A stretch of DNA of 47,599 bases, taken from Alphaproteobacteria bacterium. Lineage in GTDB: Bacteria; Pseudomonadota; Alphaproteobacteria; Rhizobiales; Beijerinckiaceae. Under the pieces are notes generated by a model that worked only from the letters and a program-made list of their open reading frames with translations, was not told the origin of the DNA and ran no database searches. Positions 1 through 47,599 of this stretch are shown piece after piece (position 1 is the first letter of the stretch; every line of letters begins with the position of its first letter). The stretch spans positions 1 through 47,599 of the forward strand of contig VGDY01000011.1 in the NCBI GenBank assembly GCA_016869555.1, in the 5' to 3' direction. The translations under genes were made by a program, and so were the position numbers.

Positions 1-35
1 CGATTCACCCGCCGGGTTCGTCATCGCCGCCTCGC

Positions 36-572
36 TCAAACGAGCCTAACCTTCTGAAAATGATGCCATAAATGCCGAAATTGTACAGCAAAATCAGAGT
101 TCATCCGGCGAATGCGGGTTCCAGACGAACTAAACCCGCGAATAATGAACTGGTCATAGAATTGTACACCTATAGCGACGCTGCTGACGTTTTCGAGCAG
201 CGCGTCCTTGACGCTGATATCCTGGCGATCGTCCATCGTTTCACGCGTCACGGTCTGCACGGCGTAAGGCGTCTCCATGATGGGGATATTCGTCTTCGTC
301 GATGCGACTGGTCCGGCGACGCTGTATCCGGTCAAGCGACCGCCCAGTTGAAGCGACCTGGGAATCGACGTCTCGGACGACCCGCTCGTCACCGGACCGG
401 GCGCCCCACCAGCTGTGAGGCCCGGCGCCGGCGCGCTGCGGGACGAAGCGACCGGTCGTCTGGTTGCGCCAACATCGATCGTCGGCAGCGTCTGCTGGGC
501 CATCGCTGTCGAAATCAGAACAAAGCTCGAAGCGCCAGCGAACGCGCCACGCAGGAAAGTCGGACGAAGCAT
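36..572 (-). pseudogene. TonB-dependent receptor, N-terminal fragment (truncated in the plug domain)
   Basis: This is the beginning of an outer-membrane TonB-dependent receptor of the siderophore or metal-chelate type. The start is well supported by AGGAGG six bases before the ATG. Residues 1-25 form a signal peptide ending AMA before QQ. The plug domain begins around residue 98 (IMETPYAVQTVTRETM) and reaches the conserved FIIRGFSSSGT near residue 150. After that the reading frame turns into unrelated sequence and stops at 178 residues, whereas intact receptors have about 700. The whole barrel is missing from this frame, so the product cannot work as a transporter. Either an insertion or deletion junction lies at about 60-115, or a frameshift leads out of the window. 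The DUF2946-like gene just upstream on the same strand is a frequent partner of such receptors. Substrate unknown. Confidence 0.75.
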
Positions 573-655
573 GAGAAGCCTCCTGATGCGGCCACGTCTT
601 GGGCCATCTGAACGGTAATGAAGAAGTCAGCGGCCCGAGGCCGCAGTGCGCTCGA

Positions 656-1072
656 TCAGGAGAGAGTCGGCGGGCCGCGCGGCGAGCGTGAACTGATCCA
701 CGCGGATGGGCCGTCCTTGTGAGAAGGCGGCAAGTCGTAATCGACATTGGAAAGCGGTGGCGCCGCGCAAATGCCGGCTTGCTGATACATCGCCTCAACA
801 AATTGAGGCGATGTATCCGCCGTTCTGCATGACGCGCATAAGACGCAGCATTTTGAGAGATGTTTGTGGCTGTCGTCGGTACCCGCGTCGTCGCTATGCG
901 GATCGCAACTTAACCCGTCGAAAAGCGATATAATCCCTGAGTCGACTTGGTGGCGGTAATCGGGTCGCCCGGTCATCTGCCCGGCAAAGACAAGGAAAGC
1001 GAAGAGGCAAACTACGGCGTTCGCGACAATCGCGCGCGCCAGGCGGCTCCTCCTTTGCTTGGAATATTTCAT
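656..1072 (-). CDS. DUF2946-like small secreted cysteine-rich protein
   Basis: A 138-residue protein with an N-terminal basic stretch and one hydrophobic helix (about residues 14-30, AIVANAVVCLFAFLVF), probably a signal peptide or anchor. A His/Cys cluster HKHLSKCCVLCASC follows at about residues 69-82. The C-terminus ends in a proline-rich SPRGPPTLS-type tail, as is common in DUF2946 proteins. Members of this family are often encoded beside TonB-dependent receptors and are suspected to act in copper or other metal handling, but no reaction is established. It lies 83 bp upstream of the broken receptor on the same strand and diverges from the two-component pair, suggesting an envelope metal-response locus. 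Codons around residues 85-97 lie within a perfect 15-bp inverted repeat. No good ribosome site is seen at the ATG. Confidence 0.55.
   Translation of the reverse strand: MKYSKQRRSRLARAIVANAVVCLFAFLVFAGQMTGRPDYRHQVDSGIISLFDGLSCDPHSDDAGTDDSHKHLSKCCVLCASCRTADTSPQFVEAMYQQAGICAAPPLSNVDYDLPPSHKDGPSAWISSRSPRGPPTLS
784..817. repeat. Perfect 15-bp inverted repeat inside the DUF2946-like gene
   Basis: The arm GATACATCGCCTCAA at 784-798 is followed by CAAA and then its exact reverse complement at 803-817. The hairpin lies in the coding sequence of the cysteine-rich protein, and no poly-T run follows on either strand, so it is not a normal terminator. It could be an operator, an mRNA hairpin, or the trace of a small insertion. 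Confidence 0.8.
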
Positions 1073-1343
1073 CGCCGCCGGTCCGTGGCTTGTCGATCTA
1101 TCCGATGCAGGCCGTAGAACGGAAGAAGCTTTCGTTGCTTCAATTCAAGATCCTGCGAAGCGCTAATATGCAGGCGAAACTCCCAGGAATGTACCACGGC
1201 GAAAGCCAAGTGAAATTCGCGCCCGTTGTGGCTTTTCTGCAACACACCTGCCAATAAGCTCCTCTTGCAATTCTATCCGGCGCGGCAATAGTCTTTCGCT
1301 GCGGCGTGCGAACGAACGCCGCTTAGGCACGGGAGCGGCGCCC

Positions 1344-2021
1344 ATGCGAATACTTTTGGTGGAAGATCATGAGGACCAAGCTCGCCACGTTCGACGGCAT
1401 CTGAAACGCTCAGGCTTTTCGGTGGATCGAGTTGGAACCATTCGCGACGCGCTTCTGGCTATTCAATCCTTTCAGTATGCCTTGGCGTTACTCGATCGGA
1501 AGCTTCCCGACGGCGATGGGCTGACGATCATACCGCTGCTTCGGCGTCAGCAACCGGAAAGCCGCATATTGATTCTCAGCGCGCTCGACGCGGTGGATGA
1601 TCGGATAGGCGGCCTTGATGCGGGGGGCGATGACTATCTGACGAAGCCATTCGATCTCGATGAGTTGATGGCGCGCGTTCGCGCAAGCCTGCGTCGACCA
1701 GGTGGAGGCACGCTGCCGCCGATAAGAATAGGCGCGCTGACCTTTGACGTCGGTTCAAGGACCGCTTTCGTCGCCGGCAATCCGGTGGCTTTTCGTCAGC
1801 GAGAACTCGCGCTGTTGGAGGCCCTCGTGAGACGTGGTGGACGCATTGTTGAGCGAGAGACGCTGTTTTCCGAGATATGGGGCATGGATGACGATGTTCA
1901 GCCGAACGCTCTTGCCAACGTAGTCTCGCGTCTCCGTACGCGTCTTGAGGAACTTGGCGCAGGTGTGGAGATTGAGATGGTTCGAGGCATCGGTTATTTT
2001 ATTTCAGAGCAGGATGCATGA
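1344..2021 (+). CDS. OmpR/PhoB-family response regulator
   Basis: A 225-residue DNA-binding response regulator. The receiver domain covers residues 1-115 with the acidic pair E7/D8, phospho-acceptor D51 (LLDRKLPDGDG) and the conserved lysine K101 in TKPF. A winged-helix OmpR-type effector domain follows from about residue 125, ending in the typical VRGIGYFI. The start is supported by GGGAG eight bases upstream. Its stop overlaps the start of the histidine kinase (ATGA at 2018), so the two are translationally coupled. The pair is transcribed divergently from the DUF2946/TonB-receptor genes, which are its most likely targets; that is inference from context. The inducing signal is unknown. Confidence 0.9.
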   Translation: MRILLVEDHEDQARHVRRHLKRSGFSVDRVGTIRDALLAIQSFQYALALLDRKLPDGDGLTIIPLLRRQQPESRILILSALDAVDDRIGGLDAGGDDYLTKPFDLDELMARVRASLRRPGGGTLPPIRIGALTFDVGSRTAFVAGNPVAFRQRELALLEALVRRGGRIVERETLFSEIWGMDDDVQPNALANVVSRLRTRLEELGAGVEIEMVRGIGYFISEQDA

Positions 2022-3451
2022 AGCGCGTTCCTTCATTGACTGCGCGTCTGCTCGCCAAACTGCTGATCGCGCAATTTTTCGTCATCGTCGCGCTATGGTC
2101 TTTTCACTCGGTTCTGTCGAGCGCCGGTTTGACGGGCGCGCTCGGATATTCATTCGACGATTACTTCTCCTATTACCGAATTCGAGACTATGTAGTTCGG
2201 TCAATTGCGAAGGCGCCCGACGGTTCGCTCTATCTTGAGCCCAACAGCGAACTTCGACTCGAACGAGAGCGTAGGCCCGCGCTGCGATATGCGGCTTTCG
2301 AATCCTTAGGGCAGGAGCCTATTCGCGGGTCGTCGCTGGAACTGTCGACTGCGCTACAGAGCATAACAAGCGTCGAACCACGTGGAATGGATTTCTACCT
2401 GTCCAGCGGTTCCGCTCAAAAGAATCCTGGATCGCTCTGGCGATGGAACACGCGCTTTGGTCCGCTTTTTGTTGCGGTTAGCGGTTACGCTTTCAATTGG
2501 AGCGATCCTTTATTCGCGTTCATCAATAGTCTTCGATCGCTAGGATGGAATCTCTTCGCCATGTTCACGGTCTCCGGCCTTGTCGTGTGGCTCGTCGTGC
2601 ATACAGGGCTTGCGCCTCTCCGCCGCGCAGCAACGGCGGCGGACCGAATCGACATGGATACGATGGGACAAGGCGTGCCCGCGGACGGCGTTCCTTCCGA
2701 AGTCAAGCCGCTAATCGACTCTGTAAACAATGCGCTCTCGAGGCTCGACGCGAGCGTTACGAGAATGCGCCGCTATACCGCGAACGCCGCTCATCAATTA
2801 CGCACGCCGTTGGCCATCTTCCACGCACACATCGAGGATCCGGAGGGGCGCACTTATAAGACCCGCCTTAAGCAAGACGTAAAGCGCATGCAAATAATTG
2901 TCGACCAGATGCTCATTACGGCGAGACTGAATGAGCGGCAGTCGAGCATCGATGAAAAGGTTGACATCGTTAAAGCGACCTGTGCGATCATTGCGGATCT
3001 GGCACCGCTCGCTTTCAAATCTGGGCGAAGAATCGAGTTTCAGGCGTCGACCACGGAGGTAATCGTGCGCGGTAACCGAAACGCAATCGAATGCGTGGTC
3101 GCCAATCTCATAGACAACGCCGTTCGCGCGGAGCCGGAGGGGGGAACAGTTCTCGTTCGGGCGCTTTCGGATGGCACGGTCGAAGTTGTCGATCACGGCG
3201 AAGGCGTGGCGGTCGAGGATCGCGACTTAATTTTTGAACCATTTTGGCGCAAGAACGAGGCGACGCCCGGCACGGGATTAGGGCTCGCCATTTCAAAGGA
3301 GCTCATGGACAGGCAAGACGGCCGCATCTGGGTCGAGGAAACGCCCGGCGGCGGCGCGACGTTCAAATTATGTTTTCCTGCCGCGACATCGGAGACGCAC
3401 GCCATTCTGAACAATCTGCATTCCTCCTTGCGCACGAACGCGCGATCGTAA
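2018..3451 (+). CDS. Membrane sensor histidine kinase partner of the OmpR-type regulator
   Basis: A 477-residue sensor kinase. A first transmembrane helix lies at about residues 13-35, a periplasmic sensor region of roughly 130 residues follows, and a second helix at about 178-198 precedes a HAMP-like linker. The dimerisation/phospho-acceptor box carries H259 (AAHQLRTPLAIF). The ATPase domain shows an N box (NLIDNAVRAEPEGG), a G1 box (DHGEGV) and a G2 box (GTGLGLAI). It should autophosphorylate H259 and pass phosphate to D51 of the regulator, whose gene overlaps it by four bases. The periplasmic domain has no motif I recognise, so the ligand is not predictable. Base composition of the pair is somewhat lower in GC than the housekeeping genes further right. 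Confidence 0.9.
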   Translation: MKRVPSLTARLLAKLLIAQFFVIVALWSFHSVLSSAGLTGALGYSFDDYFSYYRIRDYVVRSIAKAPDGSLYLEPNSELRLERERRPALRYAAFESLGQEPIRGSSLELSTALQSITSVEPRGMDFYLSSGSAQKNPGSLWRWNTRFGPLFVAVSGYAFNWSDPLFAFINSLRSLGWNLFAMFTVSGLVVWLVVHTGLAPLRRAATAADRIDMDTMGQGVPADGVPSEVKPLIDSVNNALSRLDASVTRMRRYTANAAHQLRTPLAIFHAHIEDPEGRTYKTRLKQDVKRMQIIVDQMLITARLNERQSSIDEKVDIVKATCAIIADLAPLAFKSGRRIEFQASTTEVIVRGNRNAIECVVANLIDNAVRAEPEGGTVLVRALSDGTVEVVDHGEGVAVEDRDLIFEPFWRKNEATPGTGLGLAISKELMDRQDGRIWVEETPGGGATFKLCFPAATSETHAILNNLHSSLRTNARS

Positions 3452-4405
3452 GCGGCGATTTGCGTCTCTGGTTTTATTTGGCCGATGTTTTTTGTCGCGA
3501 TGGCATGGACGCCATCGCAGATTCAGCGATCGTCATGAGCCAGAACGGGAGAAAGTGCGCCCAGATCGCGCATGAAACATTGCAGCTCGAAATGCCCGCT
3601 TTTCCGATCATCCCGGATGAACGAACATATGCGCCGTCCGAGCCGCTTGATTGACCGACGCCGGATTATGGCGCGTCGATCCGAACGCGAGATTCTCGCG
3701 TTGATTGTCAAGCCGCGGCGAATTCGTCGCCCTCGGCGCCTGCCGCGGCATCGGGAGCAGCCATAGCTTTCACGTCGAGTCGAAAGCTTCGCCGCCACCG
3801 AGAAAGAAGGCGGCGCCCTGTTTTCGCCAGTCCTCCCTTGTCGCGGCGTCTTTCATAGTCGCCGCGTCGATGAGCGCGCCGGCGAGCAGATCGGCGTCGA
3901 GCGCGTCGGCGGGGCGGCGCGATCCCTCGCGAGATTTTTTCTGGCGAGGGCGCGCATAATCTCAACGCCAATGGCGCGATGGTGAAGGCGATGCGGCAAA
4001 GGCCCGGCGCTGCAGATTACGCCCCAAGAAATGGCCGCGCGCATCGCGGCGGCCGGCGAAAGGGCGCGCGCCGAAGACCGGGCTACCAACGCGCGAGCGC
4101 GCGAGACGCTCAACGGGGCGACGGAGAATTTGGAAAAGCTCGCCGTCGCCGTCGCCACGATAGACGAACAGCGCCGCCATCTCTTCTTCGCGAAAATCGC
4201 GAGACGCTCGCAAAATGCCGCGAGGCGGCAACGCAGACAGGCAAGCCCATCCGCTGCGCCTTGGAGGTGAAGCCGCCAGCCCGGTGACGCGTCGGATGAT
4301 TTGCCAACACGAGAGAGCCTTCCCGTTCGCAAATAACTAAAATGGGACCCATAAATAAGTGTCGATAATAACACACATGAAAACAATATTTTAATTAGAT
4401 AAGAT
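3452..4405. other. Stretch without an intact gene, with decayed coding remnants
   Basis: About 950 bp separate the histidine kinase from tRNA-Ser. Several open frames overlap on both strands, but none has a convincing start, ribosome site and family match. The only recognisable piece is a frameshifted TraD-like remnant at about 3705-3960. A frame at 4031-4270 on the plus strand encodes a charged alanine-rich coiled-coil-like stretch that I cannot assign. The 100 bp next to the tRNA are AT-rich. The pattern fits a degenerated mobile-element boundary. Confidence 0.5.
3708..3960 (-). pseudogene. TraD-like conjugal transfer gene remnant (frameshifted)
   Basis: Read on the minus strand, one frame gives DALDADLLAGALIDAA and then KDAATREDWRKQGAAFF, ending at a stop near 3777. 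A second frame continues with a plausible acidic tail (AAPDAAAGAEGDEFAAA) that stops at 3708. This resembles the C-terminal part of the small TraD proteins found beside TraC and TraG in rhizobial and Agrobacterium-type conjugation loci. That comparison rests on remembered family features, not on a search. There is no intact start or intact neighbouring traC, traG or traA, so it is interpreted as a relic. Its position next to the 3' side of a tRNA gene supports a lost integrative element. Confidence 0.35.
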
Positions 4406-4494
4406 GGCGGAAGGGGTGGGATTCGAACCCACGGTGGAGTCGCCCCCACGCCGGTTTTCAAGACCGGTGCCTTAAACCACTCGGCCACCCTTCC
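4406..4494 (-). tRNA. tRNA-Ser (anticodon UGA)
   Basis: The minus strand folds as a class II tRNA. The acceptor arm GGAAGGG pairs with CCCTTCC, followed by discriminator G and an encoded CCA. The anticodon loop CTTGAAA is flanked by ACCGG-type stem sequence and carries anticodon TGA. A long variable arm and the T loop GGGTTCGAATCCC are present. Total 89 nt including CCA. It reads serine UCA codons. The 3' end faces the gene-poor remnant region at lower coordinates, the usual side for integrase-mediated insertion. Confidence 0.96.
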
Positions 4495-4540
4495 GCAGCG
4501 GACGTGATATAGCACGCGTCGCCTTCTTCGCGATCGGGAT

Positions 4541-4993
4541 TTGCGCGTGCCGCTCTATTTCGCCTATGGCTCCAATATGGACGCCGCCGCCATGGCGGCG
4601 CGCTGTCCGCGCTCGCAACTCGCGGGGACGGGGCGGCTCGCGGGCTATCGGATGATTCTCATGGCGTCGGGCTTTGTCAGCGTCGCGCCGGACCGACGCA
4701 TGTGCGTCCATGGCGTCATGTGGGACGTCGCGGTCGGCGACGTCGCGGCGCTCGATCGCTATGAGAACGTCGCCCACGGACTCTACGTCAAGCGATACCT
4801 CCCCATTCTACGCGAACCTGTCGGCTCTGCACGGGCGCTGACCTATGTCGGCGCCCGCCCGGATTTCGGCGTCGCGCCCTTCGGCTATATCGAGGGAATC
4901 ATCGCGGCGGCGCGCGCGCATGCGCTGCCCGACGCCTATATCGACTATCTTTCAGGCCTATCCTCCAATCGCCAGACAGGGCGCCGTCCATGA
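4541..4993 (+). CDS. Gamma-glutamylcyclotransferase-like (GGCT/AIG2 fold) protein
   Basis: A 150-residue protein that opens with LYFAYGSNM, the signature of the gamma-glutamylcyclotransferase fold. The DRYE segment at about residues 72-75 supplies the candidate catalytic glutamate. Family members release 5-oxoproline from gamma-glutamyl amines or peptides; the substrate here is unknown. The start is uncertain: TTG at 4541 or GTG at 4547 both precede the motif closely and no strong ribosome site is seen. Its stop overlaps the panC start (ATGA at 4990), making it first in a run of four coupled genes with panC, acyP and aroE. A 5-oxoprolinase operon 6 kb downstream could consume its product. Confidence 0.8.
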   Translation: MRVPLYFAYGSNMDAAAMAARCPRSQLAGTGRLAGYRMILMASGFVSVAPDRRMCVHGVMWDVAVGDVAALDRYENVAHGLYVKRYLPILREPVGSARALTYVGARPDFGVAPFGYIEGIIAAARAHALPDAYIDYLSGLSSNRQTGRRP

Positions 4994-5847
4994 CCGCGGA
5001 ACTCCCCGTCGTCGGCGCGATCGACGAGCTTCGCCGCTATGTTCGCGCGCGCCGCGCCGCCGGCGCGCGCGTCGGGCTCGTGCCGACGATGGGCGCGCTC
5101 CACGCCGGCCATCTGTCGCTTGTCGAGGCGGCGCGGCGCGCCGCTGACCGCGTCGTCGTGACGATTTTCGTCAATCCGGCGCAGTTTGGACCCAATGAGG
5201 ATTTCGCCCGCTATCCGCGCACGCTCGCCGCCGATGTCGAGAAGCTTGCGCGCATCGGCGCCGATCTCGTTTTCGCGCCGCCGGTCGAAGAAATCTACCC
5301 GCCGGGCTTTTCGACCAAGGTCGTCATGGAGGGGCCCGCCTGCGCCGACCTCGAAGATCGGTTTCGGCCGACGCATTTTAGCGGCGTGGCGACGGTGGTG
5401 ACCAAACTGCTCAATCAGGCCCAGGCCGATGTCGCGGTTTTCGGCGAAAAGGACTATCAGCAGTTGCTGGTGATCAAGCGCCTCGCGCGCGATCTCGACA
5501 TCGCGACCGAAATTCTCGGCGCGCCGACCCTGCGCGAGCCCGACGGTCTCGCCATGTCCTCGCGCAACATATATCTCGCGCGCGAGGAGCGCGCGCGCGC
5601 AAGCGAACTTCATGGCGCGCTGACAGACGCCGCGCGACGCATCGTCGAGGGCGGCGACATTGGCGCCGCGACGCGCGACGCGCGGGCGAGGCTTGCCGGC
5701 GCCGGCTTTGACGTCGACTATCTCGAAGCGCGCTGCGCCGAGACTCTGGCGCCGGTCGTTTCACTGGACGAGGGGCCAATTCGCCTGCTCGCGGCGGCGA
5801 AGCTCGGGGCGACGCGGCTGATCGACAATATCGCGGTTCGATCATGA
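4990..5847 (+). CDS. panC: Pantothenate synthetase
   Basis: A 285-residue enzyme that joins pantoate and beta-alanine using ATP, the last step of pantothenate and hence coenzyme A synthesis; cytosolic. The family signatures are clear: PTMGALHAGHLSLV near residue 33 (the HxGH nucleotidyltransferase motif), FVNPAQFGPNEDF near 62, GEKDYQQLLVIKR near 150, and SSRN near 187. Length matches the family. It overlaps the upstream cyclotransferase-like gene and the downstream acylphosphatase by four bases each, so all are likely on one transcript. panB and panD are not in the window. Confidence 0.97.
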   Translation: MTAELPVVGAIDELRRYVRARRAAGARVGLVPTMGALHAGHLSLVEAARRAADRVVVTIFVNPAQFGPNEDFARYPRTLAADVEKLARIGADLVFAPPVEEIYPPGFSTKVVMEGPACADLEDRFRPTHFSGVATVVTKLLNQAQADVAVFGEKDYQQLLVIKRLARDLDIATEILGAPTLREPDGLAMSSRNIYLAREERARASELHGALTDAARRIVEGGDIGAATRDARARLAGAGFDVDYLEARCAETLAPVVSLDEGPIRLLAAAKLGATRLIDNIAVRS

Positions 5848-6143
5848 GCGATTTCGAGATCGTCCGCCTCATCATCGAGGGCCGCGTACAGGGCGTCGGC
5901 TATCGCGCCTTTCTTATTCGCGAGGCGCTGGCGCTCGACCTCACGGGCTGGACGCGCAACCGGCGCGACGGCGCCGTCGAGGCGGTCGCCGCCGGTCCGC
6001 GTCCGGCGCTCGACGCGCTTGTCGACGCGGCGCGACGGGGTCCAAGGCTCGCGCGGGTCGACAGGCTGCGCGAAGAACAGGCGGACGAAGCCGCGCTCGT
6101 CGAGTTTTGCGGCGCCGGCTTTTCCGTCGCGCCCGACGCCTGA
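5844..6143 (+). CDS. acyP: Acylphosphatase
   Basis: A 99-residue acylphosphatase that hydrolyses acyl-phosphates such as carbamoyl phosphate or acetyl phosphate. The signature GRVQGVGYRAFL near residue 14 carries the phosphate-binding loop and catalytic Arg, and GWTRNRRDGAVEAVAAG near residue 33 carries the catalytic Asn. Length is typical. The ATG overlaps the panC stop, indicating translational coupling, and aroE follows after 15 bp. Confidence 0.95.
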   Translation: MSDFEIVRLIIEGRVQGVGYRAFLIREALALDLTGWTRNRRDGAVEAVAAGPRPALDALVDAARRGPRLARVDRLREEQADEAALVEFCGAGFSVAPDA

Positions 6144-6158
6144 CCCGGAGACCAAGAC

Positions 6159-7001
6159 GTGACCAACAGCCCTCGCTTTATTCTCGCCGGAGTCATGGGC
6201 TGGCCGATCGCCCATTCGCGTTCGCCGAAAATCCATAATCACTGGTTCGCGCAGTACGGCGTCGAAGGCTGCTATGCGCCCTTGCCGGTTGAGCCGGGCC
6301 GGCTTGAGGCGGCGCTGCGCGCCATGCCGGCGCTCGGTTTCGCCGGCTGCAATCTCACCATTCCGCATAAGGAGACGGCGATCCGGTTTCTTGATCGCGT
6401 GGACGAGTCGGCGGCGCGGATCGGCGCCGTCAATTGCGTCGTCGTCGAAAAGAACGGCGAACTCACCGGCCGCAACTATGACGGCTACGGCTTCGTCGCC
6501 TCGCTGCGCGAGGCCGCGCCTTTCTGGCGGGCCGAAAGCGCGCCTTGCGTCATCATCGGCGCCGGCGGCGGCGCCCGCGCGATCGTCGACGGGTTGCTCG
6601 CAGCGGGCGCGAGCGAGATTCGTCTCTTCAACCGCAGCTTGGCGCGCGCCGAAACGCTCGCCGCGGATTTCGGGCCGCGTGTGTCGGCCTTGGCTTGGGA
6701 AGAACGCGAGGCCGGGCTCGCCGGCGCGGGACTTGTCGTCAATGCGACGAGCCAGGGAATGGTCGGCCAGCCGCCGCTCGATCTCTCGCTCGCCGAACTG
6801 CCCAAATTGGCGGTCGTCGCCGATATCGTCTACGCGCCTCTGGAGACGCCGCTACTGGCAGCCGCGCGCCAACATGGCGCAACGCCCGTTGACGGGCTCG
6901 GGATGCTGCTGCATCAGGCGCGCCCGGCGTTTCGCGACTGGACTGGCGTCATGCCGCAGGTGACGCCCGCGCTGCGCGCCATGATCGTCACAACCCTGTA
7001 A
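6159..7001 (+). CDS. aroE: Shikimate dehydrogenase
   Basis: A 280-residue NADP-dependent enzyme reducing 3-dehydroshikimate to shikimate in the aromatic amino acid pathway. The N-terminal substrate domain shows GWPIAHSRSPKIHN with the shikimate-binding serines. NLTIPHKE supplies the catalytic lysine around residue 70, and the conserved NYDGYGF is near residue 107. The Rossmann part has the glycine loop IIGAGGGARAIV near residue 131 and NRSLARAE. The C-terminal GLGMLLHQA is also diagnostic. It ends the panC-acyP-aroE run. In many alphaproteobacteria aroE sits with maf, coaE and dnaQ; here a phasin gene on the other strand follows. Confidence 0.97.
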   Translation: MTNSPRFILAGVMGWPIAHSRSPKIHNHWFAQYGVEGCYAPLPVEPGRLEAALRAMPALGFAGCNLTIPHKETAIRFLDRVDESAARIGAVNCVVVEKNGELTGRNYDGYGFVASLREAAPFWRAESAPCVIIGAGGGARAIVDGLLAAGASEIRLFNRSLARAETLAADFGPRVSALAWEEREAGLAGAGLVVNATSQGMVGQPPLDLSLAELPKLAVVADIVYAPLETPLLAAARQHGATPVDGLGMLLHQARPAFRDWTGVMPQVTPALRAMIVTTL

Positions 7002-7059
7002 AGGAACGCGCGCCGCGGTTCTCGCCGCGACGCCGTTGATCACGCGAAGCGACTGACGC

Positions 7060-7521
7060 TTACGCGGCGCGCGGGCCATAGAGCGGCGCGACGGAGAGAC
7101 CGAACAGTCGTTGCGCGAGCGTGAACAATTCGTTCGAATGGCGCAGCAGCGTGTCGAACCTTTCGCTGACGAAACGCGACTGAAGATTGGTCATCTCGTC
7201 GATCGATTTGGCGTTGGCGAGCCTCTCGGCGAAGTCGAGGACCGCAGTGGCGTTCTCGGCCCAGAGGTCGATGGACTTCTGCGACCAGAGCGCTGGGTCG
7301 AGCGACTCGGCTCCCGCCGACTTTATCTCCACGGCGATCGCAAGCGCCGTCGTCGGCGGCTTCTCGACCGTCGGCGTCAGCGCTTCAACGACGACAGGCG
7401 CCGGCTCAGCGCTGACGGATTCGATGACGGTCGGAGCAGCGTCGGGTTCCGGCGCGCTCGGAGCCACACGTTTGGGTTCGGCATTTTTAGGTTTGGGAGG
7501 AGTGTTGTGCGGATTGGCCAT
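7060..7521 (-). CDS. Phasin family protein with a proline/alanine-rich leader
   Basis: A 153-residue protein. The first 65 or so residues are low-complexity, rich in Pro, Ala and Val. The C-terminal half is the helical phasin domain (LWSQKSIDLWAENATAV, NLQSRFVSERFDTLL). Phasins coat polyhydroxyalkanoate granules and control their size. The start is supported by GGGGAG upstream of the ATG. It follows a second phasin gene on the same strand after a 14-bp gap, so the two are probably co-transcribed. It converges with aroE. Confidence 0.88.
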   Translation of the reverse strand: MANPHNTPPKPKNAEPKRVAPSAPEPDAAPTVIESVSAEPAPVVVEALTPTVEKPPTTALAIAVEIKSAGAESLDPALWSQKSIDLWAENATAVLDFAERLANAKSIDEMTNLQSRFVSERFDTLLRHSNELFTLAQRLFGLSVAPLYGPRAA

Positions 7522-7535
7522 TCAACTTCTCCCCA

Positions 7536-7892
7536 TTAGGATTTCATGGTCGGGCGCTGAAAGGTCGCGCCAAGCTCCTTGGTCTGCTCCTGGATCGCCT
7601 TGAGCTGCGACTGCACGAATTCCGACTGAAGCTTGAAAACCTCCTGCGGGTCCTTGGCGTGGACGAGCTTCTGGGCAAGATCGAAGGCGGCGTGGACGTT
7701 TGCTTCGGCGAAAGACAGAGCCTTCACGCTCACATCCTTGGCGGCCGGCAGGCCGAACGGCATGTCGCCCGAAGTGTCGATCGCCTTCTGCGCGGCGCCG
7801 GCAAACCCCTCAAAAGCCTTTCGCGCCTGCTCGACGCTCTTTTCCGCGAAATCGCGGACCTCGGTGGGAATTTGATAGATCGATTCGACCAT
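7536..7892 (-). CDS. Phasin family protein
   Basis: A 118-residue phasin, the usual short form. It shows the family pattern VRDFAEKSVEQARKAFEGF near the N-terminus and EVFKLQSEFVQSQLKAIQEQ near the C-terminus. The start has a strong GGAGGT five bases upstream of the ATG. It is the first gene of a two-phasin unit and should bind the surface of polyhydroxybutyrate granules, implying that the host stores this polymer. No synthase or depolymerase gene is in the window. Confidence 0.92.
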   Translation of the reverse strand: MVESIYQIPTEVRDFAEKSVEQARKAFEGFAGAAQKAIDTSGDMPFGLPAAKDVSVKALSFAEANVHAAFDLAQKLVHAKDPQEVFKLQSEFVQSQLKAIQEQTKELGATFQRPTMKS

Positions 7893-8206
7893 GGCGCACC
7901 TCCGTGCAGTGAAAATAAAGCAATCGCCGCGCTAAACTAGCTTATCGCCGACATACCGGCCGGCTCCACGGCGATCCGGCGAGTCCGATCATCCTGCCCG
8001 ATTTTATGCTGTAATGCAACATTTTGTGCGACGCAGCGGCAGAGCGCCGGAAATTTTCGAATAGCAGAAATATATGGAAGACTGATAGCGATCATGGACC
8101 TTGCAGTCGACCGCCATTAACTTGGCTTCATTTCGTTAGCGTCGAGCCAGGAGACGGCTTCCAGGCGCGCGGCGAGCGAGCCCGTCGGTCGACGGCGGTA
8201 GGGCAA
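7893..8206. other. Divergent intergenic region between phasin and kinase genes
   Basis: About 310 bp hold the promoters of the phasin pair (minus) and of the kinase (plus). The kinase frame is open back to a TTG at 8024, but the residues before 8207 do not look like a domain. No regulatory motif could be named with confidence. A moderately AT-rich stretch at about 8000-8115 may carry promoter elements. Confidence 0.4.
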
Positions 8207-10459
8207 ATGGGCGGTTCGCAGGAGGAGCTGAAACACCGCGCGCGGGCGGCCGCTAGCGTCGCCGCTGATCCTGTTTTTTCGGCTCTGGACGCCTCCGGCG
8301 CGCCGATCGTGGTCGCCAGCGGCTCTCCGTTGCGCATTGATTTTTTGAATGATTCGGCCCGCGCCGTGTTTGACGAAGACGCAGCGGCGCTTAGCGAGCG
8401 CCTGTTTCGCGACGACGAACCAGGCGCGCGCCGACTGGCCGAACTCGTCGGCGAACTCTCTAGCGACCAAGGCCTGCGCCTTGAACGACTGCGCTTTCGC
8501 TTCTCCCGCGCGGCGCAGACAATCACCGTTCTCTGCCGCAACCTCGGGGCGGATGGCGGCGTCTCTTTCGTGGTCGCGGCGCTTGACCTTCGCGCCGATT
8601 CGGCTTCGGGAAATCCGCGCCGCGCCAACGCGTCGCCCGGCGCGGAAGTCAGCGACGAGACGGCGACTCTTCGTCGCAGCCTCGCGGCGCGACATGGCGC
8701 TCATTCGCCGCGCTTTCTGTGGAAGACCGACGCGCAGGGGCGCTTCACCGACGTGACCCACGTCCTGGCCGACGTCGTCGGCGACGCCGCCGCCGACATC
8801 CTCGGCCGCTCTGTGGAGGAGGCGTCGCGGGCGCTCCGGCTCGACCCGGCGTTTGCGCGCGCCGTGGCCTCGCGTCGGGCATGGAGCGGGGTCGAGGTCG
8901 AATGGCCGCTGGAGGGCGACAGCGGGCGCACGCCGACGACGCTCGGCGCCCTGCAACTGACCGATTCGGCCAAGCGGTTTCTGGGCTACCAGGGCTATGG
9001 CGTGCTGCATATCGATCGCGCGCGCGCCGCCGAGCCGCCACCCGAAGCGGCTTACGCTGAAGCGCGCGCCGTTAATCCGCTAGCCGACAATGTCGTGACG
9101 TTGCGCGCGCGCGCCGCTTCGGATTCTCTGGAGACGCTCAGTTCGAGCGAGCGTCTGGCGTTCGACGAAATCGCGCGGGCGCTCAAGGAAGGCGCCGCCG
9201 TCGCATCGGACGCGACCGCCGCCTCGGAATCGATGCTCGAGGGGCCGGAGGCGCAACCGCCGACTGCGCTGCAACGCCATCGCGAACAACCGATGCCGGG
9301 TCCCGAGCAAAGCGCTTTGGCGCTCGCGCGGGCGCTCGAAGAAAAGCTCGCACGGGCGAGATCGGAAAGCGCGCCGCTTGGCGCGGCCTTCGATGTGTCG
9401 CAGACGCCGCTTGCGATCGTAACCGCCGACGGGACGATGGCGAGGGCCAATGCGCGTTTCGCCGCCTGTTTCGGGACCGATGCGCGCGACTGCCGGAACC
9501 GCGGTCTGGCCTCCTTACTCAGCCCCGCCGACGCGCAAAATTTGGCTCAGCGCCTGTCGCTCGTCCTGTCTGACGAAAACGCGCGACAGCCATTATCATG
9601 CGCTCCCCCGGGCGGCGGCGCTCCGGTCGACCTCGCGCTGCGCCCGCTTCCCGTCGAGGGAAAACCGTTCATCCTGGTTTCCGTCGAGGCGCGCGAGGAC
9701 GCCGCTTCGAACGATCGCGCGGTTGAGGCGGCGCGGCTCGCCGCCGAAAGCGCCAATGCGGCGAAATCCGACTTTCTCACGCGCGTGTCGCATGAGATTC
9801 GCACCCCGCTCAACGCCATCATCGGCTTCGCCGAAGTGATGATGGAGGAGCGGCTCGGGCCGATCGGCTCTCCGCGCTATAAGGAATATTTGAAGGACAT
9901 GCACGCCTCGGGCGCCCATGTCCTGTCGCTGGTCAACGATCTGCTGGATCTTTCCAAGATCGAAGCGGGCAAGATGGAGCTTTCTTTCGCGCGCGTGGAC
10001 GCCAATGCGGTCATCGAGGAATGCGCGTCGATCATGCAGGCGCAGGCCTATCAGGCGCGCGTCGTCTTGCGGCTCGCGCTCGCGCCAGGCCTGCCGCCGC
10101 TACGCGCCGATCGGCGTTCCTTGAAGCAGATTCTTCTCAATCTTCTGTCGAACGCGGTGAAATTCAACGAGCCAGGCGGGCAGGTCATCGTATCGAGCGC
10201 GCTGAACGACGCCGGCTGCGTCATCGTTCGCGTCAAGGACACCGGGATCGGCATGTCTGAAGAAGATGTCGCCACCGCCCTCGAACCGTTTCGGCAGGTG
10301 GACCCGTCGCGCAAGACGAGCGGCACTGGGCTGGGACTGCCGCTAACCAAGGCTCTGATCGAGGCAAATCACGCCTCTTTCGCCGTCAAGAGCAGTCGCA
10401 ACGAAGGCACGCTGATCGAAATCGCCTTCGAGCCGCCGCAAGAGATCGCAGCGGAATAG
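8207..10459 (+). CDS. PAS-containing sensor histidine kinase (PleC/DivJ-like architecture)
   Basis: About 750 residues when started at the ATG at 8207 (the frame stays open to a TTG at 8024). The N-terminal two thirds contain PAS-like regions, one near FLWKTDAQGRFTDVTHV and another near FDVSQTPLAIVTADGTMARAN, separated by acidic, alanine-rich linkers. The kinase core has H529 in FLTRVSHEIRTPLNAIIGF, the N box NLLSNAVKFNEPGG, the G1 box DTGIGM and the G2 box GTGLGLPL. No transmembrane helix is evident, so it is probably a cytoplasmic kinase. This layout resembles the cell-cycle kinases of alphaproteobacteria that act on DivK-like regulators, but a role here is only a guess. No response regulator is adjacent. 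The exact start is uncertain. Confidence 0.85.
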   Translation: MGGSQEELKHRARAAASVAADPVFSALDASGAPIVVASGSPLRIDFLNDSARAVFDEDAAALSERLFRDDEPGARRLAELVGELSSDQGLRLERLRFRFSRAAQTITVLCRNLGADGGVSFVVAALDLRADSASGNPRRANASPGAEVSDETATLRRSLAARHGAHSPRFLWKTDAQGRFTDVTHVLADVVGDAAADILGRSVEEASRALRLDPAFARAVASRRAWSGVEVEWPLEGDSGRTPTTLGALQLTDSAKRFLGYQGYGVLHIDRARAAEPPPEAAYAEARAVNPLADNVVTLRARAASDSLETLSSSERLAFDEIARALKEGAAVASDATAASESMLEGPEAQPPTALQRHREQPMPGPEQSALALARALEEKLARARSESAPLGAAFDVSQTPLAIVTADGTMARANARFAACFGTDARDCRNRGLASLLSPADAQNLAQRLSLVLSDENARQPLSCAPPGGGAPVDLALRPLPVEGKPFILVSVEAREDAASNDRAVEAARLAAESANAAKSDFLTRVSHEIRTPLNAIIGFAEVMMEERLGPIGSPRYKEYLKDMHASGAHVLSLVNDLLDLSKIEAGKMELSFARVDANAVIEECASIMQAQAYQARVVLRLALAPGLPPLRADRRSLKQILLNLLSNAVKFNEPGGQVIVSSALNDAGCVIVRVKDTGIGMSEEDVATALEPFRQVDPSRKTSGTGLGLPLTKALIEANHASFAVKSSRNEGTLIEIAFEPPQEIAAE

Positions 10460-10729
10460 TCTGGCGGCGCTGAGAAAACTTAAGAGAAGGTCGCTGCCGG
10501 GAGATCAGGCGGCATTTGGGCGGAAACGCTCATACGGGCAAAGTGATCGTTCTCAAAATCGGCGCGCGCGATGCGAAATATCGGTATGCGCGACCTTGCA
10601 GCACGCCCAAGAGCGATCAAGAGCTGAAGCCCAACAGCTCAGTCCGCTGGCGCAATAGCGCCCGCGCTTACGCGGGACCGCTGCCCGCCAACGGACCTAT
10701 CCGACGCGAAACGTCGTGATTTCTTTGAC
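10460..10729. other. Intergenic region after the kinase gene
   Basis: About 270 bp between the kinase stop and the end of the 24-residue micro-ORF on the opposite strand. A frame on the plus strand (10516-10719) has no ribosome site or family resemblance. No clear terminator hairpin was found. Confidence 0.4.
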
Positions 10730-10804
10730 TTACTTCATCCTCATCGCGACGATAGCGCCGCCGACGACGATAGCGATCATGAGTCCCGGGATCAGATACT
10801 GCAT
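10730..10804 (-). CDS. 24-residue hydrophobic micro-ORF (predicted single-helix membrane peptide)
   Basis: An ATG at 10804 on the minus strand opens a 24-codon frame: MQYLIPG, then an uninterrupted hydrophobic stretch rich in Ile, Val, Ala and Gly, then the basic end MRMK and a TAA stop. The ribosome site is excellent (GGGAGG followed by an A-run, about eight bases before the ATG). The composition fits one membrane helix with a positive C-terminus, presumably facing the cytoplasm. No known small-protein family is recognised. It stands alone, divergent from pxpA and convergent with the kinase gene. Support comes from the ribosome site and the helix-like composition only. Confidence 0.5.
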   Translation of the reverse strand: MQYLIPGLMIAIVVGGAIVAMRMK

Positions 10805-11033
10805 TTTTTTTCCTCCCACATTGCGCCAGCCAGTGGCTCTTTTTCCAGCTTCGCCGCGATTCAGCTTCACCAAAGGGGACACTCTTTGTCAAGCGCCGCC
10901 ATATCCTATTTGTGCGGCATTCTGCCCCTTGACGCCGCCTCGGCGCCATAGAGGCGCCATCGCGCCGCACATTGCCGGCGCGGCGCGATGGCGCCAATGT
11001 CGCGATCCGCATCGATCGGCGATCGCCTTCCCC

Positions 11034-11810
11034 ATGACCCCACCGCCTCGCAGCATCGATCTTAACGCCGACCTTGGCGAGGGTTTCGGCCAGTGGCGCA
11101 TGGGCGACGACGCCGCCATGCTCGACATTGTCACGAGCGCCAATGTGGCGTGCGGCTTCCACGCCGGCGACCCCGACATCATGGCGACGACATTTGCGCA
11201 CGCCAAAGAAAAGGGAGTGGCCGTCGGCGCCCATGTCGCCTTTCCGGACCTCGCAGGCTTCGGGCGGCGCAGTTTGCCGATGAGCGCGCGGGAAATCGAG
11301 CGCGCGGTCGCCTATCAGCTCGGCGCGGCGCAGGCGCTCGCCAGTTTGAGCGGACATCGGGTGACGCATGTGAAGGCCCATGGCGCGCTCGCCAATATCG
11401 CCGAGCGCGAGGCCGACATCGCGGACGCGATCGCTCGGGCGGTTCGCGGCGTCGACCCGTCGCTGACGCTGCTCGCGATCGCCCTGTCCGAGCAGACGCG
11501 CGCCGGCGCGCGCGCGGGCTTGCGCGTCATCCATGAAATCTTCGCCGACCGCGCTTATCTGGAGGACGGGCGCCTGCAGCCCAGATCGCAGGACGGCGCG
11601 GTCATCGAGGACGTTGAACGCGCCTGCGCCCGAACGCGCGACATGCTCGCGAATGGCGGTTTGAGAACCGTCAGCGGCAGGCTTTTGCCGACGCCGATCG
11701 ATTCGATCTGCGTCCACGGCGACGCGCCGCTCGCGGTTGAAATGGCGCGGCGCCTGCGCGGATCGCTCGAGAGCGACGGCTGGGCGCTGCGCGCCTTCGC
11801 AGGAACGTGA
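11034..11810 (+). CDS. pxpA: 5-oxoprolinase subunit A (LamB/YcsF family)
   Basis: A 258-residue subunit of the ATP-dependent three-part 5-oxoprolinase, which opens 5-oxoproline to L-glutamate. Diagnostic segments are IDLNADLGEGFG at the N-terminus, SANVACGFHAGDP near residue 39, GAHVAFPDLAGFGRR near 63 and HVKAHGALAN near 111. The ATG at 11034 was chosen because the family begins just before IDLNADLGE; the open frame continues far upstream without homology. The next gene starts with a GTG overlapping this stop (11807), so pxpA, pxpB and pxpC form a tightly coupled operon. The complex salvages the 5-oxoproline that forms spontaneously from glutamine and glutamate or enzymatically. Confidence 0.94.
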   Translation: MTPPPRSIDLNADLGEGFGQWRMGDDAAMLDIVTSANVACGFHAGDPDIMATTFAHAKEKGVAVGAHVAFPDLAGFGRRSLPMSAREIERAVAYQLGAAQALASLSGHRVTHVKAHGALANIAEREADIADAIARAVRGVDPSLTLLAIALSEQTRAGARAGLRVIHEIFADRAYLEDGRLQPRSQDGAVIEDVERACARTRDMLANGGLRTVSGRLLPTPIDSICVHGDAPLAVEMARRLRGSLESDGWALRAFAGT

Positions 11811-12553
11811 TCGGAATGGAATATGTGAAGCCGCGCTTTATTGATTGCGGCGAGGCGGCGCTGTCCGTCGAGTTTGGCGAGGGCGTCGATCCCGCGATCA
11901 ATGCGCGTGTGCTGACGCTTGACGCGCGTCTGCGCGCCGCGCCGCCGCAGGGCTTGCGCGAGACGACGCCGACCTATCGCGCGCTGCTGCTGCGCTATGA
12001 GCCGCTCGAAATTTCGCGCGGCGCGCTGGTCGCGGCGGTCGAAGGTCTGCTCGCGCCCGGCGGCATTGAGGAGAAGCCGTCGCGCCCCGCCCTGCGCTGG
12101 ACGATTCCCTGCTGCTATGACCCCGCGTTCGCGGAGGATATCGACGAGGCGGCGGCGCTGCTCGGGCGCGCCGCGCCGTCGCTGGCGCGGTTGCACGCCG
12201 GCGCCGATTACCGCGCCTATATGTATGGTTTCGCGCCGGGCTGGTGCTATCTCGGCGGCTTGCCGCAGGAACTCGCGATTCCCCGCCGCGCCAGCCCGCG
12301 CGGACCGACGCCGCAGGGCGCGGTTCTCATCGGCGGCGCGCTGGCGCTCATCGCGGCCAATCCCATGCCGACCGGCTGGTATGTGATCGGACGAACGCCG
12401 GAGCGCATGTTCGCGCCGCGGCGCGACCCGCCTTTTCTCGCCGCGCCGGGCGACGCGGTGGGTTTCGAGCCGATCGACGCCGATACGTTCCTGGCGCTCG
12501 ACGCGCGCGCCGCAGCTGGCGAAATAGTGGCGCGCCGGGACCCGCTGCAATGA
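11807..12553 (+). CDS. pxpB: 5-oxoprolinase subunit B (KipI/allophanate hydrolase subunit 1 family)
   Basis: A 248-residue protein of the KipI/AHS1 family. It opens with FIDCGEAALSVEFGEGVDP and has the family core YMYGFAPGWCYLGGLP near residue 140, followed by PRRASPRGPTPQGAV and MPTGWYVIGRTP. With PxpA and PxpC it makes the 5-oxoproline-opening enzyme. The start is either GTG 11807, overlapping the pxpA stop, or ATG 11816; the overlap favours GTG. The stop overlaps the pxpC ATG at 12550. The gene is not likely to encode a sporulation regulator as in Bacillus, given the complete pxpABC context. Confidence 0.93.
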   Translation: MIGMEYVKPRFIDCGEAALSVEFGEGVDPAINARVLTLDARLRAAPPQGLRETTPTYRALLLRYEPLEISRGALVAAVEGLLAPGGIEEKPSRPALRWTIPCCYDPAFAEDIDEAAALLGRAAPSLARLHAGADYRAYMYGFAPGWCYLGGLPQELAIPRRASPRGPTPQGAVLIGGALALIAANPMPTGWYVIGRTPERMFAPRRDPPFLAAPGDAVGFEPIDADTFLALDARAAAGEIVARRDPLQ

Positions 12554-13548
12554 GCGCGCGGCTCCTTGTCGAGGCCGCCGGACCCGGCGTCACCATGCAG
12601 GACGAGGGCCGCTTCGGACTGTCGCGCTACGGCGTGACCCCGGCGGGACCGATGGACCTTGGCGCTTATCTCGCCGCGACGAAGGCCGCGGGGGCCGAGA
12701 GCGCCATCGAAGTGTCGCTTGGCGGCGCGGCCTTTCTGGCGGAAGGCACACCCCTTCGTGTGGCGGTCGCCGGGGGCGAATTCGACGTCCGGCTGGACGG
12801 GAGGCGGCTGCCTTCGGCCTGCCTCGTCGCCCTCGCCCCGGGCGCGCGGCTCACGCTGCGCGCCGGCGCCTCGGGGGCCTGGTGCTATGTCGCCGTCGGC
12901 GGCAGGCTCGATGTCGCGCCCGTCCTCGGTTCGCGGGCGACGCACGCCCGCTCGGGACTGGGATCGAAACCGCTCGCCGCCGGCGACGCGCCGCCAATCG
13001 CTGACGCCGCCGCTCCGCCTCCGGAGCCGCTGGCGTTGATCGCGCCTTGGCTCGCGCCGGACGATGCGCCGATCCGCCTGCTTCTCGGGCCTCAGGCGGA
13101 TTATTTCGCTCACGACGAGATCGAGCGTTTTCTGAATGCGCGGTGGCGCATCGGCGCGCGCAGCGATCGCATGGCCTATCGGTTGGAAGGACCGGCGATC
13201 CGCCATGCGCGCGGCCATGACATCGTCTCTGACGGGGTCGCCATGGGCGCGATCCAGATACCAGGCGACGGCGCGCCGCTGGCGCTGATGGCGGACCGCC
13301 AGCCGACCGGCGGCTATCCGAAAATCGCGACGGTCATCGGCGCCGACCTCGGCCGGCTGGCGCAGCGGCGTCCCGGCGATGGCCTGTCGTTTCGCGCCGT
13401 CAGTTGGGATGAGGCGGTCGCCGCCCGCCGCGACTATTTCGCCGCGATCGAGGCTGGCGCGATTTGCGCGCCCCTGCCCGCCCATGTGACCACGGAGTCG
13501 CTGCTCGCCGAAAATCTGGTCGGCGGCGTCGTCAACGCGAGAGACTGA
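12550..13548 (+). CDS. pxpC: 5-oxoprolinase subunit C (KipA/allophanate hydrolase subunit 2 family)
   Basis: A 332-residue protein of the KipA/AHS2 family, third subunit of 5-oxoprolinase. It starts with the typical GPGVTMQDEGRFGLSRYGV and PAGPMDLGAYLAA. It also carries GGAAFLAEG, LGSRATHARSGLG near residue 135, LLLGPQADYF near 180, and GDGAPLALMADRQPTGGYPK near 240. The ATG at 12550 overlaps the pxpB stop. It ends immediately beside the stop of the convergent DUF5765 gene, with no spacer, so a terminator for either unit must overlap the other gene or be absent. Confidence 0.94.
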   Translation: MSARLLVEAAGPGVTMQDEGRFGLSRYGVTPAGPMDLGAYLAATKAAGAESAIEVSLGGAAFLAEGTPLRVAVAGGEFDVRLDGRRLPSACLVALAPGARLTLRAGASGAWCYVAVGGRLDVAPVLGSRATHARSGLGSKPLAAGDAPPIADAAAPPPEPLALIAPWLAPDDAPIRLLLGPQADYFAHDEIERFLNARWRIGARSDRMAYRLEGPAIRHARGHDIVSDGVAMGAIQIPGDGAPLALMADRQPTGGYPKIATVIGADLGRLAQRRPGDGLSFRAVSWDEAVAARRDYFAAIEAGAICAPLPAHVTTESLLAENLVGGVVNARD

Positions 13549-14382
13549 CTATTCCGCGGGCTCCTTGACCTCAGTGAGGAGAGCCGCAGGCTCCTCCGGC
13601 AGCGCTGAAGCGACGGCGGCCTTGGCGGCGGCTTTCCGCCGCTTCCGCCATTTGATCAGCATCATCCACCAGGGGTCGCCGACATGCAGGTGATAGCGCA
13701 GCGGCGTCTTGATGATGGCGAGCACCAGGCCGATCGAGAAGAGGCACCAGACCGCCGGCCATTCATTGATGTTGCCGGTGGTCAGGCTCGCCAGGAACGG
13801 CCCGGCGACCCAGGAGAACAGGATGAAGCGCCAGCTGCCATAGAGCGACGGAATATAGAAGGCCATCAGCGGATATTCGATGTAGCCGCGGCCGAGATAG
13901 GGGTTGTCCGCCATGGAGTTGCCCATGCCGTTGGTCGGCAGCAGCCAGGCGATGTGCCATTCGCCGCGCACCGTGCAGAGCACGTCGCCGCAGAGCGGCC
14001 GTCCAACCGCGCAATGACCCGCCCAGGCGAAGGGATAGAGCTGCAGCAGCATGGCGATGGCCGCGACGAAGCAGCCGAAATAGGCCCAGGGCGCGATGAT
14101 ACGGGCGCTCTCCTTGGGCATGAAATAGAGGGCGACGGCGTTAATGAAGAAAGGCTGGAAGGTTATGTGGAGATAACCGAACATGGTCATCAATTGATTT
14201 AGCGGGGAGTCGCATTGGTTTAAGACCGAATAGGCGACCGCCTGAAGCGACTCCATGCTGGCGAAATAGAGAAGGCAGACCCAGAGGGCGAGCGGTTCGG
14301 GGTTTTTCTTGAGCGCCGAATAAGCCGCGCCGGCGATCCCCGTCGCCGCCAACACCATTGACGCCTCTCCACTCCAGCACAT
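13549..14382 (-). CDS. DUF5765 family multi-pass membrane protein
   Basis: A 277-residue protein when started at the ATG before CWSGEASMVLAATG, which is where DUF5765 proteins begin; the frame is open a further 19 codons. Six or so hydrophobic helices are visible (for example around ALWVCLLYFASMESLQAV and IIAPWAYFGCFVAAIAML). Conserved-looking Cys and His residues occur in NQCDSP, GHCAVGRPLCGDVLCTV and GEWHIAWLLP. The C-terminal tail is basic and then acidic, lying in the cytoplasm by the positive-inside rule. The biochemical role of the family is not known. The gene converges with pxpC without a spacer and appears to be transcribed alone. Confidence 0.7.
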   Translation of the reverse strand: MCWSGEASMVLAATGIAGAAYSALKKNPEPLALWVCLLYFASMESLQAVAYSVLNQCDSPLNQLMTMFGYLHITFQPFFINAVALYFMPKESARIIAPWAYFGCFVAAIAMLLQLYPFAWAGHCAVGRPLCGDVLCTVRGEWHIAWLLPTNGMGNSMADNPYLGRGYIEYPLMAFYIPSLYGSWRFILFSWVAGPFLASLTTGNINEWPAVWCLFSIGLVLAIIKTPLRYHLHVGDPWWMMLIKWRKRRKAAAKAAVASALPEEPAALLTEVKEPAE

Positions 14383-14514
14383 CTTGGCCGTTTCCCCGTC
14401 GTTGCGTTCCGCCCGGATACACCATTCAGGGGATATCACAAGCCCCGGAACGCGACAGGATTCTCCGCTTGGGGTGGGCCAGTGGAGATCCGTGGAAAGC
14501 GCGACGTCAAAACA

Positions 14515-14545
14515 TCAAAGGCCCCGAAAGGGCCTTTGAATCCTA
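14515..14545 (-). terminator. Rho-independent terminator after the peptidoglycan-binding gene
   Basis: TCAAAGGCCC at 14515-14524 pairs with GGGCCTTTGA at 14530-14539 around a CGAAA loop. On the minus strand the hairpin is followed by a T-rich TGTTTTG. It lies 38 bp beyond the stop of the peptidoglycan-binding gene. Confidence 0.75.
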
Positions 14546-14576
14546 AGTTCGCTGGATATCGCGATTTAACTCGATC

Positions 14577-15101
14577 TCAGCTCCACAGGGCTTCCCAGGT
14601 CTTCGTCCCGACGACTCCGTCGACGGCCAGCGGATTTCCCTGCCAGTCGCTGAAGTTCGTCTGGAACGCCCGGACGGCGGCGTCGGTCAGCGGGCCGAAA
14701 TCGCCGTCGATCGGGCCCGGATCGAATGTGGGGTCGGCAAAGCCCTTGAGGATTTCCTGAAGCAATCGGACCGCGGAGCCTTTCGATCCCTTCTTGACGG
14801 TCGGCGGCGCGAGCCGGCTCCAGGTGGCGGGCCCGACGATGCCATCAATTTTCAGCGGAAAGGAAAAGGCGTTGAACATGCCCGCGGATCGATCGTGCTG
14901 GTAGCTCCGGACGGCGAAGTCGGTGACCGGACCGAATTTTCCGTCGTCATCGCCCGCGTTGAGATAATAGCGATGAATGAGCGCGGTCTGCGCCTTCACC
15001 ACTGCGGGACCTTGGGAACCCAGCTTGATGATTGGGTTGGCGGCGGCGCCCATCGCGAGGTCCGCCTGCGGTTCACGCAACTTAACAGCAGCATCTGCCA
15101 T
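14577..15101 (-). CDS. Peptidoglycan-binding protein with two PG_binding_1 repeats
   Basis: About 174 residues with two peptidoglycan-binding type 1 domains: the first from GSQGPAVVKAQTALIHRYY to DGIVGPATWSRL, the second from GSKGSAVRLLQEILKG to DGVVGTKTWEALW. Each shows the FGPxTDxAVR(A/S)(Y/F)Q motif. There is no signal peptide, hydrolase domain or lipobox, so export would need another route or a partner. The ATG at 15101 is preferred because AAGGA lies eight bases upstream; an ATG nine bases earlier sits on top of that site. It appears monocistronic, with a good terminator downstream. Such stand-alone tandem domains are common in rhizobia, but their function is not settled. Confidence 0.82.
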   Translation of the reverse strand: MADAAVKLREPQADLAMGAAANPIIKLGSQGPAVVKAQTALIHRYYLNAGDDDGKFGPVTDFAVRSYQHDRSAGMFNAFSFPLKIDGIVGPATWSRLAPPTVKKGSKGSAVRLLQEILKGFADPTFDPGPIDGDFGPLTDAAVRAFQTNFSDWQGNPLAVDGVVGTKTWEALWS

Positions 15102-15355
15102 CTTATTCATCCTTCAAAATTATGAGTTTACAAAGAAACCGAAGTTCAAATCTGGCCGATCAAACCCTCGGCGTCTAACTAACAGCATATATCTGCATAG
15201 GCGTCCTCATCCAGATAAAGCAGAAGCGTAGACTTGGAAGGAATATCTTCAAGCTTCACCTCACGCGCTTGTCTCTAACCTTCTGAATCTGATCCATGTA
15301 ATTGGTATCCTTCAGCTGAGCGCCATCTCTGCTTCGCACGTCCCGGCGGCGGAGA

Positions 15356-15832
15356 TTATGTCTTTCGCGCCGGCGTTGTGCGTGGCGCGGGCCAATCGGG
15401 CGTTCCGAATATGCGCGGCGCGAGTTCGAATTTCGCGAATTCGAAGGCCGGCGCCACGGTGCAGCCGACCAACGTCCAGGCGCCGAGGCTTTTGGCCGAT
15501 TGCCAAACGCCCGCCGGGACGATGCACTGCGGACGCTCTCCCGCTGCGATGTCGGGTCCAAGGCGATGAGGGAGGAGCGTAACGCCATCCTCGGAAAGCA
15601 CGAGTTCAAGCGCCGCGCCGGCGTAGAAGTGCCAAACCTCCGCGGCGTCGACGACGCGGTGCCAGGCGGACGTTTCCCCCTCTGGGAGCAGGTAATAGAT
15701 CGCGGTCGAGGCCGCTCGCGTTCCGTCGATCGTGCGGGAATCGCGAAACGTCTGGCGATAGAAACCGCCCTCGGGATGGGGCGTAAGATCAAGAAGCCGC
15801 ACGATCTCCTGCGTCGAAAGCGCGCTTGTCAT
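15356..15832 (-). CDS. Cupin family protein (DUF985/cupin_5)
   Basis: A 158-residue single-domain cupin. It begins LLDLTPHPEGGFYRQTFRDS and contains STAIYYLLPEGETSAWHRV, EVWHFYAGAALEL and LVGCTVAPAFEFAKFEL, all standard for the DUF985 family. His residues in the barrel could bind a metal or a sugar-like ligand, but no reaction is established. Its ATG overlaps the gloB stop (ATGA on the minus strand at 15832-15829), so it is translated from the gloB transcript. Confidence 0.9.
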   Translation of the reverse strand: MTSALSTQEIVRLLDLTPHPEGGFYRQTFRDSRTIDGTRAASTAIYYLLPEGETSAWHRVVDAAEVWHFYAGAALELVLSEDGVTLLPHRLGPDIAAGERPQCIVPAGVWQSAKSLGAWTLVGCTVAPAFEFAKFELAPRIFGTPDWPAPRTTPARKT

Positions 15833-16602
15833 GCGAAGGTGTTCTTGCGTTCGCGCATGGCTGCAAAGACGGCGGAAGGATCTGCGTCCTGCATGCCCAT
15901 CGCGGCCATCACTCCTGGGTTGTCGACCCGAAGAAACGGATTTGTGGCGTTCTCAAGCGCAAGCGTCGTCGGCAAGGTATATCTCCCGCCCTTGCGCAGA
16001 TCGGCGACGGTTTGCGCCCGCTCGCGCAACACCGGATTGTCGGGGTCGACGGTGAGCGCGAATTTAGCGTTGGCTTGCGTATATTCATGACCGCAGTAAA
16101 CGAGCGTTTCGCCGGGGAGCTGAGCGAGCGTTTCCAGAGTAAGATGCATCATTTCCATCGTGCCCTCGAAAACGCGGCCGCAGCCGAGCGCGAACAGCGT
16201 GTCGCCGACAAAGACGATTTCATCGTCTTTGAAATAATAGGCGATGTGTCCGAGCGTATGGCCCGGCGTTTCGAGAACCTGCGCGCGCGCCGCGCCGACG
16301 TCGACAATGTCGCCCTGCGAAACCGCACGATCGAGCGGCGGCAGGCGATGCGCGTCCTTGGCGGCGCCGACGACCTTCATGCGCGGAAAGCGCGCCTTGA
16401 GCGTCTGCGTTCCCTGCACGTGATCGGCATGATGATGGGTGAGCAGCAGATGCGTCAGCGGCCAGCCGCGCCGCTCGGCCTCATTGGCGATCGCTTCGCC
16501 GTCGGGCGCGTCGACGCTCGCGGTCGCGCCGAGCTGCGGCTCATGGATGAGCAGGCCGAAATTGTCGTTGAGGCAGATGAACTGCGCGACTTCCAATGCC
16601 AT
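15829..16602 (-). CDS. gloB: Hydroxyacylglutathione hydrolase (glyoxalase II)
   Basis: A 257-residue metallo-beta-lactamase-fold thioesterase that hydrolyses S-lactoylglutathione to lactate and glutathione, completing methylglyoxal detoxification. The metal site THHHADH gives H56, H58, D60 and H61. Further metal ligands come from ETPGHTLGHIAY, FVGDTLFALGCGR and YCGHEYTQANAKF. The start at the ATG before ALEVAQFICLNDN matches the family; the frame is open 11 codons further. It is followed by an overlapping DUF985 cupin and diverges from a methyltransferase gene, an arrangement I recall as common in Hyphomicrobiales. Confidence 0.95.
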   Translation of the reverse strand: MALEVAQFICLNDNFGLLIHEPQLGATASVDAPDGEAIANEAERRGWPLTHLLLTHHHADHVQGTQTLKARFPRMKVVGAAKDAHRLPPLDRAVSQGDIVDVGAARAQVLETPGHTLGHIAYYFKDDEIVFVGDTLFALGCGRVFEGTMEMMHLTLETLAQLPGETLVYCGHEYTQANAKFALTVDPDNPVLRERAQTVADLRKGGRYTLPTTLALENATNPFLRVDNPGVMAAMGMQDADPSAVFAAMRERKNTFA

Positions 16603-16708
16603 GGGCGGGCGTCTCCTTGGGCGTCTTTTTATCATAGCGCTTCGTCAAAAAACGCGACAGCCGAACGCGAGCGTCCGGCGCGCCTTGCGCCACCGATCGA
16701 TTGCGCCG

Positions 16709-17464
16709 ATGATCCACGCCATGCTCGACGTTGTCGATTTGCGCGCCTTCTACGATACGGCGCTGGGAGGGGTCGCACGCCGCCTGGTGTCGCGGCTGGT
16801 GCGCGCGCGTTGGCAGGACCATGCGGGGCTGCGCGTGCTCGGCCTTGGCTACGCCACGCCCTATCTCGACGGTTTCCGGGAGAAGGCGCAGCGCGTGCTC
16901 GCCTTCATGCCGGCGACGCAAGGCGTCGTTCACTGGCCGCTCGACGGTCGCTCCGCCACGGCCTTGGTGGAGCCCTCGATGACGCCGCTGCCCGACGCCA
17001 GCATCGATCGCATTCTTATCGTGCATGCGCTCGAAACCGACGAGCACCCCCATGACCTGCTCGAAGAAGTCTGGCGCATCCTGGCGGCCGGCGGCCGGGT
17101 GCTGATCGTCGCGCCGAGCCGCACCGGACTTTGGGCGCGCGTCGACACGACGCCTTTCGGACAGGGCCATCCCTATTCGCGCGGCCAGTTGCAGCAATTG
17201 CTGCAGGAAGCGCAGTTCCTACCGCTTTATTGGGACGAAGCGCTTTACGTGCCGCCGTTCCAGCGCGCCTCGCTGCTGCGCTCGGCGCCGGCCTTCGAGC
17301 GCATCGCCGGCCGCTTCTCGCTGCCGGGCGGCGGCGTGCATATCGTCGAGGCGACAAAGCAGCTCTATCGGCCGATTACGCGCCGCGCCGTGCGCCGGCT
17401 TCCGGTCGAACTCGAACCGGCGATGGAGCCCGCCGGCGCCGAGGCGGGACTCGAGGGGATATGA
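16709..17464 (+). CDS. Class I SAM-dependent methyltransferase
   Basis: A 251-residue methyltransferase. Motif I is divergent (LRVLGLGYATPYLDGF, about residues 36-51), but later elements fit the family: PLPDASIDRILIVHALE and LLEEVWRILAAGGRVLIVAPSRTGLWAR, typical of UbiE/type-11 methyltransferases. A C-terminal extension of about 90 residues follows. The ATG at 16709 starts just before the conserved region. It is transcribed away from gloB with about 105 bp between them and ends 19 bp before the convergent esterase gene. The substrate is unknown. Confidence 0.85.
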   Translation: MIHAMLDVVDLRAFYDTALGGVARRLVSRLVRARWQDHAGLRVLGLGYATPYLDGFREKAQRVLAFMPATQGVVHWPLDGRSATALVEPSMTPLPDASIDRILIVHALETDEHPHDLLEEVWRILAAGGRVLIVAPSRTGLWARVDTTPFGQGHPYSRGQLQQLLQEAQFLPLYWDEALYVPPFQRASLLRSAPAFERIAGRFSLPGGGVHIVEATKQLYRPITRRAVRRLPVELEPAMEPAGAEAGLEGI

Positions 17465-17483
17465 ACGACCCACCGGGTTAGCG

Positions 17484-18167
17484 TCACCGCCGACGAAATT
17501 CCACCGCGACGCCGAACGACTGCGCCAGGAACAGCGCGCCGTGGATCAGTCCGGTTTCGTCGATGCCGTGGCCAAGCCGCGCCGAGAGATGCCACTGCGT
17601 CGGCACGCCGGAGTCGGCGAGCGCATTGGCGGACATGAGCAGCGCCTCGACCGGGATCATTTCGTCTTCCTCGCCATGCGCAAGCAGAACCGCCGGCGGT
17701 TTCTCATAGACCGCCGGCTCTTGGCCGGTTTGCGCCGGTCCGAGCACATAGATTCCGGAATAGCCCAAGATTGCGCGCGGCGCACATTTGCGGCGCAAGC
17801 CCGCATGCAGCGCCATCATCGTGCCCTGGCTGAATCCAACGAGCGCGAGCGCGCTGTCGTCAAATCCGCGCTTGCCGAGCTCGTCGTCGAGGAAAGCGTC
17901 AAGCGTCGGCCGCGCCGCGACGCAGCCGCGCCAGCGCTCTTCGGGATCGCGCATCGTGAGCGGAAACCACTGCCGGCCAGTGGGCGATGCGGCGCATCGC
18001 TCCGGCGCATGCGGCGCGACAAAGTCGGCGTCGGGGAGGAAGCCGCGCCATTGGCGGCCAATCTCGATGAGATCGGCGCCGTCGGCGCCGTAGCCGTGAA
18101 GAAAAACGACAAGCTGCTTTGGCTTGCCGGAACGCGCCTGCACCCTCGGACCATCAATCGCCGCCAT
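17484..18167 (-). CDS. Alpha/beta hydrolase, phospholipase/carboxylesterase family
   Basis: A 227-residue cytosolic serine esterase of the acyl-protein thioesterase/YpfH type. The oxyanion region is FLHGYGADGADL near residue 22. The nucleophile is S113 in GFSQG, with D168 (HGEEDEMIP) and H200 (RLGHGID) completing the triad. Length fits the family. Likely substrates are short-chain esters or lysophospholipids, but nothing in the sequence fixes this. It converges with the upstream methyltransferase. Confidence 0.92.
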   Translation of the reverse strand: MAAIDGPRVQARSGKPKQLVVFLHGYGADGADLIEIGRQWRGFLPDADFVAPHAPERCAASPTGRQWFPLTMRDPEERWRGCVAARPTLDAFLDDELGKRGFDDSALALVGFSQGTMMALHAGLRRKCAPRAILGYSGIYVLGPAQTGQEPAVYEKPPAVLLAHGEEDEMIPVEALLMSANALADSGVPTQWHLSARLGHGIDETGLIHGALFLAQSFGVAVEFRRR

Positions 18168-18246
18168 GAACCTGCGCCTTTCCGTCGCGCCGCTGCGTGG
18201 GAAAGTTTATGCGCGAAGGGCGGCGCCGGCGCAACGGCGCGCGAAT

Positions 18247-18357
18247 TTAGTAGGTCTTAACGAGGAACGTCGCAATCTTGAACGCGTAAATGCAAGCGGC
18301 GCCGAGCGTGCTGTGCTTGACCATGGTCATGGCGAGATAAACGTGATCAGGCCTCAT
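18247..18357 (-). CDS. Possible 36-residue membrane micro-ORF
   Basis: An ATG at 18357 on the minus strand is preceded by GAGGG with five bases spacing. It opens a 36-codon frame (MRPDHVYLAM to IATFLVKTY) with a moderately hydrophobic stretch GAACIYAFKIATFLV. No family is recognised. The upstream extension of the frame up to 18489 has no clear start. Support is limited to the ribosome site and composition. Confidence 0.35.
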   Translation of the reverse strand: MRPDHVYLAMTMVKHSTLGAACIYAFKIATFLVKTY

Positions 18358-18876
18358 CAAAACCCTCATAGTCGCGCGCAACCGCTGCGCGCCGGCGATC
18401 GCATCAGGAGCGACATTCAAATGAGACGGTTGCTTGCGAAGCGTCGCGCCGCCTGCGTCTCCAACAGGCTCCCGCAAGAGGCGCGCCATGCGCCGCTGGT
18501 TCGATTGCGTCGGTTCGCCGCAGGCGACACCGAAGGCATGTGGTCGAACCCTTCGGCGGCAGGTAACGTTCGACGGAGCGGACGGTCAAGCGGATCTAGC
18601 CGAGAATGACGGCTTCGCGACAATATGTCACCAGCTGCCTCCATCGAACCCCGGGCAAAAGTCCAGAGCTCTTGAGCCGAAAAATCCTTCCGCAAATTTA
18701 CCGCTTCCGGCATGACGCGAGCTTGTTTGTGGCGGCTCGCTATGTTTGAATTTCCATTCGGCGCCGGGCGGCGCAAAGCTTCTGCTATCTCGGGCGGCGC
18801 CCTTCGTTGGCGGCGAAGAGTTTGGCGTCTTCTGCAAGAGGCGCCTTTTCCAGCAGCAAATGCGGAGAAACTACTC
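18358..18876. other. Intergenic region before the first DUF4239-type gene
   Basis: About 520 bp with no convincing gene. The frame of the following protein is open back to 18712, but its N-terminal residues are basic and unlike the family. GC content falls towards the right end, where the lower-GC DUF4239-type gene begins. No terminator or named operator was found. Confidence 0.4.
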
Positions 18877-19638
18877 GTGAATAGCGTTCAGATGGCTATG
18901 TTAACGCTTTTTTTAACATTGCTCGCTGGTCTAATTGGTTTTTGTGTTACGCTGTATCTCAAGGAGAGCTGGCTTGATGGAGTATCTAGAGATCAATTTA
19001 AAGCGCTGAGAAACATGATTGGTTCATTGCTTGCCGTATGCCTTGCTTTTTTATTGGTAACGGCAAAAAACAATTTTGATAAGAAGGTTGAATTGGTAAG
19101 AGCGCAGGCGTCTAATGTTATTTTGCTCCATCGCGTGCTGGATTTGTTGGGTGACGAGGCCAGCGAAGCCAGAACAAAAATAATACGCACGCTACAAGGA
19201 CAGATCGACCTCTTGCAGGTCGCGCGTCACGACAATATCGATCAAAAGGAGGCTTTTAAGAAAGCCAAGATCGATTCGTTTCGCGAAGCCGTGCTCGCTA
19301 TAGAAGCGAAAGATCAGAATAAATCATGGGCGAAGTCGACCGCTCTTAATTTGACGCAAGAAATCACCGGCATAAGATGGAAAATATTTAACGAATTGAA
19401 CGCCAATATTCCACTGGAAGTGGTCCTATTCCTGATCGCTCTGCTGGTAACTGTATTCTTCAATTTTGGCGTCATCTCGCACAATCACTGGACTGCGGCG
19501 TTTGGGCTGATCGCGGCGTCCATGTGCGTCTCGGGGGCAATCTTTCTACTGGTGGAGCTTGATCGGCCATTCCAAGGATTTTTCACTGTTCCAACCGAAC
19601 CTCTGAAGTCCGCGGTCGATATTATCAAGATGGAATAG
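18877..19638 (+). CDS. DUF4239-type (bestrophin-like) membrane protein, first of a tandem pair
   Basis: About 253 residues when begun at the GTG at 18877, which has GGAG about nine bases upstream; the frame is open to an ATG at 18712, but those residues look non-coding. Two hydrophobic helices near the N-terminus (MLTLFLTLLAGLIGFCVTLY and MIGSLLAVCLAFLLVTA) flank a short loop. A charged helical cytoplasmic region of about 120 residues follows, then two more helices (VVLFLIALLVTVFFNFGVI and FGLIAASMCVSGAIFLLVE). The ending LDRPFQGFFTVPTEPL is characteristic of DUF4239. Function is unproven; the family has been compared with bestrophin channels. The coding sequence is visibly AT-richer than its neighbours, suggesting transfer. 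Confidence 0.65.
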   Translation: MNSVQMAMLTLFLTLLAGLIGFCVTLYLKESWLDGVSRDQFKALRNMIGSLLAVCLAFLLVTAKNNFDKKVELVRAQASNVILLHRVLDLLGDEASEARTKIIRTLQGQIDLLQVARHDNIDQKEAFKKAKIDSFREAVLAIEAKDQNKSWAKSTALNLTQEITGIRWKIFNELNANIPLEVVLFLIALLVTVFFNFGVISHNHWTAAFGLIAASMCVSGAIFLLVELDRPFQGFFTVPTEPLKSAVDIIKME

Positions 19639-19821
19639 GTTGGTAGCCCGCCGCGCCCGCGGCGACGCCGGAAGTTCGCCTGGCGAGATCGTCATCGAAC
19701 GCGGCAATTTTCGCTCCTATTTTCCGCTCGCGACGTCAATAAATTTGAGCGTCGTCGTCAGCCTTCGGTTATGGCCGTTCAACCGACAAGGCTTTTGACA
19801 ATTTGACGCAGCCGCCTCCTA

Positions 19822-20628
19822 ATGCCGCCAAAAAAGGAGGCGTCCTTGCCCGAATTGTTCAAGCATCTGTCCGCCGCGCAAATGGCCGCGCTTTTTTGCC
19901 TGAGCGCTCTCGCTCTAACCTGGTCGGGCGTTTTTCTTTTCCAACGGCTCATGCACTCATGGATACATGGGCGTCGCAACGCCAATGAAATGGTCGGACT
20001 GACCTTGGCGGGGTTTGCCGCGCTATACGGCATTCTGCTCGGATTGCTGGCGGTCGAGGCCTTTCAGGATTTCTCCGCCGTCAAGGATATCGTTTCCAAA
20101 GAGGCGGCGACGCTCGCGGCCCTCCGCAGGGATATTGGCGGCTTCCCGCAGCCGATCCGGACCGAGCTGCAGGAAGAGTTGCGCGCCTATGCGCGCGAGG
20201 CGATCGACGCCGTCCACCCGCCGCCCGACATTGCTCAGAATCCACATTCGTCGTCGCCGGGATTGGACGCGCTGTTCGCGCTGGTGATGAATTTTCAGCC
20301 CCAGCTCAAGAGCGAGGAGATGATTCAGACGGAAGCGTTCACGCGATTGAACATGCTCGTCGAGCATCGTCGCTATCTCATCGGCGCGGGCGAGGACGGC
20401 ATTCCGAGCGCATTGTGGTGGGTGGTTTGTCTCGGCGGCGTTATATTGATTGGCCTGATGTGGCTCTTCGACATGGAACTCCATGTCCATCTGATTCTCA
20501 GCAGCGCGATGGGACTGTTTCTCGGCTCGGTGGTGTTTCTCATCGCTGCGCTCGACAATCCCTTCAACGGGGGCCTGACGGTCAGTTCGGGGCCGATCGA
20601 ATCGGTGCTGAAACTCATGGAGCGCTGA
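19822..20628 (+). CDS. DUF4239-type (bestrophin-like) membrane protein, second of a tandem pair
   Basis: A 268-residue protein with the same plan as its upstream neighbour. Two N-terminal helices (MAALFCLSALALTWSGVFLF and LAGFAALYGILLGLLAVEAF) are followed by a soluble helical segment of about 120 residues, two further helices (WWVVCLGGVILIGLMWLF and LSSAMGLFLGSVVFLIAAL), and the family ending LDNPFNGGLTVSSGPIESVL. The ATG at 19822 has only a weak ribosome site. The GC content is normal for the window, unlike the first copy. The two copies are clearly diverged, so they are not a recent duplication. A channel-like function is possible but unproven. Confidence 0.75.
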   Translation: MPPKKEASLPELFKHLSAAQMAALFCLSALALTWSGVFLFQRLMHSWIHGRRNANEMVGLTLAGFAALYGILLGLLAVEAFQDFSAVKDIVSKEAATLAALRRDIGGFPQPIRTELQEELRAYAREAIDAVHPPPDIAQNPHSSSPGLDALFALVMNFQPQLKSEEMIQTEAFTRLNMLVEHRRYLIGAGEDGIPSALWWVVCLGGVILIGLMWLFDMELHVHLILSSAMGLFLGSVVFLIAALDNPFNGGLTVSSGPIESVLKLMER

Positions 20629-20682
20629 TCGAGCCGCGCGTCTTGGCGCGACGCGGCGGCGCGAACCGAACAGTCTAGGGAC

Positions 20683-21042
20683 TTAACCGGGGCCGCTCGG
20701 CGGACTTGCGCCGGCGCGCGCCGGCTTGATCGGTCCGACGTCGACCTGAATCTCGTCGCCCGCAACGCGAATCTCATAGGGGTGGAGCGCATTGCGGACG
20801 AGATGCGTCACGCATTTGCCGCTGGCGCCGTTGAACCCCCATTGATGGTGCGGGCAGGTGACGGTCTGACCATCGAAAGTGGCGTCGCTCAGCGGCATGT
20901 CGGCATGCGGACAGCGCCCGCGATAGGCCTTGAGTTCTCCGCCCGCCGGCCAAACGAGGAGCACGCTTTTTTTGCCGGCGTGAAAGAGGCCCATGCCCCC
21001 TTCGCTCACCGCGCCGGCGTTACAGATTGTCGTGAACCCCAT
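20683..21042 (-). CDS. Orphan Rieske [2Fe-2S] ferredoxin, TmoC-like
   Basis: About 119 residues. The Rieske cluster motif is CPHADMPLS with TCPHHQWGFNGASG, that is C-x-H and C-x2-H spaced as in soluble Rieske ferredoxins. The opening MGFTTICNAGAV and the ending HPYEIRVAGDEIQVDVG match the ferredoxin subunit of toluene-4-monooxygenase-type diiron oxygenases. The start at 21042 has GAAGG eight bases upstream; an in-frame ATG at 21072 is an alternative. It should carry electrons to an oxygenase, but no oxygenase or reductase subunit is in the window, so its partner is unknown. It is convergent with the DUF4239-type gene. Confidence 0.85.
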   Translation of the reverse strand: MGFTTICNAGAVSEGGMGLFHAGKKSVLLVWPAGGELKAYRGRCPHADMPLSDATFDGQTVTCPHHQWGFNGASGKCVTHLVRNALHPYEIRVAGDEIQVDVGPIKPARAGASPPSGPG

Positions 21043-21383
21043 CACGATCGCCTTCGGAAAATCAGTCTCCATCCGGCGAGTGCAAGTTGCGGACCAGCGC
21101 GGCCATAGGCTGGGCGCGCTGGCGCAGAAGTATACGCGGCGAAGGCCTGTAGCAAAGAGAAAGCAGTTTTGAACGTCTCGCTGAGGCTCGTGCCCGGCCG
21201 TCCCGGATGGATAGCCGGACCCGTGCTGCTTTCCGACAATTTTTGTTTCAATCGCCAGAGCACTGGATGCATACGAAATGAAATTGGCGCCGTTGGCCGA
21301 CGTTGTATTGAGCGCCAAAGGGCAAAGCGCCTGCAGCCGCTACCCAAGGGGAGACTTCGTCAAAGCCGGGAACATGCACCCGA
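21043..21383. other. Region between the Rieske gene and ietS
   Basis: About 340 bp containing the presumed promoter of the Rieske gene. On the plus strand an ATG at 21278 opens a 39-codon frame ending at 21397, overlapping the end of ietS by 14 bp. Its codons (DVVLSAKGQSACSR) look protein-like, but there is no ribosome site and no family match. It may be the tail of a lost gene. Confidence 0.35.
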
Positions 21384-23861
21384 TCACGTTTCTATGACGA
21401 CCGGGATGCCGATCTGGTTGGCAACGGGGGTATAAAGGTCTGCCTGAACATCGGGCGTTTCGAGCGACACGATTAACGAGTATCGCGCGGTCTTATCCCA
21501 GGCGCCAAGATGTGGCCGTTTGTTCCACCATCCCATGGTGGGATACACCGCTATATGCCCACGCGCAGCTAAGTCGATTGCCCTGCCGCGCCACGTATCG
21601 GAGTGAATGGAGCCCAAAGAGGCTAATGAGTGGCGTCGACCAAAATCCCAGCCTGGATCGGGGATCAATGGTCCCTGGTAGTCATCATCTCGGACAAATT
21701 TATTGATGCGTTGCTGAAACATTGTGTCTGTTTCAAGCGGCTTGCGTACGGCAAAGCGAAGTCCGTGAGACTGGTAGCCGTACCGTTGAGTCCAGCCTCG
21801 TGATCCCGGACTTGGTTCTATGAAGTAAGACAAGGTCACGCGCATGGAAACCTCGGCATTTTGTAGCGCTTCGAGCGCTTCGCGAGGCCAGGGCAGAGCG
21901 TGCAAATTCATATCGCGGGTTTTCACATCTCCTTCGTCCTTGTAGAAGGGCTGAATCTCGCTCTCGGCAATGAGCGTGAGCGAATTGTCGAGGCTCGATA
22001 GAAGACGTCGCATATTCGGGGTTCCGTGGCCGAAACAACGTAGCAATCCACGATAATCGATTTGACGACGAGCATTGGTAAACCGCGCCCTCATTGCTTG
22101 CGACCATTCGGCTGAGTGAACGAGCAAGGCTCGAACAGTCTCGGGGGCAAGGCCTGGGTATTTCGACCAGACCATTGCGGCCAACCGCGCCGCCAGTGCG
22201 GTTGCCGCGCTTGTATCACCGAAGGTGGTAAGCGCCCCGCGCCCGATCATGCTATGCGACGCGCTTAAAAGCTGAAGATCATCGAGATAATCCGGTTCGG
22301 GTACGGCGGGGTTCGTCCCCATGTTACCCGCCTCCATCACGATGTCCGGCTTGATCGCCCATTTACCCCAAGTCATCGAGGTACAGCTACAGGGCGAAAG
22401 ATCGCCGGGTTGAGCAAGGGGATTCCAGTCAGGCCACTTTGTGCTGTCGATTGAGAATTTATCGGTGCAACCCCCAACGGTTAATGCATTCCATGCCTGT
22501 GCGGGATCATGAATGCCGTCGGTCAGGTTTGAATTGGCATAAAGGTGACGTTGCGATGGATCGGTGTTGCCCGCCGAAACCAGCATCAAACGGCGCGGTC
22601 CGTCGTCGACGCCAGCGGCAAGCGCATCGATGGCCGCAGACCAGGATGAAGGACGGCCTCGGTCCCTTCCATCTTGAGCAGTAACGGCCATGCAGAAGAC
22701 GCGTTTGCGATCCGCGGTTACTTCGACGCGGTAAGTACTCTCTTGGGTGACGGCACCATATAGTTCGGGATCGTGCGGGTTGGCGCGGTTGACGATTTTT
22801 ACGGATTCAAGCCGATGGCCTATTTCCAGGTTAGCCGATGAAGACAGCGCCTCGGTTAGATCGCCATAGACAGCGAGTCCCGCCATCGGCGTTCCATGGC
22901 CTTCACGATCATCCACGCCCCAAGCTGGCCGATAGGTATGCAGGTCGTGGGGATCGGCAACAGGAGAAAGAAGCGGGTGACCGGCATTGAGTCCGGTGTC
23001 GAAAAGACAGATGTAAGGTGAGACGGACGAACTTACAGTTGTTCGCGACAGCAATTCGTCTATCCATTGCTGCTGGTCACTGACCATCATCTCTGAAAAG
23101 AATGCCGCCGTCTCCTTGGGCAGCCTGATTTCGGCAATCATGCCAAGAATGTCGATGGATCGAGACAGGTTGGCAGCCGTCCCTCGAACAAGAACAACCG
23201 TGCGATCGACGAAGTTGATGACCTGGTCTTTGACCAACAGTTGGAATTGCGGCGCAAACTGCCTCAAGCGAGACAGGTGGTCGACCGCGCTAGCGCGGCG
23301 CAACCAAAGTTCCCAGGTGATTTCGGTATCAAGATCGGGAAAAGGAAGGGTCTCTTCCGTCCAGAGCGCTTCCATCGCTGCGATTTTTATGTCGCTGATG
23401 CTTTCGACCAAATCCTGGTTCTTTGGCCGGGACAAGCCTGCTTCGACGCGCGGCTTCGTTTCCTTGTCCCTGTAGTCGGTAATTCGACGCAGAAACAAAT
23501 CGAGCTTACCGTCAGGCACAAAGACGATTGCCTGGGTACGGTTTTGCGGTGTCGTCTTGACGGCACAAAGTTCGATGCCACTCGGTGTGAGATCGAGACT
23601 CTCGAATTTGAGCGGGAAGTTGGGCTCGCTTTCGAACTCAAGATAAATGCCAAAGCCCGCGTCGAGTCCGAATGCCTTCTGTTCTTCGACACGTTGGTCA
23701 GCGATCGGTTTCGCTGCTTCAATTTTAGCGAGCAAGTCGGCCGCGTGCCGCGATCGGTATCGCGCGGGGAGACTCATGCGCTCATGCGGTGCCGCATTTG
23801 GGCTGGTAAATCGGGTCGGCTCAATAGGTGTCGGAACGATTAAATGCGGGTGCTGAGCCAT
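21384..23861 (-). CDS. ietS: Subtilisin-like (S8) serine protease of an IetAS-type module
   Basis: An 825-residue protein with a divergent N-terminal region of about 270 residues and an S8 peptidase domain. The triad is visible: D288 in YICLFDTGLNAGHP, H322 in GHGTPMAGLAVYG and S551 in GDTSAATALAARLAAM, with oxyanion N432 in SAGN. There is no signal peptide, so it acts in the cytoplasm. The final 220 residues have no recognised domain. Its ATG lies 20 bp after the stop of an AAA ATPase gene on the same strand. This gene order and domain pair match IetA/IetS, first described as a stability and incompatibility module on Agrobacterium plasmids, where IetS is the toxic partner, and later reported as anti-phage. 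Assignment rests on architecture and order, not on a search. Confidence 0.85.
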   Translation of the reverse strand: MAQHPHLIVPTPIEPTRFTSPNAAPHERMSLPARYRSRHAADLLAKIEAAKPIADQRVEEQKAFGLDAGFGIYLEFESEPNFPLKFESLDLTPSGIELCAVKTTPQNRTQAIVFVPDGKLDLFLRRITDYRDKETKPRVEAGLSRPKNQDLVESISDIKIAAMEALWTEETLPFPDLDTEITWELWLRRASAVDHLSRLRQFAPQFQLLVKDQVINFVDRTVVLVRGTAANLSRSIDILGMIAEIRLPKETAAFFSEMMVSDQQQWIDELLSRTTVSSSVSPYICLFDTGLNAGHPLLSPVADPHDLHTYRPAWGVDDREGHGTPMAGLAVYGDLTEALSSSANLEIGHRLESVKIVNRANPHDPELYGAVTQESTYRVEVTADRKRVFCMAVTAQDGRDRGRPSSWSAAIDALAAGVDDGPRRLMLVSAGNTDPSQRHLYANSNLTDGIHDPAQAWNALTVGGCTDKFSIDSTKWPDWNPLAQPGDLSPCSCTSMTWGKWAIKPDIVMEAGNMGTNPAVPEPDYLDDLQLLSASHSMIGRGALTTFGDTSAATALAARLAAMVWSKYPGLAPETVRALLVHSAEWSQAMRARFTNARRQIDYRGLLRCFGHGTPNMRRLLSSLDNSLTLIAESEIQPFYKDEGDVKTRDMNLHALPWPREALEALQNAEVSMRVTLSYFIEPSPGSRGWTQRYGYQSHGLRFAVRKPLETDTMFQQRINKFVRDDDYQGPLIPDPGWDFGRRHSLASLGSIHSDTWRGRAIDLAARGHIAVYPTMGWWNKRPHLGAWDKTARYSLIVSLETPDVQADLYTPVANQIGIPVVIET

Positions 23862-23881
23862 GCTGCTCCTATCAATATGCG

Positions 23882-24877
23882 CTATTCGTTAGAAACCTGC
23901 TTATGCGTTACAGCGAACTTTCGATCTTCAATCGCGCGCGCGAGGTCCGCCTGCGCTACGAAATCGCGCTCATGAACGAGCGCATCCTTAATGGCGTCTT
24001 CGCAGGCTCGCGTAATGTCCGCAAAATTCAGCCGCTCTGCGAGCGCCGCAGCTTTTGTCCATTGTATCCTCTTGGTCGGAAATCCGCTGAGTATAGAACG
24101 TAGCGTTTCCACGATCCTTTCCGCATCAGGCAAGGTGTATTCGATCACGTCGTCGAAACGACGGAATAACGCTCTATCCAGCATTCCGACATGATTGGTC
24201 GCCGCAATCACCAAGCTGTCGGAGTTATCTTGTTCGACCATCTGCAAGAAACTGTTCAGCACACGGCGTATCTCGCCGACATCGTTCGTGAAGCCCCGCG
24301 ACGATCCTATGCTGTCAAACTCGTCGAAGAGGTAGACACCGCGCGTCTGGTTGAGCGCCTCGAATATCAGCCGCAATTTCGCGGCAGTCTCACCCATGAA
24401 TTTCGTAATCAGGCCGTCCAGCCGCACAACAAACAACGGCAGGCCAAGTTCTCCAGCCAGGGCAGACGCGGTCATCGTCTTGCCGGTACCCGGATTGCCA
24501 ATGAGCAGAAGCTTGCGTCGTGGCGAGAGCCCCTTGTTTCGTATGACCTGAACCGCGCGATGCTCCCTGATGACGCGTTCCAGTTTGCTTCGCGTTTGAG
24601 CGCCAAGAACCATTTGCTTCAAGCGGACGCTCGGATAAGAAACGCTTAGCAGCTCGGCGATTTCGCCGCGCGGGCGAGCCAAGGGGATCGGCGACTTCGA
24701 CGGCAGCTGGGGGCGCGATTTGGCGCGATCGATCATAAGGCGGATTTCGTCGGCGACTTTGCCGTGGCCCATGCGCGCTTCATGGGCCGCAATCTGCATG
24801 GCAATCGCGTAAAAGTGCGCTTCATCTCCCTCGGTCAGGGATGCGATGAGCGCTTTGACTTGATCGGCGCTGGCCAT
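23882..24877 (-). CDS. ietA: AAA ATPase partner of an IetAS-type module
   Basis: A 331-residue single-module AAA+ ATPase. The N-terminal 115 residues are helical and charged, probably for substrate or partner recognition. Walker A is GNPGTGKT (127-134), Walker B is VYLFDEFDS with D185 and E186, sensor 1 is N228 in AATNHV, and the arginine finger is R239 or R240 in LFRRFDD. The class resembles the ATPase that precedes S8 proteases in IetAS loci. In the plasmid version IetA is held to restrain the protease, which suggests an antitoxin or regulatory role. It begins 82 bp from the 3' end of tRNA-Leu and is the first gene of the pair. The start region has no other good ATG. Confidence 0.88.
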   Translation of the reverse strand: MASADQVKALIASLTEGDEAHFYAIAMQIAAHEARMGHGKVADEIRLMIDRAKSRPQLPSKSPIPLARPRGEIAELLSVSYPSVRLKQMVLGAQTRSKLERVIREHRAVQVIRNKGLSPRRKLLLIGNPGTGKTMTASALAGELGLPLFVVRLDGLITKFMGETAAKLRLIFEALNQTRGVYLFDEFDSIGSSRGFTNDVGEIRRVLNSFLQMVEQDNSDSLVIAATNHVGMLDRALFRRFDDVIEYTLPDAERIVETLRSILSGFPTKRIQWTKAAALAERLNFADITRACEDAIKDALVHERDFVAQADLARAIEDRKFAVTHKQVSNE

Positions 24878-24958
24878 GATTAAAGTCCCGATCGCAACAC
24901 TAAAGCAGAATCATATGTGGCGTAAGAGATTAAAGGACCGCCAATTTTTTAGGCACTC

Positions 24959-25047
24959 TGGTGCGGGCGGCCGGAATCGAACCGGCACAGGCCTTGCGGC
25001 CCTACGGATTTTAAGTCCGTTGCGTCTACCAGTTTCGCCACGCCCGC
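24959..25047 (-). tRNA. tRNA-Leu (anticodon UAA)
   Basis: On the minus strand the acceptor arm GCGGGCG pairs with CGCCCGC, followed by discriminator A and an encoded CCA. The anticodon loop CTTAAAA, flanked by ACGGA and TCCGT, gives anticodon TAA. The long variable arm and the T arm CCGGTTCGATTCCGG fit a class II leucine tRNA; 89 nt with CCA. Its 3' end points towards the ietAS genes. Confidence 0.96.
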
Positions 25048-25092
25048 AAACCGCTCGTATATAGGCGGCGCCGCGATGGAACGCCAAGCGGT

Positions 25093-25614
25093 TTATCTCC
25101 GGCGCCTCGGCTTGGCGTCGGGCTTGGCGTCGGGCTTGCCGATCGGCGCCTGAAACGACAGTCCCGTATCCCAAGGAAAGAAGATCCAGGTGTCCTGCGA
25201 GACTTCGGTGACGAAAGTGTCGACCATCGGCAGGCCCTGCGGCTTGGCGTAGACGGTGGCGAAATGCGCCTTGGGCAGCATGTCGCGCACCGCCTTCGCC
25301 GTCGCGCCGGTGTCGACGAGATCGTCGATGATCAGCACTTCGGCGCTGGGCCGGGCAAGAATGGTTTCGGTCAGCGGCTTCAACACCTGCACGTCGCCGC
25401 GCTCCATCTCCTCATGATAGCTCGCGACGCAGACCGTTTCGACGACCGTTAGGCCGAGTTCGCGCGCCACGATCGCGGCCGGAACGAGACCGCCGCGCGT
25501 CACCGCGACGATCGCCGAAAATCCGCCGATCGAGGCGAGACGCCAGGCGAGCGCGCGCGCGTCGCGATGAAACATGTCCCAGGAGACCGGAAAGATTTTG
25601 TCGGACCCGTACAT
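25093..25614 (-). CDS. gpt: Xanthine phosphoribosyltransferase
   Basis: A 173-residue type I phosphoribosyltransferase for purine salvage (xanthine and guanine). The PRPP-binding loop is [20 protein letters not shown] near residue 94. The upstream [23 protein letters not shown] and the closing [12 protein letters not shown] are typical of Gpt. The protein is slightly longer than the E. coli enzyme because of a basic C-terminal tail with the repeat [10 protein letters not shown]. It is cytosolic or peripherally membrane-bound. The cinA-like gene lies 24 bp upstream on the same strand, suggesting co-transcription. Confidence 0.93.
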
Positions 25615-25638
25615 CTGCTTCGAGCCTCCGCCGTCGCG

Positions 25639-26400
25639 TCAACGCGCCAGTTCTTTGGACAGCGATTCGATCATCGCCCGCGTCGCCTGCGCCGCGCGGG
25701 ACAAAAGCGCCGCGTCGCGGCAGCGCAGCACGATCTGGTTTCTAATTCCGCCGCTGGTGAAGGCGGGATAGGAGCCGACGCTGACGCCGTCATGCGCGCG
25801 CGCGATCGCTTCCAACCCTTCGGCATAGGCGCCCTCGGGAACGCCGTCGGCCTCGACCGTCTCGACGAGCACCGGCGGTCCGGCCGCGAGCCGCGGGCCG
25901 ACCACGTCCATCATGTTCTGCATGATCATCGGCACGCCAGCCATGACGATGACATTGCCGATCCAAAATCCCGGCGCCTTGGAGATGGCGTTGAAAATCA
26001 ACTCCGCGCCCTTCGGAATGCGCGCCATCCGCCGGCGCGCGGCGTTCAGCTCGGCTTGCGAAAAGCGTTCGCTGAGCAGGGCGATCGCGCGCGGGTCCTC
26101 GCCGATGTCGACGCCGAAGGCGCGCGCCACCGCGTCGGCTGTGATGTCGTCATGGGTCGGGCCGATGCCGCCGGTGGTGAAGACATAGGTGTAGCGGGCG
26201 CGCAGCGCGTTCAACGCCTCTCCGATCGCCTCCATGTCGTCGCGCACAATTCGCGCCTCCAGCAGGTCGACGCCGATCTGCGCGAGATAATTCGCGATAT
26301 AGCGTGTGTTCACATCCTGCGTGCGGCCCGACAGGATTTCGTCGCCGATCACCAGAACCGCCGCGCTTGCCGGCCTGTCGCCCGCATTTCCTTGCGCCAT
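25639..26400 (-). CDS. CinA N-domain / molybdopterin-binding (COG1058) protein
   Basis: About 253 residues. The ATG at 26400 was chosen because GGGAGG lies seven bases upstream. It has the MoaB/MogA-like fold: VLVIGDEILSGRTQDVNT at the N-terminus and TTGGIGPTHDDITADAVARAFG near residue 82. This is the N-terminal (pyrophosphatase-like) part of CinA only; the C-terminal NMN deamidase domain is absent, as in many alphaproteobacteria, where it is a separate gene. A role in nucleotide or NAD-related metabolism is likely but not shown. It lies between gpt and an OpgC-like gene on the same strand. Confidence 0.9.
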   Translation of the reverse strand: MAQGNAGDRPASAAVLVIGDEILSGRTQDVNTRYIANYLAQIGVDLLEARIVRDDMEAIGEALNALRARYTYVFTTGGIGPTHDDITADAVARAFGVDIGEDPRAIALLSERFSQAELNAARRRMARIPKGAELIFNAISKAPGFWIGNVIVMAGVPMIMQNMMDVVGPRLAAGPPVLVETVEADGVPEGAYAEGLEAIARAHDGVSVGSYPAFTSGGIRNQIVLRCRDAALLSRAAQATRAMIESLSKELAR

Positions 26401-26457
26401 CGCCGGCCTCCCTGGCGCGATTATGACCATGGCGGCGGCGAACGCCAGCCCTGGCGT

Positions 26458-27546
26458 TCATTCCGCGGGGACGGCCGGGACGAGGGAGAATTGCTCGACG
26501 GCGCGCGCCAGGCGGTGCAGCACGCCCAGGCAGGCGGCGACAAAGACAATGTCGAGCGCGGGCGAAGCGAGACTTGCTTCCTGCAGAATCTGTCCCACGG
26601 CGCTCAGCAGGCTGACGCCCGCATAGGTCGAGAGCCCGTTGCGGCCAAGCAGCGTGAAGAACGGAAAAAGCCGGGTCGGGCTCAGATAGGCGGTGACCTT
26701 TGAGAAGTGCAGCGCATAGGCGAGCGCGACGAAATCGATGATGCGCACGACGCCAAGGTCCGTCTTGTCCCAGTCGAGATAACGGCCTGCTTCGTCGACA
26801 AGCCCTGGCGCCAGGCCGAAAACATTGGAGACGATCAGCGTCGAACCGAGAGTGACGGCGAGCGCCAGCCGATAGGCGACGCTATGAAAAGGCACGCCCC
26901 GGGTTTTGATCGCCCCGCCGCAGTAGATTCCCAGAGCGAACATGAACTGCCAGGCGAACGGATTGAAATACCAGTAGCCGGGCTCCGGCCATGTGGGAAC
27001 ATTTATTCCCAGCAGGCGCGCGCCTGCATAGAGCGACGCCGATGCCGCCAGCATGAGCGGGCCGCCGCGCAAGGCGCAGGCGAGAAGCGCCGGAGCAAGC
27101 GCAATCAGTGCGATATAGAGAGGCAAAATATTGAAATAGGCGACCTGGTGGCTGAGCGCCAGAATCGCGACGACGCCCTTCGCCGGATCGGCGAAAGGCG
27201 CGGCGCGGCTGCTCTCGGAGCCAAGAAAATCCCAGGGGCTCGCATAGGTCGCGAAGCCGTAAAGCGCCAGCGCCGCCGCCGTCAGAGCCAGATGGACGCC
27301 GTAAAGACGCAGGGCGCGCCCGCCGAGCGCCGCGGTCGCATCGAGGACGCTCCGCCTGAACTTCTCGCCATAGGCGAGGGCGATCGATACGCCCGAGAGA
27401 AACACAAAGCCTTCGGCAGCGTCAGAAAAGCCGAAATTACGCGGCGTTATCGCGCCGAGCACATTGCCGGGAATGTGGTTCACGAGGATGACGGCAAGAG
27501 CCGCGCCGCGCCAGAAATCTATTCCCTCGACTCTTTTTCCCTGCAC
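26458..27546 (-). CDS. OpgC-domain membrane acyltransferase-like protein
   Basis: A protein of about 362 residues with roughly ten transmembrane helices. The beginning RVEGIDFWRGAALAVILVNHIPGN and SDAAEGFVFLSGVSIALAYG is characteristic of OpgC and related acyltransferase-3-type proteins. OpgC adds succinyl groups to periplasmic glucans in Escherichia; in alphaproteobacteria, relatives may modify cyclic glucans or other surface polymers. The start is uncertain: GTG at 27546 is taken here as the codon nearest the conserved region, while the frame is open to an ATG at 27648. No opgG or opgH genes are in the window, so the acceptor polymer is unknown. Confidence 0.85.
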   Translation of the reverse strand: MQGKRVEGIDFWRGAALAVILVNHIPGNVLGAITPRNFGFSDAAEGFVFLSGVSIALAYGEKFRRSVLDATAALGGRALRLYGVHLALTAAALALYGFATYASPWDFLGSESSRAAPFADPAKGVVAILALSHQVAYFNILPLYIALIALAPALLACALRGGPLMLAASASLYAGARLLGINVPTWPEPGYWYFNPFAWQFMFALGIYCGGAIKTRGVPFHSVAYRLALAVTLGSTLIVSNVFGLAPGLVDEAGRYLDWDKTDLGVVRIIDFVALAYALHFSKVTAYLSPTRLFPFFTLLGRNGLSTYAGVSLLSAVGQILQEASLASPALDIVFVAACLGVLHRLARAVEQFSLVPAVPAE

Positions 27547-27769
27547 GCGCGTTTCATGCCCCCTGGCGCCGGCGCTAAGCCGGTCGCCAGCGCTAGAGTA
27601 GCAAGCCGCATGCCTCCTCTTGATAGCGATTCGCGGTCGGCCCGCCAAGATCGCGTTTCCCGCTTTCGCGGACGATTAGCGGCGGCAGGCCTTCATAGCC
27701 TTGCGTTGCCGCCTCAAACCATTACCTTGTCGGATATCTTCGCCAAAGAAATCCGAGCCGCCGCCCTAG

Positions 27770-28606
27770 ATGACCTTTATCGAATCCCATCTCGCGCCCG
27801 CCGCACGCAAGAGCGGGCAGATCAAGCTGCACAGGCCCGAGGATTTCGAGGGCATGCGCGCCGCCGGCCGGCTGACCGCCGAGGCGCTCGACATGCTGGT
27901 CGAACATGTCCGGCCCGGCGTGACCACGCAGGCGCTCGACGATCTGGTGTTCGACTTCGCCCTGGCGCATGGCGCCTATCCGGCGCCGCTCGACTATCGC
28001 GGCTACCGGAAATCGATCTGCACCTCGATCAACCATGTCGTCTGCCACGGCGTGCCCGACGCCAAGCCGCTGCGCGAAGGCGACATTGTCAATATCGACG
28101 TGACCTTCATCCTCGATGGCTGGCATGGCGACGCCAGCCGCATGTTCGCCGTCGGCGAAATACCGCGGCGCGCGCAGCGGCTGATCGACGTCACCTATGA
28201 GGCGCTGCAGCTCGGCGTCGCGGCGGTCAAACCCGGCGCGACGACCGGAGATATCGGCGCGGCGATTCAGCATTATGCGGAGAGCGAGCGCTGTTCGGTC
28301 GTGCGGGATTTCTGCGGCCATGGCCTCGGGCGCGTTTTCCACGACGAGCCGAATATTCTGCATTATGGCGCGAAGGGCGAAGGCGTCGAACTGCGCCCCG
28401 GCATGTTCTTCACCATCGAGCCGATGATCAATCTCGGCCGCTCGCAGGTGAAAATATTGTCGGACGGCTGGACAGCCGTCACCCGCGACCGCTCGCTTTC
28501 CGCGCAGTTCGAACATTCGGTCGCGGTCACCGAAACCGGCGTCGAAGTCTTCACCAAGTCGCCGGCGGGGCTCGACAATCCCTCAGCCGCTCATGCCGAC
28601 GCATGA
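27770..28606 (+). CDS. map: Type I methionine aminopeptidase
   Basis: A 278-residue metallopeptidase that removes the N-terminal methionine of new proteins. Metal and substrate residues appear in [12 protein letters not shown] (His), [20 protein letters not shown] (two Asp), [15 protein letters not shown] (His), FFTIEPMIN (Glu) and [14 protein letters not shown] (Glu). Type I length with a short N-terminal extension. Its stop overlaps the radC ATG (28603), so the two are coupled; this map-radC pairing is common in Hyphomicrobiales. Confidence 0.97.
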
Positions 28607-29328
28607 AGAAGGCGGCTGACGCCGCATCAGGCGAAGGCCCGGGCCTGCGCGATTCCGCGCCGCATTATCACGGTCATCGACAGCGTCTGCGCGATCGCTT
28701 CATGGACGCGGGCGAGGCGGCGCTCGCCGATTATGAGATGCTGGAGCTGCTGCTGTTTCGCGCCATCGCCCGACGCGACGTGAAGCCGCTCGCCAAGGCT
28801 TTGATCGCCCGCTTCGGCTCCTTCGCCGAGACGGTCGCGGCGCGCCCGGAGCGGCTGCGCGAGGTCGACGGACTCAGCGAAGCCGCGATCGTCGAAATCA
28901 AGCTGGTCGAGGCCGCGGCGAAGCGCCTGGCGCGCGGCGCCTTGCAGAAGCGCCCGGTTCTTTCTTCTTTCATGGAGGTGCTCGATTATTGCCGCACGGC
29001 GATGGCGTTCGCCGAACGGGAGGAATTCCGCATCCTTTTCCTCGACAAGCGCAACGCGCTGATCGCCGATGAGGTCCAGGGCGTCGGAACGATCGACCAT
29101 ACGCCGGTCTATCCCCGCGAAATCGTCAGACGGGCGTTGGAGCTCGGCGCGAGCGCGCTCATCCTGGCGCATAACCATCCTTCCGGCGATCCGACGCCAT
29201 CAGCCGCGGACATACGCATGACCAAGGACATCGCCGCGATCGCGCAGCCCTTCGGCATTACGATCCACGATCATCTCATCGTCGGCCGTCACGGCCATTC
29301 CAGTTTCAGGGGGCTCAAGCTCCTTTGA
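28603..29328 (+). CDS. radC: RadC family JAB/MPN domain protein
   Basis: A 241-residue RadC homologue. The N-terminal helix-hairpin-helix part ([20 protein letters not shown]) is followed by the MPN+/JAMM domain with [18 protein letters not shown], the H-x-H-x7-S-x2-D zinc motif, near residues 184-200. It was named for DNA repair, but that role has been withdrawn for E. coli RadC, so the true function is unsettled. It overlaps map by four bases. Confidence 0.95.
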
Positions 29329-29389
29329 CGCCAAGCGCCGCCACGCTCATCGAGGTTGACGCCATTCGTTCTGGAACGGGCTGACCCAT

Positions 29390-30781
29390 TTGTCCTATTT
29401 CGTCACGCCGCTCATCATCGCCACCGCGCTGTTCATGGAGCAGCTCGACGGCACGGTGCTCGCGACGGCGCTGCCGGCGATGGCGGCCGATCTTCACGAA
29501 GATCCGGTGGCGCTGAAACTCGCGCTGACCTCTTATCTTCTCTCGCTCGCGGTTTTCATCCCGCTGTCCGGATGGGCCGCCGACCGCTTCGGCGCGCGCC
29601 GCGTCTTTCGCGCGGCGATCATCGTCTTCACCTTCGGCTCGATTCTCTGCGGCCTCTCGAATTCGCTCGGCGCGATCGTGGTCTTTCGGATCGTGCAGGG
29701 AGTCGGCGGCGCGATGATGACGCCGGTCGGACGTCTGGTGTTGCTGCGCACTTCAGCCCGCGAGGACCTCGTGCGCGCCATGGCCTATCTAACGATCCCG
29801 GCGCTGATCGGGCCGATGATCGGTCCGCCCGTCGGCGGCTTCATCGCAACCTATTTTGAGTGGCGCTACATTTTCTGGATCAATGTGCCGATCGGCGCGC
29901 TCGGCGTCGCGCTCGTCACGCGATTCATTCCGGATCTGCGCGAGGAATGGACGCCGCCGCTCGACATCGCCGGCGCGATCCTGTCGGGCGTCGGCCTCTC
30001 CTGCCTCGTCTTCGGCCTCACCATCGCCGGGCGCGGCTTCGCGCCGACGCCGGTCGTGGCGACGATCGTCGTCTTCGGCGCCGCGGCGCTCATCGCCTAT
30101 GTCCGCCACGCCAAGCGCACGTCCTATCCGATCGTCGATCTCGATCTCTTGCGCATCCCGACATTTCGCGCGGCGGTCTTCGGCGGCTTTCTGTTTCGCA
30201 TCGGACTTGGCGCGACGCCCTTCCTGCTGCCGCTCCTGCTGCAAGTAGGTTTTGGACTCTCAGCCTATGAGTCGGGTCTTCTGACCTTCATCGCGGCGGC
30301 GGGCGCGATCGCGATGAAGACCACCGCCCAGCCGATCCTGCGCATGTTCGGTTTCCGGCGCGTGCTGATCGTCAATGCGCTTATCTGCGCCGGCTTTCTA
30401 GCCCTCTGCGCCACTTTTACGGCGGCGACGCCGCATCTGTTCATCATGGGCATGCTTCTCGTCGGCGGCTTCTTCCGTTCGCTGGAGTTCACCGCGCTCA
30501 ACGCCCTCGCCTATGCCGATGTCGATCAGGAGGCGATGAGCCGCGCGACGAGCTTCGCCTCCGTCGCCCAGCAATTGTCGCTGTCGACCGGCGTCGCCAT
30601 CGGCGCCGCGGCGCTGGAGGCGGCTCGGGCGCTGCGCGGCGGCGGCGCGCTGCAGGCGGCGGATTTTGCGCCGGCGTTTCTCGTCGTGGCGGCAATTTCG
30701 GTAACCGCCGTCACGCAGTTCCTGCGGCTTGCGCCTAACGCCGGCGCGGAGCTGGTGGGACGCAGGGCGCCGAAACGCTAA
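29390..30781 (+). CDS. DHA2-type MFS drug exporter
   Basis: A 463-residue major facilitator protein with about 14 hydrophobic helices, the DHA2 (EmrB/QacA) arrangement. Motif D1-like LDGTVLATALPAMAADL is in the first helix, GWAADRFGARRVF (motif A) is after helix 2, and RIVQGVGGAMMTPVGR (motif B) is in helix 4. It should export drugs or other amphipathic compounds using the proton gradient. The start is probably TTG at 29390 and is poorly supported. There is no adjacent regulator or EmrA-like adaptor. It ends 5 bp from the end of the convergent rlmE. Confidence 0.92.
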   Translation: MSYFVTPLIIATALFMEQLDGTVLATALPAMAADLHEDPVALKLALTSYLLSLAVFIPLSGWAADRFGARRVFRAAIIVFTFGSILCGLSNSLGAIVVFRIVQGVGGAMMTPVGRLVLLRTSAREDLVRAMAYLTIPALIGPMIGPPVGGFIATYFEWRYIFWINVPIGALGVALVTRFIPDLREEWTPPLDIAGAILSGVGLSCLVFGLTIAGRGFAPTPVVATIVVFGAAALIAYVRHAKRTSYPIVDLDLLRIPTFRAAVFGGFLFRIGLGATPFLLPLLLQVGFGLSAYESGLLTFIAAAGAIAMKTTAQPILRMFGFRRVLIVNALICAGFLALCATFTAATPHLFIMGMLLVGGFFRSLEFTALNALAYADVDQEAMSRATSFASVAQQLSLSTGVAIGAAALEAARALRGGGALQAADFAPAFLVVAAISVTAVTQFLRLAPNAGAELVGRRAPKR

Positions 30782-30786
30782 GCCGG

Positions 30787-31479
30787 TCAGCGCCGCCCCC
30801 GAAACCCCGTCGCAAGCACGTAGAGTTCGGCGGAATCCGCCCGGCTCGCGGCGGGCTTCACATGGCGCACGGTCGAAAAATCGCGTTTCAGGCGCGCGAG
30901 CAGCTGGCCTTCCGTGCCGCCCTGCAGAACCTTGGCGACGAAGAAGCCGCCTTCCGCCAGCACGTCGCAGGCGAAGTCGGCGGCAAGTTCGGCGAGCGCG
31001 ACGATGCGCAGATGATCCGTCGCCCGATGGCCGATGGCGTTCGCGGCCATGTCCGACAACACGCCATCGGCCGCGCCGCCGAGCATGTTCTGGATAAAGT
31101 CCGGCGCATCCTCGTCGTTGAAATCCTTCACCGCGAAGTCGACGCCGACGATCGGCTCCATGTCGAGAAGATCGACGGCGACGACCTTGCCCTTACCCTC
31201 CTTCGCCTTCACCCGCGCGGCGGCGAGCTGCGACCAGCCGCCGGGCGCGGCGCCGAGATCGACGATGCGGCCGCCTGGCTTTAGGAGATGGTAGCGGTCG
31301 TCCATCTCGATGAGCTTATAGGCGGCGCGCGAGCGGTAGCCCTCGCGTTTGGCGCGCGCGACGTAAGGATCGTTGAGCTGGCGCTCCAACCACAGCGTCG
31401 AGGAGAGCGAGCGCTTGCGCGCGGTCTTGACCCGCGTCTTGAGCGACCGTCCGCCTTCGCGCCCCGATTCTTTCGTCAC
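30787..31479 (-). CDS. rlmE: 23S rRNA (uridine-2552 2'-O)-methyltransferase
   Basis: A 230-residue FtsJ/RrmJ-type methyltransferase acting on the A-loop of 23S rRNA in the 50S subunit. Motif I is [17 protein letters not shown] near residue 80. The K-D-K-E tetrad is suggested by [16 protein letters not shown], the DMAAN region ([17 protein letters not shown]), [10 protein letters not shown] and the final [13 protein letters not shown]. The GTG at 31479 begins the protein and overlaps the stop of the ABC transporter gene (GTGA), so rlmE is read from the transporter transcript. The N-terminal 40 residues are basic, as is usual in alphaproteobacteria. Confidence 0.95.
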
Positions 31480-33575
31480 GCATGCACCTTGTCGCGCGGG
31501 CTGAAGACGCCGCCCGGCGCCGGCTCCATGACGATATGCCGTTCGTGGAAGGCGAGCAGCGTGGAGCGGTGGCCGATCGAGACGATCGTCGTGTGCGGCA
31601 AGCGCTCGCGCAGCATGGCGTAGATCTCGTCTTCGAGCTCTTCGTCGAGCGCCGAGGTCGCTTCGTCGAGGAACAGCCAGACCGGCTTGGCGAGAAGCGC
31701 GCGGGCGATGGCGACGCGCTGCTGCTCGCCGCCGGAGAGGCGCTGCGCCCAATTGTTCTCCTCTTCAATACGCTCCACGAAAGGCGCGAGCCGCGCGGCG
31801 CGCAAGGCCTCCTGCATGTCGGCAAGCGAGTGGTCGCGGATATGGCCGGGATAGACGATCGCCTCGGCCAGCGCGCCCATCGGAATATAGGGTCGTTGCG
31901 GCGCGAGCATCACCTTCGCGCCGCACGGCGTCAGCACGTCGCCCGTAGCGTAAGGCCATATGCCGGCGATGGCGCGAAACAGCGTCGACTTGCCCGAACC
32001 TGACGGACCGGTGAGCAGCGCCGATTTGCCGGCGGCGAGCGTCAGATCGTCGACGGTCACGATTTTGCGGCCGTCGGGCAGTGAAAGCGCCAAATCGCGC
32101 AGGCGGATATCCGCGCCATCCGTCGGCGAGACGATCTGCGTCGCCGACATTTCCGACCGCGCCGTCTCGATGGCATGGTCGAAGGACGTCAAGCGATCCA
32201 GCACCGATTTGAAATTGGCGAGCGACGTATAGTAATTGATGAAGAAGGTGAGCGCGCTCTCGACCCGCCCGAAGGCGCTCGCCGTCTGCGTCATGACGCC
32301 GAGCTGGATGCGGCCGGCGAAATAGAAGGGCGCCGTGATCACATAAGGAATGATCGGCGACAGCTGACCATAGGTCGAGGTGAACGCCATCAGCTGCTTG
32401 CGCTTCTGAACGATCGCCAGATAGTTGACGATAATGCCGGCGAAGCGTCGCAGCAGCGAGCCGCGCTCGGCGGGTTCGCCGCCGAGCAGCGCGATCTGCT
32501 CGCTATATTCGCGCAATCGCGCCAGCGAAAAGCGGAAATCGGCCTCGCGCCGCTGCCGATCGAAGTAAAGCCCGGTGAGAGAGCGGCCGATCAGATGCGT
32601 CACCAGCGTTCCCACCACCGCATAGAGCAGCACCACCCAGAAGAGAAAGCCCGGAATATAAATTTCAGTTCCAGGCAGCGGGTAATTGCCCGACAAGTCC
32701 CACAGCACATAGGCAAAGGACACGAGCGAGCTTAAGGTGGCGATCAGCAGGATCGAATAGGTGTAAATGCCGTAGCCTTCCTCCGCGCCGCTGATGAATC
32801 GATTGACGTCTTCGGCGATGCGCTGATCCGGATTGTCGGCGCCGCCGCCCGCGATCGCCATGCCGTAATGGGCATGCGCGCCAAGCCAGCGCTCGATGTA
32901 ATGTTCGGTCAGCCACCGGCGCCAGCGGATGATGAGCATGGACTGCAAGACGAATTCAATGATCACGGAGACGACGTAAACAAACGCCCATGGCGTGAAG
33001 ACCAGCAGCAGCTGCCGCCAGAACTCCGCGGCGTTCTTCTCCTGAATGGCGTTGAACCAGTCGCGATTGAAAAAGGACAGACGCACGGTGATGCCGACTT
33101 GTCCTTGATTAAGAAGCACCAGCACAACCACCATGGCGATGGCGATGGCGCTTTCTCGCGCCGCGAAGGGCTGGAACGGCCAGACGCGCCCCTGACCGCG
33201 CTCGCGCGTATCGAAATAGAGATCGGCGATGCGCGTCATCTCCCGAATGACGCCGATGTGCGAAACCGCGTAGACAATGATCGAAAACACCGCGACGGTC
33301 AGCGGCATGGTCTCGGGCGGCGCGTAGTCCTTCAACGACTCAGGCCACAAGCCCTCGGCCTGCATAAGGCCGATGAGACCGAAGACGATGGTCTCCGTCG
33401 AAAAAATGCAGGCGAAGATTTTCAGGAAGCTCGACATGTGCACGGCGCGCCACGTCGTATAGGCGCAGAGCGCCGAGGCGGCGGCTAGGACAAACAGACT
33501 GGAATCGCCCTTATGGGCGCCGACCAACGCGGTAAGGGCAGCGAAGACGGCGACCGCCACGCTCAATTTCTGCAT
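31476..33575 (-). CDS. BacA/SbmA-related ABC transporter (ABC_membrane_2 fused to ATPase)
   Basis: A 699-residue fused permease-ATPase. The first 110 residues hold about four extra hydrophobic helices. The ABC_membrane_2 domain follows ([48 protein letters not shown]). The ATPase has Walker [10 protein letters not shown] near residue 528, signature [17 protein letters not shown] near 615 and Walker [13 protein letters not shown] near 635. The family includes YddA of E. coli and Rv1819c of mycobacteria, which import cobalamin and peptides; rhizobial BacA-related members affect very-long-chain fatty acids in lipid A. The substrate here is unknown. The rlmE start overlaps its stop. Confidence 0.9.
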
Positions 33576-33658
33576 CGTTCACCTTGGATATGAGGAGCCG
33601 CTCGGCCCGCCGCGAACGCATCGCCGACGACGACATTCTGAATTCCATGATAGAGGAA

Positions 33659-33991
33659 TCAGTCCTCTTCAGGAATGACCGCATCGCCGTTGACATGCGC
33701 GACGAGCACGGGCGAAGCCTTGAAGGTCAACACTCGGCGCGGCGTAATCGTGGCCTCGACGCCGGTTTTCGGATTGCGGCCAACGCGCTCACGCTTGGCG
33801 CGCACGTTGAAGGTCCCGAAGGACCGCAGCTTTACGGATTCGCCGCGCAGCAAAGCTTCGCTGATCTCGTCGAAGGTCGCGTCCAGAATCTTGCGGGCTT
33901 CGGCGCGGGAAAGGGAAGGACAGCAGCCGTAGACGGCCTCTCGCAGAGCCGCCCGCGTCAGGGTGCTGCCTGGAGCAGTTCTTCTTACCAT
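33659..33991 (-). CDS. IHF/HU family DNA-binding protein (IHF-alpha-like, divergent)
   Basis: About 110 residues from the ATG at 33991; the frame is open further to a TTG at 34063. The fold is clear: LTRAALREAVYGCCPSLSR, then ATFDEISEALLRGESVKLRSFGTF, the DNA-contacting arm GRNPKTGVEATITPRRVLTF and KASPVL. It is most like integration host factor alpha, but it has an unusual cysteine pair in the first helix region and a longer acidic tail (IPEED). It may be a paralogue of the main IHF-alpha. It would bend DNA in transcription or recombination. It is transcribed alone, upstream of the ABC transporter gene on the same strand. Confidence 0.88.
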   Translation of the reverse strand: MVRRTAPGSTLTRAALREAVYGCCPSLSRAEARKILDATFDEISEALLRGESVKLRSFGTFNVRAKRERVGRNPKTGVEATITPRRVLTFKASPVLVAHVNGDAVIPEED

Positions 33992-34203
33992 GCGAACAAA
34001 GCGCCCAATGCTCGCTTTATCGGGAATGGGCCGAACACAACTCCCCCTCGAAGCTTCTGGCAATCGTCACTAGAGCAATAAACGGGCGCTGCGTCCCGGT
34101 TGAGATAGTACGCATAAATTACCTATTTGCAAGGACAGTCAAGAGTTCGGTCGGCGGCCGGCGAGACGGCCCGCGACGCCGCGATGGGACGAAATCGATC
34201 CGG

Positions 34204-35028
34204 TCAACCCGCCAATTTCACCTTATGTTGCGCCACCGGAATCATGGCGCGCACCTTGCGAATGCGGTCGACGTCGACATAGGACGACACGAGCCCCGGC
34301 CCTTCCGAGGCCTTCGCGACGACATGTCCCCAAGGATCGGCGATCAGCGAATTCCCATAAGTGAAGCGCGTCTCATGCCCGGCTTTATGGGCGCCGGTCT
34401 GCGCCGGGGCGCAGAGATAGGCCTGCATTTCGATGGCGCGCGCCCGGCACAGCACTTCCCAATGATCCTTGCCGGTCACCAGCGTGAACGCCGCCGGCAA
34501 GGCGACGATATCGACCCCCTTTTCCGCGAGCGCCTGGAAAAGATATGAGAAGCGCAGATCGTAACAGATGGCGCAGCCGACGGTCAGGCCCTCGCAATCA
34601 TAGGTGACGACGGAATCGCCGGGCTTGAAGGCGGCGCTTTCGTGATATTTCGCGCCATCCGGCGCGGTGATGTCGAACATGTGGATCTTGCGGTAGCGCG
34701 CCACCTCTTCGCCTTCGCGATTGAAGGCGACGCTGGTATTGTGCAGCCGCTCCTCGCCGGGCGTCTTTTCGAGAATCGAGCCGGCGTGAATGAAGACCTT
34801 ATGCTCGCGCGCGAGCGTCCGGCACATTTCATAAGCCGGGCCGCCCGGCAGCTCTTCGGCCGCCGCCATCTTTTCGGCGCGCGACCCGCCGATGAAATCG
34901 AACACTTCCGGCAAGCAAATCCAGTCCGGACGCTCCTGAACGACAGCGCGCTCGATCATGGCGCGCGCATTGGCGAGGTTCAGGGCTTTGTCGCCCACCG
35001 AATTCATTTGAACCAGAGTGACCTTCAT
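34204..35028 (-). CDS. Nitrilase-superfamily carbon-nitrogen hydrolase (Nit1/deaminated-glutathione amidase-like)
   Basis: A 274-residue C-N hydrolase beginning MKVTLVQMNSVGDKALNL. The catalytic triad is E41 (CLPEVFDF), K114 (RYRKIHMFDI) and C155 (GCAICYDLRF). The order and spacing match the Nit1/NIT2 branch, which includes deaminated glutathione amidase and omega-amidase; the glutaredoxin/glutathione context often seen around such genes is absent here. The frame extends upstream to 35151 without homology. It stands between the IHF-like gene and the TetR gene on the same strand, with about 95 bp to TetR. Confidence 0.92.
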   Translation of the reverse strand: MKVTLVQMNSVGDKALNLANARAMIERAVVQERPDWICLPEVFDFIGGSRAEKMAAAEELPGGPAYEMCRTLAREHKVFIHAGSILEKTPGEERLHNTSVAFNREGEEVARYRKIHMFDITAPDGAKYHESAAFKPGDSVVTYDCEGLTVGCAICYDLRFSYLFQALAEKGVDIVALPAAFTLVTGKDHWEVLCRARAIEMQAYLCAPAQTGAHKAGHETRFTYGNSLIADPWGHVVAKASEGPGLVSSYVDVDRIRKVRAMIPVAQHKVKLAG

Positions 35029-35122
35029 CGACCGTCCGTTGTTCTCTTGCCATTGCGCGCCGTAACAGCCGCGCGATCCACTTATTATACGGGCCGACGC
35101 CGTAGGTATAGATCGAATTACG

Positions 35123-35767
35123 CTAGCGCGGCAAAGCCGCCGAAGGACCAAGATCGCAACGGCCTCCTCGCAACGCTGCGATGCAAAATTCGACCATTTG
35201 GGCGCTGGTCGGAATCGGCCGATCGGCGCATTCCACCATCAATCGCGGATGGCAGTAGCGAATGCAGGCTGTATGCACGAGGCGCGCCGCAAGCTGCGCG
35301 TCGCCCTTGACGAATTCGCCGGCGTCCATGCCCGATCGAATGACCTCCTCGATCGCGGCGTCGATCCGGTCGATATGTTCCGATATGATCGGCCAATTCT
35401 CGATGAGCGCCGCTTCCACCATGTCGTGAAGCTTGCGATCGGCGACGTAACGCGCGGCGTTCATCGACTCATTCGACAGGATGAGCGCGCGCAGCCGCTC
35501 CTCCGCCGCGCCCGGCCCGCGCGCGATGCCCTGCGCCGCCTGTTCGACCTCGCTCATCAACTGCCGCGCGACGGCGGCGTTGATTTCCGACTTGGCGCTG
35601 AAGAAACGATAGACATTGGCCGGCGACATCCGCAATTCCCGGGCGATGTCCGCGACCGTCGTCTTCTGGAAACCGATCTCGCGGAACAGCCGTTCGGCCG
35701 TGGCGATGATTTTCGCGCGCTGCTCGATTTCGCGCGCGCTCTGCGCGCTCGCGCCCATGACGCTCAT
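35123..35767 (-). CDS. TetR-family regulator of the RND efflux operon
   Basis: A 214-residue TetR/AcrR protein. The helix-turn-helix is TTVADIARELRMSPANVYRFF near residues 38-58. The C-terminal ligand domain resembles the TetR_C_7-type regulators of efflux genes. The ATG overlaps the stop of the RND pump gene (ATGA), so it is the last gene of the adaptor-pump-regulator operon, an arrangement that allows negative feedback. A repeat-rich candidate operator lies upstream of the operon at about 40042-40081. The ligand is unknown. Confidence 0.9.
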   Translation of the reverse strand: MSVMGASAQSAREIEQRAKIIATAERLFREIGFQKTTVADIARELRMSPANVYRFFSAKSEINAAVARQLMSEVEQAAQGIARGPGAAEERLRALILSNESMNAARYVADRKLHDMVEAALIENWPIISEHIDRIDAAIEEVIRSGMDAGEFVKGDAQLAARLVHTACIRYCHPRLMVECADRPIPTSAQMVEFCIAALRGGRCDLGPSAALPR

Positions 35768-38700
35768 TCGGCCGCTCCCCTCGCAAGCCCGTCGGCCAAA
35801 GTCTCGACCCGCGCGCCATCGGATTCGGCCAGTCCCTCGCCAAGATGACGGCGAAACCACGTCGCGTAAAGCGCCGGCAGGAACAGGACGGTGAGAAAAG
35901 TGGCGACGAACAGCCCGCCCATGATGGTGAGCGCCATCGGACCCCAAAAGGCCGAGCCAGACAATGGAATCATCGCGAGGATCGCGGCAAGCGCCGTCAG
36001 CGCGACTGGCCGAACCCGCCGAATTGTCGCGCCGATGATCGCCTCTCGATACTTTTCGCCGCGCTCGAGATCCTGTCGCACCTGATCGACAAGGATGATC
36101 GAATTGCGCATATCCATGCCGGAAAGCGCGATGAGGCCGAGCAGCGCGACGAAGCCGAAAGGCGCATGGGCGAGGTTAAGCGCGAGCGAGGCGCCGATGA
36201 CGCCGAGCGGCGCGCTCATCATCACCAGCGCGACGCGGGTGAAATTCTGCAACTGGAACATCACGATCGTCAGCATGACGAGCCCGACGAGCGGAAACAC
36301 CGCGAAGATCGAGGCGTTGCCTTTTTGAGATTCCTCGATCGCGCCGCCAATTTCGATGCGATAGCCCGGCGGAAGAGTCTCGCGAATTTGCGCGAGGCGC
36401 GGCCAGATGCGCGTCGTCACGTCCGGCGCCTGCACGCCGTCCTTGACGCCTGAGCGCACCGTGATGCTCATGTCGCGATTGCGCCGCCAGAAAATCGGCT
36501 CTTCGTGCTCATAGACGATCTTGGCGACCTGCGAGACCGTCACCGTCTTGCCGTCGCGCGTATAGACGACCATGTCGCCGATCCTCGAAAGATCGCCGCG
36601 CTCCTGGGGAACGGCGCGCGCGACCACTTCGACCTGATCGATCCCGTCGCGCAAGGTCGCGATCGTCACGCCGGAAATCGCCAGGCGAAGCCGGTTCGAC
36701 ACGTCCTGCGGCGTCAGTCCAAGGAGCCGCGCGCGATCCTGGTCGATGATGAGGCGCACGCGCGGCGTCTGCTCGTTCCAATTGAGGTGCGGATCGTCGA
36801 CGCCCTCATCTCCGCGCATGACGTCGCGGACCCGATAGGCGATGGCGCGCACCTTCGCCGGATCGGCGCCGACAACGCGAAACTGCACGGGAAAGCCCAC
36901 GGGCGGCCCGTAATAGAAGCGATCGACGCGGGCGCGCGCCTGCGGCAAGGCGCCATTGGCGATAGCGGTCTCGAGCCTCTTCTTCAAACGCTCGCGCGCC
37001 GCGATGTCCTTGGCGACGATGACGATTTCCGCATAGGCCTCGTTCGGCAGCTGCGGATTGAGGCCGAGCCAGAAACGCGGCGGACCCTGTCCGACATAGC
37101 TCGTGTAAAGCTCGGCATCGGGATCGTTTTTCAGGAGCATCTCGGCCTGTTTCGCCGCCTCGAGCGAAGCGCCGATCGACGAGCCTTCCGGCAGGCGCAG
37201 CTGAAAGAACAGCTCCAGACGCTCCGCATAGGGGAAAAACTGCTTCTGGACGATGAAGAAGCCGAGGACGGCGAGCGCGAAAATGGCGACGACGCCTGCA
37301 ATCACAACGCCGCGATAGTCGACCGCCCAGGTGACGACGGCGCGCAATCGCCGATAGAACGGCGTCTGGTAGATCGCGTCCGGATCGCTATGGGGATGCA
37401 GCTTGGCGAAATCGGGAAGAAGCTTCACGCCGAGATAGGGCGTGAACGTCACCGCGACGAACCATGAAGCGATGAGCGCAACGAGCAGCACCCAGAACAT
37501 CGAGCCCGTATATTCGCCGACGCTCGAATTGGCGAAACCGACGGGCAGGAAGCCCGCCGCTGTGACCAGCGTGCCGCTGAGCATCGGAAAGGCTGTCGAT
37601 CGCCAGGCGAAAGTCGCGGCTTTAATGCGATTGAAGCCCTGCTCCATCTTCACCGTCATCATCTCGACGGCGATGATCGCGTCATCGACGAGCAGCCCGA
37701 GCGCGATGATCAGCGCGCCGAGCGAAATGCGCTGGAGATCGATGCCAAGCGGCCCCATGAAGATGAAAACGATCGCGAGCACCAGCGGCACGGAAAGGGC
37801 GACGACGATTCCCGTCCGAAAGCCGAGCGAGACGAAGCTCACGCCGAGCACGATCACCAGCGCCTCCAGAAAGGAGCGGGTGAATTCGCCGATCGCCTCT
37901 TCGACGACCTTCGGCTGATCGGCGATTTTATCGATGTCGACGCCGACCGGCGTTTTGTCGCGCATCTCCTGCACCGCAACGCCGAGGTTCTCGCCGAATC
38001 TGAGAACATTGGCGCCCTTCGCCATGACGACGCCGACGACGATCGCCGGCTGGCCCTTAAAGCGCGCGAGAAAACTTGGCGGATCCTCGAAACCGGCATG
38101 AATCTCGGCGATGTCGCCGAGGCGGATCACCTTGCCGTTCGCTTCGACTGGAATCGCGGCGATGGCGTCGGCGCCCTTGAGATCGCTCGTCACCTGAACG
38201 CGCACGCGATTCGACGACGTCTCGAACACGCCCGCGTCGTTGATGGCGTTTTGCTTGGCGAGCGAATCAAAGATCGCCTGGGGCGGGATGGCCAGGCCGG
38301 CGAGCTTCGCCTCGCTGAACTCGACGAAGATGCGGCGGCCTTGGTCGCCATAGACATCGACCTTGGCCACATCCTGCACGGCCAGCAGCCGTTGGCGCAG
38401 CGCCTGAACGACCTTGTCGAGAACGTCGTAGTCCGCGCCGTCGCCGGTTACGGCATACATCACCGTATCCACGTCGCCATATTCGTCGTTGACCTGCGGG
38501 CCAACCACGCCGGCGGGCAGCGTCGGCGCAATGTCGTGGAGCTTCTTGCGCAATTGATAGAAGAGCTGCGGCACTTCTCTTGGCGGCGTCGTGTCCTTGA
38601 AGGTCACTTGCATCGCCAGAAAGCCGGGCTTCGTATAGGTCTCGATCTTGTCGAGGAAGGCCAATTCCTGAAGCTTCTTCTCGATCGGATCGGAGACCTG

Positions 38701-38892
38701 ATCGCGTATTTCGGTCGCGGTCGCGCCGGGCCAAGAGGCGGATATGATGGCGACCTTAATCGTGAAGGAGGGATCCTCGGCGCGGCCGAGCCGCATGTAG
38801 GAATAGACGCCGGTGAGGCTGATCGCGATCATCAGAAACAACATCAGCGTCGGCCGTTGAACGGCCCAGCGCGAAAGGTTGACGTCGCTCAT
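35764..38892 (-). CDS. RND-family inner-membrane efflux pump (AcrB/MexF superfamily)
   Basis: A 1042-residue resistance-nodulation-division transporter. It starts with LSRWAVQRPTLMLFLMIAISLTGVYSYMRLGRAEDPSF, the pattern of the HAE1 branch. Twelve helices in two sets flank two large periplasmic loops. Proton-relay acids are in LGLLVDDAIIAVEMM (paired Asp), and the second half shows LIALSGMDMRNSIILVDQV. The pump should work with the lipoprotein adaptor encoded just upstream (10 bp gap) and an outer-membrane channel that is not in the window. Substrates cannot be read from the sequence; a comparable three-gene unit in rhizobia expels toxic hydrophobic compounds. Confidence 0.95.
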   Translation of the reverse strand: MSDVNLSRWAVQRPTLMLFLMIAISLTGVYSYMRLGRAEDPSFTIKVAIISASWPGATATEIRDQVSDPIEKKLQELAFLDKIETYTKPGFLAMQVTFKDTTPPREVPQLFYQLRKKLHDIAPTLPAGVVGPQVNDEYGDVDTVMYAVTGDGADYDVLDKVVQALRQRLLAVQDVAKVDVYGDQGRRIFVEFSEAKLAGLAIPPQAIFDSLAKQNAINDAGVFETSSNRVRVQVTSDLKGADAIAAIPVEANGKVIRLGDIAEIHAGFEDPPSFLARFKGQPAIVVGVVMAKGANVLRFGENLGVAVQEMRDKTPVGVDIDKIADQPKVVEEAIGEFTRSFLEALVIVLGVSFVSLGFRTGIVVALSVPLVLAIVFIFMGPLGIDLQRISLGALIIALGLLVDDAIIAVEMMTVKMEQGFNRIKAATFAWRSTAFPMLSGTLVTAAGFLPVGFANSSVGEYTGSMFWVLLVALIASWFVAVTFTPYLGVKLLPDFAKLHPHSDPDAIYQTPFYRRLRAVVTWAVDYRGVVIAGVVAIFALAVLGFFIVQKQFFPYAERLELFFQLRLPEGSSIGASLEAAKQAEMLLKNDPDAELYTSYVGQGPPRFWLGLNPQLPNEAYAEIVIVAKDIAARERLKKRLETAIANGALPQARARVDRFYYGPPVGFPVQFRVVGADPAKVRAIAYRVRDVMRGDEGVDDPHLNWNEQTPRVRLIIDQDRARLLGLTPQDVSNRLRLAISGVTIATLRDGIDQVEVVARAVPQERGDLSRIGDMVVYTRDGKTVTVSQVAKIVYEHEEPIFWRRNRDMSITVRSGVKDGVQAPDVTTRIWPRLAQIRETLPPGYRIEIGGAIEESQKGNASIFAVFPLVGLVMLTIVMFQLQNFTRVALVMMSAPLGVIGASLALNLAHAPFGFVALLGLIALSGMDMRNSIILVDQVRQDLERGEKYREAIIGATIRRVRPVALTALAAILAMIPLSGSAFWGPMALTIMGGLFVATFLTVLFLPALYATWFRRHLGEGLAESDGARVETLADGLARGAAE

Positions 38893-38902
38893 CGCCCTGT
38901 TC

Positions 38903-40000
38903 TCACAGCGACTGCCGCGAAATGGCGCGGACTTTCATATTTGAATCGAGCTTGTGGACGCCGAGGACGACGATGCTGTCGCCCTCTTTCACCCCGCCGG
39001 CGACAAGCGCGTGGTCCGCCTCCAGGCGCACCAAAGTCACGGGAACGAGTTGCAAGTTTCCTTCGCCGTCAACCTTCCAAAGCGAGGGCCCGGCGCCTTG
39101 ATTGTAGATCGCCGAGAGCGGGACGCTGACGACGGATTGCGCCTCGGAACCGGAAATGCGCAGCGTCGCGCTCATACCGAGCGCGACCGCCGAATCCGGA
39201 TTGAGAATCGAAAAGCGCGCCGCGAAAGTCCGCGTGACAGGATCCGCCGCCGGGCTCAATTCGCGCAGCTTGGCGCGATAGACCGCGCCGGGTTTCGACC
39301 AGAGCGTCAGGGTCGCCTCGCCCTTGCCGGCCGCGGCGGCGAACGCCTCCGGCAGGGCGACGGCGGCTTCCAATTCGCCGGCGTGCGCGATGCGCACGGC
39401 GGGCTGTCCCGCCGACACCACCTGCCCCGGCTCCACGAGCGTCTGGGTGACGACGCCGTCGGCGCCAGCGCGCAGCGTGGCGTAGTCGAGCGCATTGCCG
39501 GCGAGTTCGACGGCGCGTTCCGCCCGCCGGAACCGCCCACGCGACTCCTCTCCGCCCGCCCGCGCCCGATCGAGCGCCGCCTGGGCGACCCAGCCCTTGC
39601 TGCGCAGCTGGGCGGCGCGCTTCTCGTCGGCCAGGGCCTGCGTCTGCGCCATCCGCGCCGCGGCGAATTCAGCGTCGGCCTGTTCTTTCTGCAGCTGCAA
39701 GTCCTGCTCGTCGAGCGCCGCGAGCGGATCGCCCGCCTTCACCCGCTGCCCAACCTCGACGAAGCGCTTGACCACCTTGCCGGCGACTCGAAAGCCCTGA
39801 TCGGACTCGACCCTCGGCCGGATGGTGGCGACAAATTCGCGCGTCTGCGACTGGGCGGCGTAGCGCGCGGGGGCGACGAGCACCGGGCGCTCGGCGCGCT
39901 CGCTTGCCTCCGCGGCGCGTTGATCTTTGCCGTCGCAGCCGGCCAGCGCCGCAGCCAGCAGCGCGAGAAGCGCATAAGCACGCGAATGAGAGCGGAGCAT
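38903..40000 (-). CDS. RND efflux periplasmic adaptor lipoprotein
   Basis: A 365-residue membrane fusion protein. The signal peptide ends in the lipobox LAGC with lipid-acceptor C22. The lipoyl halves, EVGQRVKAGDPLAALDEQDL and TLVEPGQVVSAGQPAVRIA, surround an alpha-hairpin of about residues 100-170. The beta-barrel and membrane-proximal domains follow, ending LGVHKLDSNMKVRAISRQ. It joins the inner-membrane RND pump to an outer-membrane channel. First gene of the operon. Confidence 0.94.
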   Translation of the reverse strand: MLRSHSRAYALLALLAAALAGCDGKDQRAAEASERAERPVLVAPARYAAQSQTREFVATIRPRVESDQGFRVAGKVVKRFVEVGQRVKAGDPLAALDEQDLQLQKEQADAEFAAARMAQTQALADEKRAAQLRSKGWVAQAALDRARAGGEESRGRFRRAERAVELAGNALDYATLRAGADGVVTQTLVEPGQVVSAGQPAVRIAHAGELEAAVALPEAFAAAAGKGEATLTLWSKPGAVYRAKLRELSPAADPVTRTFAARFSILNPDSAVALGMSATLRISGSEAQSVVSVPLSAIYNQGAGPSLWKVDGEGNLQLVPVTLVRLEADHALVAGGVKEGDSIVVLGVHKLDSNMKVRAISRQSL

Positions 40001-40041
40001 TCAGCTTGTTCCTATGAGGCGACGGCCTGCGGCATTCGTGC

Positions 40042-40081
40042 TGACGACTTTTAATAATCGTCAGTCATCAGTCATTCGTCA
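40042..40081. promoter_or_regulatory. Candidate TetR operator/promoter region of the RND operon
   Basis: Upstream of the adaptor gene, TGACGA (40042-40047) and TCGTCA (40058-40063) form an inverted repeat around a 10-bp AT-rich centre. TCGTCA recurs at 40076-40081, and CAGTCAT-type direct repeats lie between. The location before an operon carrying its own TetR gene suggests the operator; this is inference. Confidence 0.45.
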
Positions 40082-40155
40082 ACCGCCCTCACGGCTTTTA
40101 GTTGGCCTCGACTCTCGTTCAGGCCGCCAAAGCCGGCGCGATTGGGGCCGGGCGC

Positions 40156-40184
40156 CTTGTCGCAAGGAAATGATTCTTCTATAT
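40156..40184 (+). promoter_or_regulatory. RpoH (sigma-32)-type heat-shock promoter of dnaK
   Basis: CTTG at 40156-40159 and CTATAT at 40179-40184 have the spacing of alphaproteobacterial RpoH promoters, which combine a CTTG-type -35 with a CYTATNT-type -10. The site is about 150 bp before the dnaK ATG. No CIRCE inverted repeat was found nearby. Confidence 0.55.
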
Positions 40185-40335
40185 GCGGCCTGCTCTTGCG
40201 GCCGCATGAACGCAACACAATCTTGGGAGAGCGAGGGGGAGGATCGCGCGGCGGGCTCACAGCGAGCCGCTGTCCTTCGCCTTTTTGAACCGGACCGCTT
40301 CGGGGTCCGGCGTTCGCCAGCGAAAGGACAAAGAT

Positions 40336-42231
<1,896 letters not shown>

Positions 42232-42240
42232 TTCGCGAAT

Positions 42241-42399
42241 CCCTTCTCCCGCTCGCGGGAGAGGGTGTCGCGCCCAACGCGTGACGGATGAAGGCCGCCA
42301 GGATTGGGCGGCCTTCATAATTTTGTGGCGGCGGCAAGCGCCCGCATCCGACCCTTGCTAACGCAAGGGGCCACCTTCTCCCCCTTCGTAGGAGAAGGG
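42241..42399. repeat. REP-like inverted pair downstream of dnaK
   Basis: The element at 42241-42289 (CCCTTCTCCCGCTCGCGGGA and onward to CGGATGAAG) recurs in opposite orientation at about 42344-42399 (GCATCCGACCC to GGAGAAGGG). Each has a small hairpin built on CTTCTCCC/GGGAGAAG. Such pairs resemble repetitive extragenic palindromes common in this group of bacteria. They flank the dnaK terminator hairpin. Confidence 0.6.
42291..42325 (+). terminator. Rho-independent terminator of dnaK
   Basis: AAGGCCGCC (42291-42299) pairs with GGCGGCCTT (42307-42315) around a 7-nt loop and is followed by CATAATTTTG. It implies that most dnaK transcripts end before the toxin-antitoxin genes and dnaJ. Confidence 0.65.
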
Positions 42400-42610
42400 A
42401 TGCGCGCCCATGGCGGGCGTCGCGCTGACCGTGCTCTATCCTTTTGCGCCAATGCTCAGAATGGCTGATTACCCCTCGCCCCCTGGGCGACGAACTGGTC
42501 GCTTTGGCTCTATGACGGCATGGCGCAAGACTTACTCGGCCAGTCCTGAACGCTCGGCTATCAACGCCAAATCGTTTAGAATGGCTGGACCCGACCTTCG
42601 GATTGACAAA

Positions 42611-42901
42611 ATGAAACCCTCGCTCGCCCTCGACAATAATCGCGAAGCCGTTCGCGCCGCGGTCAGCCGCCGCAAGGCGGCCAACCCGCGCGTCTTCGGC
42701 TCGGTATTGCGCGACGAGGATGAGGACGGCAGCGATATCGACATTCTGGTCGATGCTTTGCCCGGCGCGACGCTCTTTGATTTGGGCGGGCTTCACGCCG
42801 AGCTCGAAACTATTTTGGGCGTGAAAGTCGATCTCCTGACGCCTCTGGAGCTTCCCAAGCGTATCAGAGCGAAAATCGTCGCCGAGGCCGTTCCAATATG
42901 A
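42611..42901 (+). CDS. mntA: MntA-type nucleotidyltransferase antitoxin
   Basis: A 96-residue minimal nucleotidyltransferase. The catalytic signature is G30-S31 then D42-x-D44 (FGSVLRDEDEDGSDIDILVD, the GSx10DxD motif), followed by LGVKVDLLTPLELPKRIR. MntA proteins inactivate their HEPN partner by adding AMP groups to a tyrosine near its active site. Start: ATG 42611 before KPSLALDN; an in-frame ATG at 42581 is an alternative. The stop overlaps the next gene's ATG (42898), as expected for a MntA/HepT toxin-antitoxin operon. Its insertion between dnaK and dnaJ is unusual. Confidence 0.9.
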   Translation: MKPSLALDNNREAVRAAVSRRKAANPRVFGSVLRDEDEDGSDIDILVDALPGATLFDLGGLHAELETILGVKVDLLTPLELPKRIRAKIVAEAVPI

Positions 42902-43290
42902 AGGACGGCGACGTTTTCGTGCTTCTCGACCAGATCCTCGAAGCGGCTCGCCTCGCGGCATCCTTTGTCGAAGGCATGACTGAAGACGGCTTTCTCGCCG
43001 ACAAGCGCACGCAGCAGGCGGTCGCCATGAATCTCATTATCATCGGCGAAGCCGCGACCCGATTGGCGCGATCCTATCCGTCCTTCGCCGCAGCGCATGG
43101 CGAACTTCCATGGCGCGACATGATCGATATGCGAAATCGCATCGCCCACGGATATGTCGAACTCGACTTTCGCGTCGTCTGGCGAACGGCGTTGATCGAT
43201 TTGCCGGAGTTGCTAAATCCTCTCGAAGCCATATACGAAGCGGCGGGCGAGCGGATCGGCGGAGCTCCGGAAAAACCGCTCGAAGACTAA
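42898..43290 (+). CDS. hepT: HepT-type HEPN ribonuclease toxin (DUF86)
   Basis: A 130-residue helical HEPN protein. The ribonuclease motif R-x4-H is R79 to H84 (MRNRIAHGY), and Y86 is in the HxY position that MntA-type partners modify. The upstream MNLIIIGEAATRLARSYP and PWRDMIDMRN are typical of DUF86/HepT. As a free toxin it would cut RNA, probably tRNA, and stop growth. It overlaps the nucleotidyltransferase gene by four bases and ends only 3 bp before the dnaJ ATG, so dnaJ may be co-translated with it. Confidence 0.92.
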   Translation: MKDGDVFVLLDQILEAARLAASFVEGMTEDGFLADKRTQQAVAMNLIIIGEAATRLARSYPSFAAAHGELPWRDMIDMRNRIAHGYVELDFRVVWRTALIDLPELLNPLEAIYEAAGERIGGAPEKPLED

Positions 43291-43293
43291 GAA

Positions 43294-44415
43294 ATGTCCA
43301 AACGCGACTATTACGAAGTTCTCGGCGTCACCCGCACGGTGACGGAAGTCGAATTGAAAATCGCCTTCCGTAAATCCGCGATGCAATGCCACCCCGATCG
43401 GCACCCTGGCGACAGGCAGGCGGAGGCGCGGTTCAAGGAATTGAACGAGGCCTATCAGTGCCTGTGCGATCCGCAGAAGCGCGCTGCCTACGACCGTTTC
43501 GGCCATGCCGCGTTCGAACAGGGCGGCGGGTTCGGCGGCTTCGGGGCCGGCGAAGGCTTCGGCGCCTCGATGGCCGATATTTTCGAGGATTTGTTCGGCG
43601 ACGTGATGGGCCGGCGCGGTCGCTCGGGCGGTCGCGAGCGCGGCTCGGATCTGCGCTACAATATGGAGATCACCCTCGACGAGGCCTATCACGGCAAGAG
43701 CGCGTCGCTGAAAATTCCGACTTCGGCGACCTGCGAGCCCTGCTCGGGGACAGGCGCGAAAAAAGGCTCGAAGCCCAAGACCTGCACGACCTGCGGCGGC
43801 ATGGGGCGGGTGCGCGCGCAGCAGGGCTTTTTCGCGATCGAACGCACATGCCCGACCTGCCAGGGACGTGGCGAGATCATCGAGAACCCCTGCCCGTCCT
43901 GCTCCGGCGCCGGACGCAAGACGATCGAACGATCGCTCTCGGTCAATGTCCCGCCGGGCGTCGAGGACGGCACGCGCATCAGGCTCGCCGGAGAAGGCGA
44001 GGCCGGCCTGCGCGGCGGACCGGCCGGCGATCTTTATATTTTTCTTTCCGTAAAGCCCCATCCCTTCTTTCAGCGCGACGGCGCCGACCTCTATTGCCGC
44101 GTGCCGATTTCGATGGTGCGCGCGGCGCTTGGCGGCGAGATCAAGGTGCATGCGCTCGACGGCTCCGAGGTGAAGCTCAAAATTCCCGAGGGCGCGCAGT
44201 CCGGACGCCAGCTCAAGGCCAAGGGCAAAGGCATGCCGATCCTGCGCGGACGCGACCACGGCGATCTGCATGTGCAGATCAGCGTCGAGACGCCGCAAAA
44301 ACTCACCAAGCGCCAGAAGGAGCTGCTCGCCGAATTCGAGGAGGAATCCTCGCATGACACTCATCCCGAGGAGACGGGCTTTTTCGCGCGGATGAAGGAT
44401 TTGTTCGGCGGATAG
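43294..44415 (+). CDS. dnaJ: Molecular chaperone DnaJ (Hsp40)
   Basis: A 373-residue DnaJ with full architecture: J domain with HPD (CHPDRHPGD near residue 31); a Gly/Phe-rich linker ([18 protein letters not shown]); four CxxCxGxG-type zinc repeats ([42 protein letters not shown]) between about residues 147 and 210; and the C-terminal substrate domain. It delivers unfolded clients to DnaK and stimulates its ATPase. The ATG lies 3 bp after the hepT stop. It probably lacks an independent terminator-free link to dnaK because of the terminator at 42291. Confidence 0.98.
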
Positions 44416-44547
44416 AGCATGCTCCCATAGGGCGCCTGCGCGATCGGACGCCGGGCATTTTGCCCGAACGCTTTCAGGCGCGATTCCCTGGCGCCGCGGC
44501 GGCGTCTTTCGGACAGTCCGGCCTGGCGCTTTCAAGGGAGAGCCGAC

Positions 44548-44973
44548 ATGCCGCAATTCGCTTTCGACGACACGAACATTCACTGGCGACGCCTCGATGG
44601 CATCGAACATCTCGCCTTTTCCATACTCGACATAGACGCGACCAATCGTATCGCGCATGTGCTGTTCAAATTCGACGCGAAGCGGCAAATCATCCTGCAT
44701 CGCCATCGCAGCCTGAACAAAACCTTCGTCATTCAGGGCGAGCATCGGCTCTATGAACCCGACGGCCGCCTGAAGGAAGCAAGGCCCGTCGGGCGCTATA
44801 CGGTCACCCCGCCGTCGGACGACGCCCATCGCGAAGGCGGCGGCGATCGCGACGTGATCGTGCTTTTCGCGATCTACGGCGACAATGATCCGGTCTATGA
44901 ACTTCTCGACGATGCGCAGAACATCGTCGGCGCGCTGCGTTTCGACGATCTCGTCGCGCTGAGCGCGCAATAG
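44548..44973 (+). CDS. Cupin-like protein of unknown function
   Basis: A 141-residue protein with one double-stranded beta-helix suggested by HVLFKFDAKRQIILHRHRSLNKTFVIQGEHRLYEP and FAIYGDNDPVYELLDD. The HxH pair and the glycine before EHRLYE fit the first cupin motif. The second motif is weak. Similar short cupins occur as stand-alone genes in Hyphomicrobiales; the reaction is unknown. AGGGAGAG lies just before the ATG. A PNPOx-fold gene follows after 23 bp on the same strand, suggesting co-transcription. Confidence 0.75.
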   Translation: MPQFAFDDTNIHWRRLDGIEHLAFSILDIDATNRIAHVLFKFDAKRQIILHRHRSLNKTFVIQGEHRLYEPDGRLKEARPVGRYTVTPPSDDAHREGGGDRDVIVLFAIYGDNDPVYELLDDAQNIVGALRFDDLVALSAQ

Positions 44974-44996
44974 GCCGGCGGGCGCGGGAGGATTTC

Positions 44997-45653
44997 ATGT
45001 CCAATTATTACGGCGCGGCGCATCGCGCGCTTCAGGATGAATTCGATACGCGCCGCCTCGCCGATCTGATGGAAGGCGGCGTGATGCACGCCGAATTCGC
45101 GCCGCATGACATCGATTTCATCCAGTCGCGCGACATGTTTTTTCTCGCCACCGTTGATCCGGTCGGCCGGCCGACGGTCTCCTACAAGGGCGGCGCGACG
45201 GGGTTCGTGCGCGTCGTCGGACCGAGCGCGCTGATCTTCCCCTGGTACGACGGCAACGGCATGTTTTATTCGGCCGGCAATCTCGTCGAGACGGCGAATG
45301 TCGGACTGCTGTTCATCGACTTTCTGAGGCCGAACCGCTTGCGCGCGCAGGGCGCGGCGGCGATTTCGCGCGACCCGTCGCTTCTTGCGGCTTATCCTGG
45401 CGCGCAATTCCTTGTCAGCGTGGCGGTCGAAAGCGTCTGGGTCAATTGCCCGCGATATATCCACGCCTATCAGAAAATCGCGGATTCGAAATATCTGCCG
45501 GATTCGGCCGGCGATGCGCCTCTGCCCGGCTGGAAGCGGCTCGATGTCGCCCAGGAGGCGTTGACGCCAAAGGACCGCGCCGCCGTCGACGCGGCGGGCG
45601 GCGTCATCGATATGGACGCCTATGGGGCGCTCATCGCGAAGGGCGAAGGTTAA
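44997..45653 (+). CDS. Pyridoxamine 5'-phosphate oxidase-fold flavoprotein
   Basis: A 218-residue PNPOx-like split-barrel protein. FLATVDPVGRPTVSYKGGATGFVRVV near residue 45 is the usual flavin-binding N-terminal core, followed by LIFPWYDGNGMFYSAGNL and VGLLFIDFLRPNRLRAQGAA. The C-terminal WVNCPRYIHAYQKI is also typical of this subgroup. Such proteins reduce or oxidise small molecules with FMN or F420; true pyridoxamine phosphate oxidase activity is unlikely because the conserved C-terminal PNPO dimerisation motif is absent. It is downstream of the cupin-like gene. Confidence 0.88.
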   Translation: MSNYYGAAHRALQDEFDTRRLADLMEGGVMHAEFAPHDIDFIQSRDMFFLATVDPVGRPTVSYKGGATGFVRVVGPSALIFPWYDGNGMFYSAGNLVETANVGLLFIDFLRPNRLRAQGAAAISRDPSLLAAYPGAQFLVSVAVESVWVNCPRYIHAYQKIADSKYLPDSAGDAPLPGWKRLDVAQEALTPKDRAAVDAAGGVIDMDAYGALIAKGEG

Positions 45654-45836
45654 GTCGGCGCCGCGAATTATATGCGGCAACCATGCGAGCCTCCAGGCTC
45701 GCTTATTTCTTGCCGTCGTCCAAATTCGCCCAAGGGTCTCTGACCGGCCAGGGCGGCGACGTCCTTCGAGGCGCGAGCTTCGATCGACTGGGGCCGACGC
45801 ATTGTTTTCGGCGCGCGGCTCTCCTATCATCCGACA

Positions 45837-45864
45837 AAACGGCCCCCGACAGCGGGGGCCGTTT
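45837..45864. terminator. Strong symmetric hairpin, likely terminator
   Basis: AAACGGCCCCC pairs with GGGGGCCGTTT around a 6-nt loop. It lies about 180 bp after the flavoprotein gene and 36 bp before the next start; the symmetric A and T runs suit termination from either direction. Confidence 0.75.
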
Positions 45865-45899
45865 GCGCGTTTCATCGCGCTGATTCGGGGGAGGGGTCT

Positions 45900-46535
45900 G
45901 TGCCGCAGAGATCACAAAAAGCCGGCGGTCGCGTAAACCTCGTGGATAACGCGCGCTTCATCCGCCAGTGGATCGAGAATCCCCGCCTCATCGGCGCCGT
46001 TTCGCCGTCCGGACGCGCGCTCGCCAAGACGATGGCGGGTTTCGTCGAACCGGACAGGGACGGGCATATCGTCGAACTTGGTCCCGGCACCGGGCCGGTG
46101 ACTCAGGCGCTGCTCGCCCGCGGAATCGCGCCGGAGCGCCTGGTGCTCGTCGAATTCGAGACGCGGTTCTGCCATTTGCTCGCCGAGCGCTTTCCCGGCG
46201 TCAATATCGTCCAGGGCGACGCCTATGGCCTGAAGGCGACGCTCGACGGCAAGGTCGCGGGGAAAATCGCCGCCGTCGTCTCGAGTCTGCCGCTGCTGGT
46301 GCGGCCCGAGCGCGATCGGGTCGAACTGCTGAACCAGGCTTTCGAGCTGATGGGCGAAGACGGGCTGTTCATCCAATTCACTTACGGCCTGACCAAATCG
46401 CCGATGCCGATGCATGCCCACGGCGTCAAAGGCGCTTTTGTCGGCAAGGGATCGCCGCCGATCGTGCTCAATATTCCGCCGGCGCGGGTCTGGCGCTATC
46501 GCAAGGCCGGCCACGGCGGAAAGCCGAGGGCGTGA
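45900..46535 (+). CDS. Class I methyltransferase, PmtA-like (phospholipid N-methyltransferase/rRNA adenine dimethylase fold)
   Basis: A 211-residue SAM-dependent methyltransferase. Motif I is [19 protein letters not shown] near residue 60. [28 protein letters not shown] gives the acidic loop and motif [12 protein letters not shown] replaces the NPPY-type motif with SLPL, as in Rhizobium/Rhodobacter-type phosphatidylethanolamine N-methyltransferases. The GTG start has GGGGGAGGGG upstream. Membrane phospholipid methylation is likely but unproven. Its stop overlaps the pyrF start (GTGA at 46532). Confidence 0.85.
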
Positions 46536-47224
46536 AGGCGCGCGACCGCCTCATCGTCGCGCTCGACGTGGAAAGCGTCGGCGAGGCGCGCGCGCTGGTC
46601 GCGGCGCTTGGCGAGACGGTCGCTTTCTTCAAGGTCGGAATGGAGCTCGCCTATGCGCCGGGCGGCTTCGATTTCGCGCGCGAATTGAAAGCAAGCGGCA
46701 AGCGCGTGTTTCTGGACTTGAAGCTCCATGACATCGGCGTCACCGTGGAACGCGCGACTAGGCAGATCGCCCGGCTCGGCGTGGATTTTCTTACCCTCCA
46801 CGCCTTTCCTCAGACGATGGCGGCGGCGCGCGAGGGTGCGACAGACAGCGCGCTGAAGCTGCTCGCGGTGACGGTGATGACCTCCTATGACGACGCCGAT
46901 CTGAAGGAAGCGGGCTACGCCTGCGGCGTCGCCGAACTGGTCGCCCGGCGCGCCTGGCAGGCGAAGGCGGCGGGGGTCGACGGCCTCATCCTGTCGCCGA
47001 TGGAGTTGACCGCCATTCGCCCCATCGTCGGCCCCGACATGTTGCTGGTCACGCCGGGGGTGAGACCGGAGGGCGCCGACGCCGGAGACCAGAAGCGGGT
47101 GATGACGCCGGGAGAGGCGATCGCCGCCTCAGCGGACTATATCGTCATTGGGAGGCCCATTACCCGCGCGGCCGATCCGGCCGCCGCCGCCGAGGCGATC
47201 GCCGAAGAGATGAACGGCGCCTGA
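46532..47224 (+). CDS. pyrF: Orotidine 5'-phosphate decarboxylase
   Basis: A 230-residue decarboxylase making UMP, the last step of pyrimidine synthesis. Signatures: [17 protein letters not shown] at the start, [14 protein letters not shown] near residue 32, [16 protein letters not shown] near residue 57 (catalytic D-K-x-x-D), and [25 protein letters not shown] near residue 172. The GTG start overlaps the upstream methyltransferase stop. The ChaB-family gene follows after 14 bp. Confidence 0.97.
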
Positions 47225-47238
47225 CCGGAGGTCGCGGC

Positions 47239-47445
47239 ATGCCCTACGCCAGCAACGCCGACCTGCCCGAAAATCTCCAGCGCCTCCTGCCCGACCACGC
47301 CCAGGACATTTATCGCGAGGCGTTCAATCACGCCTTCGACGCCCGTCACGGCGACCCTCGGCAGGAAGAGGCGGCGCATCGCATCGCCTGGGCCGCGGTC
47401 AAGCGAAGCTACGTCAAAACGGCGGCTGGATGGGCGCGGCGATAA
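47239..47445 (+). CDS. ChaB family protein
   Basis: A 68-residue ChaB-like protein: MPYASNADLPENLQRLLPDHAQDIY, then FNHAFDARHGDPRQEEAAHRIAWAAVKRSYVK. The GGAGG about 10 bases before the ATG supports the start. ChaB was named for the calcium/proton antiporter ChaA in E. coli; its function is not established. It probably shares the pyrF transcript. Confidence 0.9.
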   Translation: MPYASNADLPENLQRLLPDHAQDIYREAFNHAFDARHGDPRQEEAAHRIAWAAVKRSYVKTAAGWARR

Positions 47446-47471
47446 GGCTGTGCGAAGGCGCGAGGGCCACT

Positions 47472-47599
47472 CTAGGGTTAAGACCTAATTAACCATGTTT
47501 TGGTTCAGTGGCTTGGTCGACTTGATGGAGGCCGAGGCCATGGACGCGAACTTGTTCTGGTTCAGTGACGAGCAATGGGAGAAAATCGTTCCGCACTTG
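47472..47599 (+). mobile_element. Left end of an IS5-type insertion sequence (partial)
   Basis: The sequence from about 47472 (CTAGGGTTAAGACC) onward, beyond chaB and before the transposase, probably contains the left terminal repeat of the insertion sequence. The exact boundary and any target duplication cannot be fixed without the right end. Confidence 0.5.
47540..47599 (+). CDS. IS5-family transposase, first codons only (runs out of the window)
   Basis: The visible residues MDANLFWFSDEQWEKIVPHL are the N-terminus of an IS5-type DDE transposase. GGAGG lies eight bases before the ATG at 47540. In-frame ATGs at 47525 and 47495 are alternatives. The rest of the gene and the right end lie beyond the window, so completeness and activity cannot be judged. 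Confidence 0.8.
   Translation, partial: MDANLFWFSDEQWEKIVPHL

Follow-up and report, generated by a model that had tools for sequence, protein, structure and literature searches.

A divergent, chromosomal IetAS-like gene pair inserted at the 3' end of a tRNA-Leu(UAA) gene

The window, the whole 47,599-nt stretch of Beijerinckiaceae DNA that we analysed, carries a two-gene module on its minus strand. The upstream gene (23882..24877) encodes an IetA-like classical AAA ATPase of 331 aa, recognised by ORF call, profile and conserved residues. After a gap of 20 bp (23862-23881) follows, on the same strand, the gene for an IetS-like cytoplasmic S8 protease of 825 aa (21384..23861), recognised by ORF call, profile, catalytic triad and structural models. 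The module adjoins a tRNA-Leu(UAA) gene (24959..25047, minus strand, anticodon TAA; Rfam RF00005, 63.2 bits), the 3' end of which is the insertion point. The initial annotation was right about the gene gap and about the position of IetA beside the tRNA 3' end, but the distance of 82 bp given there measures 81 bp: this spacer (24878..24958, minus strand) lies between the tRNA CCA end and the IetA ATG, is 94% identical in the related genome G035, and has no significant match at the other sites compared. On the far side, a foreign tail of the insert extends beyond IetS (21100..21383, no strand assigned), and at about 21,100 the DNA again matches that of empty sites. There the flank is formed by a Rieske-domain gene; the part conserved in relatives spans 20683..21063 on the minus strand, and the longest ORF over it extends to 21318. 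In relatives with an empty site, some 100 bp separate this gene from the tRNA. In the window the insert measures 3.9 kb, and the interval between tRNA and Rieske gene holds IetA and IetS only.

The pair has a GC content of 0.560; the 10 kb on its left have 0.631, the DNA right of the tRNA 0.639 and the window 0.628, so the lower GC previously ascribed to the module holds within the window. Sliding 3.5-kb stretches fell below the pair in 7 of 442 cases, and five of these 7 overlap most of it. Those that begin between 18.1 and 19.1 kb share only part of their length with the pair and are about equally GC-poor. A consensus scan of 20900-25200 called no sigma-70-like sites, where shuffles expect 2.1; promoters of another type may be in use in the host. 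The tRNA-IetA spacer gave no terminator-like call either. Read-through transcription from the tRNA into IetA would be compatible with this layout.

Modules of the IetAS kind are known from plasmids and from phage defence. IetAS is the IetA/IetS pair of pTiC58, which NCBIfam names 'IteA/IteS'. As the initial annotation had proposed, the best PADLOC profiles of the two proteins, graded by E-value, are IetA (PDLC02196, E 8.2e-72) and IetS (PDLC02198, E 1.2e-32), both well above what chance would give. The ATPase motifs are complete, as previously read: Walker A (GNPGTGKT), Walker B (LFDEFD), sensor 1 (ATN), arginine finger (FRRFD) and pore loop (KFMGE). Among relatives, the Walker lysine is kept in 75/75 alignment rows with letters there, and the Walker B, sensor and arginine-finger residues in 77/77; the pore loop reads (F/Y/L)(M/L)GE in all 77 rows, its first residue varying between F, Y and L. 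In the protease, the triad D288, H322 and S551 stands where it had been placed and, together with the oxyanion Asn432, is the same in all 79 proteins of the alignment. Judged by sequence, both profiles, the catalytic residues and the gene order make the locus an IetAS system at gene level in the PADLOC sense. Nonetheless, the narrower NCBIfam models score far below their cut-offs (IteA, NF042959, 193.7 bits against 510; IteS, NF042956, 49.1 bits against 900), which indicates that the pair is a divergent branch of the known system outside that subfamily, and which means that function is transferred from distant relatives. With IetAS of pTiC58 the pair has in common the gene order, the AAA ATPase plus S8 protease, the catalytic residues and the profile matches, a likeness drawn through profiles; it differs in being chromosomal, tRNA-docked and divergent. 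The locus is thus a sound further example of a known two-gene module and not a new kind of system.

Both genes are under purifying selection: against the 95%-identical copy in G035, dN/dS is 0.069 for IetA and 0.074 for IetS, and 14 neighbouring ORFs gave 0.035-0.19 (this range excludes neighbours under 70% identity and those with a ratio of at least 0.3). A rival reading is a regulatory or quality-control AAA-assisted protease with a housekeeping role, in which IetA would feed unfolded substrates to IetS in the manner of FtsH or ClpXP. The FMG-type pore loop fits this idea, as does the solved-structure search, in which p97/Cdc48-type ATPases came out on top for IetA and FtsH lower (best 60 of 264 matches). 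However, the pair is patchy, occurring in 17 of 397 genomes of the order, that of the window included (E 1e-60 or better); the site is variable and homologues are often on plasmids, and we consider a housekeeping role highly improbable. The best solved sequence matches of IetS are subtilases (E 2.9e-8, 11 matches), and no solved structure of an IetA-IetS pair was recognised in the sequence search.

Food for thought is the role of the outer parts of IetS, which the initial annotation had described as lacking a domain and perhaps recognising targets. This description is not supported. The models divide the protein into an alpha/beta N-terminal part (36-275), with a predicted ferredoxin-like unit where subtilisins keep their pro-domain, the S8 domain (about 276-622) and a KP-43-like C-terminal beta domain (about 623-822). 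By VIA, the model of residues 280-800 matched KP-43 and SubHal with Z scores of 24.7 and 24.6 (rmsd 3.2, 375-377 residues aligned), values tied with those of plain subtilisins, which align over about 240 residues only. The first-ranked Foldseek match of IetS was ProN-Tk-SP (E 1.1e-18, with a whole-chain rmsd of 24). The C-terminal beta domain would be common to IetS, KP-43 and SubHal, and the likeness to ProN-Tk-SP would lie in the pro-domain. KP-43, SubHal and ProN-Tk-SP are secreted proteases; IetS, unlike them, has a long additional N-terminal part and no signal-like hydrophobic N terminus (best 19-aa mean hydropathy 0.19 within the first 60 residues). The predicted ferredoxin-like fragment (144-213 of the fragment model, about 179-248 of IetS) aligned with POIA1 over 74 residues at Z 6.2 and rmsd 3.3, a score that unrelated ferredoxin-like folds exceed, reaching Z 7.5. 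A Pfam search with 32 sequences (E 0.1) matched no Inhibitor I9 family. Compared by fold, the N-terminal part pointed to no single family; Foldseek ranked cage-design and microcompartment proteins highest for it, at TM values below 0.4. A unit of this fold in place of the pro-domain could help to silence IetS, if the model is right.

Conservation among 79 sequences speaks to the same question. The C-terminal bins 651-725 and 751-800 score 0.68-0.79, with lower values at 726-750 (0.48) and 801-825 (0.56); the catalytic domain scores 0.58-0.74 and the N-terminal part 0.40-0.64. Moreover, dN/dS within IetS has its minimum in 623-825 (0.045 against 0.067). Conservation of the C-terminal part thus equals or exceeds that of the catalytic domain overall, evidence against variable target recognition there; the less conserved N-terminal part may still serve it. 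Because the catalytic domain is evolving at least as fast as the C-terminal part, we rejected target recognition as the default role of the outer parts. Both formerly 'unknown' regions can thus be put to the test as domains, one as a possible pro-domain, the other as a predicted and conserved beta domain at the C terminus.

Another question regards how the module reached its site. The flanks are syntenic with those of relatives, confirming the chromosomal location that had been claimed. Wide conservation at the site, which would speak against the earlier reading, was not found: IetAS is present at the tRNA in 2 of 26 informative Methylocystis-group genomes, and empty sites occur in G016, G005, G006, G019 and G022. 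The closer sister G027 is without the pair, so the module is dispensable. In G035, an exact 43-nt copy (43/43) of the tRNA 3' half lies beyond the insert. A second case comes from Bradyrhizobium, whose IetS is 64% identical and whose IetAS starts 82 bp after tRNA-Leu(UAA), with orientation and spacing relative to the tRNA matching those of the window; its insert is about 3.7 kb of IetAS only, and a counterpart site is empty in G085. The empty sites, the 43-nt copy and the Bradyrhizobium case together uphold the earlier proposal of tRNA docking. Far-side att copies in the Bradyrhizobium locus did not go beyond chance-size matches, and its genome gave no second copy of the tRNA at E 0.001. For the window, the best local alignment of the tRNA on the far side scored 17 (shuffle mean 16.6), and within 6.5 kb no match reached a score of 32.

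It could be argued that ordinary homologous exchange of a larger island brought in the pair and that the tRNA adjacency is a by-product. The window has neither a detectable far-side tRNA copy nor an integrase, and synonymous divergence of the pair from G035 (0.34-0.40) is within that of flanking ORFs (0.29-0.64), indicating that the copy has been largely vertically inherited since the species split. Against exchange speak the exact tRNA copy bounding the G035 insert and the Bradyrhizobium docking, and we regard it as quite unlikely. No integrase was seen with the window, G035 or Bradyrhizobium copies, the G035 insert being partly unassembled (gap). Cis-mobilizable elements (CIMEs) are described as having lost integration and transfer genes while keeping attL and attR (PMC5704250). 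The window cargo resembles them in lying at a tRNA 3' end without such genes, and the G035 insert in being bounded by the tRNA and the 43-nt copy and in being stacked on an older cassette, which in G024 and G004 ends at a decayed copy of the tRNA. The likeness is incomplete: no far-side att was detected for the window copy, and the G035 insert is partly unassembled. Empty sites, a relative's scar on the far side of the insert and a second docking at this tRNA species in another genus make the locus a clean chromosomal example of IetAS.

We consider it likely that the locus is a chromosomal IetAS toxin-antitoxin or anti-phage module, brought in as cargo by an element directed to tRNA-Leu(UAA) that has since lost its integration genes. 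Identity, gene order, intact residues, purifying selection and insertion at the tRNA 3' end were observed in this DNA itself. By analogy with relatives, IetS would be a cytoplasmic subtilase harmful if unrestrained, and the p97/FtsH-like IetA encoded just upstream would restrain it, perhaps by pulling or clamping, as modelled. Infection (phage replication proteins in studied relatives) or loss of IetA might then free IetS to cleave cell proteins, stopping the phage along with the cell. The toxin and antitoxin roles, the anti-phage effect and the trigger are all borrowed from such relatives. AAA-ATPase/subtilase pairs are reported to be toxin-antitoxin systems in mycoplasmas (TA132/3, where flanking direct repeats also occur; PMC8562856), and SgiAT of SGI1 combines a protease toxin and an ATPase antitoxin with a reported stabilising role; its lack of post-segregational killing from its own promoter counts against the main reading (PMC5006074). 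As described there, both consist of the same two protein families and are chromosomal or island-borne, as here; their toxin and antitoxin were established experimentally, whereas the window pair is known from sequence. Phage replication components are reported to activate ietAS (PMC10732053), and one 2023 paper calls the mechanism still undescribed (PMC9958689); no mechanistic study of IetAS appeared by title among the matches listed in our literature search.

The stabilising role reported for the SGI1 pair (PMC5006074) also suits pure selfish addiction, whereby the module stabilised a carrier plasmid or island and persists since losing IetA first kills, defence being incidental or absent in this branch. 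Homologues are indeed common on plasmids: 489 plasmid records match IetS, 378 of them over at least 80% of its length, 341 of the 489 are typed conjugative, and copies occur on Methylocystis plasmids. The pair also stands alone in its insert, without other cargo. However, the same 3.9-kb insert holds nothing further that could be stabilised, but the catalytic residues are intact and purifying selection continues, and sister genomes do without the pair; pure addiction thus seems unlikely to us. Returning to the defence or toxin-antitoxin module, a more specific version is a long shot: the window, G035 and Bradyrhizobium nitroreducens copies might form a branch of minimal tRNA-Leu(UAA) cassettes of two genes only, integrated by a foreign integrase in trans and always co-directional with the tRNA, some 80 bp past it. 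The tRNA promoter would drive their transcription and so tie dose to the supply of that tRNA, and IetA would hold or remove the ferredoxin-like pro-domain; the pair would then be an ATP-gated zymogen and not a passive couple of toxin and antitoxin.

In the wider family (566 confirmed relatives), IetA is encoded at 78 of the best 80 loci and at 77 of them it immediately precedes IetS on the same strand. Integrase-like ORFs were found at at least 9 of 80 genome loci and at least 7 of 37 viral loci, a set not including the window; these are lower bounds because the profile was home-made from two seeds. A family-wide integrase link was rejected, as such ORFs occur at few loci. A tRNA lies in the flanks of 11 of the 80 loci, and the module is less than 500 bp from a tRNA 3' end in 4 (L102, which is G035, L103, L159 and L164), too few to claim a family-wide tRNA preference. 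Among eight relative pairs, picked by IetA so that a broken IetA beside an intact IetS could be missed, two genomes of the genus have an interrupted IetS: G032 by an in-frame stop in its chromosomal copy and G021 by a frame change. These interruptions could be assembly errors. In both, IetA is intact, as expected if IetS is the toxin. The host of the window's locus is a methane-oxidising bacterium.

On the minus strand, the tRNA-Leu(UAA) gene (24959-25047) is followed, after an 81 bp spacer, by IetA (23882-24877), an AAA ATPase of 331 aa (Pfam AAA, 3e-29), and, across a 20 bp gap containing an AGGAG-like ribosome site, by IetS (21384-23861), an S8 protease of 825 aa (Pfam Peptidase_S8, 2e-53, residues 282-613). 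The initial annotation had read the pair as an IetAS module docked at tRNA-Leu and was mostly right on identity and setting: in the profile search that it proposed, the best PADLOC models of the two proteins are IetA (8.2e-72) and IetS (1.2e-32), and the tRNA is an insertion site. The pair also has the lower GC that had been noted (0.560, against 0.63-0.64 on both flanks), and the window's own genome holds a single IetS match at E 0.001. The NCBI equivalogs IteA (anti-phage ATPase) and IteS (peptidase) were matched at 193.7 and 49.1 bits (cut-offs 510 and 900, respectively). Judged by sequence, the pair is a divergent IetAS branch outside NCBI's narrower subfamily, and thereby a further example of an already known system.

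At least 566 relatives were confirmed among GTDB species genomes, and the best 80 of them were retained. IetA is also encoded in 78 of these 80 and lies directly upstream of IetS in 77 (gap -68 to +47 nt); the gap is 332 nt in one, and the two loci missing IetA are both at contig starts. Across 79 aligned proteins (the 78 IetA-encoding relatives and the window), the IetS triad, correctly placed by the initial annotation at D288, H322 and S551, is invariant, as is Asn432. The Walker A, Walker B, sensor 1 and arginine-finger residues are all in the window's IetA, as had been claimed; among alignment rows with letters at these positions, the Walker lysine is kept in 75/75, and DE, the sensor N and both arginines in 77/77. 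The pore loop reads (F/Y/L)(M/L)GE in 77/77 such rows, and since loops of this type are typical of polypeptide-threading ATPases such as p97 and FtsH, IetA resembles an active unfoldase more than a passive binding protein.

The tRNA/phosphoribosyltransferase query gave some match in 39 genus genomes, for some of them only partial or to other tRNAs. Site stretches were fetched from 26 genus genomes besides the window, the remaining 12 of the 39 lying outside the comparison; as one contig (G030) stops at the tRNA, the informative set is 26 genomes, window included, with only 1.3 kb (G001) and 0.4 kb (G029) of DNA beyond the tRNA in two of them. In this DNA-level comparison, two of the 26 genomes have IetA/IetS DNA at tRNA-Leu(UAA): that of the window and G035. 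Five relatives (G016, G005, G006, G019 and G022) have empty sites, in which the Rieske gene begins about 100 bp past the tRNA, bearing out the docking. DNA common to the empty sites picks up again in the window at ~21,100, and the insert is therefore ~3.9 kb with IetA and IetS as its sole genes. In place of IetAS, G036, G014, G024 and G004 have a 308-336-codon ORF whose start resembles a signal sequence, and the nearest sister, G027, has a peptidase M23 and a radical-SAM/cupin gene at the same tRNA (L062 898-3844). The Rieske gene was not found at the tRNA site in G018 and in the 1.3 kb visible in G001. Elsewhere in the window, 18712-20628 (plus strand) holds two adjacent genes for Bestrophin-like (PF14023) membrane proteins; among the compared site stretches, the second has a match only in G027, G018 and G001, while the first is confined to G027 and lacks its middle part there.

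Compared with the G035 copy (proteins 95% identical), dN/dS is 0.069 for IetA and 0.074 for IetS, and 0.035-0.19 for 14 neighbourhood ORFs, a list from which pairs below 70% identity and those whose ratio reached 0.3 had been dropped, and in which some ORFs may be in the wrong frame. Along IetS the ratio is 0.228 (residues 1-35), 0.095 (36-275), 0.067 (276-622) and 0.045 (623-825). The corresponding dS is 0.34-0.40 for IetAS and 0.29-0.64 for the neighbourhood ORFs. From these sequence comparisons we conclude that IetA and IetS are both maintained as functional genes, and that the two copies split roughly when the host genes did. The pair is absent from G027, which at dS 0.12-0.39 is nearer to the window than G035; this calls for a loss or replacement, at least once, or else a second gain.

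The next closest IetS among the best 80 of at least 566 relatives is that of Bradyrhizobium nitroreducens TSA1 (64-65% identical; IetA 77%). Its module lies 82 bp past a tRNA-Leu, in the same orientation as in the window and with an identical anticodon loop. About 80 bp past the tRNA, the Bradyrhizobium relative G085 has DNA that resumes in TSA1 only at locus position 8641; the TSA1 insert is therefore ~3.7 kb, with IetAS alone inside. No IetAS DNA match was found in the 1.5 kb past the tRNA in any of the 19 Bradyrhizobium loci compared (60 genomes searched). In a FastTree phylogeny of IetS, the window, G035 and TSA1 form a single clade (support 1.0). Plain vertical inheritance of the docking is unlikely, because empty sites exist in both genera. 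The docking may go back to a single integrating element or may have happened more than once.

G035 carries traces of integration. Its contig beyond IetS terminates in the apparent end of an insertion sequence, and a second contig runs from the apparent opposite end through an exact 43-nt copy of the tRNA 3' half (nt 47-89) and a secreted-protein ORF to the Rieske gene. The reading direction of these ends suggests that a single insertion sequence, with its middle unassembled, bridges the gap; the end was matched at one G035 contig (C9) only. A 16-bp direct repeat flanks both ends between IetS and the tRNA copy (L065 128-143; L066 9010-9025), unusually long for a target duplication. Decayed tRNA copies (28-30 nt at ~90%) lie beyond the secreted-protein ORF in G024 and G004, and a search of the window with the tRNA 3' sequence found no far-side copy for its insert. 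Weak tRNA-Leu-like remnants occur just past the Rieske gene in G004 (L074 2338-2400), G006 (L075 1247-1294) and G017 (L072 1756-1793; all numbered starting at the tRNA end), and because such stretches follow it, the Rieske gene may be an older cassette at tRNA-Leu(UAA). The arrangement at this site is the stacked one that PMC5704250 describes for CIMEs.

The tRNA itself varies: 15 or more of the 39 genus genomes have its anticodon loop interrupted by a 213-254-nt insert, seen in G022 (L077 666-883), at the same position in G002, G009, G010, G011, G021, G026, G031, G032, G061 and G062, and placed by match coordinates in G003, G008, G013 and G015. The G022 insert, the one compared, scores 43.1 bits (E 7.6e-10) against Rfam Intron_gpI, under the gathering score of 50. 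The window's tRNA-Leu(UAA) has no such insert, and a limited literature search returned nothing relevant on a split tRNA-Leu(UAA).

On the outer parts of IetS, which it had left without a recognised domain, the initial annotation was wrong. An AlphaFold2 model (32 sequences; mean pLDDT 79.9, pTM 0.72) predicts that the S8 domain is preceded by an alpha/beta part at the N terminus and followed by a beta domain at the C terminus. In the VIA comparison, KP-43 and SubHal align over 375-377 residues spanning 280-800 (Z 24.6-24.7, rmsd 3.2), and plain subtilisins over ~240 residues at tied Z; the predicted likeness to KP-43 and SubHal thus extends into the beta domain, so that known subtilases offer a counterpart to the C-terminal part. 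The top Foldseek hit is ProN-Tk-SP, a subtilase with its pro-domain (E 1.1e-18, rmsd 24, query TM 0.32). When the N-terminal part is modelled by itself (mean pLDDT 91.6), it has a beta-alpha-beta-beta-alpha-beta unit at IetS 179-248, immediately ahead of the catalytic domain, where subtilisins have their pro-domain. POIA1, a subtilisin inhibitor of the I9 kind, aligns to this model over 74 residues (Z 6.2, rmsd 3.3), within the range of unrelated ferredoxin-like folds (Z 5.7-7.5), and none of the 32 input sequences matched the I9 family. A pro-domain here is a reasonable lead rather than a result.

In relatives, toxicity resides in the protease and the ATPase acts as antitoxin, according to PMC5006074 and PMC8562856; ietAS is activated by phage replication components (PMC10732053; table entry in PMC10286901), and a 2023 paper has its mechanism still awaiting description (PMC9958689). 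By analogy, IetA would keep IetS restrained, and infection or loss of IetA would set it free. For this copy, the sequence shows which genes it holds, that their active sites are intact, that they are under selection and that they were inserted; its toxicity, target, trigger and role in defence we infer. Eight relative pairs from seven genus genomes, at loci selected via IetA, were compared with the window: in two, IetS is interrupted and IetA intact (the G032 chromosomal copy, by an in-frame stop; G021, by a frame change), and G004 has an IetA-like gene with no recognisable IetS. That it is the protease and not the ATPase which is lost fits toxin and antitoxin, but choosing the loci via IetA biases this pattern, and sequencing error may account for the interruptions.

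With a threshold of E 1e-60, 17 of the 397 genomes from the order carry IetS homologues (the window's genome counted); at E 1e-5 homologues are present in 489 of 72,556 plasmid records, 341 of them typed conjugative; 378 of the 489 cover at least 80% of IetS and none reaches 60% identity. Two of 50,697 phage records and 37 viral contigs also carry homologues. Methylocystis records NZ_CP034088.1 and NZ_CP107560.1 are two plasmid contigs of the window's genus, which is therefore taken to be Methylocystis. Downstream of the window's IetS there is no counterpart to a gene of ~523 aa that begins 5 bp past IetS on two Methylocystis plasmids (L089 6905-8476, with no Pfam match at E 0.01; L101 10400-11971), and which could be a candidate third component in that plasmid branch.
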